Made by a program: the position numbers and the translations under genes
In this document: piece by piece, positions 1 to 64,000 of the stretch
How positions within the stretch are numbered: position 1 is the stretch's first letter
Layout: each line of letters opens with the position of its first letter
Assembly (NCBI RefSeq): GCF_024169515.1
Contig: NZ_JAMKCQ010000001.1
Span: 3,100,001-3,164,000, forward strand
Length of the DNA stretch: 64,000 bases
Reading direction: 5' to 3'
From: Erwinia aphidicola
GTDB taxonomy: Bacteria > Pseudomonadota > Gammaproteobacteria > Enterobacterales > Enterobacteriaceae
The notes under the pieces: generated by a model
Seen by the model: the letters and a program-made list of their open reading frames with translations, nothing else
Databases searched by the model: none
What the model was told of the DNA's origin: nothing

Positions 1-1209
1 GGTATCCGGACGGAAGTTGTCACGCACCTGCTGCCCCAGCACGATTTCGTAGCAAATGGCGGCGGTGAGGTTATAGCCCGCCACCTGCAGCTGCGGCTGG
101 ACGTAGCTGCCGCGGCTGAATGACGACATCGGCAGGTCGAAGAAGGGCGCCAGCGGCCGCAGCAGCGACTCCAGCGGGACAAATTCCCCGAACGGCACCA
201 GATGATTCTTCTGGTAGCGGTTGCCGCTGAAGTAGTTGTAAGGCTGCGGGCCGCCCAGCACGATGATGGTGTTGTAATCGTGGTAGCGATTACTCTGCAG
301 GCGTGAATCGACGATGCCGGTCACCAGGCTGCTGCCACTGTCGCGCAGCTGGTCATCCACTGACTTCAGGAACGGCTGCTGGTTGGTTTCCAGATCGGGA
401 ATGGCGGATTCTGGCCAGATGATGATCGGAGCTTTACCCACGTACGGGCGGCTGAGCGCCGTGTAGGTTTTCAGCGTATTGATCAGCTGATTCGGGTCCC
501 ACTTCAGGGACTGCTCAATGTTGCCCTGCACCATTGCAACGTTCACCGCCCGTTCAGGCAGCGGCTGGAACCAGCTAATCAGACGCAGCGGCCACGGCAG
601 CAGCAGCAGGGCGGCGGCGGCGATAGCAGGGACCAGACGGCGCTGCACCAGGGCATAAACCGCCAGGCCTGCAATCACCATCAGCAGGAAGGTGATGCCT
701 TCTACGCCCAGCAGCGGAGCTAACCCTTTCAGCGGGCCGTTGATCTGGCTGTAGCCAAACTGCAGCCACGGAAAGCCGGTCAGCACCCAGCCGCGCAGAA
801 ATTCACTGATCTGCCACAGCACCGGAGCCGCAATCGCCAGGCGCAGCAGCGAGGCTTGCGGACACAGGCGGTTAAGCAGCGTGGTGAACAGCAGCGTGTA
901 GAGCGACAGGTAGGCGGCCAGCAGCAGTACAAGGAAAACATTTACCGGCCCTGGCATTCCGCCGAAGGTTGCGATGCTGACATATACCCAGTTGATACCG
1001 CTGCCAAACAGGCCAAAGCCCCAGACAAAACCAATGGCGCTGGCCTGGCGGGTGGTGCGGTTAAGGGTTAATGCCTGCAGGCCAAACAGTGAAACTAAAG
1101 CAGCAGGCCAGAAATCATACGGGGAGAAAGAAAGGGTGCCAATGGCACCCGTAATCAGCGCTAAAAGCAGGCGAACCCGCTGGCGCTGGTAGATTGAGGC
1201 AATTGCCAT
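1..1209 (-). CDS. lnt: Apolipoprotein N-acyltransferase, 3' end cut by window edge
   Basis: Lnt adds the third acyl chain to the N-terminal cysteine of lipoproteins in the inner membrane, the last step of lipoprotein maturation. The reading frame starts with ATG at 1209 and stays open to base 1, giving 403 codons of a protein usually about 510 residues long, so the C-terminus lies outside the window. Hydrophobic segments fill the first half. The nitrilase-like periplasmic domain follows with all three expected catalytic regions: Glu in WPESAIP, Lys in [12 protein letters not shown], and Cys386 in AICYEIV. It lies 7 bp downstream of corC on the same strand, as in E. coli. Confidence 0.95.
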
Positions 1210-1216
1210 ACGGTAG

Positions 1217-2095
1217 TTACTCTTCCAGAGTCGGTTGCGGCGAATTTTCCGGGATACGGACATGGACCTGAATAATACGACGGCTGTCCGCCATCGCCAC
1301 TTTAAACTGGTAACCGTCAATCTCAATACTTTCACCGCGGGCCGGCAGATGGCCGAAGCCCTGCATCACCAGGCCACCGATGGTGTCGACCTCTTCGTCA
1401 CTGAAGCTGGTCTCGAAGACTTCATTAAAATCTTCGATCGGCGTCAGTGCCCGGATAGTGTAGGTGTGGCGACTCAGCTGACGAATATCGCGATCTTCTT
1501 CATCGTCATACTCATCTTCAATTTCACCGACAATCAGCTCGAGGATATCCTCAATGGTGACCAGACCGGAAACGCCACCGAATTCATCAATCACAATCGC
1601 CATATGGTACCGCTGCGAGCGGAACTCTTTCAGCATGCGGTCAACGCGCTTGCTTTCCGGTACCACCACCGCAGGGCGCAGAACCTTTTCGATGCTGAAA
1701 GGCTCAGATTCACTGCTCATAAACGGCAGCAGATCCTTGGCCATCAGGATGCCTTCAACATGGTCCTTGTCTTCACTGATTACCGGGAAACGTGAGTGCG
1801 CGGAGTCAATAATGACCCCAAGGCACTCTTCCAGCGTCTGGTTACGCTTCAGCGTCACCATCTGGGAGCGGGGGATCATAATGTCACGTACCCGCTGTTC
1901 GGCAATATCCATCACCCCTTCCAGCATGTCCCTGGTATCCGGGTCAATCAGGTCATTCTGTTCGGAGTCGCGGATCAGTTCCAGCAGGTCGTCACGGTTT
2001 TTTGGCTCACCGTGAAAAAGCTGGTTGAGAATGAGTGAAAAAAATCCCTTTTTACTCGGGGGACTGTCATTATTTTGTGAATGGTCATCGCTCAT
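1217..2095 (-). CDS. corC: CorC/YbeX CBS-domain protein (Mg/Co efflux accessory)
   Basis: This 292-residue cytosolic protein matches E. coli CorC (YbeX) in full length. It has an acidic N-terminus, two CBS domains at roughly residues 65-190 ([11 protein letters not shown] and the [17 protein letters not shown] region) and a CorC/HlyC C-terminal domain from about 205. CorC is linked to magnesium and cobalt efflux and, with its ybeY/ybeZ neighbours, to ribosome-related stress phenotypes. The CBS pair is known in this family to bind adenine nucleotides. No membrane segment is visible. It lies between ybeY and lnt on the same strand, separated from ybeY by a 197-bp gap that holds an ERIC repeat. 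Confidence 0.95.
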
Positions 2096-2162
2096 GGCGT
2101 TTTTGAGTTTGTCTCTCTGTTGTGTGATCGGCTGCCCCGAATTATTCAGGGGCAGGCGTGTT

Positions 2163-2285
2163 TACCCTTGATACTTCGAACGGCAGGTGCGTTGGCTGCG
2201 CTCGCTCGTCCCCGTCACATAGCTGACTGTGTTGCCGGGAACTCTCGATCTGGCCGCCTTGCTGCAATTCGAATCATTTTGGGTT
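2163..2285. repeat. ERIC repeat no. 1 (ybeY-corC intergenic)
   Basis: This stretch of about 123 bp has imperfect terminal inverted repeats (TACCCTTGATACTTCGAA at the left, TTCGAATCATTTTGGG at the right) and a central part matching the enterobacterial repetitive intergenic consensus (GCGTTGGCTGCG, then a degenerate CCCCGTCAC...GCCGGGAACTC core). It lies in the transcribed gap between ybeY and corC. A separate hairpin, CTGCCCC (2132-2138) pairing with GGGGCAG (2149-2155), sits between it and corC. Confidence 0.8.
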
Positions 2286-2292
2286 AGTTCAG

Positions 2293-2760
2293 TTATTCTT
2301 TCTCCGAAATGTACGGATCGGGATACCCGAGAGCAAGCATTATCTCGGTTTCCAGCGATTCCATCTCTTCGGCTTCTTCATCTTCGATGTGATCATAACC
2401 CAGCAGGTGAAGGCTACCGTGGATCACCATGTGCGCCCAGTGGGCCTCCAGCGCTTTTTCCTGCTCTGCAGCTTCCTGCTCAACCACCTGACGGCAGATG
2501 ATCAGATCGCCCAACAGCGGCAGCTCAATACCCGGTGGTGCTTCAAACGGGAATGAGAGCACGTTGGTCGGCTTATCCTTGCTGCGATAGGTGTGGTTCA
2601 ACTCACGGCTCTCCGCCTCATCAACCAGACGGATTGTGACTTCGCTTTCCGGCTGGAACTGCGGCAGAACCGCCTCCAGCCAGCGCTGAAAGTCCGACTC
2701 TGGCGGCAGACCCTGCGCGTTCTCGCAGGCAAGCTGCAGATCAAGAATCACATTACTCAT
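2293..2760 (-). CDS. ybeY: YbeY endoribonuclease (rRNA maturation)
   Basis: This 155-residue protein is the conserved zinc-dependent single-strand endoribonuclease YbeY, which takes part in 16S rRNA 3'-end maturation and 70S ribosome quality control. The family signature is intact: His114, His118 and His124 in [11 protein letters not shown] bind the metal, and the conserved Arg59 lies in HTYRSKD. Length equals the E. coli protein. Its ATG overlaps the stop of ybeZ by 4 bp (TCAT at 2757-2760 on the plus strand), which indicates translational coupling. The functional partnership of YbeY with YbeZ is known from E. coli. Confidence 0.96.
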
Positions 2761-3836
2761 TTGTTCTCCTGTGAAGCCTGCTGAGCAGCAAGCGCTTCAC
2801 GTTTACGTTCTTCTGCCTGAGCATCGCGACGTTTCTGGTCGGCGGCTTCCCAGGCTTCATAGGCCACGACGATACGTGCCACCACCGGATGGCGCACCAC
2901 GTCTTCACTGTGGAAAAAGTTAAAGCTCAACTCTTTCACGTCGGACAGCACCTCAATGGCGTGGCGCAGGCCGGACTTCAGGTTGCGCGGCAGGTCAATC
3001 TGCGTCACGTCACCGGTGATTACCGCTTTGGAATTAAATCCAATGCGCGTGAGGAACATCTTCATCTGTTCGATGGTGGTGTTCTGGCTTTCATCGAGGA
3101 TGATGAAGGCATCGTTCAGCGTACGGCCGCGCATATAGGCCAGCGGCGCGACTTCGATGACGTTGCGCTCAATCAGCTTTTCAACGCGCTCAAAACCGAG
3201 CATCTCGAACAGAGCGTCGTACAGCGGGCGCAGGTAAGGGTCAACCTTTTGGCTCAGGTCGCCCGGCAGGAAGCCAAGCTTTTCTCCGGCCTCTACCGCC
3301 GGGCGGGTCAGCAGAATGCGGCGGATCTCCTGGCGCTCCAGCGCATCGACCGCTGCCGCCACGGCCAGATAGGTTTTACCCGTTCCGGCTGGGCCGATGC
3401 CGAAGGTCACATCGTGGTCGAGGATGTTGGCCACATACTGCGCCTGATTTGGCGTACGTGGCTTAATCACGCCACGTTTGGTCTTGATGTGAATCGCTTT
3501 GCCAAACTCAGGCACGCTGTCGGCTGTCTGCTCCAGCACGCGGCTCTCTTTCACCGCCAGATGGATCTGTTCCGGATCGATATCCGGAATGTGGCCGCGT
3601 ATCGGGGCGGTATCCACATACAGATGGCGCAGGATATCGGCAGCGGCGTCGACACTCAGCGCACGGCCAACCAGCTTAAAGGCATTCTCACGGCGATTAA
3701 TCTCAATCCCCAGACGGCGCTCGAGCAGCTTGATATTGTCATCAAACGGGCCACACAGGCTCAGCAACCGGGTATTGTCGATGGGTTCCAGAGTTATTTC
3801 ACGTGTTTCAATATTCAAACTAATCCTTTGGGTCAC
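2757..3836 (-). CDS. ybeZ: PhoH-like ATPase YbeZ
   Basis: This 359-residue cytosolic protein has a PhoH-type P-loop domain. The Walker A motif is at residues 148-155 (GPAGTGKT) and the Walker B-like ILDESQN is near residue 242. YbeZ has ATPase activity and is functionally tied to YbeY in rRNA processing. The C-terminal 25 residues are rich in Lys, Glu and Ala. It is the first gene of a ybeZ-ybeY-corC-lnt run and overlaps ybeY by 4 bp. A candidate sigma-70 promoter lies 60-90 bp upstream. In E. coli this operon is heat-inducible, but I could not recognise a clear sigma-32 site here. Confidence 0.95.
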
Positions 3837-3895
3837 ATAGGGCCAGGTTGAGAAATGGATGGCGAGACGGGCTTTAACAGCAGAGCCATAGCGAA

Positions 3896-3924
3896 ATTAT
3901 TTATGGCGAAGCGCAAAGCTGCAA
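3896..3924 (-). promoter_or_regulatory. Candidate promoter of ybeZ operon
   Basis: Read on the minus strand, TTGCAG (3919-3924) and AATAAT (3896-3901) are separated by 17 bp. This gives a plausible -35/-10 pair about 60 bp upstream of the ybeZ start codon. It is a sequence match only. Confidence 0.4.
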
Positions 3925-3984
3925 GCGTCCGTGTGGATATTTGGGCGCGTGTTTCAGAAAGCAAGTGTAACGCGATGAAATGAT

Positions 3985-4008
3985 GCGGCACATCTGAAGA
4001 CGTGCCGC
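3985..4008 (-). terminator. Hairpin after miaB, possible weak terminator
   Basis: GCGGCAC (3985-3991) pairs with GTGCCGC (4002-4008). It lies 12 bp beyond the miaB stop codon on the minus strand. The following minus-strand sequence is only moderately T-rich (ATCATTTC), so termination would be weak. Confidence 0.4.
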
Positions 4009-4020
4009 AAAAATGGGGGA

Positions 4021-5445
4021 TCAAGGCTGGAACGTTCCCACGCCGAGTTCGTTCTCTTTGCGCGTGCGTGCAATAACGGAGGCTGGGGACTCAAGAGTGC
4101 GCAGATCCATCTGATCTTCAGCGCGCACCAGCACGCCACGCAGCGAGTTGGCGTAGACATCAACGATTTCCACATCGACAAACTTGCCGATGTGCTCCGG
4201 AGTGCCTTCAAAGTTCACCACGCGGTTACATTCGGTACGCCCGGAGAGTTCCATCACATTCTTGCGTGAGGTACCCTCCACCAGAATGCGCTGCACGGTG
4301 CCGAGCTTGCTGCGGCTCCAACTCATCACCTGCTGGTTGATGCGGTCCTGCAGAATATAGAGACGCTGCTTTTTCTCTTCTTCCGAGACATCGTCCGGCA
4401 AATCGGCGGCTGGCGTGCCGGGGCGCGCGGAGTAAATAAAGCTGAAGCTGGTATCGAAGTTTATCTCACCAACCAGCTTCATGGTCTGCTCAAAGTCGGC
4501 CTGGGTTTCGCCCGGGAAGCCGATGATAAAGTCAGAGCTCATCTGAATACCCGGGCGTGCAGCGCGCAGTTTTCGGATGATGGCTTTGTACTCCAGCGCG
4601 GTATGGGCGCGCTTCATCAGGGTCAGAATACGGTCCGCGCCGCTCTGCACCGGCAGATGCAGGAAGCTCACCAGCTCCGGCGTATCGCGATAGACATCAA
4701 TGATATCGTCGGTGAATTCAATCGGATGGCTGGTGGTAAAACGGATACGGTCGATGCCATCAATGGCAGCGACCAGCCGCAGCAGCTCGGCAAACGAGCA
4801 GATCCCGCCGTCATAGGTGGCTCCGCGATAAGCATTGACGTTCTGGCCCAGCAGGTTAACTTCACGCACGCCCTGCGCGGCCAGCTGAGCAATTTCAAAC
4901 AGAATATCGTCAGAAGGGCGGCTGACCTCTTCACCGCGGGTGTAGGGCACCACGCAGAAGGTACAATATTTGTTGCAGCCTTCCATGATCGAGACAAAAG
5001 CGGTCGGTCCTTCAGCACGCGGTTCCGGCATGCGGTCAAACTTTTCTATCTCCGGGAAGCTGACATCCACCACCGGGCTTTTACTGCCGCGCACGGTGTT
5101 GATCATCTCCGGCAGGCGGTGCAGCGTCTGTGGGCCAAAGACGATATCGACACAGCTGGCGCGCTGGCGCAGCTGGGCACCCTCCTGCGAGGCCACGCAG
5201 CCGCCAACGCCGATAATCACATCGGGGTTCGCTTCCTTCAGCTTTCTCCAGCGGCCAAGCAGCGCAAAAACTTTTTCCTGGGCCTTTTCACGAATCGAAC
5301 AGGTGTTGAGCAGCAGTATGTCGGCATCTTCCGCCTCTTCAGTCAGAACATAGCCGTGTGTGCTGTTTAACAGGTCAGCCATTTTGGATGAGTCATACTC
5401 ATTCATCTGACAGCCCCAGGTTTTGATATGTAGTTTTTTTGTCAT
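4021..5445 (-). CDS. miaB: tRNA-2-methylthio-N6-dimethylallyladenosine synthase
   Basis: MiaB is the radical-SAM enzyme that methylthiolates i6A37 in tRNAs reading UNN codons. The start was placed at the ATG at 5445 ([20 protein letters not shown]), giving 474 residues like E. coli MiaB; the frame stays open 32 codons further upstream. The auxiliary [4Fe-4S] cluster cysteines are C12, C49 and C83. The radical-SAM CX3CX2C cysteines are C157, C161 and C164. A C-terminal TRAM-like RNA-binding region ends the protein. It is transcribed away from ubiF, with 195 bp between the two starts. Many of the tRNAs it modifies contain A36-A37, including the tRNA-Leu-type UNN decoders. Confidence 0.96.
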
Positions 5446-5640
5446 CGACTTGCCATTTGTCATGCAGAAAGAGGAGCAGGGCGCGTATTCTGTCGTGCAG
5501 AGACGCCCATTAAGCCCGTGTTGCGGCGATCTGATTGTCACAGAAAATTCCGGTACACTTAATCACGCTCAGGATAACAGAATTCAGCCGCTGAGGTGTA
5601 GCCACACAGCACGCCAGGTCAGGCCGGCGAAGGAAAAAAA

Positions 5641-6819
5641 ATGACGGAAATAAAGCAGAAAGTGGACGTGGCCATTGTCGGTGGCGGCATGGTGGGCGCA
5701 GCGCTGGCGAGTGGCCTGGCGCAGCACGGTTTTCAGGTTGCCGTGCTGGAGCAGGAAACGCCGGCAGAGTTTGTGGCGGGGAGCGATCCGGATGTGCGTA
5801 TTTCCTCTATCGGTGCTGCCTCCGCTGCGCTGCTAAAACAGCTTGATGTCTGGCCTGCGGTGCTGGCGATGCGCACAGTGCCTTACCGCAAGCTGGAAAC
5901 CTGGGAGTGGCAGACCGCAGCAGTTCATTTTGATGCCGAGTCGCTTGGCCTGCCAGAACTGGGTTTTATGGTGGAAAACAGCGTGTTGCAGCAGGCTCTG
6001 TGGCAGCGTCTGCAGCAGCAACCGGTTCAGCTACTTTGCCCGGCACGCCTGCGCGATCTGCAAAGTGAAAACGGCGGCTGGCAGTTAACGCTGGATAACG
6101 GTGAGCAGCTGCACGCACGGCTGGTGGTTGGCGCTGACGGGGCGAACTCTCAGGTTCGGCAGCTGGCCGGAATTGGTATACACGGCTGGAACTATTCTCA
6201 GTCGTGCATGTTGATCAGCGTGCGCTGTGAGCATGACGCCGGCGATACCACCTGGCAGCAGTTCACTCCGGATGGCCCACGCGCATTCCTGCCGCTGTTT
6301 GATCGCTGGGCGTCGCTGGTGTGGTATGACAGCCCGGCACGCATCCGCCAGCTGCAGGCGATGAGCATGCCGCAGCTGCAAAAGGAGATCCAGGCACACT
6401 TCCCGCCGCGAGTGGGCAGAGTGACCCCGGTCGCCGCCGGTTCCTTCCCGCTGGTGCGCCGCCATGCCACGCGCTATGTGCTGCCCGGTCTGGCGCTGGT
6501 AGGCGATGCGGCTCACACCATTAATCCGCTGGCCGGGCAGGGGGTGAACCTCGGCTATCGCGACGTGGACGCGCTGATTGAGGTGTTGAGTGAGTCGCGG
6601 CTGCGTGCGGAGGACTGGGCATCCGCAGCGGTATTACAGCGCTATCAGCGCAAACGCCTGAAGGACAACCTGCTGATGCAGAGCGGGATGGACCTGTTCT
6701 ATTTTGCCTTCAGCAATCAGTCGGCACCCCTGAAGGTGTTGCGTAACCTTGGATTGATTGTCGCGCAGCATTCGGGCGTGCTTAAGCGTCAGGCATTAAG
6801 GTATGCGTTAGGTTTGTAG
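5641..6819 (+). CDS. ubiF: 3-demethoxyubiquinol 3-hydroxylase (UbiF)
   Basis: UbiF is a flavoprotein monooxygenase that hydroxylates C6 of the ubiquinone precursor ring. The protein has 392 residues, close to E. coli UbiF. It shows the N-terminal FAD Rossmann motif (VAIVGGGMVGAAL, residues about 10-22), the DG motif (VVGADGANSQVR), and the second FAD signature GDAAHTINPLAGQGVNLG near residue 290. The start ATG at 5641 follows an A-rich AAGGAAAAAAA stretch. It is divergent from miaB and stands alone before the tRNA cluster, matching the E. coli order. Confidence 0.94.
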   Translation: MTEIKQKVDVAIVGGGMVGAALASGLAQHGFQVAVLEQETPAEFVAGSDPDVRISSIGAASAALLKQLDVWPAVLAMRTVPYRKLETWEWQTAAVHFDAESLGLPELGFMVENSVLQQALWQRLQQQPVQLLCPARLRDLQSENGGWQLTLDNGEQLHARLVVGADGANSQVRQLAGIGIHGWNYSQSCMLISVRCEHDAGDTTWQQFTPDGPRAFLPLFDRWASLVWYDSPARIRQLQAMSMPQLQKEIQAHFPPRVGRVTPVAAGSFPLVRRHATRYVLPGLALVGDAAHTINPLAGQGVNLGYRDVDALIEVLSESRLRAEDWASAAVLQRYQRKRLKDNLLMQSGMDLFYFAFSNQSAPLKVLRNLGLIVAQHSGVLKRQALRYALGL

Positions 6820-6835
6820 CAACGGTGGGATGGCG

Positions 6836-6860
6836 GGCTGACCGAACCAGAGGGTCAGCC
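6836..6860. repeat. Short palindromic repeat (GGCTGACC type)
   Basis: GGCTGACC (6836-6843) and GGTCAGCC (6853-6860) form a perfect 8-bp stem with a 9-nt purine-rich loop, 17 bp after the ubiF stop. The same stem occurs twice at 57882-58007, and related stems occur at four other intergenic places in this window. Confidence 0.6.
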
Positions 6861-6932
6861 TCTACCGTTAGCAACAGTGCCCGGTCATTTCGTCGGGGCC
6901 GATGTTTTTCCGATCGCGCCATTATTCAGACG

Positions 6933-6955
6933 TAAAAAAGCCCGCTTGCGCGGGC
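6933..6955 (-). terminator. Terminator of Met/Leu/Gln tRNA operon
   Basis: GCCCGC (6940-6945) and GCGGGC (6950-6955) form a short GC stem. On the minus strand it is followed by TTTTTT, 13 bp past the last tRNA. On the plus strand the hairpin is followed by TTCTTT, so it may also stop ubiF transcripts. Confidence 0.8.
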
Positions 6956-6967
6956 TTCTTTACTAAT

Positions 6968-7042
6968 TGGCTGGGGTGCAGGGATTCGAACCCCGGAATG
7001 CTGGTATCAGAAACCAGAGCCTTACCACTTGGCGACACCCCA
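6968..7042 (-). tRNA. tRNA-Gln (CUG)
   Basis: This is a complete 75-nt tRNA with encoded CCA. The anticodon loop TTCTGAT gives anticodon CUG. It is the last gene of the tRNA operon and identical to the copy at 7113-7187. Confidence 0.97.
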
Positions 7043-7112
7043 ATTATTACTTATGCGACTGGCGAACCAGGCGTCTTTTTCTTTGCGACTCGTATTACCA
7101 GCCGTCTAAATA

Positions 7113-7187
7113 TGGCTGGGGTGCAGGGATTCGAACCCCGGAATGCTGGTATCAGAAACCAGAGCCTTACCACTTGGCGACACCCCA
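7113..7187 (-). tRNA. tRNA-Gln (CUG)
   Basis: This is a complete 75-nt tRNA with CCA and anticodon CUG. It is the second copy of the same gene, separated from the first by a 70-bp spacer. Confidence 0.97.
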
Positions 7188-7194
7188 ATAAAAT

Positions 7195-7271
7195 TGGTGG
7201 CTACTACGGGAATCGAACCTGTGACCCCAGCATTATGAGTGCTGTGCTCTAACCAGCTGAGCTAAGTAGCC
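7195..7271 (-). tRNA. tRNA-Met (CAU), elongator
   Basis: This 77-nt tRNA has encoded CCA and a CAU anticodon (CTCATAA loop). The acceptor stem starts GGCTACT, as in the elongator metT/metU type rather than the initiator type, whose first base is unpaired C. It is the same sequence as 7507-7583. Confidence 0.96.
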
Positions 7272-7313
7272 TAATTTTACTGCTTTACTGCTAATACATA
7301 CTACCAAAAAAAA

Positions 7314-7388
7314 TGGCTGGGGTACCTGGATTCGAACCAGGGAATGCCGGTATCAAAAACCGGTGCCTTACCGCTTGGCGATACCCCA
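7314..7388 (-). tRNA. tRNA-Gln (UUG)
   Basis: This 75-nt tRNA has encoded CCA; the anticodon loop TTTTGAT gives UUG. E. coli has two adjacent copies at this place (glnU, glnW) and only one is present here. Confidence 0.97.
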
Positions 7389-7411
7389 TCCGTGCAAACC
7401 GCGCTTGGAAA

Positions 7412-7496
7412 TGGTGCGGGAGGCGAGACTTGAACTCGCACACCTTGCGGCGCCAGAACCTAAATCTGGTGCGTCTACCAATTTCGCCACTCCCGC
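7412..7496 (-). tRNA. leuW: tRNA-Leu (UAG)
   Basis: This 85-nt class II tRNA has a long variable arm, encoded CCA and a UAG anticodon. It matches leuW in the E. coli metT operon in position and type. Confidence 0.97.
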
Positions 7497-7506
7497 GCAA
7501 AAAAGA

Positions 7507-7583
7507 TGGTGGCTACTACGGGAATCGAACCTGTGACCCCAGCATTATGAGTGCTGTGCTCTAACCAGCTGAGCTAAGTAGCC
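7507..7583 (-). tRNA. metT: tRNA-Met (CAU), elongator, first of operon
   Basis: This 77-nt tRNA with CCA and anticodon CAU is the first gene of the operon (Met-Leu-Gln-Met-Gln-Gln on the minus strand). A strong promoter lies about 40 bp upstream. Confidence 0.96.
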
Positions 7584-7622
7584 ATCTTTTTTCGCGTAAC
7601 CTTCTGCGGCGTTGCGGGGCGC

Positions 7623-7651
7623 ATTATGCGGAGTTGGTCCAAAAGCGTCAA
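7623..7651 (-). promoter_or_regulatory. Promoter of Met/Leu/Gln tRNA operon
   Basis: On the minus strand, TTGACG (7646-7651) and CATAAT (7623-7628) are 17 bp apart. They are followed by a GC-rich discriminator (GCGCCCCGC), the feature that makes stable-RNA promoters sensitive to ppGpp. The distance to the first tRNA is about 40 bp. Confidence 0.75.
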
Positions 7652-7753
7652 CAAGTTTTTTGCCGTTTTTTATCACAAGCGTGTTGTTTGCACGCCTTGT
7701 AACCATCATGCCGATAAAATCAACGAATTCTGATGCTAACAGACGCAACGGGT

Positions 7754-7780
7754 AAATAAAAACGGGCCTGAGCGGCCCGT
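7754..7780 (-). terminator. Terminator of asnB
   Basis: ACGGGCC (7762-7768) and GGCCCGT (7774-7780) form the stem. On the minus strand it is followed by TTTTTATTT. It lies 25 bp beyond the asnB stop codon. Confidence 0.85.
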
Positions 7781-7804
7781 TTTAGCTTTTTAATCCATGA
7801 CTTA

Positions 7805-9469
7805 TTAGTAAGCGGACTGGTGCACGCCTACGGCACGGCCAGACGGATCGTCCATGTTTTTGAACGCTTCGTCCCATTCAATCGCTTTAGCGGAAGAACA
7901 GGCCACTGACGGGCCACCCGGCACGCACTCTGCCGCGCTGGCCAGCGGGAACAGCTCTTCAAAGATTTCACGGTACAAATACGCCTCTTTCGAGTTCGGC
8001 GTGTTGTACGGGAAGCGGAAGTTCGCGGTTTGCAGCTGCTGATCGCTGACCTGCTCTTTTGCCACTTCTTTCAGGGTATCAATCCAGCTGTAGCCAACGC
8101 CGTCAGAGAACTGCTCTTTCTGGCGCCATGCCACGCTCTCCGGCAGGTAAGATTCGAAGCATTCGCGCAGGATGTGTTTTTCCATCTTGCCGTTGCTGCC
8201 GCACATTTTATCCTGCGGGTTGATGCGCATCGCGACATCAAGGAATTTCTTATCAAGGAACGGGACGCGGGCTTCAACGCCCCAGGCAGACATCGCCTTG
8301 TTAGCGCGCGCGCAGTCAAACATATGCAGCGCGTGCAGCTTACGCACGTTCTCTTCGTGGAATTCCTGGGCGTTCGGTGCTTTGTGGAAGTAGAGGTAGC
8401 CACCAAACACTTCATCAGCACCTTCACCGGACAGCACCATCTTAATGCCCATTGCTTTAATCTTGCGTGACATCAGGTACATCGGCGTGGAGGCGCGGAT
8501 AGTGGTCACATCATAGGTTTCAATGTGATAGATCACGTCGCGGATAGCATCCAGACCTTCCTGCACGGTGAAATGAATTTCGTGGTGCACGGTGCCAAGA
8601 TGTTCCGCTACCGCTTTTGCCGCTTTCAGGTCGGGTGAACCTTCCAGACCGACCGCGAAGGAGTGCAGCTGTGGCCACCAGGCCTCGCTCTTATCCTGGT
8701 CTTCAATACGCTTGGCAGCAAAACGCTTGGTAACAGCCGAGATAATTGATGAGTCCAGACCGCCGGACAGCAGCACGCCATAAGGTACGTCTGACATCAG
8801 GTGACTTTTTACTGACTCTTCCAGCGCGCTTTTCAGCGCCGCGGCGTCCGTGACGTTGTTTTCGACCGCAGCGTAATCAAACCAGTCGCGCTGCCAGTAG
8901 CGGCGGATTTCACCGTCGGTGCTCGACAGGTAGCTGCCCGCCGGGAACTCTTTAATGCTGCGGCACACCGGCACCAGCGCTTTCATTTCTGAGGCAACAT
9001 ACAGGTTGCCGTGCTCATCATTGCCCATATACAGCGGAATGATACCGATATGGTCACGACCGATCAGCCAGGTGTTTTTCACGCTGTCATACAGAATGAA
9101 AGCGAACATGCCTTCCAGGTCGTCGAGAAAGTCGATGCCCTTCTCCTGATACAGCGCGAGGATCACTTCGCAGTCAGACTCGGTCTGGAACTCATAGCGA
9201 TCGCTCAGCTCAGCACGCAGCGCCTGATGGTTGTAGATTTCACCGTTTACCGCAAGAACATGGGTATGTGCTGCGTTGTACAGCGGCTGTGCGCCGTTGT
9301 TCACGTCAACGATCGACAGGCGCTCATGGACGAGGATCGCTTTATCATCAGCATAGACACCGGACCAGTCCGGGCCACGGTGACGCATCAGGCGGGAAAG
9401 CTCCAGCGCTTTCTTACGCAGTTCAACCGGATCGCTTTTCAGATCGAGTACACCAAAAATAGAACACAT
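7805..9469 (-). CDS. asnB: Asparagine synthetase B (glutamine-hydrolysing)
   Basis: AsnB makes asparagine from aspartate, ATP and glutamine (or ammonia). The 554 residues match E. coli AsnB. Cys2 after the initiator Met (MCSIFG) is the glutaminase nucleophile. The N-terminal class II amidotransferase domain (about 1-190) contains the NGEIYNH motif. The synthetase domain carries the PP-loop SGGLDSS near residue 235 and the SGEGADEVFGGY motif. A strong terminator follows the gene. The 5' gap to nagD at 9,470-9,734 should contain its promoter, but I found no convincing -35/-10 pair there. Confidence 0.97.
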   Translation of the reverse strand: MCSIFGVLDLKSDPVELRKKALELSRLMRHRGPDWSGVYADDKAILVHERLSIVDVNNGAQPLYNAAHTHVLAVNGEIYNHQALRAELSDRYEFQTESDCEVILALYQEKGIDFLDDLEGMFAFILYDSVKNTWLIGRDHIGIIPLYMGNDEHGNLYVASEMKALVPVCRSIKEFPAGSYLSSTDGEIRRYWQRDWFDYAAVENNVTDAAALKSALEESVKSHLMSDVPYGVLLSGGLDSSIISAVTKRFAAKRIEDQDKSEAWWPQLHSFAVGLEGSPDLKAAKAVAEHLGTVHHEIHFTVQEGLDAIRDVIYHIETYDVTTIRASTPMYLMSRKIKAMGIKMVLSGEGADEVFGGYLYFHKAPNAQEFHEENVRKLHALHMFDCARANKAMSAWGVEARVPFLDKKFLDVAMRINPQDKMCGSNGKMEKHILRECFESYLPESVAWRQKEQFSDGVGYSWIDTLKEVAKEQVSDQQLQTANFRFPYNTPNSKEAYLYREIFEELFPLASAAECVPGGPSVACSSAKAIEWDEAFKNMDDPSGRAVGVHQSAY

Positions 9470-9734
9470 AAACAGCTCCCTAACGACTTACCTTGCGGTG
9501 GTGATATTGGTTTAAGCGACAGTTGCCGCGTGATGTATAAGAAAATGCGCTAACGCGGCAGGTGATGCAAGTAATTTAGCTAATAGGTGAAAAATAGGCT
9601 GTTGACGTGCGCGAATCCTTAACGGATTTTCAGTTTATGGCTTTTTTTATTGTGGAATCGATAATAAACGCCGGAAAGTGGATGAAAACTATCCAGTAGG
9701 GCGGGGAGAGCCCGGTAAACCGGGCAGGGGATAA

Positions 9735-10487
9735 CTAAATAATGTCGATGTCGGCCACAGAGGGGTAAACCCAGGTCGGACGGAACGGCATAGCGTCGAT
9801 ATCGCTAAGCGTTGAGACGCCGGAAAGTACCAGAATCGTTTCCAGCCCTGCCTGAAAACCGGCGAGGATATCGGTACGCAGATTATCGCCAACGATCACC
9901 GTCTCTTCCGAGTGCGCCTGCATCTTATTCAGCGCGGCGCGCATAATCCACGGGCTGGGTTTACCAACGTAAAATGGCTGGCGACCGGAGATCTTTTCAA
10001 TACCCGCGCACAGTGCGCCGCAGGCCGGGGAGAAGCCGTGGCCGTGGCTGTCCGGGTTGGTGGCAATAAAGCGCGCGCCGTTCGCCACGAAAAAGGCCGC
10101 TTTATGCATCATGTCCCAGTTAAACGACCGGGTTTCGCCAACGATAACAAAGTCAGGATTAATGTCGGTAATGGTGAATCCGGCTTTATACAGCTCGTGG
10201 ATAAGTGCGCCTTCACCGACCACATAGGCTTTTTTACCTTCCTGGCGCTTAAGGAAATCAGCGGTGGCCATGGCCGAGGTGTAGAACACGCTGTCCGGCA
10301 GTTCGATTCCGGCAGAGGCAAAGCGGTTCGACAGATCCATCGCCGTTTGCGAAGGGTAGTTGGTCAGCACCACCAGCGGCATATTATTGCCAATAATACG
10401 CTGGAGAAATTCACGCGCACCCGGCACGGCGGTATTGTCGTGCATCAGTACGCCGTCGATATCGCAGATGACGTTCTTTATAGTCAT
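9735..10487 (-). CDS. nagD: NagD, HAD-family nucleotide phosphatase
   Basis: NagD is a HAD-superfamily (type IIA) phosphatase with activity on nucleoside monophosphates. Its role in GlcNAc use is unclear although it sits in the nag operon. The start at 10487 (MTIKNVICDIDGV) gives 250 residues, the E. coli length; an in-frame ATG five codons upstream at 10502 is possible. Catalytic Asp9 and Asp11 are present, as are VVLTNYPSQT (motif II), Lys in the GKPSPW motif (motif III) and GDNLRTDI (motif IV). It is the last gene of nagBACD. A small GCCCGG/CCGGGC hairpin at 9710-9725 follows without a T-tract. Confidence 0.95.
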   Translation of the reverse strand: MTIKNVICDIDGVLMHDNTAVPGAREFLQRIIGNNMPLVVLTNYPSQTAMDLSNRFASAGIELPDSVFYTSAMATADFLKRQEGKKAYVVGEGALIHELYKAGFTITDINPDFVIVGETRSFNWDMMHKAAFFVANGARFIATNPDSHGHGFSPACGALCAGIEKISGRQPFYVGKPSPWIMRAALNKMQAHSEETVIVGDNLRTDILAGFQAGLETILVLSGVSTLSDIDAMPFRPTWVYPSVADIDII

Positions 10488-10508
10488 TCGTTCGGAATCC
10501 ATTTTTTA

Positions 10509-11729
10509 TTAACCTTCCAGCAGACGTTGCAGCAGGATGCCATTCAGCATGGCGCGTTTCGCCAGGGCAAAGGCGCCAATAGCCGAGCGGTGATCAATTT
10601 CGGAACGGACCACCGGCAGATTTTTTCGGAATGCTTTCAACGCCTGAGTATTAATGCAGCCTTCAATAGCGGGCAGCAGCACTTTATCGGCTTCGGTAAT
10701 TTCACCCGCAATCACAATTTTCTGTGGATTAAACAGATTGATGGCAATCGCAATCGCCTTGCCGAGATGGCGGCCCACGTGTTCAATCACTTCAGCCGCC
10801 AGCGCATCGCCGCGGTTTGCGGCCCGGCAGATCGGCTGAATATGACAATCGTCGAGGGTCAGGCTGCTTGGATAGCCCTGAGTCAGCAGGTGGCGCACGC
10901 GGTTTTCAATCGCGCTGTTGGCCGCGATCGTCTCCAGACAGCCAAAATTCCCGCAGTGGCAGCGCTCGCCGAGTGGGTCAACCTGGATATGCCCAATCTC
11001 GCCCACGTTGCCGTTGCTACCAAGAAAAATATGCCCGTTAGCGATAATACCGGCCCCGGTTCCGCGATGCACACGCACCAGAATGGAGTCTGCGCAGTCG
11101 CGCGATGCGCCAAAATAGTGCTCCGCCAGCGCCAGGCTGCGAATATCGTGACCGACAAAGCTGGTAACGTTGAAGCGCTTTTCCATATTGGCAACCAGCG
11201 GCCAGTGGCTGACGCTGATATGCGGCATATAGCGGATAATGCCATTTTTAGGGTCAACCAGGCCGGGCAGGATCACTGAAATGGCAATCAGCTCGCGAAG
11301 CTTACGCTGGTGCTGCTCACTGAAATCGGCAATGGCGTTGAACAGGGCATTTTCCAGGGTTTCCTGGGTACGTTCCGGTAGCGGGTAGTGCTCTTCCGCC
11401 AGCGATTTTCCGCTCAGGTCGAACAGGGTGACGGTGGCGTCATTGCGCCCAAGGCGCACGCCAATAGTATTGAAGCCGCGTGTTTCCGTAATGATAGAAA
11501 TCGCCCGGCGGCCCCCGGTGGAGGCCTGCTGGTCGACTTCACGGATCAACCCGCGCTCAATGAGCTGGCGGGTGATCTTGGTGACGCTGGCGGGCGCGAG
11601 CTGACTGTGCTCGGCTATCTGAATGCGTGAGATAGGTCCTTGCTGATCGATCAGCCGGTAAACGGCTGCGCTATTAAGTTGTTTAACGAGATCAACATTT
11701 CCAATTTGAGCCTGGCCGCCGGTGGTCAT
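10509..11729 (-). CDS. nagC: NagC, GlcNAc-6-P-responsive repressor (ROK family)
   Basis: NagC represses the nag genes until N-acetylglucosamine 6-phosphate binds. The 406 residues equal the E. coli protein. A winged helix-turn-helix (about residues 18-75, including PISRIQIAEHSQLAPASVT) precedes the ROK sugar-binding domain with its RVHRGTGAGIIANGHIF segment and the zinc-binding CHCGNFGCLE motif near residue 255. It lies 7 bp after nagA, so it is autoregulated through the operators upstream of nagB. Confidence 0.97.
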   Translation of the reverse strand: MTTGGQAQIGNVDLVKQLNSAAVYRLIDQQGPISRIQIAEHSQLAPASVTKITRQLIERGLIREVDQQASTGGRRAISIITETRGFNTIGVRLGRNDATVTLFDLSGKSLAEEHYPLPERTQETLENALFNAIADFSEQHQRKLRELIAISVILPGLVDPKNGIIRYMPHISVSHWPLVANMEKRFNVTSFVGHDIRSLALAEHYFGASRDCADSILVRVHRGTGAGIIANGHIFLGSNGNVGEIGHIQVDPLGERCHCGNFGCLETIAANSAIENRVRHLLTQGYPSSLTLDDCHIQPICRAANRGDALAAEVIEHVGRHLGKAIAIAINLFNPQKIVIAGEITEADKVLLPAIEGCINTQALKAFRKNLPVVRSEIDHRSAIGAFALAKRAMLNGILLQRLLEG

Positions 11730-11736
11730 TAAATCG

Positions 11737-12885
11737 CTACTCGCTTAAGACCTCGTTACCATTAACGATGGTCCGAATGATTTTGTAATCGCGGGTGAAC
11801 ACGGTCAGATTTGCCACTTTTCCGGCTTCAATTGAACCTAACTGGTTATCCACCCCCATTGCGCGGGCTGGGTAAAGTGTTGCCATTCTCAGCGTCTCAT
11901 CGAGGGAGATGCCAACATGTTCAACGCTGTTCTCTACAGCTTCAATCATAGTTAGCGCAGAACCACTCAGAGTGCCGTTCTCATCAACACACAGCCCGTT
12001 GCGATAGTATATTGTTTTACCAGCAAAAATGAACCGATCAATACTGGCTCCGGCAGGGGCGGTAGCATCGGTCACCAGGATCAGCTTGTCGCCTTTGATC
12101 CGTTTAGCGTTACGAATGTTAGCGTAATGCACATGTAAACCGTCGGCGATCACGCCACACCATACATCTGGTGAATCAAACAGCGCACCAATCAGCCCCG
12201 GCTCGCGTCCGCTGGTGGCAGGCATGGCATTATACAGATGAGTAGCAAAGGTCACGCCTGCATCGATTCCGGCGGCAGCTTCCTCATAGGTCCCGTGCGA
12301 GTGTCCCGCAGAGATGACGATCCCGGCTGCGCGCAGCTGGCGGATTATTGCTGCATCCACTTTTTCCGGGGCAAGGGTGATTTTAGTAATCACATCGGCA
12401 TTCGCGCAGAGAAAATCGACCAGCTCTTGGTCTGGCGCACGGATCAGGGCAGGGTCATGGGTGCCTTTTTTCAGCGGGTTGAGCCACGGCCCTTCCAGGT
12501 GCAGTCCCAGTGCCTGGTTGGCATTCTGCGCCAGATAAGCGCGCATCACTTCAACTGCGCGCTTCATTAATTCGTCGGTGCTGGTAATCAGGGTAGGCAG
12601 GAAACTGGTGCAGCCTGATTTTTCGTTGGCTTTCTGCATGATTTGCAGCGTTTCTACACTGATCGCCGCAATGTCATCGTTAAACTGCACGCCGCCACAG
12701 CCGTTGAGCTGCAGGTCGATAAATCCAGGGGCAACAATCGCACCACCGACATCGCGAGTTTCGATGCCAGCGGGCAGATCTTCCAGCGGGCAGACTCGCT
12801 CGATCAGACCATCGGCAATGACAACAGCATGGTTATCGAGGATTTTGTGGCCGGTGAAAATGCGGCCCTGGGTCAACGCGTACAT
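11737..12885 (-). CDS. nagA: N-acetylglucosamine-6-phosphate deacetylase
   Basis: NagA removes the acetyl group from GlcNAc-6-P, giving glucosamine-6-P and the substrate of NagB. The 382 residues match E. coli NagA. The amidohydrolase signatures are present: HLEGPW (metal-binding Glu region), [18 protein letters not shown] and the catalytic Asp in LVTDATAP. It is the second gene of the operon. The 83-bp nagB-nagA gap holds a strong hairpin that may adjust relative expression. Confidence 0.97.
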
Positions 12886-12914
12886 AATTTTTCTCCTGAC
12901 TTTCCTGATAATTC

Positions 12915-12952
12915 CGGCTCTGCCCGGCGGTTATTGCGCTCAGGCAGAGCCG
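12915..12952 (-). other. Intercistronic hairpin between nagB and nagA
   Basis: CGGCTCTGCC (12915-12924) pairs perfectly with GGCAGAGCCG (12943-12952) over 10 bp. No T-tract follows, so it looks like an mRNA processing or stabilising element rather than a terminator. Confidence 0.55.
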
Positions 12953-12968
12953 TTCAGTGATGCGGGCA

Positions 12969-13769
12969 TCACAGATCTTTAATATTTCCTGCTTCCATTT
13001 CGCGGAAATACTTCACGGTTTTGACTTTCAGTTCTGAGGTGGCGGGCTCATCACAGACCACGACTGCTTTGGCGTGCAGCTGCAGGCAGCTAATGGTCCA
13101 CATATGATTCACATTGCCTTCAACGGCGGCCTGCAGGGCCTGAGCTTTCACGTGGCCGGTCACCAGAATCATCACCTCTTCCGCGTCAAGCAGCGTACCC
13201 ACGCCGACGGTCAGCGCATATTTTGGTACCTGATCAACATCACCGCCGAAGAAACGTGAGTTGGCGATACGGGTATCGTGAGTCAGCGTTTTAATGCGGG
13301 TGCGTGAAGCCAGTGATGACGCCGGCTCATTGAAAGCGATATGACCGTCGTTACCGACACCGCCCATAAACAGGTGGATTTTGCCATAAGAACGGATCTT
13401 CTCCTCATACTGGCGACATTCTGCGTCAATATCCGGGGCATTGCCATTGAGAAGATTGATGTTTTCACTTGGAATATCAACATGATCAAAAAAGTTACGG
13501 TACATAAAGCTGTGGTAACTTTCCGGGTGCTCTTTTGGCAGGCCTACGTATTCGTCCATGTTGAAAGTGACAACGTGTTTAAAGCTAACCTGGCCCGCTT
13601 TATGCATATCGATTAAATGCTTATAGGCTTCAAGCGGCGTACCGCCCGTCGGCAGACCTAATACAAAAGGACGGTCGGCAGTCGGGTTAAAAGCGTTGAT
13701 GCGGTTAACAATGTGGCGTGCTGCCCACTTGCCGACCTGAGTTGGCGTTGCCAGAGGAATCAGTCTCAT
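12969..13769 (-). CDS. nagB: Glucosamine-6-phosphate deaminase
   Basis: NagB converts glucosamine-6-P to fructose-6-P and ammonia and is allosterically activated by GlcNAc-6-P. The start was set at 13769 because GAGGTGCAAC directly precedes this ATG and the product has 266 residues, the E. coli length; the frame also contains an ATG four codons upstream. The catalytic Asp of FNMDEYVG and the [11 protein letters not shown] motif (Asp and His of the active site) are intact. It is the first gene of nagBACD and is divergent from nagE. Confidence 0.97.
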
Positions 13770-13876
13770 GTTGCACCTCATTTTATGCAGAGTTGGAATG
13801 GGTTAAAAACGGTGCTCTGTAATGGCTCAGGGTAAGCGTAACGTGATTACCGCAGGAGAACAGAGGGATTTATCCG

Positions 13877-13897
13877 TTATGATTTTTCGAATCATAA
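13877..13897. promoter_or_regulatory. NagC operator (nagB side)
   Basis: TTATGATT and AATCATAA form a perfect 8-5-8 inverted repeat around TTTCG, about 108 bp upstream of nagB. It is AT-rich and symmetrical, as NagC sites are. Its centre is 98 bp from the centre of the nagE-side site, close to nine helical turns, so looping by NagC is plausible. Confidence 0.7.
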
Positions 13898-13947
13898 AAT
13901 AAGTTTGTGCCGATCGCCAGCTGCATGCTAAGAATAATGCGTTTTTT

Positions 13948-13963
13948 GGTGATTTTAGTCACA
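13948..13963. promoter_or_regulatory. CRP-cAMP site between the NagC operators
   Basis: GGTGA-N6-TCACA matches the CRP consensus at nine of ten key positions. It lies between the two NagC-type palindromes in the nagB-nagE divergent region, where CRP activation is known in E. coli. Confidence 0.75.
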
Positions 13964-13974
13964 GATACGGTGCT

Positions 13975-13995
13975 TTAATTTGCGAAGCGAATTAA
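13975..13995. promoter_or_regulatory. NagC operator (nagE side)
   Basis: TTAATT and AATTAA flank TGCGAAGCG, giving an imperfect 21-bp palindrome about 110 bp upstream of nagE. A possible nagE -35 (TTTACA, 14002-14007) follows immediately, so bound NagC would block polymerase. Confidence 0.65.
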
Positions 13996-14103
13996 TTTTT
14001 TTTTACACTTCGTCTCGTGGTGTGTAGTGTCATACAAATTCCAAAAAACCGTGTAAAAAAATCAAAGCGGTTTTTGGTGCTATATCGGGTCTCATAGGGG
14101 GAA

Positions 14104-16056
14104 ATGGTGAATATTCTAGGCTTCTTTCAAAGATTAGGGCGGTCGTTACAGCTGCCGATTGCCGTGCTGCCAGTCGCAGCACTGATGCTGCGCTTCGGCC
14201 AGCCCGACTTACTCAACATGCCGTTTATTGCCCAGGCGGGTGGTGCGATTTTTGACAATCTCGCGCTGATCTTCGCTATTGGTGTGGCATCAACCTGGTC
14301 GAAAGATAACGCCGGTGCAGCTGCGCTGGCGGGCGCGGTGGGGTACTTTATCCTCACCAAAGCGATGGTCACCATTAACCCAACGGTCAATATGGGCGTG
14401 CTGGCGGGGATTATTACGGGTCTGGTTGCCGGTATGACTTACAACCGCTGGTCCGACATCAAACTGCCTGACTTCCTGAGCTTCTTTGGTGGTAAACGCT
14501 TTGTACCGATTGCCACCGGCTTCTTCTGTCTGGTGCTGGCCGCCATATTTGGTTACGTCTGGCCACCGGTGCAGGCGGGCATTCACGCAGGCGGTGAGTG
14601 GATTGTCTCTGAAGGCGCGTTAGGCGCGGGTATCTTCGGTTTCGTTAACCGTCTGCTGATCCCAACCGGTCTTCATCAGGTGCTGAATACCATTGCCTGG
14701 TTCCAGATTGGTGAGTTTACCAATGCGGCCGGTGCGGTATTCCACGGTGACATTAACCGCTTCTATGCGGGCGATGGCTCGGCGGGCATGTTTATGTCTG
14801 GCTTCTTCCCGATCATGATGTTTGGTCTGCCGGGTGCCGCGCTGGCGATGTATCTGGCCGCGCCGAAAGAGCGTCGTCCAATGGTCGGTGGCATGCTGCT
14901 GTCCGTTGCGGTTACCGCCTTCCTGACCGGTGTCACCGAGCCGCTGGAATTCCTGTTCATGTTCCTGGCGCCGATGCTGTATCTGATCCACGCCCTGCTG
15001 ACCGGTATCAGCCTGTTTGTTGCCACCACTCTGGGCATCCACGCGGGCTTCTCGTTCTCTGCCGGCGCTATCGACTACGTATTGATGTACAAACTGCCTG
15101 CGGCCAGTCAGAACGTCTGGATGCTGCTGGTGATGGGCGTTATCGCCTTCCTGGTTTACTTCGTGCTGTTCAGTGCGGTTATCCGCATGCTGAACCTGAA
15201 AACGCCGGGTCGTGAAGATGCGAGTGACCTGGTGGTGACCGACGAAGCGAATAGCAATACCGAAGAGGGGCTGGCCCAGCTGTCGCGTAGCTACATTGGT
15301 GCGATTGGCGGCTCCGAAAACCTGAACGTGATTGATGCCTGTATTACCCGTCTGCGTCTGTCGGTGAAAGATGCTTCCCTGGTTAATGATGCTCAGTGTA
15401 AGCGCCTTGGTGCTTCCGGTGTGGTGAAACTGAACAAGCAGACGATTCAGGTGATCGTCGGTGCGAAAGCCGAATCGATTGCTGAAGAGATGAAAAAGCA
15501 GATTGCTAAAGGCCCGGTGGCTGCGGCTTCTGCTGCCAGCGCAGCACCTGTGGCACCGGTTGCGGCTCCACAAGCCGTGCCAAACGTGGCGAAAGGCATT
15601 ATCGGCACGCTGGTTGCGCCGGTCAGCGGCAAAGTTGTCGCCATTGACCAGGTTCCGGATGAGGCCTTTGCCAGTAAAGCGGTAGGCGATGGCCTGGCGA
15701 TTCTGCCAACCAGCAGTACCGTTGTATCCCCTGCTGCAGGCACCGTGGTGAAAATCTTCAATACCAACCATGCCTTCTGCCTGGAAACGGAAAAAGGGGT
15801 TGAAGTAGTGGTGCATATGGGGCTGGATACCGTGACGCTGGAAGGAAAAGGTTTCACCCGCCTGGTGGAAGAGGGCAGCCAGGTGGTCGCCGGTCAACCG
15901 GTGCTGGAAATGGACCTTGAGTTCCTCAATGCCAATGCCCGTTCGATGGTCAGCCCGGTCGTGGTCAGCAACATCGATGATTTCGCTGGCATCACGCTGC
16001 TGGCGGGCGATACGGTGGTTGCCGGTGAGACCCGGTTATACGAAATTAATGGCTAA
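14104..16056 (+). CDS. nagE: GlcNAc-specific PTS permease, EIICBA
   Basis: NagE imports and phosphorylates N-acetylglucosamine. The 650 residues carry the three PTS domains in the order IIC, IIB, IIA. IIC is a membrane domain (about 1-370) with GVTEPLEFLFMF and GIHAGFSFSAGAIDY motifs. IIB (about 385-465) has the phospho-Cys in the DACITRLRLSV motif. An Ala/Pro-rich linker leads to IIA, with the phospho-His in VVVHMGLDTV. E. coli NagE has nearly the same length. It is divergent from nagB and followed by a strong terminator. Confidence 0.97.
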   Translation: MVNILGFFQRLGRSLQLPIAVLPVAALMLRFGQPDLLNMPFIAQAGGAIFDNLALIFAIGVASTWSKDNAGAAALAGAVGYFILTKAMVTINPTVNMGVLAGIITGLVAGMTYNRWSDIKLPDFLSFFGGKRFVPIATGFFCLVLAAIFGYVWPPVQAGIHAGGEWIVSEGALGAGIFGFVNRLLIPTGLHQVLNTIAWFQIGEFTNAAGAVFHGDINRFYAGDGSAGMFMSGFFPIMMFGLPGAALAMYLAAPKERRPMVGGMLLSVAVTAFLTGVTEPLEFLFMFLAPMLYLIHALLTGISLFVATTLGIHAGFSFSAGAIDYVLMYKLPAASQNVWMLLVMGVIAFLVYFVLFSAVIRMLNLKTPGREDASDLVVTDEANSNTEEGLAQLSRSYIGAIGGSENLNVIDACITRLRLSVKDASLVNDAQCKRLGASGVVKLNKQTIQVIVGAKAESIAEEMKKQIAKGPVAAASAASAAPVAPVAAPQAVPNVAKGIIGTLVAPVSGKVVAIDQVPDEAFASKAVGDGLAILPTSSTVVSPAAGTVVKIFNTNHAFCLETEKGVEVVVHMGLDTVTLEGKGFTRLVEEGSQVVAGQPVLEMDLEFLNANARSMVSPVVVSNIDDFAGITLLAGDTVVAGETRLYEING

Positions 16057-16080
16057 GCCACCCGGCTGAGGCTTGATTAA

Positions 16081-16112
16081 AAGGGCGGGAAGCAATTCCC
16101 GCCCTTTTTTTA
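16081..16112 (+). terminator. Terminator of nagE
   Basis: AAGGGCGGGA (16081-16090) pairs with TCCCGCCCTT (16097-16106) and is followed by a T-run. It lies 25 bp after the stop codon. Confidence 0.9.
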
Positions 16113-16185
16113 TGAGATTCCCGCAACAAACGGTTGTTTCGCCTCCCCGCTTTGTGGATCATACTCCGTTATTTGACAGCTAATT

Positions 16186-16309
16186 TATACTCGTCATTCT
16201 TCAAGTTGCAGCTGTGTTGGCTGCGTGTGTTCACCCCAGTCACTTACTTTGTAAGCTCCCGGGGATTCTCACACTTGCCGCCTTGCCGCAACTCGAATTA
16301 TCTAGAGTA
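16186..16309. repeat. ERIC repeat no. 2 (upstream of glnS)
   Basis: This 124-bp element is the best match here to the ERIC consensus. TATACTCGTCATTCTTCAAG begins it, the central core has CACCCCAGTCACTTACTT and GTAAGCTCCCGGGGATTC, and CTCGAATTATCTAGAGT ends it. It lies directly upstream of glnS, ending 28 bp before the start codon, so it is probably in the glnS leader or overlaps its promoter. Confidence 0.9.
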
Positions 16310-16337
16310 AATGCCATGCATTATTGAGGAAATTGAG

Positions 16338-18005
16338 ATGAGTGAGGCTGAAGCCCGCCCAACTAACTTTATTCGTCAGATCATCGACGAAGATCTGGCG
16401 AACGGTAAGCATGCCACCGTGCATACCCGCTTCCCGCCTGAGCCGAACGGTTACCTGCATATTGGTCATGCAAAATCTATCTGCCTGAACTTTGGCATCG
16501 CGCAGGATTATCACGGGCAGTGCAATCTGCGTTTTGATGACACTAACCCGGTGAAAGAAGACCTGGAGTTTGTTGAGTCAATTAAACGTGACGTGAAGTG
16601 GCTTGGCTTTGAGTGGAGCGGCGAAGTACGCTACTCATCTGACTATTTCGAACAGCTGCACAACTATGCGGTTGAGCTGATCGGTAAAGGTCTGGCTTAC
16701 GTTGACGAACTGTCACCTGAGCAGATCCGTGAATACCGAGGTAGCCTGACGGCGCCGGGTAAAAACAGCCCTTACCGCGACCGTAGCGTGGAAGAGAACC
16801 TTGAGCTGTTTGCCAAAATGCGCGCCGGTGGTTTTGCTGAAGGCACCGCCTGCCTGCGTGCAAAAATCGATATGGCGTCCAACTTTATCGTGATGCGCGA
16901 CCCGGTTATCTACCGCATTAAATTCGCCGAGCACCACCAGACCGGCAACAAGTGGTGCATCTACCCGATGTACGATTTCACCCACTGCATCTCCGATGCG
17001 CTGGAAGGGATCACCCACTCGCTGTGTACGCTGGAGTTCCAGGACAACCGTCGCCTGTATGACTGGGTGCTGGACAACATCACCATCCCGGTGCATCCGC
17101 GTCAGTATGAGTTCTCACGCCTGAATCTTGAATACGCCATTATGTCCAAGCGTAAGCTCAACCTGCTGGTCACTGAGAAAGTGGTTGAGGGCTGGGATGA
17201 CCCGCGCATGCTGACCGTGTCTGGCCTGCGCCGCCGCGGTTACAGCGCGGAATCAATTCGTGAGTTCTGCCGCCGTATTGGCGTGACCAAACAGGATAAC
17301 AACGTGGAAATGGCCGCGCTGGAATCCTGTATTCGCGACGATCTCAACGAAAACGCGCCGCGTGCGATGGCCGTTCTTGACCCGGTAAAAGTGGTGATCG
17401 AAAACCTGCCTGCGCATCATGAAGAGATGATCAGCATGCCGAACCATCCGAGCAAGCCGGAGATGGGTACGCGCGAAGTGCCGTTCAGCCGTGAGATCTG
17501 GATCGATCGTGCTGACTTCCGTGAAGAAGCGAATAAGCAGTACAAGCGTCTGGTGATGGGCAAAGAAGTGCGCCTGCGTAATGCCTACGTGATCAAAGCT
17601 GAGCGCGTAGCCAAAGATGAAGAGGGCAACATTACCTGCCTGTTCTGCACCTGCGACGTGGATACGCTGAGCAAAGATCCGGCCGATGGTCGTAAAGTGA
17701 AAGGCGTGATCCACTGGGTGTCCGCAGTTCACGGCCTGCCTGCGGAGTTCCGCCTGTATGACCGTCTGTTCAGCGTGCCAAACCCGGGCGCAGCAGAAGA
17801 TTTCCTGACCACCGTTAACCCGGAATCCCTGGTGATTCGTCACGGTTACGTCGAAGCGGGCATGCAGCAGGCTGAAGCTTCTGCACCTTACCAGTTCGAG
17901 CGTGAAGGTTACTTCTGTGCCGACAGCGTCTATTCCAGCGCCAGCAATCTGGTGTTTAACCGCACCGTTGGCCTGCGCGATACCTGGGCGAAAATGGGCG
18001 AATAA
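16338..18005 (+). CDS. glnS: Glutaminyl-tRNA synthetase
   Basis: GlnS charges tRNA-Gln, three copies of which lie at 6,968-7,388. The start at 16338 ([14 protein letters not shown]) after GAGGAAATTGAG gives 555 residues; E. coli has 554. The class I signatures are present: the HIGH motif in [12 protein letters not shown] and the KMSKS-type loop as MSKRKLN. The catalytic domain is followed by two beta-barrel anticodon-binding domains ending in [13 protein letters not shown] frame extension nine codons upstream exists but lacks family support. Confidence 0.97.
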
Positions 18006-18026
18006 GCCGTAATCAGCTATATAAGA

Positions 18027-18050
18027 GGGCGATGATTCGCCCTTTTTTTT
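18027..18050 (+). terminator. Terminator of glnS
   Basis: GGGCGA (18027-18032) and TCGCCC (18037-18042) form a stem followed by eight T residues. Confidence 0.9.
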
Positions 18051-18107
18051 CGTCCGCTGGATACCGCTATCAGCGACGTATCGACAATCTCACCTGAAGG
18101 ATATTGC

Positions 18108-18497
18108 ATGTCTGGATTAGCCGAACAAGCCAGCCGCAGCGTGATTGTGCTGCATGAACTGATCGCCGAAGTGTTTCACGGCGACGGCAGTAAAGTGCCC
18201 GAACTGCTCGCTCATTTTGCCCCCGAATTCACCATGGTCACTCCCGGTGGAAAAATGCTGGCGCTGGCAGACGTTGCCGCACTGTTTACCCGCCTGACTG
18301 GCGGACGTCAGGGCGTGGAGATTCGTATTGAGCAGTGCCAAATTATTTCGCAGTCAGAGCAGGATGTGGTGATTCATTACCATGAGCTGCAGCAGCAGGG
18401 GGATGTGCATACTCATCGTATCTCGCTGGCGGTGATTGACTGTAGCGCAACCCCACCACGCTGGCGCTATTTGCAGGAAACGATGGTTGCCGACTAG
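18108..18497 (+). CDS. NTF2-like (DUF4440/SnoaL-type) small protein
   Basis: I do not know a function for this 129-residue protein. Its pattern is N-terminal helices, a short ALADVAALFTRLTGG segment and then alternating beta strands (VEIRIEQCQIISQSEQDVVIHY is one stretch read in pieces). This resembles the cone-shaped NTF2/DUF4440 fold. No signal peptide or membrane segment is visible. The start follows GAAGGATATTGC. It occupies, with mtr, the place where E. coli has chitoporin genes chiP-chiQ. Its TAG stop lies inside the first ACTAGT of a possible TrpR site upstream of mtr. Confidence 0.7.
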   Translation: MSGLAEQASRSVIVLHELIAEVFHGDGSKVPELLAHFAPEFTMVTPGGKMLALADVAALFTRLTGGRQGVEIRIEQCQIISQSEQDVVIHYHELQQQGDVHTHRISLAVIDCSATPPRWRYLQETMVAD

Positions 18498-18510
18498 TTA
18501 CCGTACTAGT
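18493..18510. promoter_or_regulatory. Possible TrpR-type operator upstream of mtr
   Basis: Two ACTAGT hexamers (18493-18498 and 18505-18510) lie 12 bp apart. CTAG cores are rare in enterobacteria and central to TrpR operators, although the classic spacing of the two cores is 8 bp. A -10-like TAGACT lies at 18530-18535. This is tentative. Confidence 0.35.
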
Positions 18511-18613
18511 TCGCGAGTGTGATTTTGTGTAGACTATGCGGCATTAATGCCGTTTAGCCAGTGGAATATCCCGGCGCGTGCGTTTTGTTACCGTTTCTCG
18601 CTAAGGATTTGCC

Positions 18614-19861
18614 ATGGCTCTGCCTGCTTCTGCTGCTCCGTTACCCTCCACGCTGTGGGGGACCTTAATCATCAGCGGCACCATTATCGGTGCCGGGATG
18701 TTCTCCCTGCCGGTGGTCATGTCGGGGGCGTGGTTCCTCTGGTCTTCACTGTTGCTGATCCTCACCTGGTTTTGCATGCTGCTTTCCGGGCTGCTCTATC
18801 TTGAGGCCAGCCTGCATTATCCGCCGGGCGCCAGCTTCGATACCGTTACGCGCGACCTGTTAGGGCGCGGCTGGAATCTGGTTAACGGGTTGTCGGTGGT
18901 TTTTGTGCTCGGCATTCTGACCTACGCCTATATCTCTGCCAGCGGGGCGATTATTCAGCACAGCCTGAGCCAGCTGAGTGTCGATCTCTCTGCCCGCACC
19001 GCCGGGCTGCTGTTTGCGCTGCTGGTGGCGCTGTTTATCTGGCTGGGTACGGCCGTGGTCAGCCGCATGACGCTGATCTTTCTCGGTGCGAAGGTGATCA
19101 CATTCCTGATGATTTTTGGCGGCTTGCTGTGGCACATCGAGCCGGTGAATCTGCTCGACAGCGCGGCGGAAGACGGCCACTACCTGCGTTATCTCTGGGC
19201 GGTAGTGCCGTTCTGCCTGGCCTCATTTGGCTACCACGGCAATATTGCCGGGCTGGTGAGTTACTACCGTAAAAACGCCGGGCGCGTCAGCCGCTGCCTG
19301 GTCTACGGCACGCTGCTGGCGCTGGCAATTTACCTGGTGTGGATCGTCGGCACCATGGGCAATATTCCACGCCATGACTTTAAAGCGATTGCCGCACAGG
19401 GGGGGAATATCGATGTGCTGGTTGCGGCGTTGTCCGGCGTACTGCACAGTCAGTACCTGAATCTGCTGCTGGATATCTTCTCCAACTTTGCCGTGGCCTG
19501 CTCATTCCTCGGCGTCAGCCTGGGCTTTTTTGACTACCTTGCCGACCTGTTTAAGCTGGATAACTCTGCCACAGGGCGCCTGAAGACCACCGTGCTGACC
19601 TTTATTTTCCCGCTTACTGCCGCGCTGATCTGGCCCAACGGCTTTCTACTGGCGATAGGTTATGCCGGGTTGGCTGCTACCCTTTGGGCGGTGATCACGC
19701 CCGCGCTGCTCGCCTGGCAGTCGCGCCGCCGCTTTGCCACCGCGGCCTGGCGGGTGAGGGGCGGCGTTGCGCCCATCGTACTGGTGCTCTGCTTTGGCGT
19801 GCTGAATGCCCTGGTATCACTGCTCTCATACGGTCACTGGCTGCCGGTATTCGGCGAATAG
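18614..19861 (+). CDS. mtr: Mtr-type tryptophan permease (HAAAP family)
   Basis: This 415-residue inner-membrane protein belongs to the aromatic amino-acid permease family (Mtr, TnaB, TyrP). The N-terminal [20 protein letters not shown] motif is the same as in E. coli Mtr. [17 protein letters not shown] [27 protein letters not shown] and [11 protein letters not shown] also follow Mtr more closely than TyrP. About eleven hydrophobic helices are visible. The high-affinity tryptophan role is inferred from this similarity. It sits alone between the NTF2-like gene and fur, a different chromosomal place from E. coli mtr. Confidence 0.85.
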
Positions 19862-19870
19862 CAGGCATAA

Positions 19871-19897
19871 AAAAACCGCTGGCAGGCAGCGGTTTTT
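19871..19897. terminator. Bidirectional terminator between mtr and fur
   Basis: AAAAACCGCTG (19871-19881) pairs with CAGCGGTTTTT (19887-19897). The A/T flanks give a T-run on both strands, serving the convergent mtr and fur genes. Confidence 0.9.
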
Positions 19898-19912
19898 ACA
19901 CAATCATGGAGA

Positions 19913-20356
19913 TTACTGGTCGTGCAGAGTCTCGTCTTCGCGGCAGTCGCCCAGAGCACAGTGACCGTAAAGATAGAGGCTGTGGTTGCTCAGTTTGATG
20001 CCGTGGCGCTTAGCGATTTCACGCTGGCGCTCCTCGATGTATTCATCACGAAACTCGATAACTTTACCGCAGTCCAGGCAGATCAGATGATCGTGATGGT
20101 GCTGCTGGGTCAGTTCGAAAACGGATTTACCGCCTTCAAAGTTATGGCGGGTAACGATCCCCGCGTCGTCAAACTGGTTCAGCACGCGGTAAACCGTGGC
20201 CAGACCAATTTCTTCGCCCATATCAATCAGGCGTTTGTACAAGTCTTCCGCACTGACGTGATGGCCCTCTGGTTCCTGAAGCACTTCCAGAATTTTCAGT
20301 CGGGGAAGCGTGACTTTCAGGCCGGCCTTCTTTAATGCGGTGTTATTGTCAGTCAT
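19913..20356 (-). CDS. fur: Ferric uptake regulator Fur
   Basis: Fur is the Fe(II)-dependent repressor of iron acquisition genes. The 147 residues are one fewer than in E. coli. The winged helix (about 1-82, with ISAEDLYKRL-like VSAEDLYKRL) is followed by the dimerisation and metal-binding domain with HHHDHLICLDCG, where Cys93 and Cys96 bind structural zinc. It lies downstream of fldA with its own candidate promoter. This is the conserved enterobacterial arrangement. Confidence 0.97.
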   Translation of the reverse strand: MTDNNTALKKAGLKVTLPRLKILEVLQEPEGHHVSAEDLYKRLIDMGEEIGLATVYRVLNQFDDAGIVTRHNFEGGKSVFELTQQHHHDHLICLDCGKVIEFRDEYIEERQREIAKRHGIKLSNHSLYLYGHCALGDCREDETLHDQ

Positions 20357-20751
20357 GCGGATATTGTCCTGTTACTTTGCTAGTCACTTAGTGGCTGAAA
20401 AGCCATGAACATCGGTCGACGCTAAAGCTGAATGCGTCTCAGTATAGAGCTGATAGTTCGAAATGAAAACTAAAAGGGATGCCTGAACCGCTGAGGGATG
20501 TAAGGATTAATGTCGTTACATCCTGGGAAGCGCGCGCCCGAATTATGCTGGGTTAACATTTCGTTCTCCCTCATCTCATCACACTCGGTAAACCAAGTGT
20601 CGTCAAACAGTGTGACGGGCGCTGAGTAAGCGGGTAACCGATGGGGTTATTGTACAGTTTTGCAGGTGAAAGTTACAAACATGTATCTATTACTTCTATA
20701 GGAAAAACCACTGACTTGATGTGAGATAACTCCCACATCAAGCCGCTGTGG
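20357..20751 (-). promoter_or_regulatory. fldA-fur intergenic region with candidate fur promoter
   Basis: This 395-bp gap has no convincing gene. On the minus strand TTTTCA (20464-20469) and TATACT (20441-20446) are 17 bp apart, about 90 bp before the fur start codon, and are a good promoter candidate. E. coli has a short leader ORF (uof) overlapping the fur start. Here the only leader ATG I found (near 20413) gives ten codons and stops before fur. The fldA terminator hairpin is at the other end (20703-20752). Confidence 0.5.
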
Positions 20752-20752
20752 T
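20703..20752 (-). terminator. Terminator of fldA
   Basis: CTTGATGTG pairs with CACATCAAG, extended by AACCAC pairing with GTGGTT, followed on the minus strand by TTTTT. It begins at the fldA stop codon. Confidence 0.75.
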
Positions 20753-21282
20753 TAGGCTTCGATGATTTCTTTCAGCTGAAGTTCATCAAAAATCTGTTTT
20801 ACCCACTTTTCAACGCGTTCGTTAGTGAGTTCTGGCTGGCGGTCTTCATCAATCGCCAGACCGAGGAAGTTGTTGTCATCTGCCAGGCCTTTAGAGGCTT
20901 CGAAGTGATAGCCTTCGGTCGGCCAGTGACCAACGATAATCGCCCCGTTCGGTTCAATGATGTCGCGAATGGTACCCATCGCATCACAGAAATATTCAGA
21001 GTAATCTTCCTGATCGCCGCAGCCAAACAGCGCGACCAGCTTACCGTTGAAGTCGATCTCTTCCAGCGTTGGGAAGAAGTCATCCCAGTCGCACTGGGCC
21101 TCACCGTAGTACCAGGTGGGAATGCCCAGCAGCAGAATATCAAAGGCTTCAAGGTCTTCTTTGCTGCTTTTGGCAATATCACGAACTTCTGCAACATCTT
21201 TACCCAGCAGTTTCTGGATCTGTTTTGCAATGTTTTCCGTATTGCCTGTATCGCTGCCGAAGAAAATGCCGACGAGTGCCAT
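20752..21282 (-). CDS. fldA: Flavodoxin 1
   Basis: FldA is an FMN electron carrier used by radical-SAM enzymes such as MiaB and BioB and by MetH reactivation. The 176 residues match E. coli exactly in length. The FMN phosphate loop GSDTGNTENIA (residues about 9-19) and the isoalloxazine-contacting WYYGEAQ and GCGDQEDYSE segments are present. It is upstream of fur on the same strand, with ybfE further upstream. Confidence 0.97.
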   Translation of the reverse strand: MALVGIFFGSDTGNTENIAKQIQKLLGKDVAEVRDIAKSSKEDLEAFDILLLGIPTWYYGEAQCDWDDFFPTLEEIDFNGKLVALFGCGDQEDYSEYFCDAMGTIRDIIEPNGAIIVGHWPTEGYHFEASKGLADDNNFLGLAIDEDRQPELTNERVEKWVKQIFDELQLKEIIEA

Positions 21283-21420
21283 GAGTTTAATAACCTCTTG
21301 AATCTTAATGATATGGTGACTGCTGAATTTTTCGCAGATATCGCTAATGATAACAGACCGCCGGAAGCGGATAAACGTGTAATGCTGCTGGTTTTGTCGC
21401 TGAGTGCTTAAGCCAGGCGA

Positions 21421-21702
21421 TCAGGATTGATGACGCTGCAGCTGTTCCAGCAGCATCTCTTCAATCAGTTCGCTGCGACTCATATTGCGCTCTTCTGCCA
21501 GCTGGTTCAGGGTATCAACCGCGTCGCTGTTCATTTTCAGCTCAACGCGCTTCAGGCCGCGCACTTTATCCCGCTTCAGCTGGTTGCGCTTGTTGATGCG
21601 TAGCTGCTCATCACGCGTTAGCGGATTCGTTTTAGGTCGTCCCGGGCGACGTTCATCTGCGAACAGATCGATCGTTGTGCGGTCCGTGTTCTCTTTTGCC
21701 AT
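21421..21702 (-). CDS. ybfE: YbfE, ribbon-helix-helix-like small protein
   Basis: This 93-residue basic protein matches E. coli YbfE: the GRPKTNPLTRDEQLRINKRN segment is shared, and the C-terminal part (ELKMNSDAVDTLNQLAEERN, then MSRSELIEEML) has the shape of a ribbon-helix-helix DNA-binding domain. In E. coli the gene is LexA-regulated, but I could not find a CTGT-N8-ACAG box in the 120 bp upstream here. It lies between fldA and ybfF. Confidence 0.85.
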   Translation of the reverse strand: MAKENTDRTTIDLFADERRPGRPKTNPLTRDEQLRINKRNQLKRDKVRGLKRVELKMNSDAVDTLNQLAEERNMSRSELIEEMLLEQLQRHQS

Positions 21703-21825
21703 AGGGATAGTGATACTGAAAGGCTGAATTTCTGAAGACCAGGGTCGTTATGCCGCGTGAAGAATCAGCAGCGGCAAATTTTAGCGCGCCATCATACCCC
21801 AGCGAAAGTGATGACGACAATCATT

Positions 21826-22027
21826 TATACCCTTCATTCTTCAAGCCGCAGATGCGTTGGCTTCATCCATTATTCGGCCCATCCCTGGACCTCCCCCCTT
21901 CGGGACCACTGTAGACAGCGTTCAAATCTGCTCCGGGCAGATTTGTCACCCCTGTCACAGAGCGATCTATGCTGCCGGGGACTCATGGCCTTGCCGCCTT
22001 TCTGCAGCTCGAATTATTTTGGCTATA
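21826..22027. repeat. ERIC repeat no. 3, carrying an internal insertion
   Basis: The outer parts match ERIC (TATACCCTTCATTCTTCAAG at the left, CTCGAATTATTTTGG at the right, with GTCACAGAGCGATC and GCCGGGGACTC in the core). The element is 202 bp long, about 77 bp longer than the other two copies. The extra DNA lies at roughly 21864-21942 and holds its own hairpin, AAATCTGC (21924-21931) with GCAGATTT (21937-21944). Together with 21,703-22,050 it fills the ybfE-ybfF gap, where I see no gene. Confidence 0.8.
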
Positions 22028-22050
22028 TCAACCCGAGGAAATAATTGTTT

Positions 22051-22815
22051 TTACAGCGCAAAAAATCGACGGATTGCGCGTAACACGGCATCAGGTTTTT
22101 CCGCATGTACCCAGTGGCCGGCTCCGGCTATCACATGCGCACGCGCCTGAGGGAACTGAGCTAGCAGGGCATCACGGTACTCATCCGCCAGATAAGCCGA
22201 GCGTTCGCCGCGGATAAACAGTGCCGGATGCGGGCAGGGGGCCAGAGGCTGCCAGCCAATAATCTGGTCGTAACACTCCCACAGCACCGGCACGTTGAAG
22301 CGCCAGTCACCTTCATGGAATGATTTCAACAGAAACTGGATCACGCCTTCTTCATCTATATGCAGGCGCATCAGCGCGGCGGCTTCGCTGCGCGTTTTAA
22401 TTCCGGCCTGCGACACCGCTTGCAAGGCGGCAAAAATGTCGTCGTGATGGCGAGTGCTATAAGCCACGGGGGCGATATCGATGACCACGATCTCACCTAC
22501 ACGCTCGGGGGCCAGCGCGGCCAGCGCCATCGCGATCTTGCCACCCATGGAGTGGCCAATAAGGCTGAAGCGTTCAACCTTGAGTTCATCGAGCGTATCG
22601 AGGATATCCTGCGCCATCAGCGCATAGCTCATCTCATCAGCCCGCGGCGAAAGCCCATGATTGCGCACATCAATTTGAATCAGACGACGGTCATCTTTTA
22701 ACCCTCGCGCCAGCACGCCAAGGTTATCCAGGCTGCCAAACAGACCGTGGATTAGCACCAGCGGAAGATCGTTTGATGCGGATTGTTCAGATTGCAGGCG
22801 GAAGTTTAAATTCAT
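22051..22815 (-). CDS. ybfF: YbfF alpha/beta-hydrolase (acyl-CoA esterase type)
   Basis: This 254-residue cytosolic hydrolase matches E. coli YbfF, an esterase active on acyl-CoA and model esters. The oxyanion-hole segment LIHGLFGSLDN, the nucleophile elbow GHSMGGK (Ser near residue 89), an acid-bearing FIRGERSAY region and the catalytic His in AGAGHWVHAEKP are present. It is divergent from seqA, with 262 bp between the starts, as in E. coli. Confidence 0.93.
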   Translation of the reverse strand: MNLNFRLQSEQSASNDLPLVLIHGLFGSLDNLGVLARGLKDDRRLIQIDVRNHGLSPRADEMSYALMAQDILDTLDELKVERFSLIGHSMGGKIAMALAALAPERVGEIVVIDIAPVAYSTRHHDDIFAALQAVSQAGIKTRSEAAALMRLHIDEEGVIQFLLKSFHEGDWRFNVPVLWECYDQIIGWQPLAPCPHPALFIRGERSAYLADEYRDALLAQFPQARAHVIAGAGHWVHAEKPDAVLRAIRRFFAL

Positions 22816-23077
22816 AGAGAAAGTTCTTACAGTTGATGTGAAGGCTTAGGGTATCATGGATCCCACAATTTCTGCCGCAGGCGCCATATGCGGTTACGAT
22901 CTTTTTGCGGCATATTCCGACTTTTGCCCTGAAATGGGTCTGGCGCTACAACCCGGCAGGATTTAACTTTATAATCCTGATGTTAGAACTGGATCGGTTG
23001 AGCACGGGCGATCCCGACGATCGTTTTCGTCTCTGTGACCCGCGTTCTGACACAAGCACTAACCGTACTGGATAAAG

Positions 23078-23632
23078 ATGAAAACGATAGAAGTCGACGA
23101 AGAGCTATACCGTTATATTGCCAGCCACACTCAGCATATTGGTGAAAGCGCATCGGATATTTTGCGCCGCATGTTGAAGTTCACTGCGGGTCAGACGGCT
23201 CCGGCTACAGCGGCAACATCCGCTGCAGCGGCGGGGAAAGAGCCAGCAGCGAACACGGCGGTGAAAACTGAAGCCCGTCCGCAGGATCGTGTGCGTGCGG
23301 TACGTGAACTGCTGCTTTCTGATGAGTATGCCGATCAGAAAAGAGCAGTGAACCGCTTTATGCTGGTTTTATCGACTTTATACAGTCTGGATGCCAAAGC
23401 GTTTGGCGCAGCGACAGAGTCTCTGCACGGTCGCACGCGCGTTTACTTCGCGGGCAATCAGCAAACGCTGGTAGAAAATGGCACCCATACCAAGCCGCAG
23501 CACGTTCCGGGCACGCCGTACTGGGTGATCACCAACACAAATACTGGCCGTAAACGCAGCATGGTTGAACACATAATGCAGTCGATGCAGTTCCCGACGG
23601 AACTGACTGAGAAAGTTTGCGGTACCCTCTAA
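23078..23632 (+). CDS. seqA: SeqA, negative modulator of replication initiation
   Basis: SeqA binds hemimethylated GATC pairs, sequesters oriC and organises newly replicated DNA. The 184 residues are three more than in E. coli. The N-terminal multimerisation domain (MKTIEVDEELYRYIASHTQ start) is followed by an Ala/Thr-rich linker (about residues 41-70) that is less conserved. The C-terminal DNA-binding domain contains ESLHGRTRVYF, VPGTPYWVITNTNTGRK and the MQSMQFP end. It is 24 bp upstream of pgm, the usual seqA-pgm operon. Confidence 0.97.
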   Translation: MKTIEVDEELYRYIASHTQHIGESASDILRRMLKFTAGQTAPATAATSAAAAGKEPAANTAVKTEARPQDRVRAVRELLLSDEYADQKRAVNRFMLVLSTLYSLDAKAFGAATESLHGRTRVYFAGNQQTLVENGTHTKPQHVPGTPYWVITNTNTGRKRSMVEHIMQSMQFPTELTEKVCGTL

Positions 23633-23656
23633 CTGAAGCGTCAGGGAGAAGCGCCA

Positions 23657-25297
23657 ATGGCCAATCACCCCCGTGCCGGGCAACCCGCCCAGCAGAGCGA
23701 TTTGATTAACGTTGCACAATTAACATCTCAGTATTATGTCCTGCAGCCTGAACTGGGCAATGCAGAGCATGCGGTGAAATTTGGCACCTCCGGCCATCGC
23801 GGTAGCGCGGGTCGTCACAGCTTCAACGAGAATCACATTCTGGCTATCGCGCAGGCGATTGCCGAAGAGCGTAAAAAGAACGGTATTACCGGCCCTTGCT
23901 ACGTGGGTAAAGATACCCACGCGCTGTCTGAGCCCGCCATTATTTCCGTGCTGGAAGTGCTGGCTGCCAACGGGGTGGATGTGATTGTCCAGCAGGATAA
24001 TGGCTATACGCCAACGCCGGCGATCTCCAATGCTATCCTTGAGCACAACAAATCTGGCGGCGCACAGGCGGACGGCATCGTCATCACGCCTTCGCACAAT
24101 CCACCAGAAGATGGCGGCATCAAGTACAACCCGCCGAACGGTGGTCCGGCGGATACTAACGTCACCAAAGTGGTGGAAGATCGTGCCAATGCGCTGATCA
24201 AAGATGGCCTGAAAGGCGTGCAGCGCATGACGCTGGATCAGGCCTGGGCCAGCGGCCACCTGACGGAAAAAGATCTGATCCAGCCTTATATTGAAGGTCT
24301 GGCCCAGATCGTTGATATTCCGGCGATCCAGAAAGCGGGTCTGAAAATTGGTGTGGATCCCCTTGGCGGTTCCGGTATCGCCTACTGGCAGCGTATCGCG
24401 GAGTTCTACAACCTCGATCTGACTATCGTAAACGATGCTGTCGACCAGACTTTCCGCTTTATGCATCTGGACCATGACGGCGTGATCCGTATGGACTGCT
24501 CGTCTGAATCTGCCATGGCTGGCCTGCTGGCGCTGCGTGACAAATTTGACCTGGCCTTTGCCAATGACCCGGACTACGACCGCCACGGTATCGTGACTCC
24601 GGCCGGTCTGATGAACCCGAACCACTATCTGGCGGTGGCGATTCAGTATCTGTTCCAGCACCGTCCACAGTGGGGCAAAGACGTCGCCGTGGGTAAAACC
24701 CTGGTGTCGAGTGCGATGATTGACCGCGTGGTGGACGATCTGGGCCGCAAGCTGGTGGAAGTTCCGGTTGGCTTCAAGTGGTTTGTGGATGGCCTGTTCG
24801 ACGGCAGCTTCGGTTTCGGTGGCGAAGAGAGTGCGGGAGCTTCCTTCCTGCGCTTCGACGGTACCCCGTGGTCGACTGACAAAGACGGCATCATCATGTG
24901 CCTGCTGGCGGCTGAAATCACGGCTGTGACCGGTAAGAACCCGCAGCAGCATTACGATGAGCTGGCGGCCCGTTTTGGCGCACCGAGCTATAACCGTATT
25001 CAGGCTCCGGCAACCTCCGCGCAGAAAGCCGCGCTGTCAAAACTGTCGCCTGAAATGGTCAGTGCCGACACGCTGGCGGGCGATCCGATCACTGCGCGTC
25101 TGACGGCGGCTCCGGGTAACGGTGCTTCCATCGGTGGCCTGAAGGTAATGACTAAAAACGGCTGGTTTGCCGCGCGCCCTTCGGGTACTGAAGACGCTTA
25201 CAAGATCTACTGTGAAAGTTTCCTCGGTGCCGAGCATCGTGCGCTGATTGAAAAAGAAGCCGTGGAAATTGTCAGTGCGGTGCTGAAAAACGCCTGA
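23657..25297 (+). CDS. pgm: Phosphoglucomutase
   Basis: Pgm interconverts glucose-1-P and glucose-6-P and so feeds UDP-glucose, LPS and trehalose or glycogen routes. The 546 residues equal E. coli Pgm. The phosphoserine loop [11 protein letters not shown] (near residue 146), the metal-binding DPDYDRHG loop, the sugar-binding [10 protein letters not shown] loop and the C-terminal phosphate-binding [10 protein letters not shown] are all intact. It is co-transcribed with seqA and followed by a terminator. Confidence 0.97.
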
Positions 25298-25315
25298 TTG
25301 CTGACACGCTGAATA

Positions 25316-25349
25316 AGGGCTGCTCACGCTGTGAGTGGCCCTTTTTTTA
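25316..25349 (+). terminator. Terminator of seqA-pgm
   Basis: AGGGC pairs with GCCCT around an inner CTCAC/GTGAG stem (25316-25342), followed by seven T residues. Confidence 0.85.
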
Positions 25350-25357
25350 TTGCAGAA

Positions 25358-26041
25358 TTACGGAATAAAGCGGTAGCCGACGCCGGTTTCCGTGATCAGA
25401 TGCTGCGGCTGTGCCGGGTCGTGCTCCAGCTTCTGGCGCAGGTGGCCCATATAGATGCGCAGATAGTGGCTGTGCTCAACCGCATTGGGTCCCCAGACCT
25501 GAGTCAGCAGCTGGCGCTGAGTCATCACCTTGCCGGGATGATTAAGCAGGCTGACCAGCAGGCGAAATTCTATCGGCGTCAGATGCAGCTCTTCACCGTG
25601 ACGGGTAACGCGACGGGTGGCGATATCCACGCTGACGCTGCCAAAAGTGACCTGTGCGCTGAGGCTGTCACTGCTCTGGGCCGGACGGTGGCGGAGCGCC
25701 ACGCGCACCCGCGCCATCAGTTCGCCCACGCCGAAAGGCTTGGTGAGGAAATCATCGGCCCCGGCATCCAGCGCCGCGATTTTATCCTGCTCATCGCTGC
25801 GGGCGGAGAGCACGATAACCGGCATGCTGCTCCACTGGCGGATCTCACGGATAAACTGGCTGCCATCACCGTCCGGCAGCCCGAGATCGAGGATCGTCAG
25901 CTCCGGCTTGCGCGTTGCTGCTTCAATCAGACCGCGGCTCAGCGTGTCTGCATCAACGACACGAAAACCTTCCCCCTCCAGCGCCAGGCGCAGAAAACGG
26001 CGGATCTCTTTTTCATCTTCCACAATCAGAATGGTGACCAC
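25358..26041 (-). CDS. kdpE: KdpE response regulator without adjacent kdpD
   Basis: KdpE is the OmpR-family regulator of the high-affinity potassium pump KdpFABC. The 227 residues are complete: receiver domain with Asp52 (LDLGLPDGDG), Lys101, and a C-terminal winged helix with the KdpE-specific VWGPNAVEHSHYLRIYMGHL signature. The start is GTG at 26041; an out-of-frame ATG two bases upstream encodes only five codons. E. coli has kdpFABCD between kdpE and ybfA, but here 281 bp separate kdpE from ybfA and no pump or sensor gene is present in the window. The frame is intact, so it may answer to a kinase elsewhere. Confidence 0.93.
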   Translation of the reverse strand: MVTILIVEDEKEIRRFLRLALEGEGFRVVDADTLSRGLIEAATRKPELTILDLGLPDGDGSQFIREIRQWSSMPVIVLSARSDEQDKIAALDAGADDFLTKPFGVGELMARVRVALRHRPAQSSDSLSAQVTFGSVSVDIATRRVTRHGEELHLTPIEFRLLVSLLNHPGKVMTQRQLLTQVWGPNAVEHSHYLRIYMGHLRQKLEHDPAQPQHLITETGVGYRFIP

Positions 26042-26322
26042 ATTGCCTCTGCTGCATAACCGCGTAATAGAAGCTAATTTAGCAAAAAGTAGACAGAGCG
26101 TCTGTGATAGTTCGCAATCACCTGAGGGGTTAACAGAGTCGCTTTAATCATGCTATTCACGCTACGATTTTAACAATCATGTAACTAAGTTTCAGTCAGG
26201 CTGAATTAATAGGCTTTTTTTTCGCCAAAAGTGGTCTGATCAGTAGTAAAATTACACCAGAAGCGCTACTATTTTAGTCAGATTACAGACAGCATCTTTT
26301 CAACAATTATTCAGGAGGACGT

Positions 26323-26529
26323 ATGAGTCTTTATCACAACTATTCACCCACACGGATTTTCATGCGTCGTGCCGCCGTCGTGGTTTGCGGTGTGCTGGCC
26401 CTGCCGGTGATGTTATTCCGTAGCGATCGCGCACGTTTCTATAGCTATCTGCATCGCGTATGGGTTAAAACCAGCGACCAGCCGGTCTGGCTGGCGCAGT
26501 CAGAAGCCGCAGGGTGTGAATTCCTGTAA
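26323..26529 (+). CDS. ybfA: YbfA small membrane-associated protein
   Basis: This 68-residue protein of unknown function is clearly YbfA of E. coli, which has the same length and the shared block [14 protein letters not shown] single hydrophobic segment (about residues 17-32, [16 protein letters not shown]) suggests an inner-membrane anchor with the basic tail in the cytoplasm. The ATG follows CAGGAGGACGT, a strong ribosome-binding site. In E. coli it is next to kdpF, so it marks the far edge of the missing kdp operon. Confidence 0.9.
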
Positions 26530-26554
26530 CTTTTGGGGTTGACCGACCGGTAGC

Positions 26555-26580
26555 GGGCCGACCTTTTTTCCGGTCGACCC
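26555..26580. repeat. Short palindromic repeat (GGGCCGACC type)
   Basis: GGGCCGACC (26555-26563) and GGTCGACCC (26572-26580) form a 9-bp stem with one G-T pair and a T-rich loop. It is followed by CTCCTA. It belongs to the same loose family as the palindromes at 57882-58159 and 62264, in the opposite orientation. Confidence 0.5.
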
Positions 26581-26596
26581 TCCTATACGAATAGTT

Positions 26597-26621
26597 TCCC
26601 GCCCGTTGGCGGGATTTTTTT
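26597..26621 (+). terminator. Terminator of ybfA
   Basis: TCCCGCC (26597-26603) and GGCGGGA (26608-26614) form the stem, followed by seven T residues. Confidence 0.9.
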
Positions 26622-26684
26622 GCCTGTCGTCGGGCTTTTTCCGCTACACTAAAAGTTGTACATGGCTTTAGGGGTTGTATAACT

Positions 26685-27641
26685 ATGGGCGAAAAAATTC
26701 CGGTGGGTATCAGTGCCTGTTTACTGGGCGAAAAAGTGCGCTTCGATGGCGGTCATAAACGCAATGCTTTTGCTGCCGAGCAGCTGGCACCGTTTATACG
26801 TTATGAGCCCGCCTGTCCTGAAATGGCGATTGGCCTGCCAACACCACGCCCGGCACTGCGCCTGACAGAGGAGGAGGGCGGAGAAGTCTCCCTGCGCTTC
26901 AGTAACGGCCAGGCGGATCCGGTCACAGAAGCGATGAAGGCATTCTCTGTCGAAAAAGTGCAACGTCTGCGCCACCTTTGCGGCTATATCGTTTGCGCTA
27001 AATCTCCCAGCTGCGGGATGGAGCGGGTACGCGTCTATCAGCCTGATAACAATAACAACCGTAAAGAAGGCACGGGACTATTTACCCGCGAGCTGATGGC
27101 ACAGATGCCGTGGCTGCCGGTGGAAGAAGATGGTCGCCTGCACGATCCTAATCTGCGTGAGAATTTTGTGGCGCGGGTGTATGCCCTGCACGAGTTTAAC
27201 CAGCTGTGGAGCAGTGGCCTGACGCGCGCCAAACTGATGGCCTTTCATACCCGTTACAAGCTGCTGCTGCTGTCTCATTCACAGCCTGCCTACCGCCAGA
27301 TTGGCCCGTTCGTCGCCAAAATGGACCAGTGGGAATCGCTGGAAGAATTTGCGCTGGAGTATCGTCAGCGCCTGATGGACCTGATGAAGCATGAAGCTAC
27401 GCGCAGCAATCACACCAACGTATTGATGCACGTTCAGGGCTACTTTCGCCGGGAGCTGACTTCAGCCCAGCGCCAGGAGCTGGCTAACCTGATCGACCAC
27501 TATCGCCAGGGCCTGCAGCCGCTGCTGGCCCCGATAACCCTGCTTAAACACTATATGGCGGAATACCCGCACCCGTGGCTGGCCGAACAGCGCTACTTTG
27601 CGCCTTATCCGGAAGCACTGCGCCTGCGGTATGGACAATAA
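26685..27641 (+). CDS. TudS (DUF523)-YbgA (DUF1722) fusion protein
   Basis: This 318-residue protein has two parts. Residues about 4-150 are DUF523, the family of the thiouracil desulfurase TudS, whose [4Fe-4S] cluster is held by three cysteines; C12, C44 and C110 sit in the expected contexts (ISACLLG, YEPACPE, AKSPSCGM). Residues about 185-305 are DUF1722, the domain that makes up E. coli YbgA alone. By family, the first part would remove sulfur from thiolated pyrimidines. The role of the second is unknown to me. It lies 14 bp upstream of phrB, a neighbourhood conserved from E. coli ybgA-phrB. Confidence 0.85.
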   Translation: MGEKIPVGISACLLGEKVRFDGGHKRNAFAAEQLAPFIRYEPACPEMAIGLPTPRPALRLTEEEGGEVSLRFSNGQADPVTEAMKAFSVEKVQRLRHLCGYIVCAKSPSCGMERVRVYQPDNNNNRKEGTGLFTRELMAQMPWLPVEEDGRLHDPNLRENFVARVYALHEFNQLWSSGLTRAKLMAFHTRYKLLLLSHSQPAYRQIGPFVAKMDQWESLEEFALEYRQRLMDLMKHEATRSNHTNVLMHVQGYFRRELTSAQRQELANLIDHYRQGLQPLLAPITLLKHYMAEYPHPWLAEQRYFAPYPEALRLRYGQ

Positions 27642-27655
27642 TTTCAGGGAGCATT

Positions 27656-29083
27656 ATGACAACTCATCTGGTCTGGTTGCGCAATGACCTGCGCATCAAC
27701 GACAACCATGCGCTGTACGCCGCCTGTCGTTCTGACAATGCACGGGTTATTGCCCTGTTTATCGCCACGCCCGGGCAGTGGCAGTCACACCATATGGCAC
27801 CGAAGCAGGCGGAGTTTATCTGGCAAAGCCTGCAGGAACTCCAGCAGTCGCTGGCGGCAAAAGGTATCCCACTGCATCTTGAGCAGTGCGCCGACTTCGA
27901 CGCCTCCGTTCCGCTGCTGCGGCAGTTTTGTCAGGAACACCAGGTTGACCGCCTGTTCTACAACTATCAGTACGAGGTGAATGAGCGCCAGCGCGATGCT
28001 GCGGTAGAACGCACGCTATTGGAAGACGAGGTGACGGTACAGGGCTTCGACGACAGTCTGCTGCTGCCGCCAGGCAGCGTGCTGACCGGCAGCCGCGAGA
28101 TGTACAAAGTTTTCACGCCTTTCAGTAAAGCCTTTGTGAAGCGGCTACAGGAAGGATTGCCCGAATGTCTGCCAGCGCCGGCCTGTCGTGCGGAAGGTGC
28201 GGTGAACCCCCACCGGCTGAAAGTGTTTGACTATCCGCGCGAGGATATCAACAGCGCGCTGTTTCCTCCCGGAGAGAAGGCCGCCATCGCCCGGCTGCGC
28301 GAATTCTGCCAGACCCCGGTGACCCACTATCAGGCACAGCGTGATATCCCGGCGCTTGACGGCACCAGCCGCCTGTCGGCTTATCTCGCGACCGGGGTGC
28401 TGTCACCCCGCCAGTGCCTGCATCGCCTGCTAAAGCAGCATCCGCGCGGGCTGGAAGACGGCAAAGTGTTTGTCTGGCTTAACGAGCTTATCTGGCGCGA
28501 GTTCTACCGCCATCTGCTGGTGGCTTACCCGTCGCTGTGCCGTCATCAGCCGTTTACCCGCTGGACGCGCGGCGTCAAATGGCGCGACGATGCCGAGGGG
28601 CTGAAGGCGTGGCAGCAGGGAAAAACCGGCTACCCCATTGTCGATGCTGCGATGCGCCAGCTTAATACGCTGGGCTGGATGCATAACCGCCTGCGCATGA
28701 TTACCGCCAGTTTCCTGGTGAAAGATCTGCTGATCGACTGGCGGGTGGGTGAGCAATATTTTATGTCGCAGCTGATTGATGGTGATCTGGCCGCTAACAA
28801 TGGCGGCTGGCAGTGGGCAGCGTCTACCGGTACCGATGCCGCACCCTATTTTCGCATTTTTAACCCCACCACTCAGGGTGAGCGCTTCGATGAAAGCGGT
28901 GAGTTTATTCGCCACTGGCTGCCGGAACTGCGCGATGTGCCGGAGAAATATATCCATCAGCCGCAGGAGTGGGCAAAGAAAAATCAGCAAACCCTCGATT
29001 ATCCGCAGCCGATCGTGGAACATAAACAGGCACGCCTGCAAACCCTGGCCGCTTTTGAAGCGGCACGCAAACAGACGGACTGA
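27656..29083 (+). CDS. phrB: Deoxyribodipyrimidine photolyase
   Basis: PhrB repairs cyclobutane pyrimidine dimers with blue light, using FADH- and an antenna folate. The start at 27656 (MTTHLVWLRNDLR) after CAGGGAGCATT gives 475 residues; E. coli has 472. The N-terminal Rossmann-like antenna domain and the C-terminal FAD-binding domain are complete, including the WRVGEQYFMSQLIDGDLAANN-type FAD loop (about residues 362-382) and the conserved GGWQWAASTGTDA. The upstream gene ends 14 bp before the start, so they are likely co-transcribed. ybgI follows 2 bp later. Confidence 0.96.
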   Translation: MTTHLVWLRNDLRINDNHALYAACRSDNARVIALFIATPGQWQSHHMAPKQAEFIWQSLQELQQSLAAKGIPLHLEQCADFDASVPLLRQFCQEHQVDRLFYNYQYEVNERQRDAAVERTLLEDEVTVQGFDDSLLLPPGSVLTGSREMYKVFTPFSKAFVKRLQEGLPECLPAPACRAEGAVNPHRLKVFDYPREDINSALFPPGEKAAIARLREFCQTPVTHYQAQRDIPALDGTSRLSAYLATGVLSPRQCLHRLLKQHPRGLEDGKVFVWLNELIWREFYRHLLVAYPSLCRHQPFTRWTRGVKWRDDAEGLKAWQQGKTGYPIVDAAMRQLNTLGWMHNRLRMITASFLVKDLLIDWRVGEQYFMSQLIDGDLAANNGGWQWAASTGTDAAPYFRIFNPTTQGERFDESGEFIRHWLPELRDVPEKYIHQPQEWAKKNQQTLDYPQPIVEHKQARLQTLAAFEAARKQTD

Positions 29084-29085
29084 TT

Positions 29086-29829
29086 ATGCTGAATACTGAA
29101 CTGGAACGGCTGGTTAACCAGCTGCTCAACACTGAGAATTTCAAAGATTACGCCCCCAACGGATTACAGGTTGAAGGGCGGGGCGAAATTAAAAAAGTGG
29201 TGACCGGCGTAACTGCCTGCCAGGCACTGCTCGACGAGGCGGTGCGCTTAGATGCCGATGCCGTGCTGGTGCATCACGGTTATTTCTGGAAGAGCGAAGC
29301 CCCGGCGATCAAGGGCATGAAGCGCCAGCGTCTGAAAACGCTGCTGGCCAACGATATCAACCTGTTTGGCTGGCATTTGCCGCTGGATGGTCACCCCGAG
29401 CTGGGTAATAACGCGCTGCTGGCGAAGATGTTCGATATCGACGTCAAAGGTGAGATCGCGCTGCTGCTGCCGTGGGGAGAGCTGAAAACGCCGTTAAGCG
29501 GCGAGCAGCTGGCGCAGCGCATTGCTCAGGTATTAGGCCGTGAGCCGCTGCACTGTGGGGATAATGCACCGGCATTGATTAAGCGCGTCGCCTGGTGCAG
29601 CGGCGGCGGTCAGGGCTACATTGATGACGCCGCGGCGTTTGGCGTCGATGCCTTTATCAGCGGAGAAGTCTCTGAGCAGACCATCCACAGCGCGCGCGAG
29701 CAGGGGCTGCATTTCTTCGCCGCCGGGCATCATGCTACCGAGCGCTGCGGTATTCAGGCGCTGGGCGACTGGCTGGCGCAGCATCATGGTCTGGATGTCA
29801 CCTTCGTCGATATTTTCAACCCTGCCTGA
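29086..29829 (+). CDS. ybgI: NIF3-family dinuclear metal protein YbgI
   Basis: This 247-residue protein has the length of E. coli YbgI, a toroidal hexamer with a two-metal site. The metal ligands are visible as HHGYFWK (near residue 63) and GHHATE near the C-terminus. Databases often label it GTP cyclohydrolase 1 type 2-like, but the physiological reaction is not settled. It starts 2 bp after phrB, so the two are translated from one message. Confidence 0.92.
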   Translation: MLNTELERLVNQLLNTENFKDYAPNGLQVEGRGEIKKVVTGVTACQALLDEAVRLDADAVLVHHGYFWKSEAPAIKGMKRQRLKTLLANDINLFGWHLPLDGHPELGNNALLAKMFDIDVKGEIALLLPWGELKTPLSGEQLAQRIAQVLGREPLHCGDNAPALIKRVAWCSGGGQGYIDDAAAFGVDAFISGEVSEQTIHSAREQGLHFFAAGHHATERCGIQALGDWLAQHHGLDVTFVDIFNPA

Positions 29830-29850
29830 TCCTCTTTGTCACTGCCAATG

Positions 29851-29886
29851 ACCTTCAGCGCGCAGCATTAAGGCCGCGCTGAAGGT
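29851..29886 (+). other. Strong hairpin after ybgI
   Basis: ACCTTCAGCGCG (29851-29862) pairs perfectly with CGCGCTGAAGGT (29875-29886) over 12 bp. No T-run follows. It may stabilise the 3' end of the phrB-ybgI message or terminate with Rho. Confidence 0.55.
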
Positions 29887-29914
29887 TGACAGCCACGCGA
29901 CAATTCCGCATAAC
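29886..29914 (+). promoter_or_regulatory. Candidate promoter of the pxpBCA operon
   Basis: TTGACA (29886-29891) and CATAAC (29909-29914) are 17 bp apart and would start a leader of about 50 nt before pxpB. The -35 overlaps the last base of the preceding hairpin. Confidence 0.5.
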
Positions 29915-29970
29915 TACCTGTCATAATTGATATTAAGTATCACTTTTTCCTATTTGTCAGGAGGCAGCTT

Positions 29971-30627
29971 TTGCAACGAGCACGTTGTTACCTGCTGGGC
30001 GAACGCGCAGTGGTGCTGGAGTTAGAACCTCCGGTCTCACTTGCCAGCCAGCAGCGTATCTGGGGGCTGACACAACGCCTGCAGGACCGTTCGGAAGTAG
30101 CGGAAATCGTCCCCGGGATGAACAATATCACCGTGATGTTAAGCAACCCGCAGCAGAGCGCGCTGGACGCGATCGAATGGCTGCAGCAGTGGTGGGAAAC
30201 CAGCGATGCGCTGGAGCTGGAGTCGCGCCTGATAGAGATCCCGGTGGTCTACGGCGGCAAGCTGGGGCCGGACCTCGACGAAGTGGCTCATCACAGCGGG
30301 CTGAGCGCCAGCCAGGTGGTGGCCTGCCACGCATCAGTGGATTACGTGGTCTATTTCATCGGCTTCCAGCCTGGCTTCCCGTATCTGGGCGGACTGGATG
30401 AGCGCCTGCATACCCCGCGCCGCGCCGAACCGCGCGTGCAGGTACCGAAGGGTTCTGTCGGCATTGGCGGCAGCCAGACCGGTATCTATCCGGTCGTCGC
30501 CCCCGGTGGCTGGCAGCTGATTGGGCAGACGCAGACGGCACTGTTTGCCCCGGACCAGCATCCTCCGGTGCTGCTGCGCCCCGGCGACCGCGTGCGCTTT
30601 GTGCCGCAGAAGGAGGGCGTATGCTGA
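29971..30627 (+). CDS. pxpB: 5-oxoprolinase subunit B
   Basis: PxpB (YbgJ) is one of three subunits that hydrolyse 5-oxoproline to glutamate with ATP. The 218 residues match E. coli. The start is TTG at 29971, chosen because CAGGAGG precedes it and [18 protein letters not shown] aligns with YbgJ. The KipI-like fold is marked by [21 protein letters not shown] and the [14 protein letters not shown] stretch. It overlaps pxpC by 7 bp. Confidence 0.95.
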
Positions 30628-31559
30628 AAATTATTCGTGCCGGAATGAGCAGCAGTATCCAGGATGCGGGCCGTATCGGCTGGCGGCAATATGGTATTAG
30701 TCTGAGTGGCGTACTTGACCACCCGGCGATGCAGACTGCCAATATGCTGGTGGGAAATGCGCCCGACAGCGCGGTGCTGGAAATTACCCTCGGGCAGTTT
30801 TGTGCCGAGTTCCAGCGCGACGGCTGGATTGGCCTCGCGGGTGCAGGCTGCCAGGCCCAGCTTGATGGCGAACCCGTCTGGACGGGCTGGCGCACCGCGG
30901 TGAAAAAGGGCCAGCGCCTGACGTTGAGTATGCCGCAGCGCGGAATGCGCAGCTATCTGGCGGTCAATGGCGGTTATGCGGTTGAGCAGCGGCTCGACTC
31001 AGCCAGCACCGATCTGAAAGCCGGATTCGGCGGCTTTAACGGGCGTCAGCTACAGGATGGTGACAGCCTGCCGCTGGGCGAGCCAACCTGCGACTTTAGC
31101 CAGCCCGCAGGCGTACGACAGCTGCTGTGGGGGAATCGGGTGCGGGCGATGCCCGGCCCGGAATATCATGAGTTCAGCGCAGACAGTCAGGAAGCCTTCT
31201 GGCGCAGCGCGTGGCGGCTTAATCCACAGAGTAACCGTATGGGCTACCGTTTTCAGGGGCGCAAACTGACGCGCAACGTCGGCCGCGACCTGCTCTCCCA
31301 CGGGCTGATCCCGGGGGTGATTCAGGTGCCGCCGAACGGTCAGCCGATCGTGCTGCTGGCCGATGCGCAGACCACCGGCGGCTATCCGCGCATTGCCTGC
31401 GTGATTGAAGCCGATCTCTACCACCTGGCGCAGCTGCGGCTCGGCGAGCCGATTCACTTCGTCTACTGCACGCTGCAGGAAGCGCTGCAGGCGAAGCGTG
31501 AACAGCAGCGCTCACTGGAACAAATGGCCTGGGGGCTTGCCAATGAAAGTCGATCTTAA
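30621..31559 (+). CDS. pxpC: 5-oxoprolinase subunit C
   Basis: PxpC (YbgK) is the KipA-like subunit of the ATP-dependent 5-oxoprolinase. The 312 residues are close to the E. coli length. Typical motifs are [16 protein letters not shown] near the start, the [10 protein letters not shown] segment and [14 protein letters not shown]. It overlaps pxpB by 7 bp and pxpA by 17 bp, so all three subunits are translated in tight coupling. Confidence 0.95.
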
Positions 31560-32280
31560 TGCCGATCTCGGCGAAGGGTGTGAAAACGACCGCGCCTTAT
31601 TGCAGCTGGTCTCCTCGGCAAATATCGCCTGTGGCTTCCACGCGGGTGATGCGGAAACCATGCTGCAATCCGTGCGCTGGGCGCTGGAGTTTGGTGTGGC
31701 TATCGGTGCGCATCCCAGCTTCCCGGACCGGGAAAACTTTGGCCGTACCGCCATGCAGCTGCCGCCGGAAACCGTCTATGCCCAGGTGCTGTATCAGGTC
31801 GGGGCGCTGAAGGCGCTGACCGAGAGTGAAGGTGGCAAGCTGGTCCACGTCAAGCCACATGGCATGCTGTATAACCAGGCCGCACGCGACCCCCAGCTGG
31901 CCGATGCGATTGCGCGGGCGGTGAAGGCGGTTGATCCGGCGCTGGTGCTGGTCGGGCTGGCGGGCAGCGAGTCGATTCGCGCCGCCGAACGTCACGGCTT
32001 AACCACCCGCCAGGAGGTGTTTGCCGATCGCGGCTATATGGCGGATGGTTCGCTGGTGCCGCGTAGTCAGCCCGGTGCGCTGGTGGAAAGTGACGAGCAG
32101 GCGATAAGCCAGACGCTGACCATGGTTCAGAAAGGTCAGGTGAAAAGCCTGAGCGGCGAGTGGGTGAAGGTGCAGGCCGACAGCGTTTGCCTGCATGGCG
32201 ATGGGGCGCACGCGCTGGCGTTTGCCCGCGAGCTGCGTCAGGCATTTAGCCAGCAGAATATCGACGTGACCAGCCGCTAA
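31543..32280 (+). CDS. pxpA: 5-oxoprolinase subunit A (LamB/YcsF family)
   Basis: PxpA (YbgL) completes the 5-oxoprolinase. The start at 31543 ([16 protein letters not shown]) gives 245 residues; E. coli has 244. Family motifs are [39 protein letters not shown] and [11 protein letters not shown]. The frame upstream of this ATG is open but overlaps pxpC coding sequence and has no family similarity. A terminator follows within 20 bp. Confidence 0.95.
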
Positions 32281-32300
32281 ACGTCGGCGAATTTTCATTC

Positions 32301-32331
32301 TGCCCCGTCCACCGCGTCGGGGCATTTTTTT
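32301..32331 (+). terminator. Terminator between pxpA and DUF969 gene
   Basis: TGCCCCG (32301-32307) and CGGGGCA (32318-32324) form the stem, followed by seven T residues. It ends 14 bp before the next start codon, so it may act as a partial terminator that sets expression of the downstream genes. Confidence 0.8.
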
Positions 32332-32344
32332 CTGAGGAATCAAC

Positions 32345-33073
32345 ATGGACGCTGCTATTAATCTCTGGCCGCTATTGGGCATTGCTGCCATCGTCGTCGG
32401 CTTTATTTTACGTTTCAACCCGGTCATTGTCGTGGTCGCCGCCGGCGTGATCACCGGACTGACCGCACAGATGCCGGTTAGCGACATCCTGGAAAAGCTG
32501 GGCTCCGGCTTCCTGAATACCCGTAACCTGCCGTTTATCCTGCTGCTGCCGCTGGCGGTTGTTGGCTTGCTGGAGCGCCACGGGCTGAAGGAGAGGGCGC
32601 AGGCATGGATTGCGCGGATACGCAGCGCCACTGCCGGACGTCTGTTAATTGTCTATCTGCTGGCGCGTGAGCTGACGGCCGCCATGGGGCTGACCAGCCT
32701 CGGCGGGCACCCGCAGATGGTGCGTCCGCTGCTGGCACCGATGGCCGAAGGCGCCAGCGAGAACCGCTATGGTGAGCTGCCGCCTCAGGTGCGCTACCGC
32801 CTGCGGGCAATGGCGGCGGCAACGGATAACGTTGGCCTGTTCTTCGGTGAGGATATCTTCGTGGCATTCGGCGCGATTATCTTTATGCACAACTTTATGC
32901 AGGAATCGGCGGGTATTCAGACCGAACCGCTGCATATTGCCCTGTGGGGTATTCCGACCGCGGTCTGTGCTTTCCTGATCCATGCGGTGCGCCTGCATCG
33001 TCTGGATAAAAAACTGGCGGCTGAACTGGGTAAATTAAATACCAGTGCCTTACAGCAGAAGGGGGCTAAATAA
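32345..33073 (+). CDS. DUF969 membrane protein
   Basis: This 242-residue inner-membrane protein belongs to the DUF969 family. Hydrophobic helices are visible at about residues 10-25, 30-48, 66-82, 100-115 and 195-215. Polar conserved stretches such as GLTSLGGHPQMVRPLL and AAATDNVGLFFGEDIFVAFGA resemble transporter re-entrant loops. No experimental function is known to me. The stop overlaps the start of the DUF979 gene (TAATG), as is usual for this pair. The neighbours pxpBCA and pcp suggest transport of 5-oxoproline or pyroglutamyl peptides, which is inference. Confidence 0.8.
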   Translation: MDAAINLWPLLGIAAIVVGFILRFNPVIVVVAAGVITGLTAQMPVSDILEKLGSGFLNTRNLPFILLLPLAVVGLLERHGLKERAQAWIARIRSATAGRLLIVYLLARELTAAMGLTSLGGHPQMVRPLLAPMAEGASENRYGELPPQVRYRLRAMAAATDNVGLFFGEDIFVAFGAIIFMHNFMQESAGIQTEPLHIALWGIPTAVCAFLIHAVRLHRLDKKLAAELGKLNTSALQQKGAK

Positions 33074-34062
33074 TGTTCCAGCAGGCTTATCTCTTCTGGC
33101 TGGCAGGCACTATTCTGCTGATCGTGGCGCTGATGTCATGGCGTGATAAAAGTAATCCGCGCCGCTTAACTACCGGGCTGTTTTGGGCGCTGTACGGCCT
33201 GGTTTTCTTTATCGGCGACTGGGCGACGGCCTGGATCGGCGCACGCACCCTGCATATTGGTGTGGGCGTGGGCGTGGTGGTGATGGCGCTGATAGCCGGC
33301 TGCGGCGGCGTCAGGCTGGGCAGCTACTCTACCCGCACGCCGCAGCAGCGCGAAGAGAGCGCGAGTCGCCTCGGCAATCGCCTGTTTTTACCGGCGCTGG
33401 TTATTCCCGTGGTCACGGTGATTGGCGTGCTGGCGTTCAATAACATTCCTGGCCTGCAGCTGGCAGTGTTCGGCGCGGGGAATCACTCGACGCTGGTGAC
33501 ACTGCTATCGATGTCGGTTGGCTGCCTGCTGGCGTGGCTGATAGCGCTGAAGATGACGCATGAAGCACCGGCACAGTCTTTACAGGAAGCGCGCCGCCTG
33601 CTGGACTCGATCGGCTGGGCGTTTATCCTGCCGCAGATTCTGGCGACCCTCGGGTTACTGTTTACCAGCGCGGGGGTGGGGTCGGCGATTTCTCATCTGA
33701 CCGAAAGCTATCTGGCGGTTGATAACCGCTTTATCGCCGTGGTGCTGTATACCGTGGGTATGGCGCTGCTGACGATGGTGATGGGCAATGCCTTTGCCGC
33801 ATTCCCGATAGTGACTGCCGGCATCGGCATTCCGATTCTGGTGCTGCAGCATCATGGCAATCCGGCGGTTATGGCGGCGATTGGCATGTTCTGCGGTTAC
33901 TGCGGCACGTTAATGACGCCGATGGCAGCGAATTTCAACATTGTTCCGGCGCGCCTGCTGGAGCTGCCGGACCGAAATGCGGTGATCAAAGCTCAGATCC
34001 CAACCGGTGTGCTACTGTTAGTGGCCAATACCTTCCTGCTCTATTTCCTGATGTTTTTGTGA
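33073..34062 (+). CDS. DUF979 membrane protein
   Basis: This 329-residue polytopic protein of the DUF979 family has about nine or ten hydrophobic helices. Conserved polar motifs include [35 protein letters not shown] and [11 protein letters not shown]. It starts one base inside the DUF969 stop codon, which implies an equimolar pair, possibly the two halves of one permease. pcp begins 7 bp downstream. The substrate is unknown; a link to pyroglutamate is inferred from the operon. Confidence 0.8.
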
Positions 34063-34069
34063 GGGAACG

Positions 34070-34711
34070 ATGAAAACTGTATTGATTACCGGCTTTGAAC
34101 CCTTCGATGGCGAGCTGTTAAACCCGGCCTGGGAGGCAGTCAGCCAACTGAGCGACCGGATGATTGGCTCGACCAAAGTGGTCGCCAGACAGCTACCCTG
34201 CGTGTTCGGTACTGCGATAGATGAGATCACCCGCATTATTGATGAGCTGAAACCCGAACTGGTGATTGCGGTGGGGCAGGCGGGCGGCAGAGCCGATATC
34301 AGCGTGGAGCGCGTCGCAATCAACGTGAATGATGCCCGCATTCCCGACAACGCCGGGGCGCAGCCGGTTGATGAACCTATCGAGCCGCAGGGACCGGCTG
34401 CCTATTTTGCCACGCTGCCGGTAAAAGCGATGGTGGCGGGTATTCGCGAGGCGGGGATCCCCGCTTCGGTCTCGCAGACCGCGGGCACCTATGTCTGTAA
34501 CAACGTGATGTATGGCCTGCTGCACCACCTGCGGCGCCGTAAAACTCGCGGCGGCTTTATCCACATTCCCTATCTGCCGGAACAGGCGATAAAGCACCCT
34601 GGCGTACCCAGCATGTCGCTGACCACGGTGACGCTGGCGCTGGAGATGGCCATCGGTATTGCGCTGACGGTGAAAGAGGATATCCCTCTCGAGGGCGGCG
34701 CCACACATTAA
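34070..34711 (+). CDS. pcp: Pyrrolidone-carboxylate peptidase
   Basis: Pcp (peptidase family C15) removes N-terminal pyroglutamate from peptides. The 213 residues have the family length. The catalytic Glu lies in [17 protein letters not shown], the nucleophilic Cys in [14 protein letters not shown] and the catalytic His in [12 protein letters not shown]. The N-terminal [17 protein letters not shown] motif is also typical. It lies 7 bp after the DUF979 gene. Its product, 5-oxoproline, is the substrate of the PxpABC enzyme encoded just upstream. Confidence 0.95.
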
Positions 34712-34728
34712 TTCGCAGGGAGGAGAGC

Positions 34729-35520
34729 ATGCCAGAGGGTCCTGAAATCCGTCGCGCGGCGGATCGGCTGGAACAGGCGATTAAGGGCAAGGTGTTAACC
34801 GACGTCTGGTTCGCCTTTCCGGCATTGCAAACTTATCAGCAGGCGCTGGTGGGTGAACGGGTCATCGCAATCGAAACCCGTGGCAAAGCGCTGCTAACTC
34901 ATTTCTCAAACGGGCTTACGCTGTACAGCCATAATCAGCTGTACGGCGTCTGGCGCGTGGTGGATAGCGGTACTGAACCTGCCAGCAAGCGCGTATTGCG
35001 GGTGAGACTGGCGGCAGCGGATAAAACCCTGCTGCTCTATAGCGCTTCGGAAATTGAGCTGCTGGATGCAGACGGGTTGGCCAGCCATCCGTTTTTGCAG
35101 CGCGTCGGGCCGGACGTGTTAGATATGACCCTGACAGAAGCACAGGTGCGCGAGCGTTTATTATCAAAGCGTTTTCGCCGACGTCAGTTCAGCGGGCTGT
35201 TGCTGGACCAGTCATTTTTGGCCGGGCTGGGAAACTACCTGCGGGTGGAAATTCTTTGGCAGGCCGCGCTGGCGCCGCAGCATAAAGCGGAAACGCTTAA
35301 TGATGCTCAGTTAAATGCGCTGGTTACGGCACTGCTGGCGCTCCCGCGACTCTCTTACCAGACGCGCGGACAGGCGGATGAGAATCATCATCACGGCGCT
35401 CTGTTTCGCTTTAAGGTGTTTCATCGGGAAGGGAGGGCGTGCGAGCGCTGTGGTGCCACCATTGAACGCACCACGCTGTCGTCGCGGCCGTTTTACTGGT
35501 GTCCGGGCTGTCAGAAATGA
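34729..35520 (+). CDS. nei: Endonuclease VIII
   Basis: Nei is a DNA glycosylase/AP lyase for oxidised pyrimidines. The 263 residues equal E. coli Nei. Pro2 and Glu3 ([12 protein letters not shown]) are the catalytic residues. Lys near residue 53 lies in [11 protein letters not shown]. The C-terminal zinc finger has CERCG and CPGC pairs. It starts 17 bp after pcp, and AGGGAGGAGAGC precedes the ATG, so it may be read from the pcp message. Confidence 0.96.
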
Positions 35521-35528
35521 AAAAATAA

Positions 35529-35551
35529 GGGCCGATCAAAACGATCGGCCC
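35529..35551. terminator. Palindrome between convergent nei and gltA, likely terminator
   Basis: GGGCCGATC (35529-35537) pairs with GATCGGCCC (35543-35551) around AAAAC. On the minus strand TTATTTTT follows, so it can terminate gltA. The stem is also the same as that of the palindrome at 58133-58159, so it is probably a repeat element used as a terminator. A second small hairpin, GGAGCG/CGCTCC, lies at 35578-35601. Confidence 0.65.
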
Positions 35552-35610
35552 CTATGTCAATCTACTCTGTTACTGTAGGAGCGGACTCTCATTTTCGCTC
35601 CGCCCGCAAA

Positions 35611-36894
35611 TTACTTCTTAATATTCGACGTAAAATCGCGCTGATCGTAGCCAGTATACAACTGGCGCGGACGGGCAATTTTCACGCCGTCGTCATGCAT
35701 CTCTTTCCAGTGTGCAATCCAGCCCACGGTACGCGCCATCGCGAAGATCACGGTAAACATGGAAGACGGAATGCCCATCGCTTTCAGAATGATGCCTGAA
35801 TAGAAATCGACGTTTGGATAGAGTTTACGTTCGATGAAGTACGGGTCGTTCAGCGCAATGTGTTCCAGCTCCATCGCCACTTCCAGCAGGTCATCTTTCA
35901 TCCCCAGCTCATTCAGCACTTCATGGCAGGTTTCACGCATGACGGTGGCGCGCGGGTCATAGTTCTTATACACGCGGTGACCGAAGCCCATCAGACGGAA
36001 CGAATCGTTCTTATCTTTGGCGCGGCGCAGGAACTCAGGAATATGCTCAACGGTGCTGATCTCTTCCAGCATGCGCAGACAGGCTTCGTTGGCGCCGCCG
36101 TGTGCGGGTCCCCACAGGGAGGCGATCCCTGCCGCGATACAGGCAAACGGGTTAGCCCCGGAAGAGCCGGCAGTACGCACGGTAGAGGTGGAAGCATTCT
36201 GCTCATGGTCAGCGTGCAGGATCAGAATACGATCCATCGCACGCTCCAGCACCGGGTTCACCACGTACTCTTCGCACGGCGTGGAGAACATCATGTTCAG
36301 GAAGTTACCGGCATAGGAGAGGTCGTTGCGCGGATAAACAAACGGCTGACCAATGGAATATTTGTAGCACATCGCGGCCATGGTCGGCATTTTCGACAGC
36401 AGGCGGAAAGCGGCGATTTCACGATGGCGCTCAATGTTGACGTCCATCGCATCATGGTAGAATGCTGCCAGTGCACCGGTTACACCGCACATCACGGCCA
36501 TTGGGTGTGAATCACGACGGAAACCACGGAACAGATGGTGAATCTGCTCGTGCAGCATTGTATGGCGCGTCACCGTGGTCTTAAATTCTTCGAACTGCTC
36601 TGCGCTTGGGGCTTCGCCATTCAACAGGATGTAGCACACTTCCAGGTAGTTGGAGTGCAAAGCCAGCTGATCAATCGGAAAGCCACGGTGCAGCAGAATG
36701 CCTTCATCGCCGTCGATATAGGTGATTTTAGATTCGCAGGACGCAGTAGAGGTAAAGCCGGGGTCAAAAGTGAAGTAACCTTTTGAGCCGAGAGTGCGGA
36801 CATCAATTTCTTCCTGACCCAATGTGCCTTTTAGCACATTAAGCTCAATAGGAGCTTCGCCATCGAGGGTTAGCGTTGCTTTTTTATCAGCCAT
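35611..36894 (-). CDS. gltA: Citrate synthase (type II, NADH-sensitive)
   Basis: GltA condenses acetyl-CoA and oxaloacetate, the entry step of the TCA cycle. The 427 residues equal the hexameric E. coli enzyme. Catalytic regions are present: the first His in [11 protein letters not shown], the second in [13 protein letters not shown] and the Asp in the NVDFYSG segment. The N-terminal domain found in NADH-regulated type II enzymes is complete. It is divergent from sdhC across a 636-bp control region, the standard enterobacterial layout. Confidence 0.97.
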
Positions 36895-37278
36895 TTTACA
36901 GTCTCCTTAGCGCCTTATATAGGGATCGTAATCAACAGAATGCGGCATTTCCCCAGCCTCTTGCCTGGCGCATGAGGTAATCAACTCTGTGGCATCTTTT
37001 TACGTGCAGGGTACAGAGTGACGGGCGCGTGCTGGCCGGAGTGGCGCAATTCTGATGTGTAACATGGTCGTTCATCGATGCGGTATGGCTATAACAAAAA
37101 GTGATAACCAATCCTGATAGTCTATTGATGATCCTGACCAATGTTACATAACTTGTGCTTAGGGGAAAGTGTATCCCCATAACTTTTGTGCATCATAGAA
37201 CTTTTATCCGTCCGTTTGTAACAAGAATGTTGAACTTTTGTCAAATCAGATAATTAAAATTGTATCAATTGTGAAAAT

Positions 37279-37294
37279 CGTGAGGCTGATCACT
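37279..37294. promoter_or_regulatory. CRP-type site in the gltA-sdhC region
   Basis: GTGA-N6-TCAC is present with C and T at the outer positions, matching eight of the ten CRP core bases. It lies about 80 bp upstream of the predicted sdhC transcription start. Confidence 0.55.
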
Positions 37295-37331
37295 GTTCCG
37301 CCGAAATGTTCCCAAAGTGTTTGTAGGGGAA

Positions 37332-37360
37332 TTGTAATGAGAATGTGATCCACCTATACT
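37332..37360 (+). promoter_or_regulatory. sdhCDAB-sucABCD promoter
   Basis: TTGTAA (37332-37337) and TATACT (37355-37360) are 17 bp apart. The CCTATACTGCCGCCAGG context resembles the mapped E. coli sdhC promoter as I recall it. The predicted leader is about 165 nt. Confidence 0.75.
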
Positions 37361-37530
37361 GCCGCCAGGTCTCCGGAAATACCCTGCAGTAGGAGCCACC
37401 CAGCGTTTCATACGCGTCGTTTTTGACACTGGACGTTCGTTGTTGTTTTGGTGCCTGGCGCGAATGCTTGCCTTATTAACGCTGTCTGACCCGCCTTCAG
37501 GACCGGAGGAAGCAAAATAAGAAAGGCTGT

Positions 37531-37920
37531 GTGGGCAAAACCGTGAAAAAACAAAGACCTGTCAACTTGGATCTCACTACGATCCGGTTTCCCTTAACTG
37601 CAATTGCGTCCATTCTCCACCGCGTCTCCGGCGTGATCACCTTCGTGGCGATCGGGATTCTGCTCTGGCTACTGGGTCTCTCGCTCTCTTCACCCGAAGG
37701 CTTCCTGCAGGCATCTGCCGTGATGGACAGCTTTATCGCTAAATTCATTATGTGGGGCATCTTAACCGCACTGGCGTATCATATCGCCGGCGGCATTCGC
37801 CATATGATGATGGACTTTGGCTTCCTGGGTGAAACCTTGCAAACTGGCAAGCTCTCCGCGCAAATTGCATTCGGTATCACTGTCGTGCTCTCAATCCTGG
37901 CTGGAGTCCTCGTATGGTAA
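37531..37920 (+). CDS. sdhC: Succinate dehydrogenase cytochrome b556 subunit
   Basis: SdhC anchors SdhAB to the inner membrane and, with SdhD, binds haem b and ubiquinone. The 129 residues equal E. coli SdhC. Three membrane helices are visible, and the haem ligand His lies in [18 protein letters not shown]. Ser and Arg of the quinone site lie in SILHRVSG. The start is taken as GTG at 37531 ([11 protein letters not shown]) to match the family length; GTG at 37543 is an alternative. It overlaps sdhD by 7 bp. Confidence 0.95.
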
Positions 37921-38261
37921 GCAACGCTTCTGCACTGGGTCGCAACGGCATTCATGACTGGTTGCTGCTGCGTGCTGCCGCCATGGTTATGACCCTGTAT
38001 GTGCTGTATATCCTCGGTTTTATTGTGATGTCTGGGACCCTGACCTATGACATCTGGCGCGGATTTTTTGCATCCTCCTTTACTAAAGTGTTCACCCTTC
38101 TGACGCTGTTCTCCATTTTGGTGCACGGCTGGATCGGCATGTGGCAGGTACTGACCGACTACATTAAACCACTGGCGATGCGCATGATGCTGCAGCTGGT
38201 GATTGTGGTTGCGCTGTTGGTATATGCGATTTATGGAACTGTAGTAGTGTGGGGTGCGTAA
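37914..38261 (+). CDS. sdhD: Succinate dehydrogenase membrane anchor subunit
   Basis: SdhD has 115 residues, the E. coli length, with three hydrophobic helices. The haem b ligand His lies in [18 protein letters not shown] and the quinone-site Tyr in the same segment. The start overlaps the end of sdhC and its stop overlaps the start of sdhA (TAATG), so expression is coupled throughout. Confidence 0.96.
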
Positions 38262-40027
38262 TGAAGTTGCCAGTAAGAGAATTTGATGCCGTGGTAATCG
38301 GCGCAGGCGGCGCAGGTATGCGCGCCGCGTTACAAATTTCCCAATCGGGCCAGAGCTGTGCCCTGTTGTCTAAAGTTTTCCCAACCCGTTCCCATACCGT
38401 GTCTGCGCAGGGTGGTATCACCGTTGCCTTGGGTAATACCCATGATGACAACTGGGAATGGCACATGTACGACACGGTGAAAGGTTCCGACTATATCGGC
38501 GACCAGGATGCGATTGAGTATATGTGTAAAACTGGCCCGGAAGCGGTGACCGAATTGGAACATATGGGGCTGCCTTTTTCTCGTCTGGAAGATGGCCGCA
38601 TCTATCAGCGTCCGTTCGGCGGTCAGTCGAAAAACTTCGGCGGTGAACAGGCGGCACGTACTGCCGCTGCCGCTGACCGTACCGGGCATGCTCTGCTGCA
38701 TACGCTGTATCAGCAGAATCTGAAGAACAAAACCACTATCTTCTCCGAATGGTATGCGCTGGATCTGGTGAAAAATGCCGATGGCGCTATTGTCGGCTGC
38801 ACTGCGCTGAATATTGAAGATGGTGAAGTCGTCTACTTTAAAGCGCGAGCCACTGTTCTCGCAACCGGCGGAGCCGGGCGTATTTATCAGTCGACCACTA
38901 ACGCCCATATCTGTACCGGCGATGGTGTCGGCATGGCGCTGCGAGCCGGTGTGCCGGTGCAGGACATGGAAATGTGGCAGTTCCACCCAACCGGCATTGC
39001 CGGGGCGGGTGTACTGGTAACGGAAGGCTGTCGTGGTGAAGGCGGATATCTGCTGAATAAACACGGCGAGCGCTTTATGGAGCGTTACGCACCGAATGCC
39101 AAAGACCTCGCCGGTCGCGATGTGGTCGCGCGCTCAATGATGATCGAGATCCGCGAAGGGCGCGGCTGCGAGGGGCCTTGGGGGCCACACATCAAACTGA
39201 AACTGGATCACCTGGGCAAAGATGTCCTTGAGTCCCGCCTGCCGGGTATTCTGGAGCTGTCCCGCACCTTTGCTCACGTTGATCCGGTAAAAGAGCCGAT
39301 TCCGGTCATTCCTACCTGCCACTATATGATGGGCGGTATTCCAACACGCGTGACTGGCCAGGCGTTAACCGTTAACGACAAAGGCGAAGATGTGCTGATC
39401 CCGGGGCTGTTCGCCGTGGGAGAAATTGCCTGCGTGTCCGTGCACGGTTCAAATCGACTGGGCGGAAACTCGCTGCTGGATCTGGTGGTATTTGGTCGTG
39501 CGGCCGGTGTGCATTTGCAAGAGTCGATTGCCGAACAGGGCGAACTGCGCGATGCCACCGAAGAAGAGGTCGACGCTTCTCTGGCACGTCTCAACCGCTG
39601 GAATAACAACGTGACCGGTGAAGATCCGGCAGAACTGCGTAAAGCGTTGCAAACCTGTATGCAGCATAACTTCTCGGTATTCCGCGAAGGCGATGCCATG
39701 GCAAAAGGTCTGGCAGAGCTGAAAGTGCTGCGTGAGCGCCTGAAGAATGCCCGCCTGGATGACCGTTCTCCAGATTTCAATACTCAGCGTGTTGAGTGTC
39801 TGGAGTTGGATAACCTGATGGAAACGGCTTACGCAACCGCAGTTGCAGCTAACTTCCGTACCGAAAGCCGTGGGGCACACAGCCGCTTCGACTATCCTGA
39901 CCGTGACGATGCAAACTGGTTATGCCACAGCCTGTATCTGCCGCAAAGTGAAAGCATGACGCGCCGTGAGGTGAACATGCAGCCGAAACTGCGTGCGGCC
40001 TTCCCGCCGAAAGCGCGTACATACTAG
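38261..40027 (+). CDS. sdhA: Succinate dehydrogenase flavoprotein subunit
   Basis: SdhA oxidises succinate to fumarate on covalently bound FAD. The start at 38261 ([14 protein letters not shown]) gives 588 residues, identical in length to E. coli; an ATG-like upstream frame extension of four codons overlaps sdhD. His45 in [11 protein letters not shown] carries the covalent FAD. Catalytic motifs [11 protein letters not shown] and the Arg-bearing [11 protein letters not shown] and [14 protein letters not shown] are intact. Confidence 0.97.
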
Positions 40028-40042
40028 TTTGCGGAGATAATC

Positions 40043-40759
40043 ATGAGACTCGAATTTTCCATCTATCGCTATAACCCGGAAGTCGACGATGCTCCGCGTA
40101 TGCAGGAATATACGCTGGAGTCAGAAGACGGCCGTGACATGATGCTGCTGGACGCGCTGATGCGTCTGAAAGAGAAAGACCCGACGTTAGCGTTCCGCCG
40201 CTCCTGCCGTGAAGGAGTGTGTGGTTCCGACGGTATCAACATGAACGGTAAAAATGGTCTTGCCTGTATTACCCCAGTCTCTGCATTGGGCAATGGTAAA
40301 CAGAAGATTGTCATCCGCCCGCTGCCCGGTTTACCGGTAATCCGCGATTTGGTGGTAGACATGGGGCAATTCTATACTCAATATGAGAAAATTAAGCCTT
40401 ACCTGTTGAATAATGGGCAGAATCCACCAGCAAGGGAGCATCTGCAGGAGCCAGAACAGCGTGAAAAGCTCGATGGCCTGTACGAATGTATTCTTTGCGC
40501 CTGCTGCTCCACCTCATGCCCGTCATTCTGGTGGAATCCGGACAAATTTATTGGTCCGGCAGGCCTGCTGGCCGCTTACCGTTTCCTGATTGACAGCCGC
40601 GACACCGAAACCGATGCGCGCCTCGACAATCTGAATGATGCTTTCAGCGTTTTCCGCTGTCACAGCATTATGAACTGTGTAAGCGTATGTCCGAAAGGGC
40701 TGAACCCAACGCGTGCGATCGGCCATATTAAGTCGATGCTGCTGCAGCGGGGCGCATAG
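40043..40759 (+). CDS. sdhB: Succinate dehydrogenase iron-sulfur subunit
   Basis: SdhB passes electrons from SdhA to ubiquinone through [2Fe-2S], [4Fe-4S] and [3Fe-4S] clusters. The 238 residues equal E. coli SdhB. The 2Fe-2S ligands lie in SCREGVCGSDG and GLACIT, the 4Fe-4S ligands in CILCACCSTSCPS, and the 3Fe-4S ligands in CHSIMNCVSVCPKG. It lies 15 bp after sdhA. Confidence 0.97.
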   Translation: MRLEFSIYRYNPEVDDAPRMQEYTLESEDGRDMMLLDALMRLKEKDPTLAFRRSCREGVCGSDGINMNGKNGLACITPVSALGNGKQKIVIRPLPGLPVIRDLVVDMGQFYTQYEKIKPYLLNNGQNPPAREHLQEPEQREKLDGLYECILCACCSTSCPSFWWNPDKFIGPAGLLAAYRFLIDSRDTETDARLDNLNDAFSVFRCHSIMNCVSVCPKGLNPTRAIGHIKSMLLQRGA

Positions 40760-40768
40760 CGTTAAACA

Positions 40769-40936
40769 CCGGGAGCCTCAGGTTCCCGGCGTTTTACCAG
40801 GCGATCTTTGTAAGGTGTTTTCGGTACTGAATCATGCCGGAAACCCTTTGCAAAGGTTCCCTTACGGGCCTTTCGCTCGTATCGAAGAACCGTACCACGG
40901 TAAGCCGTTAACGCGGCGGGGACTTGCAAAGGTTCC
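40769..40936 (+). other. sdhB-sucA intercistronic region with hairpins and repeats
   Basis: CCGGGAGCC (40769-40777) pairs with GGTTCCCGG (40781-40789) and is followed by CGTTTT, a weak terminator or attenuator. A near-perfect palindrome lies at 40839-40860 (GGAAACCCTTTG then CAAAGGTTCC), and its right half, TTGCAAAGGTTCC, recurs at 40924-40936. The 229-bp gap is far longer than other gaps in this operon and has no reading frame of interest. Confidence 0.55.
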
Positions 40937-40988
40937 ACTAATACAACCACGGCGAAAAAAAAAGCACACATATGCTTAAGGGATCACA

Positions 40989-43796
40989 ATGCAGAACAGC
41001 GCGATGAAACCCTGGCTGGACTCCACCTGGCTGGCCGGCGCGAACCAGTCCTACATAGAGCAGCTCTATGAGGACTTTTTAACCGATCCTGACTCTGTCG
41101 ATGATGCCTGGAAGACGCTTTTCCAGCAGCTTCCTGGCACTGGGGTTAGACCTGAGCAATTTCACTCCACCACTCGCGAATATTTCCGCCGTCTGGCGAA
41201 AGATGCTTCGCGCTATACGGCCTCTGTTAGCGATCCTGAAACCAATGCCAAACAGGTTAAGGTACTGCAGCTGATCAACGCGTTCCGATTCCGCGGTCAT
41301 CAGCAGGCAAACCTCGATCCGCTTGGCCTGTGGAAACAGGAAGATGTTCCGGATCTCGACCCAGCCTATCACGGCCTGAGCGATGCAGATTTCCAGGAGA
41401 GTTTTAACGTCGGGTCCTTCGCCATTGGCAAAGAGACGCTAAAACTGGCGGACCTGTATGCTGCACTGAAACAGACCTATTGCGGTTCGATCGGTGCGGA
41501 GTACATGCACATCACCAACACGGAAGAAAAGCGCTGGATCCAACAGCGTCTGGAATCCGTAGTGGGGCAGGCCTCTTACTCTGTTGAAGAGAAAAAGGGC
41601 TTCCTCAAACAGCTGACCGCAGCAGAAGGTCTGGAGCGTTACCTCGGGGCGAAATTCCCGGGTGCCAAACGCTTCTCACTGGAAGGTGGCGATGCGCTGG
41701 TGCCAATGCTCAATGAGATGATCCGCCATGCCGGTAAGAGCGGCACGCGCGAAGTGGTGCTGGGTATGGCGCACCGTGGTCGTCTGAACGTACTGATCAA
41801 CGTGCTGGGCAAAAAGCCTCAGGACCTGTTCGACGAATTCTCCGGCAAGCATAAAGAGCACCTCGGTACCGGCGACGTGAAGTACCATATGGGCTTCTCT
41901 TCTGATGTGGAAACCGAAGGCGGCATGGTTCACCTGGCGCTGGCGTTTAACCCATCGCATCTGGAGATCGTCAGCCCGGTAGTGATGGGATCGGTACGTG
42001 CCCGTCTCGACCGTCTGGATGAACCGAGCAGCAACAAAGTATTACCGATTACCATTCACGGCGATGCCGCGGTAATCGGGCAGGGCGTGGTGCAGGAAAC
42101 CCTGAACATGTCCCAGGCTCGCGGCTATGAAGTGGGCGGTACCGTGCGTATCGTGATCAATAACCAAATTGGTTTCACCACCTCAAACCCGAAAGATGCT
42201 CGCTCTACGCAGTACTGTACTGATATTGGTAAAATGGTGCTGGCACCTATCTTCCACGTCAATGCCGACGACCCGGAAGCGGTGGCCTTTGTTACCCGCC
42301 TGGCGTTGGATTTCCGTAACACCTTTAAACGCGATGTGTTTATCGATCTGGTCTGCTATCGCCGTCACGGTCACAACGAAGCTGATGAGCCAAGCGCCAC
42401 GCAGCCGGTGATGTACCAGAAAATCAAGAAGCACCCGACACCGCGTAAAATCTATGCTGACAAGCTGGAAGCTGAAAAAGTCGCCAGCCTGGAAGATGCC
42501 ACGGAAATGGTCAACCTGTACCGTGATGCGCTGGATGCCGGTGAGTGCGTTGTGCCGGAATGGCGCCCGATGAGCCTGCACTCCTTTACATGGTCGCCTT
42601 ATCTGAACCATGACTGGGATGAAGGTTATCCTGAAACCATCGAACTGAAGCGCCTGCAGGAACTGGCTAAGCGCATCAGTACGGTGCCGGAAGCGGTGGA
42701 AATGCAGTCGCGCGTTGCCAAGATTTACAATGACCGTGCAGAGATGGCGGCCGGCAACAAAATGTTCGACTGGGGCGCTGCAGAAAACCTCGCTTATGCC
42801 ACGCTGGTTGATGAAGGCATTCCATGCCGTCTCTCCGGTGAGGATATGGGGCGCGGAACCTTCTTCCACCGTCATGCCGTCATCCACAATCAGGCTAACG
42901 GCTCGACTTACACGCCGTTGCAGCACGTTCATAACGGTCAGGGCATCTTCAAAGTCTGGGACTCCGTCCTGTCGGAAGAAGCCGTGCTGGCATTTGAATA
43001 TGGTTATGCGACTGCGGAACCGCGCACCCTGACTATTTGGGAAGCGCAGTTCGGTGACTTCGCCAACGGTGCTCAGGTGGTTATCGACCAGTTCATCAGC
43101 TCTGGCGAACAGAAATGGGGCCGTATGTGTGGCCTGGTGATGCTGCTGCCGCATGGTTACGAAGGCCAGGGTCCGGAACACTCTTCCGCACGCCTTGAGC
43201 GTTATCTGCAGCTTTGCGCCGAGCAGAACATGCAGGTTTGCGTGCCTTCAACGCCAGCACAGGTTTACCACATGCTGCGCCGTCAGGCTCTGCGCGGCAT
43301 GCGCCGTCCGCTGGTGGTGATGTCACCGAAGTCACTGTTACGTCATCCACAGGCAGTATCTTCACTGGAAGAGCTGGCCAATGGTGCGTTCCAGACGGCA
43401 ATTGGTGAGATCGACGACCTTGATCCTCAGGGCGTGAAACGCGTTGTGCTGTGCTCCGGTAAGGTCTACTACGACCTGCTTGACAAGCGCCGCAAAAATG
43501 AACAAACCAACGTCGCCATCGTGCGTATTGAGCAGCTCTATCCGTTCCCGCATAAAGCGGTGCAGGATGTGCTGCAACAGTATTCCCACGTGCATGACTT
43601 TGTCTGGTGTCAGGAAGAGCCACTGAACCAGGGTGCCTGGTATTGCAGCCAGCACCATTTCCGCGAAGTCGTGCCGTTTGGGGCTTCATTACGTTATGCC
43701 GGTCGTCCTGCATCTGCATCACCGGCAGTAGGCTATATGTCCGTTCACCAGACGCAGCAGCAAGATCTGGTTAATGACGCGCTGAACGTTGAATAA
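40989..43796 (+). CDS. sucA: 2-oxoglutarate dehydrogenase E1 component
   Basis: SucA is the thiamine-diphosphate decarboxylase of the 2-oxoglutarate dehydrogenase complex. The 935 residues compare with 933 in E. coli. The N-terminal segment (MKPWLDSTWLAGANQSYIEQ) that binds the E2 core is present. The ThDP motif starts at GDAAVIGQG and ends near NNQIGFTTSNP. HRRGHNE-like CYRRHGHNEADEP and SGEDMGRGTFFHRHAVI are further family markers. It is transcribed with sdh through the long intercistronic gap. Confidence 0.97.
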   Translation: MQNSAMKPWLDSTWLAGANQSYIEQLYEDFLTDPDSVDDAWKTLFQQLPGTGVRPEQFHSTTREYFRRLAKDASRYTASVSDPETNAKQVKVLQLINAFRFRGHQQANLDPLGLWKQEDVPDLDPAYHGLSDADFQESFNVGSFAIGKETLKLADLYAALKQTYCGSIGAEYMHITNTEEKRWIQQRLESVVGQASYSVEEKKGFLKQLTAAEGLERYLGAKFPGAKRFSLEGGDALVPMLNEMIRHAGKSGTREVVLGMAHRGRLNVLINVLGKKPQDLFDEFSGKHKEHLGTGDVKYHMGFSSDVETEGGMVHLALAFNPSHLEIVSPVVMGSVRARLDRLDEPSSNKVLPITIHGDAAVIGQGVVQETLNMSQARGYEVGGTVRIVINNQIGFTTSNPKDARSTQYCTDIGKMVLAPIFHVNADDPEAVAFVTRLALDFRNTFKRDVFIDLVCYRRHGHNEADEPSATQPVMYQKIKKHPTPRKIYADKLEAEKVASLEDATEMVNLYRDALDAGECVVPEWRPMSLHSFTWSPYLNHDWDEGYPETIELKRLQELAKRISTVPEAVEMQSRVAKIYNDRAEMAAGNKMFDWGAAENLAYATLVDEGIPCRLSGEDMGRGTFFHRHAVIHNQANGSTYTPLQHVHNGQGIFKVWDSVLSEEAVLAFEYGYATAEPRTLTIWEAQFGDFANGAQVVIDQFISSGEQKWGRMCGLVMLLPHGYEGQGPEHSSARLERYLQLCAEQNMQVCVPSTPAQVYHMLRRQALRGMRRPLVVMSPKSLLRHPQAVSSLEELANGAFQTAIGEIDDLDPQGVKRVVLCSGKVYYDLLDKRRKNEQTNVAIVRIEQLYPFPHKAVQDVLQQYSHVHDFVWCQEEPLNQGAWYCSQHHFREVVPFGASLRYAGRPASASPAVGYMSVHQTQQQDLVNDALNVE

Positions 43797-43809
43797 TTAA
43801 GGATAAATA

Positions 43810-45033
43810 ATGAGTAGCGTAGATATCGTTGTTCCTGACCTGCCTGAATCCGTCGCCGATGCCAGCGTGGCAACCTGGCATAAAAAGCCCGGCGACAGCG
43901 TTAAGCGTGATGAAGTGCTGGTAGAAATTGAAACCGATAAAGTGGTGCTGGAAGTTCCTGCACCTGCGGATGGTGTGCTGGAAGCGATTCTGGAAGAAGA
44001 AGGCGCGACCGTGCTTTCTCGCCAGGCGCTGGGTCGCCTGAAAGAAGGCAACAGCGGCGGTAAAGAGACCTCAGCTAAAGCAGAAAGCAATGATTCTACT
44101 CCGGCACAGCGCCAGACTGCTTCGCTGGAAGAAGAGAGCAATGACGCACTGAGCCCGGCGATCCGTCGCCTGATTGCTGAGCACAGCCTTGATGCCGCAG
44201 CCATTAAAGGCACGGGTGTCGGTGGCCGAATCACGCGTGAAGATGTGGAAAAACATCTGGCTAAAGCACCTGCGAAAGCGGAAGAACCTAAAGCGGCACC
44301 TGCTGCTGCTGCTCCAGCAACTTCACTCGGCAACCGTAGCGAAAAACGCGTTCCGATGACGCGCCTGCGCAAACGCGTCGCTGAACGTCTGCTGGAAGCG
44401 AAGAACAGCACTGCCATGCTGACTACCTTCAACGAAGTGAACATGCAGCCAATCATGTCACTGCGTAAGCAGTACGGTGAAGCGTTCGAGAAACGTCACG
44501 GTGTGCGTCTGGGCTTTATGTCCTTCTACATCAAAGCGGTGGTTGAAGCGCTGAAGCGTTACCCGGAAGTGAATGCCTCCATTGATGGCGAAGATGTGGT
44601 TTACCACAACTACTTCGACGTCAGCATCGCGGTTTCCACGCCGCGCGGTCTGGTGACGCCAGTGCTGAAAGATGTTGATGCGCTGAGCATGGCGGATATC
44701 GAGAAGAAAATTAAAGAGCTGGCGGTGAAAGGGCGCGACGGTAAGCTGACCGTTGACGAACTGACCGGCGGTAATTTCACCATCACCAACGGTGGTGTGT
44801 TCGGCTCGCTGATGTCTACCCCGATCATCAACCCACCGCAGAGCGCGATCCTTGGCATGCACGCCATTAAAGATCGTCCAATGGCGGTGAATGGTCAGGT
44901 GGTGATCCAGCCAATGATGTATCTGGCACTCTCTTACGATCACCGTCTGATCGATGGCCGCGAATCTGTCGGCTATCTGGTCGCAATCAAAGAACTGCTG
45001 GAAGATCCACAGCGTCTGCTGCTGGATGTCTAA
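43810..45033 (+). CDS. sucB: 2-oxoglutarate dehydrogenase E2 (dihydrolipoyl succinyltransferase)
   Basis: SucB forms the core of the 2-oxoglutarate dehydrogenase complex. The 407 residues have the expected layout: one lipoyl domain (1-80) with Lys44 in [11 protein letters not shown], a short linker, a peripheral subunit-binding domain near residues 115-150 ([20 protein letters not shown]), an Ala/Pro linker, and the catalytic domain ending with HRLIDGRE, where His and Asp are catalytic. It starts 13 bp after sucA. Confidence 0.97.
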
Positions 45034-45039
45034 CCCCCT

Positions 45040-45090
45040 GGGCACGGCCTTGCGCCGTGCCCAACCCTATGTGTAGCCACAACGTGGCTA
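45040..45090 (+). other. Two intercistronic hairpins between sucB and sucC
   Basis: GGGCACGGC (45040-45048) pairs with GCCGTGCCC (45054-45062), and TAGCCAC (45074-45080) pairs with GTGGCTA (45084-45090). Neither is followed by a T-run. They could be processing or stability elements that let sucCD be expressed differently from sucAB. Confidence 0.6.
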
Positions 45091-45121
45091 AGTCTTTTCA
45101 GACCTGAATGGATAGAACATC

Positions 45122-46288
45122 ATGAACTTACACGAATATCAGGCAAAACAGTTGTTTGCACGGTATGGCTTACCGGCACCAACCGGTTATGCCTGCACCA
45201 CGCCACGCGAAGCAGAAGAAGCCGCCTCTAAAATTGGTGCCGGCCCGTGGGTAGTGAAATGTCAGGTTCATGCCGGTGGCCGTGGTAAAGCGGGCGGTGT
45301 GAAAGTGGTAAACAGTAAAGAAGACATCCGCGCATTCGCTGAAAACTGGCTGGGCAAACGTCTGGTGACCTACCAGACAGACGCACATGGTCAGCCGGTT
45401 AACCAGATTCTGGTTGAATCTGCGACCGACATCGACCAGGAGCTGTACCTGGGCGCGGTAGTCGACCGTGGCACGCGTCGTGTGGTGTTTATGGCCTCTA
45501 CTGAGGGCGGCGTAGAAATTGAGAAAGTCGCGGAAGAAACCCCGCACCTGATCCATAAAATGGCGCTGGACCCGCTGACCGGACCACAGCCCTATCAGGG
45601 CCGTGAGCTGGCGTTCAAACTGGGTCTGACCGGTAAGCAGGTTGGCCAGTTCACCAAGATCTTCATGGGTCTGGCAACGCTGTTCCTGGAGCGTGACCTG
45701 GCACTGGTTGAGATCAACCCGCTGGTCATCACCAAGCAGGGCGATCTGGTCTGCCTGGACGGTAAACTGACTGCCGACGGCAACGCACTTTTCCGTCAGC
45801 CTGAGCTGCGCGAAATGCGTGACCCAAGCCAGGAAGACTCACGCGAAGCACACGCAGCGCAGTGGGAACTGAACTATGTGGCACTGGAAGGTAACATCGG
45901 CTGCATGGTAAACGGCGCCGGTCTGGCAATGGGCACCATGGACATCGTGAAGCTGAGTGGTGGCCAGCCAGCTAACTTCCTGGACGTTGGCGGCGGCGCA
46001 ACCAAAGAGCGCGTCACCGAAGCGTTCAAAATCATCCTGTCTGACGACGCGGTGAAAGCCGTATTCGTTAACATCTTCGGCGGCATCGTACGCTGCGACC
46101 TGATTGCTGACGGTATTATTGGCGCGGTCGCTGAAGTGGGCGTGAACGTACCGGTAGTGGTCCGTCTGGAAGGTAACAATGCCGAGTTGGGTGCCAAGAA
46201 ACTGGCAGACAGCGGCCTGAATATTATTGCAGCAACCAGCCTGAGTGACGCGGCGCAGCGCGTTGTTGCCGCAGCGGAGGGTAAATAA
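45122..46288 (+). CDS. sucC: Succinyl-CoA synthetase beta subunit
   Basis: SucC, with SucD, converts succinyl-CoA to succinate with formation of ATP or GTP. The 388 residues equal E. coli. The ATP-grasp domain is marked by [16 protein letters not shown] near residue 40-55 and the metal-binding EINPLV. The C-terminal CoA-ligase domain carries GGGATKERV and [10 protein letters not shown]. Its stop overlaps the sucD start by 1 bp (TAATG). Confidence 0.97.
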
Positions 46289-47160
46289 TGTCTATTTTGA
46301 TCGATAAAAACACCAAAGTTATCTGCCAGGGCTTCACCGGTGGGCAGGGTACTTTCCACTCCGAGCAGGCATTAGCTTATGGTACTCAGCTGGTTGGCGG
46401 TGTCACCCCAGGCAAAGGCGGTACTGAGCACCTCGGTCTGCCGGTATTCAACACCGTACGCGAAGCCGTAGAAGCCACGGGGGCAACTGCCTCTGTGATC
46501 TATGTTCCTGCTCCGTTCTGCAAAGACGGTATCCTGGAAGCTATCGATGCAGGCATCAAGCTGATCATCACCATCACTGAAGGTATTCCAACGCTGGATA
46601 TGCTGACGGTAAAAGTGAAGCTGGATGAAGCTGGCGTGCGTATGATCGGTCCAAACTGCCCGGGTGTTATCACCCCAGGCGAGTGCAAAATCGGCATCAT
46701 GCCAGGTCACATCCACCAGCCGGGCCGTATCGGTATCGTTTCCCGCTCTGGTACGCTGACTTATGAAGCCGTTAAGCAGACTACAGACATTGGCTACGGC
46801 CAGTCTACCTGCGTGGGTATCGGTGGTGACCCGATTCCGGGCTCTAACTTTATCGATATCCTGAAGCTGTTCCAGGATGACCCACAGACTGAAGCGATTG
46901 TGATGATCGGTGAGATCGGTGGTAGCGCAGAAGAAGAAGCGGCTGCGTTTATCAAAGAGTACGTCACCAAGCCGGTTGTCGGTTACATTGCAGGCGTGAC
47001 CGCGCCTAAAGGTAAGCGTATGGGCCATGCGGGTGCAATTATTGCAGGCGGTAAAGGGACAGCTGACGAGAAGTTTGCTGCACTGGAAGCGGCAGGCGTG
47101 AAAACCGTGCGCAGCCTGGCTGACATCGGTGACGCGGTGAAAGCGGTTCTGCCTCAGTAA
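46288..47160 (+). CDS. sucD: Succinyl-CoA synthetase alpha subunit
   Basis: SucD carries the phosphohistidine and binds CoA. The 290 residues compare with 289 in E. coli. The CoA-binding [13 protein letters not shown] motif is near residue 15-27, the PNCPGVI motif near residue 125, and the active-site His lies in [14 protein letters not shown]. It is the last gene of the sdhCDAB-sucABCD operon. Confidence 0.97.
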
Positions 47161-47180
47161 GCACGCTGTGCAATACAGCA

Positions 47181-47208
47181 AAAAAAGCCACCTGCGGGTG
47201 GCTTTTTT
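47181..47208 (+). terminator. Terminator of sdh-suc operon; possible SdhX-like 3' sRNA
   Basis: AAAAAAGCCACC (47181-47192) pairs with GGTGGCTTTTTT (47197-47208). A smaller hairpin, GCTGT/ACAGC, lies at 47165-47179. In E. coli the 3' UTR of this operon is processed into the sRNA SdhX. The same position here has two hairpins within 50 nt and could give an equivalent RNA, but I did not verify a seed sequence. Confidence 0.85.
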
Positions 47209-47768
47209 ATCTTCTTATGCCACACTTTTATCAGCTTAAGATTTAACTTTATTTTTTATCCATCCATCGGGTAAAAATCATTTAACCTAAAATAACCACG
47301 ATCTTGTGTTTATTTTTAACGCCCATCTGGAAAGCGCATACAATAACTTAACATCTCCTTTTTGCTACCATATTAATGCCAGTCATTATCTTAATCTGGA
47401 TCAAGAAAAGCAGGTTTATTTATCGTCTTTATTGCTGGAAAGTGTCTTAGCTTTTAGTTTAAATTGCGCTGTATCAATTTGGCGGGTTTACCTATATCGC
47501 TCAGCAAATTGATGTGAAAAGTGAAAAATAATACTGTCGTCACAAAACCGCTTTAAAGTTGTGTGTATAAAGGCGTACAATAGTAAAACCTCTAAAATTA
47601 GCGTGTTTAAGCCGTTGGTAACCTTTAGTCGTCAGGCTAAGGCGTCGCGCCCTGCGTCGAAAACTACCATGGGATAAAATTTCATTTGTTGGAGATTTCG
47701 TCGAGAATAACTGAGTGTTTTACTCGGGTATTATTCAGCGCGATCTGCTAGCGGAGCAAGGAGTCGAA
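47209..47768 (+). promoter_or_regulatory. cydA upstream region
   Basis: This 560-bp AT-rich stretch holds no gene that I can support; the E. coli mngRAB genes found here are absent. It must carry the cydABX promoters, which in E. coli respond to ArcA and FNR. The best -10 candidate is TACAAT (47576-47581), with a weak TTTAAA -35 at 47552-47557. The last 190 bp form a leader ending in CAAGGAGTCGAA before the cydA start. Confidence 0.45.
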
Positions 47769-49337
47769 ATGTTGGATATTGTCGAACTGTCGCGATTACA
47801 GTTTGCCTTGACTGCCATGTATCATTTCCTGTTTGTGCCATTAACGCTGGGTATGGCGTTTTTACTGGCAATCATGGAAACCGTATATGTTCTGTCCGGC
47901 AAACAGATCTATAAAGATATGACCAAATTCTGGGGCAAGTTATTTGGTATTAACTTTGCTCTGGGCGTCGCCACCGGGCTTACCATGGAGTTTCAGTTCG
48001 GCACCAACTGGTCTTACTACTCTCACTATGTCGGGGATATCTTCGGTGCTCCGCTCGCCATTGAAGGTTTAATGGCGTTCTTCCTTGAATCCACCTTTGT
48101 CGGTCTATTCTTCTTCGGCTGGGATCGTCTGGGTAAAGTACAGCATATGGCTGTGACCTGGCTGGTGGCATTAGGCTCAAACCTTTCCGCCCTGTGGATT
48201 CTGGTGGCAAATGGCTGGATGCAAAACCCGGTTGCCTCCGATTTCAACTTCGAAACCATGCGCATGGAGATGATCAGCTTCTCTGAACTGGTCCTCAACC
48301 CCGTTGCTCAGGTTAAATTCGTTCACACCGTGGCGGCAGGCTATACCTGCGGTGCGATGTTTATCCTTGGGGTCAGCTCCTACTATCTTCTGCGCGGGCG
48401 CGATATGGCCTTTGCCAAACGCTCCTTTGCCATTGCCGCCAGCTTTGGCATGGCCGCTATCCTCTCCGTCATCGTGCTGGGTGATGAGTCAGGCTACGAA
48501 GTCGGTGACGTGCAGAAAACCAAACTGGCGGCTATTGAAGCCGAATGGGAAACCCAGCCAGCCCCGGCGGCGTTTACCCTGTTTGGTATTCCCGATCAGG
48601 AAGCACAGCGCAATAACTATGCTATTCAGATCCCCTGGGCGCTGGGCTTAATTGCCACTCGCTCCGTGGATAAGCAGGTGACCGGCCTGAAAGAGCTGAT
48701 GAGCGAGCACGAAGTGCGTATTCGTAACGGCATGAAGGCTTATCAGCTGCTGCAGCAGCTTCGCACCGGCAATCAGGATCCTGCCGTACGTGCTGAATTC
48801 AATGCGGCCAAGAAGGACCTCGGTTACGGGCTGTTGCTGAAACGCTATACGCCGAACGTAGCGGATGCCAGCGAAGCACAAATCCAGCAGGCCACTAAAG
48901 ATTCGATTCCTGCCGTGGCGCCGCTCTACTTCTCATTCCGCATTATGGTGCTGTGTGGCGTACTGATGCTGTTGATTATCGGCCTGTCATTCTGGTCGGT
49001 GATCCGCAATCGCATCGGCAAGTGCCCGCTGCTACTCAAATGCGCGCTATACGGTATTCCGTTACCGTGGATCGCCATTGAGTCAGGCTGGTTTGTTGCT
49101 GAATACGGCCGCCAGCCGTGGGCCATCGGTGAAGTGCTGCCAACCGCCGTGGCGAACTCGTCACTGACCATTGGCGATCTGCTGTTCTCCATCGGACTGA
49201 TTTGCGGTCTGTATACGCTATTCCTGGTCGCTGAAATGTATCTGATGTTCAAGTTTGCGCGCCTTGGCCCAAGCAGCTTGAAAACCGGGCGCTATCACTT
49301 TGAACAGTCCGCCACCGCGCCGCAGCCGGTTCGATAA
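47769..49337 (+). CDS. cydA: Cytochrome bd-I oxidase subunit I
   Basis: CydA oxidises ubiquinol and binds haems b558, b595 and d in the high-affinity terminal oxidase. The start at 47769 ([19 protein letters not shown]) is preceded by AAGGAG and gives 522 residues, the E. coli length; an open extension of 18 codons upstream is not supported. Haem ligand His19 is present, as are the His of [10 protein letters not shown] and the long periplasmic Q-loop (about 250-385), whose sequence is more variable than the helices. About nine membrane helices are visible. Confidence 0.96.
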
Positions 49338-49352
49338 GACAGGAGTGCACAC

Positions 49353-50492
49353 ATGTTAACTTATGAACTAATGCGTTTTATCTGGTGGCTGCTGATTGGC
49401 ATCCTGTGTATCGGATTCGCCATCACCGATGGTTTCGATATGGGGGTGGGGGTGCTGTCGCGCATTCTCGGCCGTACCGATACCGAACGCCGCATCATGA
49501 TCAACAGTATCGCCCCGCACTGGGACGGCAACCAGGTTTGGCTGATCACTGCCGGCGGTGCACTGTTTGCCGCCTGGCCTACCGTCTATGCGGCGGCCTT
49601 CTCCGGCTTCTACGTGGCGATGATCCTGGTGCTGGCCTCGCTGTTCTTCCGTCCGGTCGGTTTTGACTACCGCTCGAAAATAGAAGATCCGCGCTGGCGT
49701 GGAATGTGGGACTGGGCAATCTTTATTGGCAGCTTTGTACCACCGCTGGTGATCGGGGTGGCGTTCGGTAACCTGCTGCAGGGCGTGCCTTTCCATATTG
49801 ATACTGACCTGCGCTTGTTCTACACCGGCAACTTCTTCCAGCTGCTTAACCCGTTTGGCCTGCTGGCAGGTATCGTTAGCCTGATGATGTTCCTGACTCA
49901 GGGGGCAACTTATCTGCAGATGCGTACCGTGGGTGAGCTGCACCTGCGCGCGCGTATTACCGCGCAGATCTGTGCGCTGGTTATGATGGTGTGCTTTGTG
50001 CTCGCAGGCGTCTGGGTGGTTTATGGAATTGACGGTTACGTGGTGACCTCGGTACTGGATCATAACGGCCCGTCCAACCCGCTGGTGAAAGAAGTGAGTC
50101 AGCAGGCGGGTGCCTGGATGGTGAATTTCAACAATGCACCGATTCTCTGGACCATTCCGGCGCTGGGCGTGGTGCTGCCGCTGCTGACCATTATGTGTTC
50201 GCGGCTGGAAAAAGGGGCGTGGGCATTTGTCTTCTCTTCCTTAACCATGGCGTGCGTGATCCTGACGGCGGGGGTAGCGATGTTCCCGTTCGTGATGCCT
50301 TCCAGCACCGTACCTAACGTCAGCCTGACGATGTGGGATGCCACGTCGACGCTGCTGACCCTGAAAGTGATGACCGTGGCAGCCATTATCTTTGTGCCAA
50401 TCATCCTGGCTTATACAACCTGGTGTTACTACAAGATGTTCGGTCGCCTGACCAAAGAGCATATTGAAGGTAACAGCAATTCTCTCTATTAA
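49353..50492 (+). CDS. cydB: Cytochrome bd-I oxidase subunit II
   Basis: CydB pairs with CydA in the inner membrane. The 379 residues equal E. coli CydB. Eight or nine hydrophobic helices are present, with the N-terminal GFDMGVGVLSRILGRTDTERR and NQVWLITAGGALFAAWP motifs typical for the family. It lies 15 bp after cydA with AGGAGTGCACAC as ribosome-binding site. Confidence 0.97.
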   Translation: MLTYELMRFIWWLLIGILCIGFAITDGFDMGVGVLSRILGRTDTERRIMINSIAPHWDGNQVWLITAGGALFAAWPTVYAAAFSGFYVAMILVLASLFFRPVGFDYRSKIEDPRWRGMWDWAIFIGSFVPPLVIGVAFGNLLQGVPFHIDTDLRLFYTGNFFQLLNPFGLLAGIVSLMMFLTQGATYLQMRTVGELHLRARITAQICALVMMVCFVLAGVWVVYGIDGYVVTSVLDHNGPSNPLVKEVSQQAGAWMVNFNNAPILWTIPALGVVLPLLTIMCSRLEKGAWAFVFSSLTMACVILTAGVAMFPFVMPSSTVPNVSLTMWDATSTLLTLKVMTVAAIIFVPIILAYTTWCYYKMFGRLTKEHIEGNSNSLY

Positions 50493-50508
50493 CAGAAGGA
50501 GCGTCATC

Positions 50509-50619
50509 ATGTGGTATTTTGCCTGGATCCTCGGCACGCTGCTGGCCTGTGCCTTCGGTATTATTACAGCCCTGGCGTTAGAGCAGGCTGAAGCGGCAAG
50601 CGCTGAAGAGAAATCGTAA
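50509..50619 (+). CDS. cydX: CydX, small subunit of cytochrome bd-I
   Basis: This 36-codon gene (ATG at 50509, TAA at 50617-50619) encodes a single-helix protein starting MWYFAWILGTLLACAFG, which matches E. coli CydX (37 residues). CydX is needed for stability and haem content of the oxidase. The C-terminal tail is Glu/Ala-rich and differs from E. coli. It lies 16 bp after cydB with a GAAGGAG ribosome-binding site, and its stop overlaps the ybgE start by 1 bp. Confidence 0.96.
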   Translation: MWYFAWILGTLLACAFGIITALALEQAEAASAEEKS

Positions 50620-50912
50620 TGGGGGAGGGCATCGCTCGTCTTTATCAACTGATGGATAAGGGCCCGTTACGGGCGCTGTCCCTGGCGGCGGCGTTGCTGC
50701 TGGCGGGCTGCATGTTTTGGGACCCGTCACGCTTCGCAGCCAACAGCAGCGAACTGACTATCTGGCAGGGGTTACTGCTGATGTGGGCGGTGTGTGCCGG
50801 GGTGATCCACGGTGTTGGATTCCGCCCCCAGCGTCTGCGCTGGCGTGGGTTATTTGCGCCACTGCCCGCGCTGCTGATATTGCTGAGCGGGGTCGGCTTT
50901 TTCTTCCTTTAA
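50619..50912 (+). CDS. ybgE: YbgE (CydE) membrane protein of the cyd operon
   Basis: This 97-residue protein has three hydrophobic helices (about residues 18-32, 47-65 and 78-95) and the E. coli YbgE length. Its start overlaps the cydX stop (TAATG). It is conserved in the cydABX operon, but its exact role in oxidase assembly or function is not established. A terminator follows. Confidence 0.9.
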   Translation: MGEGIARLYQLMDKGPLRALSLAAALLLAGCMFWDPSRFAANSSELTIWQGLLLMWAVCAGVIHGVGFRPQRLRWRGLFAPLPALLILLSGVGFFFL

Positions 50913-50919
50913 GCATGCC

Positions 50920-50951
50920 ATGGGCCAGGTTTCTCTGGCCCATAATTTTTC
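50920..50951 (+). terminator. Terminator of cydABX-ybgE
   Basis: ATGGGCCAG (50920-50928) pairs with CTGGCCCAT (50935-50943), followed by AATTTTT. Confidence 0.85.
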
Positions 50952-51163
50952 CCGCTAAATTCCACTTCATTCCCGCCTTCGCCAATCTTTTTTTACCTGC
51001 TTTTTTGTCAATCATTGTTTAACAAATATGCTGAAATCAGTGAAGTTGTTACCGCCGGATAATTATTTTCGTAACCCTCTGGCAATCCATTCCCAAGCAG
51101 TTAGCTCTTGCGTATAGTAGCAACGTTTTCCTGTACCAATGATTAGCATTACCGGGATGTAGA

Positions 51164-52251
<1,088 letters not shown>

Positions 52252-52264
52252 GTCGGAGGTTAGC

Positions 52265-52696
52265 ATGGCCAGAAAACGGGGTCGCGGTGGTCGCCGCGAA
52301 GTTAAGTCCGAGATAAATATCGTACCGCTGCTGGACGTGCTGCTGGTGCTGCTGCTGATTTTCATGGCAACGGCGCCCATCATCACCCAGAGCGTGGAAG
52401 TCGATCTGCCGGACGCAACGGATTCTAAGACCGTCTCCAGCGATGATAACCCTCCGGTGATCGTCGAAGTTTCCGGAGTCGGGCAGTACAGCCTGGTGGT
52501 TGATCACGATCGGATGGAGCAGCTGCCACCGGAACAGGTGGTTGCCGAGGCGCAGCGTCGCATTACGGCTAACCCGAAAACCGTGTTCCTGATTGGCGGA
52601 GCCAAAGAAGTGCCTTATGACGAGATCATCAAGGCGCTTAACTTGCTGCATCAGGCCGGCGTTAAGTCTGTCGGATTAATGACGCAGCCGATTTAA
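52265..52696 (+). CDS. tolR: TolR, motor subunit with channel aspartate
   Basis: TolR has one N-terminal membrane helix with the essential proton-carrying Asp24 (IVPLLDVLLVLLLIFM) and a periplasmic peptidoglycan-binding domain. The 143 residues are one more than in E. coli. It lies 13 bp after tolQ with a GGAGGTTAGC ribosome-binding site. Confidence 0.97.
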   Translation: MARKRGRGGRREVKSEINIVPLLDVLLVLLLIFMATAPIITQSVEVDLPDATDSKTVSSDDNPPVIVEVSGVGQYSLVVDHDRMEQLPPEQVVAEAQRRITANPKTVFLIGGAKEVPYDEIIKALNLLHQAGVKSVGLMTQPI

Positions 52697-52725
52697 TTCA
52701 TTCGAACCGTTTTTGGGAACCGAGA

Positions 52726-54006
52726 GTGTCGAAGGCAACCGAGCAAGACGAAAAGTTAAAACGTGCCATAACCGTATCAGTCATTTTGCACATCATTTTG
52801 ATTGCACTACTGGTATGGAGCTCGTTTGACGAAAACATCGACGCCAGCGGCGGCGGTGGCGGTAGCGATATTGATGCAGTGATGGTCGATTCTGGCGCGG
52901 TGGTAGAACAGTACAATCGTCAGCAAAATCAGCAGAGCGAAAGCAAACGTGCCGAACAGCAGCGCCAGAAACAGGCGCAGCAGCAGGCGGAAGAGCTGCA
53001 GCAAAAGCAGGCTGCTGAACAGAAGCAGCTAAAGCAGATGGAGAAAGAGCGTCTGCAGGCGCAGGAAGAAGCCAAACAGCAGGCCGCACAACAGGCGGCT
53101 GAGCAGAAACAGGCAGCGGACGCGGCGAAGCAGGCGCAGCAGGAGCAAAAACAGGCAGAAGCCGCCGCGGCAAAAGCGAAAGCCGATGCCAAAGCTCAGG
53201 CGGATGCCCAGGCGAAATCTGCGGCTGACGCCCAGAAAAAAGCGGCAGAAGAGGCTAAAAAAGCCGCTGCTGATGCGAAGAAACAAGCTGAGGCCGAAGC
53301 GAAGCAGGCCGCCGCAGAAGCCGCTAAAGAGAAAGCCGTGGCCGATGCGAAAGCCAAGGCGACCGCGGAAGCCAAAGCGAAAGCAGCGGCGGAGGCGAAA
53401 GCAGCCCAGGAAGCGAAACAGCAGGCTGCTGCCGATGCGAAAGCCAAAGCCGCAGAAGAGGCGAAAGAGAAAGCCGCTGCTGCTGCGAAAGAAAAAGCCG
53501 AGGCCGCTGCCAAAGCCAAGGCTGATGCTGCCGCTCAGGCAAAAGCTGACGCTGCGGCGAAAGCCAAAGCTGATGCCGCCGCCAAGAAGAAAGCCGCAGC
53601 GGAAGCCGCGAAAGAGTCTGGTGATGTCGGTGACCTGCTGGGTGACCTGACTTCAGGTAAAAATGCGCCGAAGTCCGGTAAAGCTGCCGGAGGCGGTGGG
53701 GCTGCGGGGCAGGGTACGCAGAAGAAATCCGGTGCGTCTGGTGCTGCTATCGACAGCTATCTGGGCCAGGTAAAAGGCGCAATACAGAGCAAGTTTTACG
53801 ACGCGGATACCTTTGCAGGGAAAACCTGCGATGTGAAAATTAGTTTGGCAGAGGATGGATTCTTGAAATTTGCTAAGGCAAGCAGTGGTGACCCGGCATT
53901 GTGTCAGGCGGCAATTAACGCTGCCAATATGGCGAAAATGCCGAGACCGCCAAGCCCAGAAGTCTGGCAGGCAGTAAAAAACGCCACGCTCGAGTTTAAG
54001 CCGTAA
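52726..54006 (+). CDS. tolA: TolA, energy-transducing bridge protein
   Basis: TolA links the TolQR motor to TolB and Pal. The start is GTG at 52726; the product has 426 residues. Domain I is a single membrane helix (about 15-35) with the conserved SVILHIILIALLVW region. Domain II (about 65-300) is a long Ala/Lys/Glu/Gln-rich helix made of repeated AKAKA-type units. Domain III (about 340-426) is the globular C-terminal domain with its Cys pair (GKTCDVKI, ALCQAA). The repeat-rich domain creates long spurious frames on both strands. Confidence 0.97.
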   Translation: MSKATEQDEKLKRAITVSVILHIILIALLVWSSFDENIDASGGGGGSDIDAVMVDSGAVVEQYNRQQNQQSESKRAEQQRQKQAQQQAEELQQKQAAEQKQLKQMEKERLQAQEEAKQQAAQQAAEQKQAADAAKQAQQEQKQAEAAAAKAKADAKAQADAQAKSAADAQKKAAEEAKKAAADAKKQAEAEAKQAAAEAAKEKAVADAKAKATAEAKAKAAAEAKAAQEAKQQAAADAKAKAAEEAKEKAAAAAKEKAEAAAKAKADAAAQAKADAAAKAKADAAAKKKAAAEAAKESGDVGDLLGDLTSGKNAPKSGKAAGGGGAAGQGTQKKSGASGAAIDSYLGQVKGAIQSKFYDADTFAGKTCDVKISLAEDGFLKFAKASSGDPALCQAAINAANMAKMPRPPSPEVWQAVKNATLEFKP

Positions 54007-54116
54007 GTATTCGGTAATAAGCGGCATGTTGAACTATGTTCACCATGTCGTACTCTTAGGTTTGTTGATTACAAGGCTATTTACCACGGGTGCTATGTCC
54101 GGGTAAGGGAGAAATA

Positions 54117-55409
54117 ATGAAGCAGGCATTTCGTGTAGCGCTGAGCGTTTTAATGCTGTTTGTCGCGGTTGCGCATGCAGAAGTTCGCATTGAAATTACT
54201 CAGGGTGTGAACACCGCGCGTCCTATCGGCGTTGTGCCGTTTAAGTGGGACGGCCCGGGTGCAGCACCGGAAGATATTGGTGGCATCGTTGCTGCCGACT
54301 TACGTAACAGCGGTAAATTTAACCCAATCGATCGTTCACGTTTACCACAGCAGCCTACCTCTGCTGCCGAAGTGCAGCCTGCTGCATGGACCGCGCTGGG
54401 TATTGATGCGGTGGTTGTGGGCCAGGTTCAGCCGGGCGCTGACGGTAGCTATACCGTCTCTTACCAGCTGGTCGACACCTCGGGTAACCCTGGTGCGGTA
54501 CTGGCGCAAAACCAGTTCAAAGTCACCAAGCAGTGGCTGCGCTACGCCGCACACACCGCCAGTGATGAGAGCTTTGAAAAGCTGACCGGGATTAAAGGTG
54601 CATTCCGTACGCGTATTGCTTACGTGGTGCAGACCAACGGTGGCCAGTTCCCGTATGAACTGCGCGTTTCCGACTACGACGGCTACAACCAGTTTGTGGT
54701 TCACCGTTCACCGCAGCCATTGATGTCCCCTGCCTGGTCTCCAGACGGGAGTAAAGTGGCTTATGTGACCTTTGAAAGCGGTAAGTCTGCGCTGGTGATT
54801 CAGACGCTGGCTAACGGTGCAATTAAACAGGTAGCCTCATTCCCGCGTCACAACGGTGCGCCTGCATTCTCACCCGATGGTTCTAAGCTGGCATTCGCAC
54901 TGTCGAAAACCGGCAGTCTGAATCTCTACGTGATGAACCTCGGTTCAGGCCAGATCACTCAGGTGACCGACGGTCGTTACAACAGCACTGAACCGACCTG
55001 GTTCCCGGACAGCCAGACTCTGGCCTATACCTCCGACCAGGCCGGTCGTCCGCAAATTTATAAAATTGGTGTTAACGGCGGCACGCCGCAGCGCATTACC
55101 TGGGAAGGCGGTCAAAACCAGGATGGCGACGTAAGCACTGATGGCAAATCAATGGTGATGGTCAGCACCAACAGCGGCGCTCAACACGTCGCTCGACAAG
55201 ATCTGGTAACGGGAGCCGTTCAACAATTAACGGACACGTTCCTGGATGAGACGCCAAGTCTCGCACCTAACGGCACGATGGTAATCTATAGCTCTACTCA
55301 GGGGATGGGTTCCGTATTGCAGTTGGTTTCGACGGATGGGCGTTTCAAAGCGCGTCTTCCGGCAACCGATGGACAGGTCAAATTTCCTGCCTGGTCGCCG
55401 TATCTGTGA
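54117..55409 (+). CDS. tolB: TolB, periplasmic beta-propeller protein
   Basis: TolB binds Pal and TolA. The start at 54117 after GGGAGAAATA gives 430 residues, as in E. coli. A signal peptide ends after AHA (residue 21), leaving EVRIEIT as the mature N-terminus, which acts as the TolA box. An N-terminal alpha/beta domain is followed by a six-blade propeller with repeated [20 protein letters not shown] and PTWFPDSQ motifs. Confidence 0.97.
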
Positions 55410-55453
55410 TGCATGTGTAAATATGTATGGCAAACTATAATAGGAATTAAATA

Positions 55454-55972
55454 ATGCAACTGAACAAAGTGCTGAAAGGCTTACTGCTGGCACTGCCAGT
55501 AATCGCAGTGGCTGCATGTAGCTCTCACAAGAACAACAACAATGACCAGACCAACGGTATGGGCATGGGTGACGGTTCTAACAGCGGCATGAACAGCGGT
55601 AACATGTCTTCTGACGAGCAGGCACGTCTGCAGATGCAAGAACTGCAGAAAAACAACATCGTTTACTTCGGTCTGGACAAGTTTGACATCCAGTCAGAAT
55701 TCGCTCAGATGCTGGATGCACACGCAAACTTCCTGCGTAGCAACCCATCTTACAAAGTGACCGTTGAAGGTCATGCGGATGAGCGCGGTACTCCTGAGTA
55801 CAACATTTCACTGGGCGAGCGTCGTGCTACTGCTGTGAAAATGTACCTGCAGGGTAAAGGCGTTTCTGCTGACCAGATCTCTATCGTTTCTTACGGTAAA
55901 GAAAAACCTGCAGTACTGGGTCACGACGAATCAGCTTATGCTAAAAACCGTCGTGCAGTACTGGTTTACTAA
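55454..55972 (+). CDS. pal: Pal, peptidoglycan-associated lipoprotein
   Basis: Pal anchors the outer membrane to peptidoglycan. The 172 residues compare with 173 in E. coli. The signal peptide has the lipobox VAAC with Cys22 as the acylation site. A Asn/Gly/Met-rich linker (about 25-55) leads to the OmpA-like domain with [14 protein letters not shown] and the peptidoglycan-binding [10 protein letters not shown] motif. Maturation depends on Lnt, encoded at the start of this window. Confidence 0.97.
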
Positions 55973-55981
55973 GAGAATCAC

Positions 55982-56785
55982 ATGATTAGTAGCTTCAGAA
56001 CTCACCTGTTGAGTCTGTCGTTACTGATTGGCGTAGCGGCCCCCTGGGCCGCTAATGCCCAGGCAACAATCAGTAACGTTGGCTCTGGCTCGGTTGAAGA
56101 CCGCGTCACCACTCTTGAGCGTATTTCTAATGCTCAGGCACAGCTCCTCCAGCAGCTTCAGCAGCAACTTTCCGCTAACCAAAATGATATTGACCAGTTA
56201 CGTGGTCAGATCCAGGAAAACAGCTATCAGCTGAACCAGGTTGTGGAACGTCAGAAAGGCCTTTACCAGCAGATCGACAGTCTGAGCAGCGGTGGCGCAA
56301 ATGCTAACGCAGCCGCAGCTGGCGGCGATGCTGCGGCAGGCAATAGCGGTGCGTCAGGTAGCGACGCGGCGGCGGCTCCTGCCGCCGCTGCTGCTGCGCC
56401 TGTGCAAAGCGGTGATGCCAACACCGACTACAATGCCGCAGTGGCACTGGTGCTGGAGAAAAAGCAGTACGATCAGGCGATCGCCGCTTTTCAGGCCTTT
56501 GTGAAGAAGTATCCGGATTCCACCTTCCAGCCGAATGCCAATTACTGGCTGGGACAGTTGAATTACAACAAAGGTAAAAAAGACGACGCGGCCTATTATT
56601 TTGCCACCGTAGTAAAAAATTACCCTAAATCACCGAAGAGTGGCGATGCGCTGCTGAAGGTGGGGGTGATCATGCAGGAAAAAGGCGACAAGGCAAAAGC
56701 CAAAGCGGTGTATCAGCAGGTGGTAAAACTTTACCCTAATACTGATGCAGCGAAACAGGCGCAAAAACGTTCGGCCGCTCTGTAA
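55982..56785 (+). CDS. cpoB: CpoB (YbgF), coordinator of cell-wall synthesis and Tol
   Basis: CpoB is a periplasmic protein that coordinates PBP1B activity with Tol-driven outer-membrane constriction. The 267 residues are four more than in E. coli. A signal peptide ends near AANAQA (residue 28). A Gln-rich trimeric coiled coil (about 35-105) is followed by an Ala/Gly-rich linker (about 105-140) and tetratricopeptide repeats (DYNAAVALVLEKKQYDQAIAAF begins the first, read in pieces). It lies 9 bp after pal. Confidence 0.95.
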   Translation: MISSFRTHLLSLSLLIGVAAPWAANAQATISNVGSGSVEDRVTTLERISNAQAQLLQQLQQQLSANQNDIDQLRGQIQENSYQLNQVVERQKGLYQQIDSLSSGGANANAAAAGGDAAAGNSGASGSDAAAAPAAAAAAPVQSGDANTDYNAAVALVLEKKQYDQAIAAFQAFVKKYPDSTFQPNANYWLGQLNYNKGKKDDAAYYFATVVKNYPKSPKSGDALLKVGVIMQEKGDKAKAKAVYQQVVKLYPNTDAAKQAQKRSAAL

Positions 56786-56871
56786 TTTGCGCCATCTGGC
56801 CAGATTTCGCCTGAATTCTGGTCTTACCGCGTGAAAGCTAAGCAGTTGAACAGCTTAACCTGAAATAGTGG

Positions 56872-56899
56872 TTGCGCTGGAAATTCAAATCAGTAATAT
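56872..56899 (+). promoter_or_regulatory. Candidate promoter of the Lys/Val tRNA operon
   Basis: TTGCGC (56872-56877) and TAATAT (56894-56899) are 16 bp apart, followed by a GC-rich discriminator (GCCGCCG). This places the start about 45 nt before the first tRNA-Lys. Confidence 0.5.
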
Positions 56900-56949
56900 A
56901 TGCCGCCGTTGCCGGGGGATATGTTAAGAGACGCCAGCAGCACAAAAGT

Positions 56950-57025
56950 GGGTCGTTAGCTCAGTTGGTAGAGCAGTTGACTTTTAATCAATTGGTCGCA
57001 GGTTCGAATCCTGCACGACCCACCA
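56950..57025 (+). tRNA. tRNA-Lys (UUU), copy 1
   Basis: This is a complete 76-nt tRNA with CCA; the anticodon loop CTTTTAA gives UUU. It is identical to copies 2-4. Confidence 0.97.
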
Positions 57026-57055
57026 CTATTAAGTTTTACGCGGTGTAAACCGTGA

Positions 57056-57137
57056 AGGATGAGAACCGTAAAGGTTCGAGTCGAGCGAAAGCGAGACAAC
57101 GTTGCGTCAGCAACGGCCCGAAGGGCGAAGTCATCCT
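57056..57137 (+). repeat. Multi-hairpin element 1, closed by AGGATGA/TCATCCT
   Basis: AGGATGA (57056-57062) pairs with TCATCCT (57131-57137). Four hairpins lie inside: GAACC/GGTTC (57063-57077), GTC-GA-GC with GC-GA-GAC around GAAA (57080-57097), CGTTGC/GCAACG (57100-57115) and GCCC/GGGC around GAA (57116-57126). The right end merges into a tRNA-Lys tail. The same hairpin order recurs in element 2. Confidence 0.7.
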
Positions 57138-57150
57138 GCACGACCCACCA
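57073..57150 (+). pseudogene. Decayed tRNA-Lys tail 1, T-loop interrupted
   Basis: The last 18 nt of tRNA-Lys, including CCA, are intact at 57133-57150. The GGTTCG of the T-arm at 57073-57078 is separated from them by about 54 nt of hairpins, where a tRNA has only AAT CC following. No D-arm or anticodon arm precedes it, so it cannot be a tRNA. A copy of the lys-val spacer follows. Confidence 0.75.
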
Positions 57151-57196
57151 CTATTAAGTTTCAAGCGGTGTAAACCGTGCTTTAAAGTTTCGATAT

Positions 57197-57272
57197 GGGT
57201 GATTAGCTCAGTTGGTAGAGCATCTCCTTTACACGGAGGGGGTCGGCGGTTCGAGCCCGTCATCACCCACCA
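57197..57272 (+). tRNA. tRNA-Val (UAC), copy 1
   Basis: This is a complete 76-nt tRNA with CCA; the anticodon loop TTTACAC gives UAC. Confidence 0.97.
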
Positions 57273-57276
57273 TATC

Positions 57277-57352
57277 GGGTCGTTAGCTCAGTTGGTAGAG
57301 CAGTTGACTTTTAATCAATTGGTCGCAGGTTCGAATCCTGCACGACCCACCA
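57277..57352 (+). tRNA. tRNA-Lys (UUU), copy 2
   Basis: This is a complete 76-nt tRNA with CCA and anticodon UUU, 4 bp after tRNA-Val. Confidence 0.97.
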
Positions 57353-57392
57353 AACTTTAAAGCGTGAAAGTAGCAAAGATTAACCGCATTGC

Positions 57393-57468
57393 GGGTCGTT
57401 AGCTCAGTTGGTAGAGCAGTTGACTTTTAATCAATTGGTCGCAGGTTCGAATCCTGCACGACCCACCA
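57393..57468 (+). tRNA. tRNA-Lys (UUU), copy 3
   Basis: This is a complete 76-nt tRNA with CCA and anticodon UUU. The 46-bp spacer after it is the intact form of the lys-val spacer. Confidence 0.97.
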
Positions 57469-57514
57469 CTATTAAGTTTTAAGCGGTGTAAACCGTGCTT
57501 TAAAGTTTCGATAT

Positions 57515-57590
57515 GGGTGATTAGCTCAGTTGGTAGAGCATCTCCTTTACACGGAGGGGGTCGGCGGTTCGAGCCCGTCATCACCCACCA
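57515..57590 (+). tRNA. tRNA-Val (UAC), copy 2
   Basis: This is a complete 76-nt tRNA with CCA and anticodon UAC, identical to copy 1. Confidence 0.97.
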
Positions 57591-57594
57591 TATC

Positions 57595-57670
57595 GGGTCG
57601 TTAGCTCAGTTGGTAGAGCAGTTGACTTTTAATCAATTGGTCGCAGGTTCGAATCCTGCACGACCCACCA
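57595..57670 (+). tRNA. tRNA-Lys (UUU), copy 4
   Basis: This is a complete 76-nt tRNA with CCA and anticodon UUU. It is the last intact tRNA of the operon. Confidence 0.97.
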
Positions 57671-57677
57671 ATGTAAG

Positions 57678-57701
57678 AAGGCGCCCTAAAGGCGCCTTTT
57701 T
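57678..57701 (+). terminator. Terminator of Lys/Val tRNA operon, copy 1
   Basis: AAGGCGCC (57678-57685) pairs with GGCGCCTT (57691-57698), followed by further T residues. It is part of a 63-bp direct repeat. Confidence 0.85.
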
Positions 57702-57725
57702 GCTATGTGCGATTCGGGCGGGGTT

Positions 57726-57802
57726 CGAACCTGCAGCAGGTTCGGGTCGAACGCAGTGAGACAGCGTTGCGCCAGCAACGACCCGAAGGGCGAGGCGAAG
57801 CC
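57726..57802 (+). repeat. Multi-hairpin element 2
   Basis: The hairpins in order are CGAACCTGC/GCAGGTTCG (57726-57744), GTC-GA-AC with GT-GA-GAC around GCA (57746-57762), CGTTGC/GCAACG (57765-57780), CCC/GGG around GAA (57782-57790) and an extra GGC/GCC around GAA (57794-57802). The first four correspond to the hairpins of element 1. In the second, the inner pairs changed together (GC/GC to AC/GT) while the flanking GA-GA pairs stayed. Confidence 0.7.
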
Positions 57803-57825
57803 GAGTTATCCTGCACGACCCACCA
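57736..57825 (+). pseudogene. Decayed tRNA-Lys tail 2, T-loop interrupted
   Basis: GCAGGTTCG (57736-57744) equals the 5' half of the tRNA-Lys T-arm, and the 18-nt tRNA-Lys tail with CCA is at 57808-57825. Between them 63 nt of hairpins replace one base of the T-loop. The rest of the tRNA is missing upstream. Confidence 0.75.
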
Positions 57826-57832
57826 ATGTAAG

Positions 57833-57856
57833 AAGGCGCCCTAAAGGCGCCTTTTT
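57833..57856 (+). terminator. Terminator, duplicated copy 2
   Basis: This has the same stem and T-run as 57678-57701. It belongs to the second copy of the 63-bp repeat (57808-57870), which is identical to 57653-57715. Confidence 0.85.
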
Positions 57857-57881
57857 GCTATGTGCGATTCTGTGCGATTCT

Positions 57882-57906
57882 GGCTGACCGAAAAAGAGGG
57901 TCAGCC
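57882..57906. repeat. Palindrome array, unit a1
   Basis: GGCTGACC (57882-57889) and GGTCAGCC (57899-57906) form a perfect stem around an A-rich loop. It is the first of six palindromes that fill the gap up to the Ada-AlkA gene. Confidence 0.7.
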
Positions 57907-57947
57907 ACTACGAGCCGGTAAGTCGCATATCGCGCCGGGTTTCGTAG

Positions 57948-57973
57948 GGGACGACCGCTTTTCTGGTCGTCCC
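57948..57973. repeat. Palindrome array, unit b1
   Basis: GGGACGACC (57948-57956) and GGTCGTCCC (57965-57973) form a perfect 9-bp stem around GCTTTTCT, preceded by TTTCGTAG. Confidence 0.7.
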
Positions 57974-57982
57974 GGGTTTTTT

Positions 57983-58007
57983 GGCTGACCCAAAAAGAGG
58001 GTCAGCC
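57983..58007. repeat. Palindrome array, unit a2
   Basis: GGCTGACCC (57983-57991) and GGGTCAGCC (57999-58007) form a 9-bp stem. With b2 it is a tandem copy of a1-b1, displaced by 101 bp. Confidence 0.7.
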
Positions 58008-58048
58008 ACTACAGGCTGGTAAGTCGCATATCGCGCCGGGTTTCGTAG

Positions 58049-58074
58049 GGGACGACCGCTTTTCTGGTGGTCCC
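58049..58074. repeat. Palindrome array, unit b2
   Basis: GGGACGACC (58049-58057) faces GGTGGTCCC (58066-58074), with one mismatch compared with b1. Confidence 0.65.
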
Positions 58075-58099
58075 GGGTTTGGGGGCCGGTGTTTCGTAG

Positions 58100-58125
58100 G
58101 GGACGACCGCTTTTCTGGTCGTCCC
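58100..58125. repeat. Palindrome array, unit b3
   Basis: GGGACGACC (58100-58108) and GGTCGTCCC (58117-58125) repeat unit b1 exactly, including loop and TTTCGTAG lead. Confidence 0.7.
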
Positions 58126-58132
58126 GGGTTGA

Positions 58133-58159
58133 GGGCCGATCGAAAAAGAAGATCGGTCC
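58133..58159. repeat. Palindrome array, unit c
   Basis: GGGCCGATC (58133-58141) and GATCGGTCC (58151-58159) form a stem with one G-T pair. The left arm equals that of the nei-gltA palindrome at 35529. It ends 17 bp from the stop codon of the Ada-AlkA gene. Confidence 0.6.
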
Positions 58160-58175
58160 CTGCGCATATTTCATA

Positions 58176-59633
58176 TTACCCCAACTTGCCGCTCTTCCAG
58201 ATATGCATCACCGCATAACTGCGCCATGGCCGCCACGCCTGTGAACGAACCTCTGCCTGCTTCGCGCTGATACCCCCCAGATTGTTACGTACCACGATAT
58301 CCCCGGCGGGGAAGGCATCCGGCCAGCGTAGCGCACGCATTGCCAGATACTGCGCTGTCCATTCGCCAATCCCCGGCAGGGCTAACAGCTGCGCCACGGT
58401 TTGCTCCGGCTGACTGGCAGCGTCTAGCTGCAGCGTTCCATCCGCACAGCTTGCCGCCAGCGCCAGAATGCAGCGGGTGCGGGCGCTGACAATGCCCAGG
58501 CCGGCAATCTCATCTACTGAACATTGAGCAACGCGAGCAGGCAGGGGGGAGAGGTGGGTTAACTGCGCAAACGGCGTGGTCAAGCGATCGCCGAACGCCG
58601 TGGCGAAACGTCCCCCGAGCGTCGCTGCGGCCTTTACGGTGATCTGCTGACCAAGGATGGCGCGCACCGCCATTTCGAAGCCGTCAAAAGCCCCGGGCAC
58701 GCGCAGGCCAGGGCTGGCATTCAGCGCGGGCTTTAACAGCGGGTCGAGCGCCAGATGTTCAGCAATCAGGTCCGGACGGGCGCTGAGATCGAACAGATTA
58801 CGCAGGCGACGGAGCAGAGCGGGCAGCACCGGCGTCAGCGAATGGGTGAACTCCACCAGCAGCACACTCTTCGCTGCCGCCTGAGTGACCCTGATCCACC
58901 CCTGATGCGCTCCCAGACGCACGGTACGCGCATAACTCTGCTCATCAACATATTCCACGCCCAGCAGTGCACGCAGCCGCAGAAAGCCGAGCATGGCCTG
59001 CCAGTCGTAGGGGGGGCGATAGCTCAGCTGTAGCGTAGAGGTATCACTGCCGTTCAGCTCGCGCTCTTCGCACTCGCTGGCCTTGCGCAGGCGGGTGGGT
59101 GGCATCCGGTACTGAGTGCTGAAGGCAGCGTTAAAACGGCGCAGGCTGGCAAATCCGCTGGCAAAGGCGATCTGCGTGACCGGCAGCCGCGTTTCACTCA
59201 GCAACTGCTTAGCCAGCAGCAGGCGGCGCGTCTGGCGCAGCTCCTGCGGCGATACGCCCAGCTCCTTCTGCACGATACGCCGCAGCTGGCGCAGGCTTAG
59301 GTGAAACTGCGCGGCGATCTCTTCCAGACTCTCCACCTGCTCAATCAGCCCCTCGTCAATGCGCTGCATCAGCCGCCCCGCGATGCGCTGGCTGTTATCC
59401 ACCGGGGCGTTGCCGGGGGCCAGCTCCGGGCGGCAGCGCAGGCAGGGGCGAAACGATGCTTTCTCCGCTGCCTCGGCGCTGTCGAAGAACAGGCAGTTTT
59501 CCGCGTAGGGCGGTTTCACCGGACAAATCGGGCGACAATAGATACCCGTCGAAGTCACCCCGACGTAAAATACGCCGTCGAAGCGAGCATCGCGGGAAGT
59601 GAGGGCACGATAGGCAGAGTCTGGGTCAATCAT
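58176..59633 (-). CDS. Ada-AlkA fusion: alkylation sensor and 3-methyladenine glycosylase
   Basis: This 485-residue protein joins two E. coli activities. Residues 1-75 are the Ada N-terminal zinc domain with C33, C37, C64 and C67 (IYCRPICPVKPP, RPCLRCRPE), which in Ada accepts methyl groups from phosphotriesters. Residues about 85-185 are an AraC-type helix-turn-helix pair. Residues about 200-310 are the AlkA N-domain, and 320-485 the HhH-GPD glycosylase with LPGIGEWTAQYLAMRA and the likely catalytic Asp445. The Ada methylguanine transferase domain is absent; ogt, divergent from it, encodes that activity. The protein is probably both regulator and repair enzyme. Confidence 0.9.
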   Translation of the reverse strand: MIDPDSAYRALTSRDARFDGVFYVGVTSTGIYCRPICPVKPPYAENCLFFDSAEAAEKASFRPCLRCRPELAPGNAPVDNSQRIAGRLMQRIDEGLIEQVESLEEIAAQFHLSLRQLRRIVQKELGVSPQELRQTRRLLLAKQLLSETRLPVTQIAFASGFASLRRFNAAFSTQYRMPPTRLRKASECEERELNGSDTSTLQLSYRPPYDWQAMLGFLRLRALLGVEYVDEQSYARTVRLGAHQGWIRVTQAAAKSVLLVEFTHSLTPVLPALLRRLRNLFDLSARPDLIAEHLALDPLLKPALNASPGLRVPGAFDGFEMAVRAILGQQITVKAAATLGGRFATAFGDRLTTPFAQLTHLSPLPARVAQCSVDEIAGLGIVSARTRCILALAASCADGTLQLDAASQPEQTVAQLLALPGIGEWTAQYLAMRALRWPDAFPAGDIVVRNNLGGISAKQAEVRSQAWRPWRSYAVMHIWKSGKLG

Positions 59634-59802
59634 GATATTGTCCTGTGGAACGGGAATCTCTCCAGGTTAGCGCACCGGGATGCGTTGCACTCGCCATATT
59701 CGGTCATATAACGATTTTAACCCGGTGACCGAAAACGGCCAGTGCTGCATGTCAGAACGCGCATAATCAGGGCAGAGACGGTATCAGTTAAGGAGAGGCA
59801 AA

Positions 59803-60309
59803 ATGGCATTCTGGTACAAGATGATGCAGTCACCGGTCGGTGAGCTGAAGCTGGTCGCAACCGAGCGCGGGCTGGCGGCGATCCTGTGGGAAAACGACGA
59901 TCCCAAGCGCGTGCGCTTCCTGCCGCAGGACGAAGACCCGACAAACGCGATCCTGCTGGAAGCTGAAAAGCAGCTGCGCGAGTATTTCTCCGGGCAGCGT
60001 CAGCAGTTCAATGTAACGCTCGACTTTATCGGCACTGAATTCCAGCGCAAAGTCTGGGCGGCGCTGGTCAACATTCCGTTTGGTGAAACGCGCAGCTATG
60101 GTGAAATCGCGCGCCAGGTGGGCAGCCCGGCTGCCGTCAGGGCCGTCGGGGCCGCCAATGGTCGTAACCCCCTCTCGATTATTGCTCCATGCCATCGGGT
60201 TATCGGCGCCAACGGCAAGCTAACCGGGTTCGCCGGCGGGCTGGAGACCAAAGCGTTCCTGCTGCGTCTGGAAGGTGGCCAGCTGTGGTCGCAGGAAGCG
60301 CTATTATGA
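59803..60309 (+). CDS. ogt: Methylated-DNA-protein cysteine methyltransferase
   Basis: Ogt removes alkyl groups from O6-alkylguanine and O4-alkylthymine by irreversible transfer to Cys130 in the IIAPCHRVIG motif. The 168 residues are typical for Ogt. The helix-turn-helix Arg finger region GSPAAVRAVGAANGRNP is intact. It is divergent from the Ada-AlkA gene, with 169 bp between the starts, and AAGGAGAGGC precedes the ATG. No E. coli-style Ada box was recognised between them. Confidence 0.93.
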   Translation: MAFWYKMMQSPVGELKLVATERGLAAILWENDDPKRVRFLPQDEDPTNAILLEAEKQLREYFSGQRQQFNVTLDFIGTEFQRKVWAALVNIPFGETRSYGEIARQVGSPAAVRAVGAANGRNPLSIIAPCHRVIGANGKLTGFAGGLETKAFLLRLEGGQLWSQEALL

Positions 60310-60373
60310 TCGGCGTCACATCCTGCGGTGAAAAGTAAATAGTCGGCGACATCGGTTCATTTTTCAGCTATCG

Positions 60374-60391
60374 TGTTTAGCATATAAAACA
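60374..60391. promoter_or_regulatory. NadR operator upstream of nadA
   Basis: TGTTTA-N6-AAAACA is a near match to the NadR box TGTTTA-N6-TAAACA and lies 75 bp upstream of the nadA start. NadR represses nadA and pnuC when NAD is abundant. Confidence 0.75.
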
Positions 60392-60465
60392 AACCAACCG
60401 TAGAGTTGGCGCCGGACCGGCCATCTACGCTAATTCGGTTAAGTTGAAGAAACGAGAGTCGCCTT

Positions 60466-61527
60466 ATGAGCCTGATGTTCGATCCCGAATCCGCCGTATA
60501 TCCTTTCCCGCCCAAACCGGCCCGTTTATCCGTTGATGAGAAACAGTTTTACCGCGAAAAAATTAAGCGCCTGCTGAAAGAGCGGGATGCGGTGATGGTG
60601 GCGCATTACTATACCGACCCGGAAATCCAGGCGCTGGCCGAAGAGACCGGCGGCTGCGTCTCTGATTCACTGGAGATGGCGCGCTTTGGCAGCCAGCATC
60701 CGGCTTCCACGCTGCTGGTCGCCGGGGTGCGCTTTATGGGCGAAACCGCCAAAATCCTCAGCCCGGAAAAAACCATTTTAATGCCGACGCTGCAGGCGGA
60801 GTGCTCGCTCGACCTCGGCTGCCCGATTGAAGAGTTCAGCAAATTCTGCGACGCCCACCCCGACCGTACCGTTGTGGTGTACGCCAATACCTCCGCAGCG
60901 GTCAAGGCGCGCGCCGACTGGGTCGTCACCTCCAGCATTGCCGTTGAGCTGATCGAGCATCTTGATAGCCTGGGCGAGAAAATCATCTGGGCCCCGGACC
61001 GCCATCTTGGTCAATATGTGACGCGCAAAAGCGGCGCGGACGTGATCTGCTGGCAGGCCGCCTGCATCGTCCATGACGAATTCAAAACTCAGGCGCTGCA
61101 GCGGATGAAAGCGCTGTATCCCGATGCCGCCGTGCTGGTGCATCCTGAGTCGCCGCAGGCTATCGTTAATCTTGCCGATGCGGTCGGTTCGACCAGCCAG
61201 CTGATTCAGGCAGCGCAAACCCTGCCGCACAAGCAGATGATCGTCGCCACCGATCGCGGCATCTTCTATAAAATGCAGCAGGCCTGCCCGGACAAAGAGC
61301 TGCTCGAGGCACCAACGGCCGGCGAGGGCGCCACCTGCCGCAGCTGCGCGCACTGTCCGTGGATGGCAATGAACGGGCTGCAAGCCATTGCTGACGGTCT
61401 GGAGCAGGGCGGCAGCGATCATGAGATCTTTGTTGACGATGCACTGCGAGAAGGTGCGTTGATCCCGTTGAATCGTATGCTAACCTTTGCTGCAAATCTT
61501 AAACTCAATGTGAAGGGTAACGCCTGA
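60466..61527 (+). CDS. nadA: Quinolinate synthase A
   Basis: NadA condenses iminoaspartate with dihydroxyacetone phosphate to quinolinate in NAD synthesis. The 353 residues are six more than in E. coli. The [4Fe-4S] ligands C113, C200 and C297 are present, with further cysteines in the C291-X2-C294-X2-C297 motif. The N-terminal [10 protein letters not shown] motif is typical. It is followed by pnuC after 26 bp and preceded by a NadR box. Confidence 0.96.
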
Positions 61528-61553
61528 CGTTACGCTCTGGACAGGATGGCAAT

Positions 61554-62255
61554 ATGGATTTTTTCAGCACGTCGAATATTCTGGTTCATATCCCTCTTGG
61601 GGCCGGTGGCTACGATCTGTCCTGGATTGAAGCCATCGGTACCCTTGCCGGGCTGCTGTGCATCTGGCTGGCGAGCCTGGAGAAGATCGTCAACTACGCT
61701 TTCGGCCTGATCAACGTGACGCTGTTCGCGGTCATCTTCTTCCAGATCCAGCTGTACGCCAGCCTGCTGCTGCAGCTGTTCTTTTTCGTCGCCAATATCT
61801 ACGGCTGGTATGCCTGGAGCCGCCAGACCAGTGATAATCAGCAGGCGCTGAAAATTCGCTGGCTGCCGCGTGCGCAGCTGCTGGCCTGGACAGCGGTGAT
61901 TGTTATCGCCATTGCACTGATGACGCTGTATATCGATCCGGTATTTGCGCTGCTGACGCGTGCCGCGGTAAACATTATGCAGGGTATGGGCTTCAACGTG
62001 GTGATGCCGCAGCTGCAGCCGGATGCTTTCCCGTTCTGGGATTCGTGCATGATGGTGCTGTCGATTGCGGCGATGATCCTGATGACGCGCAAGTACGTTG
62101 AAAACTGGCTACTGTGGGTGGTGATCAACCTGATCAGCGTGATGATATTCGCCCGTCAGGGAGTGTACGCCATGGCGCTGGAGTATGTGCTGCTGACGCT
62201 GATCGCGCTGAATGGCTCGTGGCTGTGGATGAAAAGCGCCCGCCAGAGAGGATAA
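61554..62255 (+). CDS. pnuC: PnuC, nicotinamide riboside transporter
   Basis: PnuC facilitates uptake of nicotinamide riboside. The 233 residues contain seven hydrophobic helices. Conserved segments are WIEAIGTLAGLLCIWLASLE, FFVANIYGWYAW and NWLLWVVINLISV. It lies 26 bp after nadA, the usual NadR-controlled operon. The E. coli protein is six residues longer. Confidence 0.95.
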   Translation: MDFFSTSNILVHIPLGAGGYDLSWIEAIGTLAGLLCIWLASLEKIVNYAFGLINVTLFAVIFFQIQLYASLLLQLFFFVANIYGWYAWSRQTSDNQQALKIRWLPRAQLLAWTAVIVIAIALMTLYIDPVFALLTRAAVNIMQGMGFNVVMPQLQPDAFPFWDSCMMVLSIAAMILMTRKYVENWLLWVVINLISVMIFARQGVYAMALEYVLLTLIALNGSWLWMKSARQRG

Positions 62256-62263
62256 TTGGCCAC

Positions 62264-62289
62264 GGGTCGACCGAAAAAAGGGTCGACCC
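62264..62289. repeat. Short palindromic repeat between pnuC and zitB
   Basis: GGGTCGACC (62264-62272) and GGTCGACCC (62281-62289) form a perfect 9-bp stem around an A-rich loop, between two convergent genes. It belongs to the same family as the array at 57882-58159 and may act as a terminator. Confidence 0.6.
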
Positions 62290-62295
62290 TCACGG

Positions 62296-63228
62296 TTAAT
62301 GATGGTGGTGATGCTGGTGCTCGCCGCCGCCCTGAATCCACCCCACATCACAATCATCGCCATCGCAACGCTGATACTCCATCTGCACCGTGGCGTGCTC
62401 AATCTGATAATGCTGGTGCAGATACTCGTGAATGCGCTGCAGCAGCGCGTCATGATCGTAAGGCGGGATCACCTGTACATGCAGCGTGATCACCGGCTTC
62501 TCGCCCACCTGCCACAAATGCACATGATGCACGTTACGCACCTCCGGGATGCTGCGCGCCAGCGCACGCTGTAGCTTAGCCACATCAATATCCTGCGGCG
62601 CCCCCTCCAGCAGTTCGTGACCGCTCTCCTTGATCAGCATCCAGCCGCTGCGCAGCACCAGCAGGGACACCACAATCGACAGAATGGGGTCGATCGGCGT
62701 CCAGCCGGTAAACATAATAATCAGCGCGGCGGCAATCGCCCCGACCGAGCCGAGCAGGTCACCGAGCACGTGCAGCGCCGCCGCGCGCACGTTAAGGTTC
62801 TTCTCGCCGCTGCCGTGATGCAGCAGCCAGAACGCCAGCAGGTTTGCCAGCAGCCCGCCGATAGCCACAATCAGCATCATGCCACCCGCCACCGGCTCCG
62901 GCTGCCAGAAACGTCTCAGCGCCTCCCAGACAATCAGCACGGTAATCACCAGCAGCGCGATAGCATTGACAAAAGCTGCCAGCGTGGTCAGGCGCAGCAG
63001 GCCAAAGGAGTGGCGCTGGCTGGGCTTGCGCTGCGCAAAATGCGTGGCCAGCAGGGCCACCAGCAGCGCGGCGGCGTCGGTCAGCATATGCCCGGCATCG
63101 GCCAGCAGCGCCAGCGAGCCGGAGAGCAGACCGCCCGCCACCTCGGCCAGCATAAACAGGGCCGTGACAACAAAGGCTGCCAGCAGACGTGAACGGTTAC
63201 CGTTCTTTTCAGTGTGGGTGTGAGCCAT
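62296..63228 (-). CDS. zitB: ZitB, zinc efflux CDF transporter
   Basis: ZitB exports Zn(II) by proton antiport. The 310 residues are close to the 313 of E. coli. Six membrane helices are visible. The transport site residues His and Asp lie in [15 protein letters not shown] (helix 2) and [15 protein letters not shown] (helix 5). The C-terminal metallochaperone-like domain ends in a His-rich tail (QHHHHH). The N-terminus also has a HTH stretch. Its start lies 20 bp inside the preceding kinase gene. Confidence 0.95.
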
Positions 63229-64000
63229 AGGATCCCAATTGAGTTAACAGGCTTTCGCTTAATGATATCAATAAATTCATTGCAGGCTTAGGGTTCTGGT
63301 GCAGGCGGGCAGCCTCAATGATTTGCTGGCACAGGGTTTCCCCTTCACTGTAGTTCAGCAGCAGCCAGCTGCCTTTCATTCTGTGCGCCGCTTTCTCAAC
63401 CTGCTGCCACTCTTCTGCCGCTATTGCCTGCCTGAGCGCGGCGCAGTCGCGCTTCAGCGTCTCGGCCAGCGTCTGGCACAGGCGTTGAAAATAATGCTCA
63501 TCGTGATGCGCCAGCTGATTTAAACGCTGCGGCAGGTCGGCAAACGGCGCGGGCGCCTCCGCCTGCAGCAGAGCGGCAAGATCCGCTAACGAAACTGGCT
63601 TCACCAGCAGGCGGTCAGCAACCTGTCGCGCCTGTGGCCGGTTGAGGATCTGCGCATCGGCAGAGCACAGCACCACCCGGGTATGATGCGGCTGATGGCG
63701 TTCGCCACGGCGCACTATTTTCGCCAGCTGCACGCCGTCCGGGTGCGGCATGCTGTAGTCAACAAACAGCAGGTCCCACTGGCGCCCGTCTTTCAGCAGC
63801 GCCCGGCCATCAGCGAAGGTTTCCGCCTGGATACCGCAGTGCGCCAGCTGTTGCTGCATCACCAGCAGATTGGTCGGATGGTCGTCGACAATCGCCACGC
63901 GCAGATGGCTGACCGCCTCGGTATTGCACTGCTGCGGTTCGGCATCTGCGGCAGGCAGTGGCGAGGGGATAAGCTGCCACGGTAGCAGCACGCTGACGCA
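63209..64000 (-). CDS. Hybrid sensor kinase C-terminus (receiver and Hpt), cut by window edge
   Basis: The frame is open from the window end at 64000 to the stop at 63209. The first visible residues (VSVLLPWQL) look like the last strand of a histidine-kinase ATPase domain. Counting from the GTG at 63991, a receiver domain follows with acidic pocket VDDHPTN, phospho-acceptor Asp78 in [11 protein letters not shown] and Lys131 in VKPVSL. An Hpt domain carries the phospho-acceptor His203 in AAHRMKGSW. This layout is that of EvgS- or ArcB-like phosphorelay kinases; I cannot name it. It overlaps zitB by 20 bp on the same strand. Confidence 0.85.

Follow-up and report, generated by a model that had tools for sequence, protein, structure and literature searches.

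The two hairpin clusters behind tRNA-Lys genes in the window (the whole stretch analysed, 64,000 nt of Erwinia aphidicola, contig NZ_JAMKCQ010000001.1 of GCF_024169515.1) are copies of RtT RNA, also called the tRNA-linked repeat (TLR). Their identity is ordinary, as the family is already named. The best explanation of the elements as a whole, which we put forward with considerable confidence, is that each of the two copies is a three-part structure made out of the tRNA-Lys 3' end, with closing arms and with hairpins at the T-loop. The first part would repeat the T-arm and some of the acceptor 3' strand in inverted orientation, the second would be a direct copy of the same tRNA stretch, ending in CCA, and the third a compact hairpin set lodged within the second part at T-loop position 58/59 (TTCGA^ATCC). 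Pairing of the arms, as P1 and P2, allows the transcript to close up and to finish in a tRNA-like end. Covariation and host-matched pairing show such closed tRNA-like arms for the family; they are clear in copy 1 and weak in copy 2.

RtT RNA behind two tRNA-Lys genes

Copies 1 and 2 match the RtT model of Rfam (RF00391) with 86.0 and 86.8 bits, respectively, against a cut-off of 45, and both matches span the full model (1-130). In the model alignment most of the consensus pairs are kept, with a few non-standard pairs in each copy. The matches begin 12 nt (copy 1) and 31 nt (copy 2) behind the tRNA-Lys gene, and the 3' 18 nt of both copies are identical to the upstream tRNA-Lys end (18/18). The letters and coordinates of both elements, and the order of the hairpins in both inserts, hold on direct reading as the original prediction had described them. 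The same prediction had no name for the element and held its sequence to differ from that of the E. coli tyrT repeats, whereas the family is RF00391 and one covariance model covers the window copies (86-87 bits) and the four copies of the E. coli tyrT region (132.9-137.5 bits), one of which is annotated as rttR (b4425). The window copies resemble rttR and the tyrT repeats in model, place behind a tRNA, tRNA tail, hairpin order and tandem copies; they differ in that the host is tRNA-Lys and that copy 1 is without the last hairpin. In all ten matches listed, the RefSeq label of the E. coli relatives is 'RtT sRNA'. With copy 1 as query, 4318 of 5426 E. coli genomes gave a match, none spanning 80% of the query, and in the plasmid collection 32 records match the tRNA region, none spanning more than 80% of the query.

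In the available text of PMC8144298, E. coli K-12 has 22 TLRs at ten loci, with one to five per locus, and in all 22 the last 18-19 bp exactly repeat the 3' end of the tRNA or rRNA gene that lies upstream, a tail identity that the window copies share. The available parts of other papers already contain the tandem GA motif in RtT (PMC7657543) and report RtT in Pasteurellaceae (PMC4986893).

Table 1. Features of the two RtT copies and of the related ERIC insert in the window.
Feature	Position	Strand	Evidence
Four-hairpin cassette inside ERIC	21869..21948	-	R2 E 3.5e-4 genome-wide; ERIC ends 2 mismatches each
tRNA-Lys(TTT), copy 1 host	56950..57025	+	ARAGORN, Rfam tRNA
RtT RNA (RF00391) copy 1	57038..57150	+	Rfam 86.0 bits, alignment
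Copy 1 closing helix P1, 5' strand CGTGAAGGAT; one mismatch to tail start	57051..57060	+	Fold; family swap test
Copy 1 helix P2 (GAACC/GGTTC)	57063..57077	+	Sequence, fold
Copy 1 hairpin cassette, 53 nt, T-loop position TTCGA^ATCC	57080..57132	+	Sequence, fold; alone z -3.5
Copy 1 tail ATCCTGCACGACCCACCA = tRNA-Lys last 18 nt including CCA	57133..57150	+	Sequence
tRNA-Lys(TTT), copy 2 host	57595..57670	+	ARAGORN, Rfam tRNA
Terminator-like hairpin and T run, between tRNA and copy 2	57678..57701	+	Sequence; within repeat D4
RtT RNA (RF00391) copy 2	57702..57825	+	Rfam 86.8 bits, alignment
Copy 2 inverted copy of tRNA-Lys 3' region CGGGCGGGGTTCGAACCTGC	57715..57734	+	Inverted repeats I1-I4
Copy 2 hairpin cassette, 62 nt, junction TTCGG^ATCC	57746..57807	+	Sequence; alone z -0.4, no better than shuffles
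Copy 2 tail = tRNA-Lys last 18 nt including CCA	57808..57825	+	Sequence
Terminator-like hairpin, second copy	57833..57856	+	Within repeat D4

In copy 1, the 3' side of P2, GGTTCGA (57073-57079), reads as the end of the host T-stem and the start of the T-loop. In copy 2, GGTTCG lies at 57739-57744, with G as the next letter in place of the A of the tRNA, and inverted repeats I1-I4 are 86% complementary to the tRNA-Lys T-arm region. A direct repeat accompanies each copy: 63 identical nt (tail, terminator-like hairpin and spacer) with a period of 155 at copy 2, and 48 nt with 3 mismatches, extending past the tail, at copy 1. Copy 2 lies between two terminator-like hairpins, which resembles the position of rrA, rrB and rrF between dual terminators in the account of PMC8144298, as far as available. 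The pattern scan did not list these GGCGCC hairpins, which were read directly in the sequence. No sigma-70-like promoter turned up in the consensus scan of 56780-58200.

Since GCAGGTTCG ... ATCCTGCACGACCCACCA reads as a tRNA 3' half, the elements could be taken for two decayed tRNA-Lys genes broken by unrelated insertions. This is extremely improbable: no anticodon or D-arm remnant can be read ahead of either element, and the same plan, with covarying arms, is found at Ser, Tyr, Pro, Glu and Gln tRNAs.

Occurrence of RtT and the tail rule

The genome contains six RtT matches at E <= 0.001, the two of the window and four more, of which five are over the cut-off; their hosts are tRNA-Lys (3), tRNA-Pro, tRNA-Tyr and tRNA-Ser. 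Among 148 genomes sampled from the order, 28 have a match at E <= 0.001 and 22 a match over the cut-off. Given these six matches and the 28 genomes, the two window elements are not a chance occurrence. A match is also present in 13 of 21 genomes of relatives. In the named genomes, the full model R1 has a match (E <= 0.01) in 48 of 80 cpoB-linked loci, many of which end at a contig end.

The tail census comprises all 130 distinct RtT matches of the order sample and the relatives sets. An upstream tRNA is present in the DNA examined for 121 of them, and six of the nine without one lie at most 300 nt from a contig end. The tail agrees with the upstream tRNA 3' end at 18/18 positions in 76 of the 121 and at >=16/18 in 95, the hosts of the latter being Lys (33), Ser (27), Tyr (13), Pro (12), Arg (6), Glu (3) and Gln (1). 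The other 26 include some elements with a diverged 3' end and two Lys-type tails for which the nearest called upstream tRNA is tRNA-Val. Among first copies, the tail is kept at >=16/18 in 24 of 74 although the next 20 nt are alike at no more than 10/20 positions, which argues for selection on the tail. The description of these tails as decayed is therefore misleading.

Because the Rfam model carries a tRNA-Tyr tail, a core-only model without tail and closing helix (R2) was built. Its six strongest matches in the genome (E <= 1e-13) are the same six RtT elements. Over 31 loci of the genus (29 best hits and two further), R2 gave 72 matches at E <= 1e-6; upstream DNA is available for 71, a tRNA lies upstream in all 71 and the tail of that tRNA follows in 66, and R2, trained on tRNA-linked elements, may miss others. 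The genome search with a covariance model that the original prediction had proposed thus yields more copies at tRNA 3' ends, and tail counts, the core-only model and covariation bear out its structured element bound to such ends.

The nearest RtT core in another genome shares the host class in 82 of 85 cases, so the host classes look old. On the same count recent hopping of RtT between tRNA types was rejected, and the suggested spread from one tRNA type to another finds no support as a recent event.

Fold, covariation and a host-matched inverted arm

Copy 1 folds with -49.2 kcal/mol (z -5.7), and none of 200 shuffles folds as well. For copy 2, z is -0.5, 57 of 200 shuffles are as good and the best fold is without P1. 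RNAalifold on plain MAFFT alignments missed most local hairpins; the structure used was set by hand from the copy 1 fold and checked by shuffles and slides. The covariation set holds 35 of 52 non-redundant elements, the excluded ones (12 Ser, 2 Pro, 2 Glu and 1 Tyr) being mostly more diverged. Over the 35 elements, the six-helix structure has 86.3% standard pairs, compared with 34-43% when slid, and 125 cells are changed on both sides, compared with 42.0 in shuffles (0/500). The joint change of inner pairs first noticed between the two copies is compensatory by this family covariation.

Since the tail, to which the 5' strand pairs in P1, is host sequence, the 5' strand was tested for following its host by swapping among 30 tails, with one representative per distinct tail and 5000 permutations in each of three trials. 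Own-host pairing was reached by 0/5000 in every trial. Swaps within Ser reach it in 1/5000, whereas swaps within Tyr are not significant (849/5000). The five tRNA-Arg elements have no P1 (own host 3.4, other hosts 3.3). The 3' side of P2 was found in 72 of 89 elements and agrees with the host T-stem 5' strand at 1.97 of 3 positions for the own host, compared with 1.00 for other hosts.

The 5' half of RtT copies the tRNA 3' region of its own host in inverted orientation, and its pairing to the tail follows the host. In 84 elements (Arg excluded) the inverted copy matches its own host at 15.0/20 positions, other hosts at 11.8/20 and shuffled queries at 9.6/20; the own host scores higher than the others in 77, the match reaches >=16/20 in 43, and the best is 19. 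The motif TTCGA precedes the hairpins exactly in 49 of the 84 and with 4 of 5 letters in 32, and is absent in three. The RtT hairpins start after T-loop nucleotide 58; direct reading and these family counts agree with the exact seating at the T-loop that had been proposed for the two copies. The host-matched inverted arm is absent from the account of TLRs in the available text of PMC8144298, and neither the arm nor the T-loop seating of the hairpins was found in the open-access literature.

Gain and loss between strains

The CpoB encoded next to the operon shares 100% identity with its counterpart in E. aphidicola JCM 21238 (L093), which is probably one and the same assembly as the conspecific genome G162 (contamination 10%). 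Both window sites are empty in L093: site 1 lacks the 77-nt core and one 48-nt repeat, and site 2 lacks the 92-nt core and one perfect 63-nt repeat. G162 also has no RtT at L001, the third tRNA-Lys site. G162 has five R1 matches, behind tRNA-Pro, tRNA-Tyr (two) and tRNA-Arg (two), and none behind tRNA-Lys; all three tRNA-Lys copies are absent from the conspecific genome. The tRNA-Lys copies of RtT, at least, are dispensable to the species. Since E. persicina and E. rhapontici (L096, L098) carry RtT in the same operon, loss in JCM 21238 by direct-repeat recombination is the simplest reading. These copies, either there or missing as exact units between direct repeats of 48 or 63 nt, behave as slippage or recombination repeats.

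This exact presence and absence is also what a neutral or selfish DNA repeat would give, with tRNA tails duplicated by slippage and the fold kept only because unfolded inserts in tRNA operons would harm processing. Such a repeat would likewise account for the tandem arrays of near-identical RtT copies, for the 92/92 identical core bases of window copy 2 and L001, two distant loci of one genome, and for the 175-bp rtT VNTR listed among the Salmonella Paratyphi A/Typhi differences in the available text of PMC2658671. It fits less well that the stems of related inserts co-vary inside ERIC repeats too (see below), where no tRNA processing is at stake, and that tails stay exact beside diverged spacers. 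We regard a neutral repeat as possible, if somewhat doubtful.

A functional trans-acting RNA kept for regulation, such as a by-product of tRNA operons that binds a protein or an sRNA, would explain why the fold is kept by compensatory changes. In the available text of PMC8144298, the three rRNA-linked E. coli TLRs are processed and bind Hfq and CsrA, and PMC8092127, as far as available, has RtT among the low-temperature-induced RNAs of Thioalkalivibrio. Against this stand the absence of all three tRNA-Lys copies from the conspecific genome and a number of matches that ranges from 0 to 12 over 12 other genomes of the genus. Furthermore, the available text of PMC8144298, which cites Boesl and Kersten, Egan and Landy 1978 and Rudd 1999, has TLRs known since 1978 that 'have no known function', records that the amino-acid-starvation (stringent-response) claim for tyrT was retracted, and gives the 19 tRNA-linked TLRs values below 0.01 in a CsrA-binder prediction. 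A regulatory role in trans is therefore unlikely.

Most likely, RtT mimics a tRNA, is cut out as such and is tolerated. The restored tRNA-like 3' end may let tRNA-processing nucleases (RNase E) cut RtT from the operon transcript. For RrB, the rRNA-linked member, recognition of the repeated tail by RNase E has been proposed, and 3'ETS-leuZ is likewise described as an RNA freed from a tRNA operon transcript (PMC8144298, in the available text). The host-matched inverted arm offers a direct genetic test of RtT processing as a tRNA mimic. To our knowledge, 3'ETS-leuZ has no RtT fold.

A proposed hairpin cassette shared with ERIC repeats and rrnB

The five R2 matches that rank next in the genome (E 1.6e-5 to 8.1e-4) comprise one behind tRNA-Arg and four inside ERIC repeats; six still weaker matches follow (E 0.0099 to 0.29). 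Dismissal of the weak matches L179-L182 as noise was rejected, as they are ERIC inserts. One ERIC insert lies in the window itself (Table 1). The ERIC inserts have the order of RtT: GACAA-stem-TTTGA, an ACG hairpin, CCC(C)GAAGGG(G) and a hairpin ending GAGTAAT or alike. The ERIC sequence used is the one printed in PMC2759123.

A further model, R3, was built from 11 ERIC inserts, six from this genome (among them that of the window), two from G162 and three from two E. coli genomes. In its alignment 97.6% of cells pair, with 31 double changes compared with 8.1 in shuffles. At E <= 0.01, R3 has 13 matches in the genome: ten in ERIC (six training, four new; ERIC ends checked against control), two in tRNA tails, namely the RtTs of tRNA-Ser (4.6e-15) and tRNA-Arg (8.1e-5), and one in a further intergenic stretch at 2340298. 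One of the ERICs shows the right end only, because the insert splits the left end. Neither window copy is matched genome-wide at this threshold.

Over 40 RtT or rRNA loci (120 kb), R3 has a match at E <= 0.01 in 30 and none in 10. E. coli rrnB scores 54 bits (2e-16), the best Ser, Gln and Tyr RtTs score 50-64 bits, and others score lower; copy 2 and its twin at L001 have 16.1 bits (E 0.002), and copy 1 has no match at E <= 0.01. The R3 pattern of four ordered hairpins with GACAA..TTTGA and GAGTAAT-type junctions is present in the best Ser, Gln and Tyr RtTs and in rrnB, while the window copies have the hairpin order with a different hairpin A. In the joint alignment of 48 matches (46 distinct), 96.9% of cells are paired and 247 double changes occur, compared with 70.8 in shuffles (0/500). 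Because this alignment was fitted to the structure, slid controls matter; they reach a covariation of at most 0.087, compared with 0.575. Cassettes of different hosts have unpaired junction letters in common, while their stems differ.

The four-hairpin fold is the free minimum of the ERIC insert (z -4.6) and of the rrnB stretch (z -4.0), and largely that of the tRNA-Ser RtT (z -3.0). Folded alone, the copy 1 cassette forms three hairpins. In the 13 loci tried, neither the ERIC inserts nor the rrnB cassette matched an Rfam family at the gathering threshold. One ERIC insert used as query has a match in 670 of 5426 E. coli genomes. The orientation of ERIC cassettes relative to neighbouring reading frames is mixed.

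These data support the hairpin core as a module common to RtT, ERIC repeats and the E. coli rrnB tail, less surely for Lys-type copies. The likeness of RtT core and ERIC insert could instead be a convergence of GC-rich hairpins rather than common descent, as the Lys-type cores of the window hardly match R3 and 10 of the 40 loci have no match at all. We consider this quite improbable. R3, an ERIC-only model, finds rrnB and the tRNA-Ser RtT with very low E-values, and 12 of its 13 matches in the genome lie in ERIC (six of these being training inserts) or in tRNA tails. The next-best matches of R2, a tRNA-only model, are ERIC inserts in four of five cases. Finally, unpaired junction letters are shared where stems differ, and the junction is mostly the same GA^A (see below).

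ERIC (IRU, RU-1) is itself a 127-bp intergenic palindrome unrelated to tRNA. Some ERICs hold the four-hairpin cassette of the same plan, at three sites, mostly at GA^A, and many copies are without it. Wilson and Sharp (2006) reportedly noted insertions of about 70 bp in ERIC. The open-access literature yielded no paper that links ERIC, rtT and rrnB or describes the cassette shared with ERIC. The words ERIC, BIME and repetitive are absent from the available text of PMC8144298. The available text of PMC2965389 reports rtT-like candidate attenuators upstream of gatY, rbfA and cvpA; their likeness to RtT is by report, and they are assigned to BIMEs there.

Putative landing site of the cassette

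For the excision test, 19 ERIC sites were compared with seven ERICs free of the cassette (in one case a remnant that keeps part of it), with the left edge fixed at GA. With the cassette removed, the 19 flanks agree with cassette-free ERICs across the junction at 19-27 of 28 bases, and with the left edge so fixed the base after the junction is A in 18 of 19. With edges free and the remnant excluded, the best or tied junction lies at GA^A or one base earlier in 13 of 15 sites, the exceptions being L281 and L297. The cassette edge can be placed only to within one A, and the data are compatible with a duplication of 1 nt.

By eye, the junctions read TTCGA^ATCC in the tRNA, GGGA^ACTGCC behind 5S rRNA, and CAGGA^AGGCGG, GCGA^ATCCC and GTGA^ATGC at the three ERIC sites. 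In the inverted arm of Pectobacterium RtT (L114, L125) the junction is GAGA^ACC, with two cassettes in one RtT, and one Pectobacterium ERIC (L114) carries three cassettes. In the window, copy 1 fits the GA^A rule and copy 2 is one letter off (Table 1). Further exceptions are L300 and L292 (CACAAA behind TGCT) and Pantoea L150 (no A after the junction).

The RtT core may be an independent tiny mobile cassette (~50-85 nt, three to four hairpins) that inserts precisely, mostly at GA^A of palindromic or hairpin-forming hosts, a tentative proposal to which we give slightly less than even chances. Its sites would be the T-loop of duplicated tRNA 3' ends, the RtT inverted arm, the 5S tail and the three ERIC sites, and RtT/TLRs would be duplicated tRNA tails colonised by the cassette. 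Host pairing would be left intact, because the cassette ends adjoin and the whole cassette folds locally. In this bold reading, target duplication would amount to at most one A, and insertion into RNA followed by copying back would also be compatible. With a short motif ahead of it and no target duplication, such an insertion would resemble single-strand HUH transposition (IS200/IS605, REP/RAYT). No filled/empty pair of one ERIC was found between the strains. G162 lacks an entire ERIC that holds two cassettes (L285, 268 nt), with a 4-nt overlap by coordinates, which indicates that the ERIC, not the cassette itself, was moved or lost.

If the core is the same movable cassette as in ERIC and behind 5S rRNA, two old enterobacterial repeat families become one question, and the GA^A landing rule would make cassette mobility testable. 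The rrnB T1-T2 stretch, widely used in cloning plasmids according to the available text of PMC8144298, carries one cassette between its terminators.

Cassette-bearing ERIC repeats

Two of the ERIC repeats in Erwinia aphidicola that carry an RtT-like hairpin cassette are listed in the table below. The entire two-arm unit (loci L285 and L291) lies within 268 nt that are missing from G162, a genome listed as the same species, with a junction overlap of 4 nt. The window repeat has a counterpart in G162 (L270), where part of the cassette is lost.

Cassette-bearing ERIC repeats of E. aphidicola
Feature	Position	Strand	Cassette
ERIC repeat with RtT-like cassette	window 21840-22020	minus	21869-21948
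Single ERIC repeat	G000:C1:1792756-1792950	minus	one in each of two arms

In Pectobacterium, one ERIC repeat (L114:8583-8852) contains three cassettes at three separate sites, and the inverted arm of RtT holds a second cassette at L125:5856-6034 and L114:5711-5888, with the junction GAGA^ACC.

Cassettes and repeats in other contexts

A shorter cassette, followed by ATCCTCACGTAC, occupies a different intergenic stretch (L300:1501-1564 and L292:1501-1564); its left junction is not GA. Matches to R3, the covariance model built from ERIC inserts only, occur in Pantoea (L150:5928-6008, L169:6354-6435 and L153:5952-6052, all minus), in a separate stretch close to the tRNA-Lys operon, whose tRNAs are encoded on the other strand.

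Diverged RtT-like elements are located behind tRNA-Arg in the tRNA-Arg clusters of L183/L301 and L294, and their tail resembles that of the host tRNA-Arg.

Tandem repeats with hairpins GGCTGACC..GGTCAGCC and GGGACGACC..GGTCGTCCC lie 3' of the RtT copies at window 57878-58164. The sequence of this array differs from that at the E. aphidicola JCM 21238 locus (L093).
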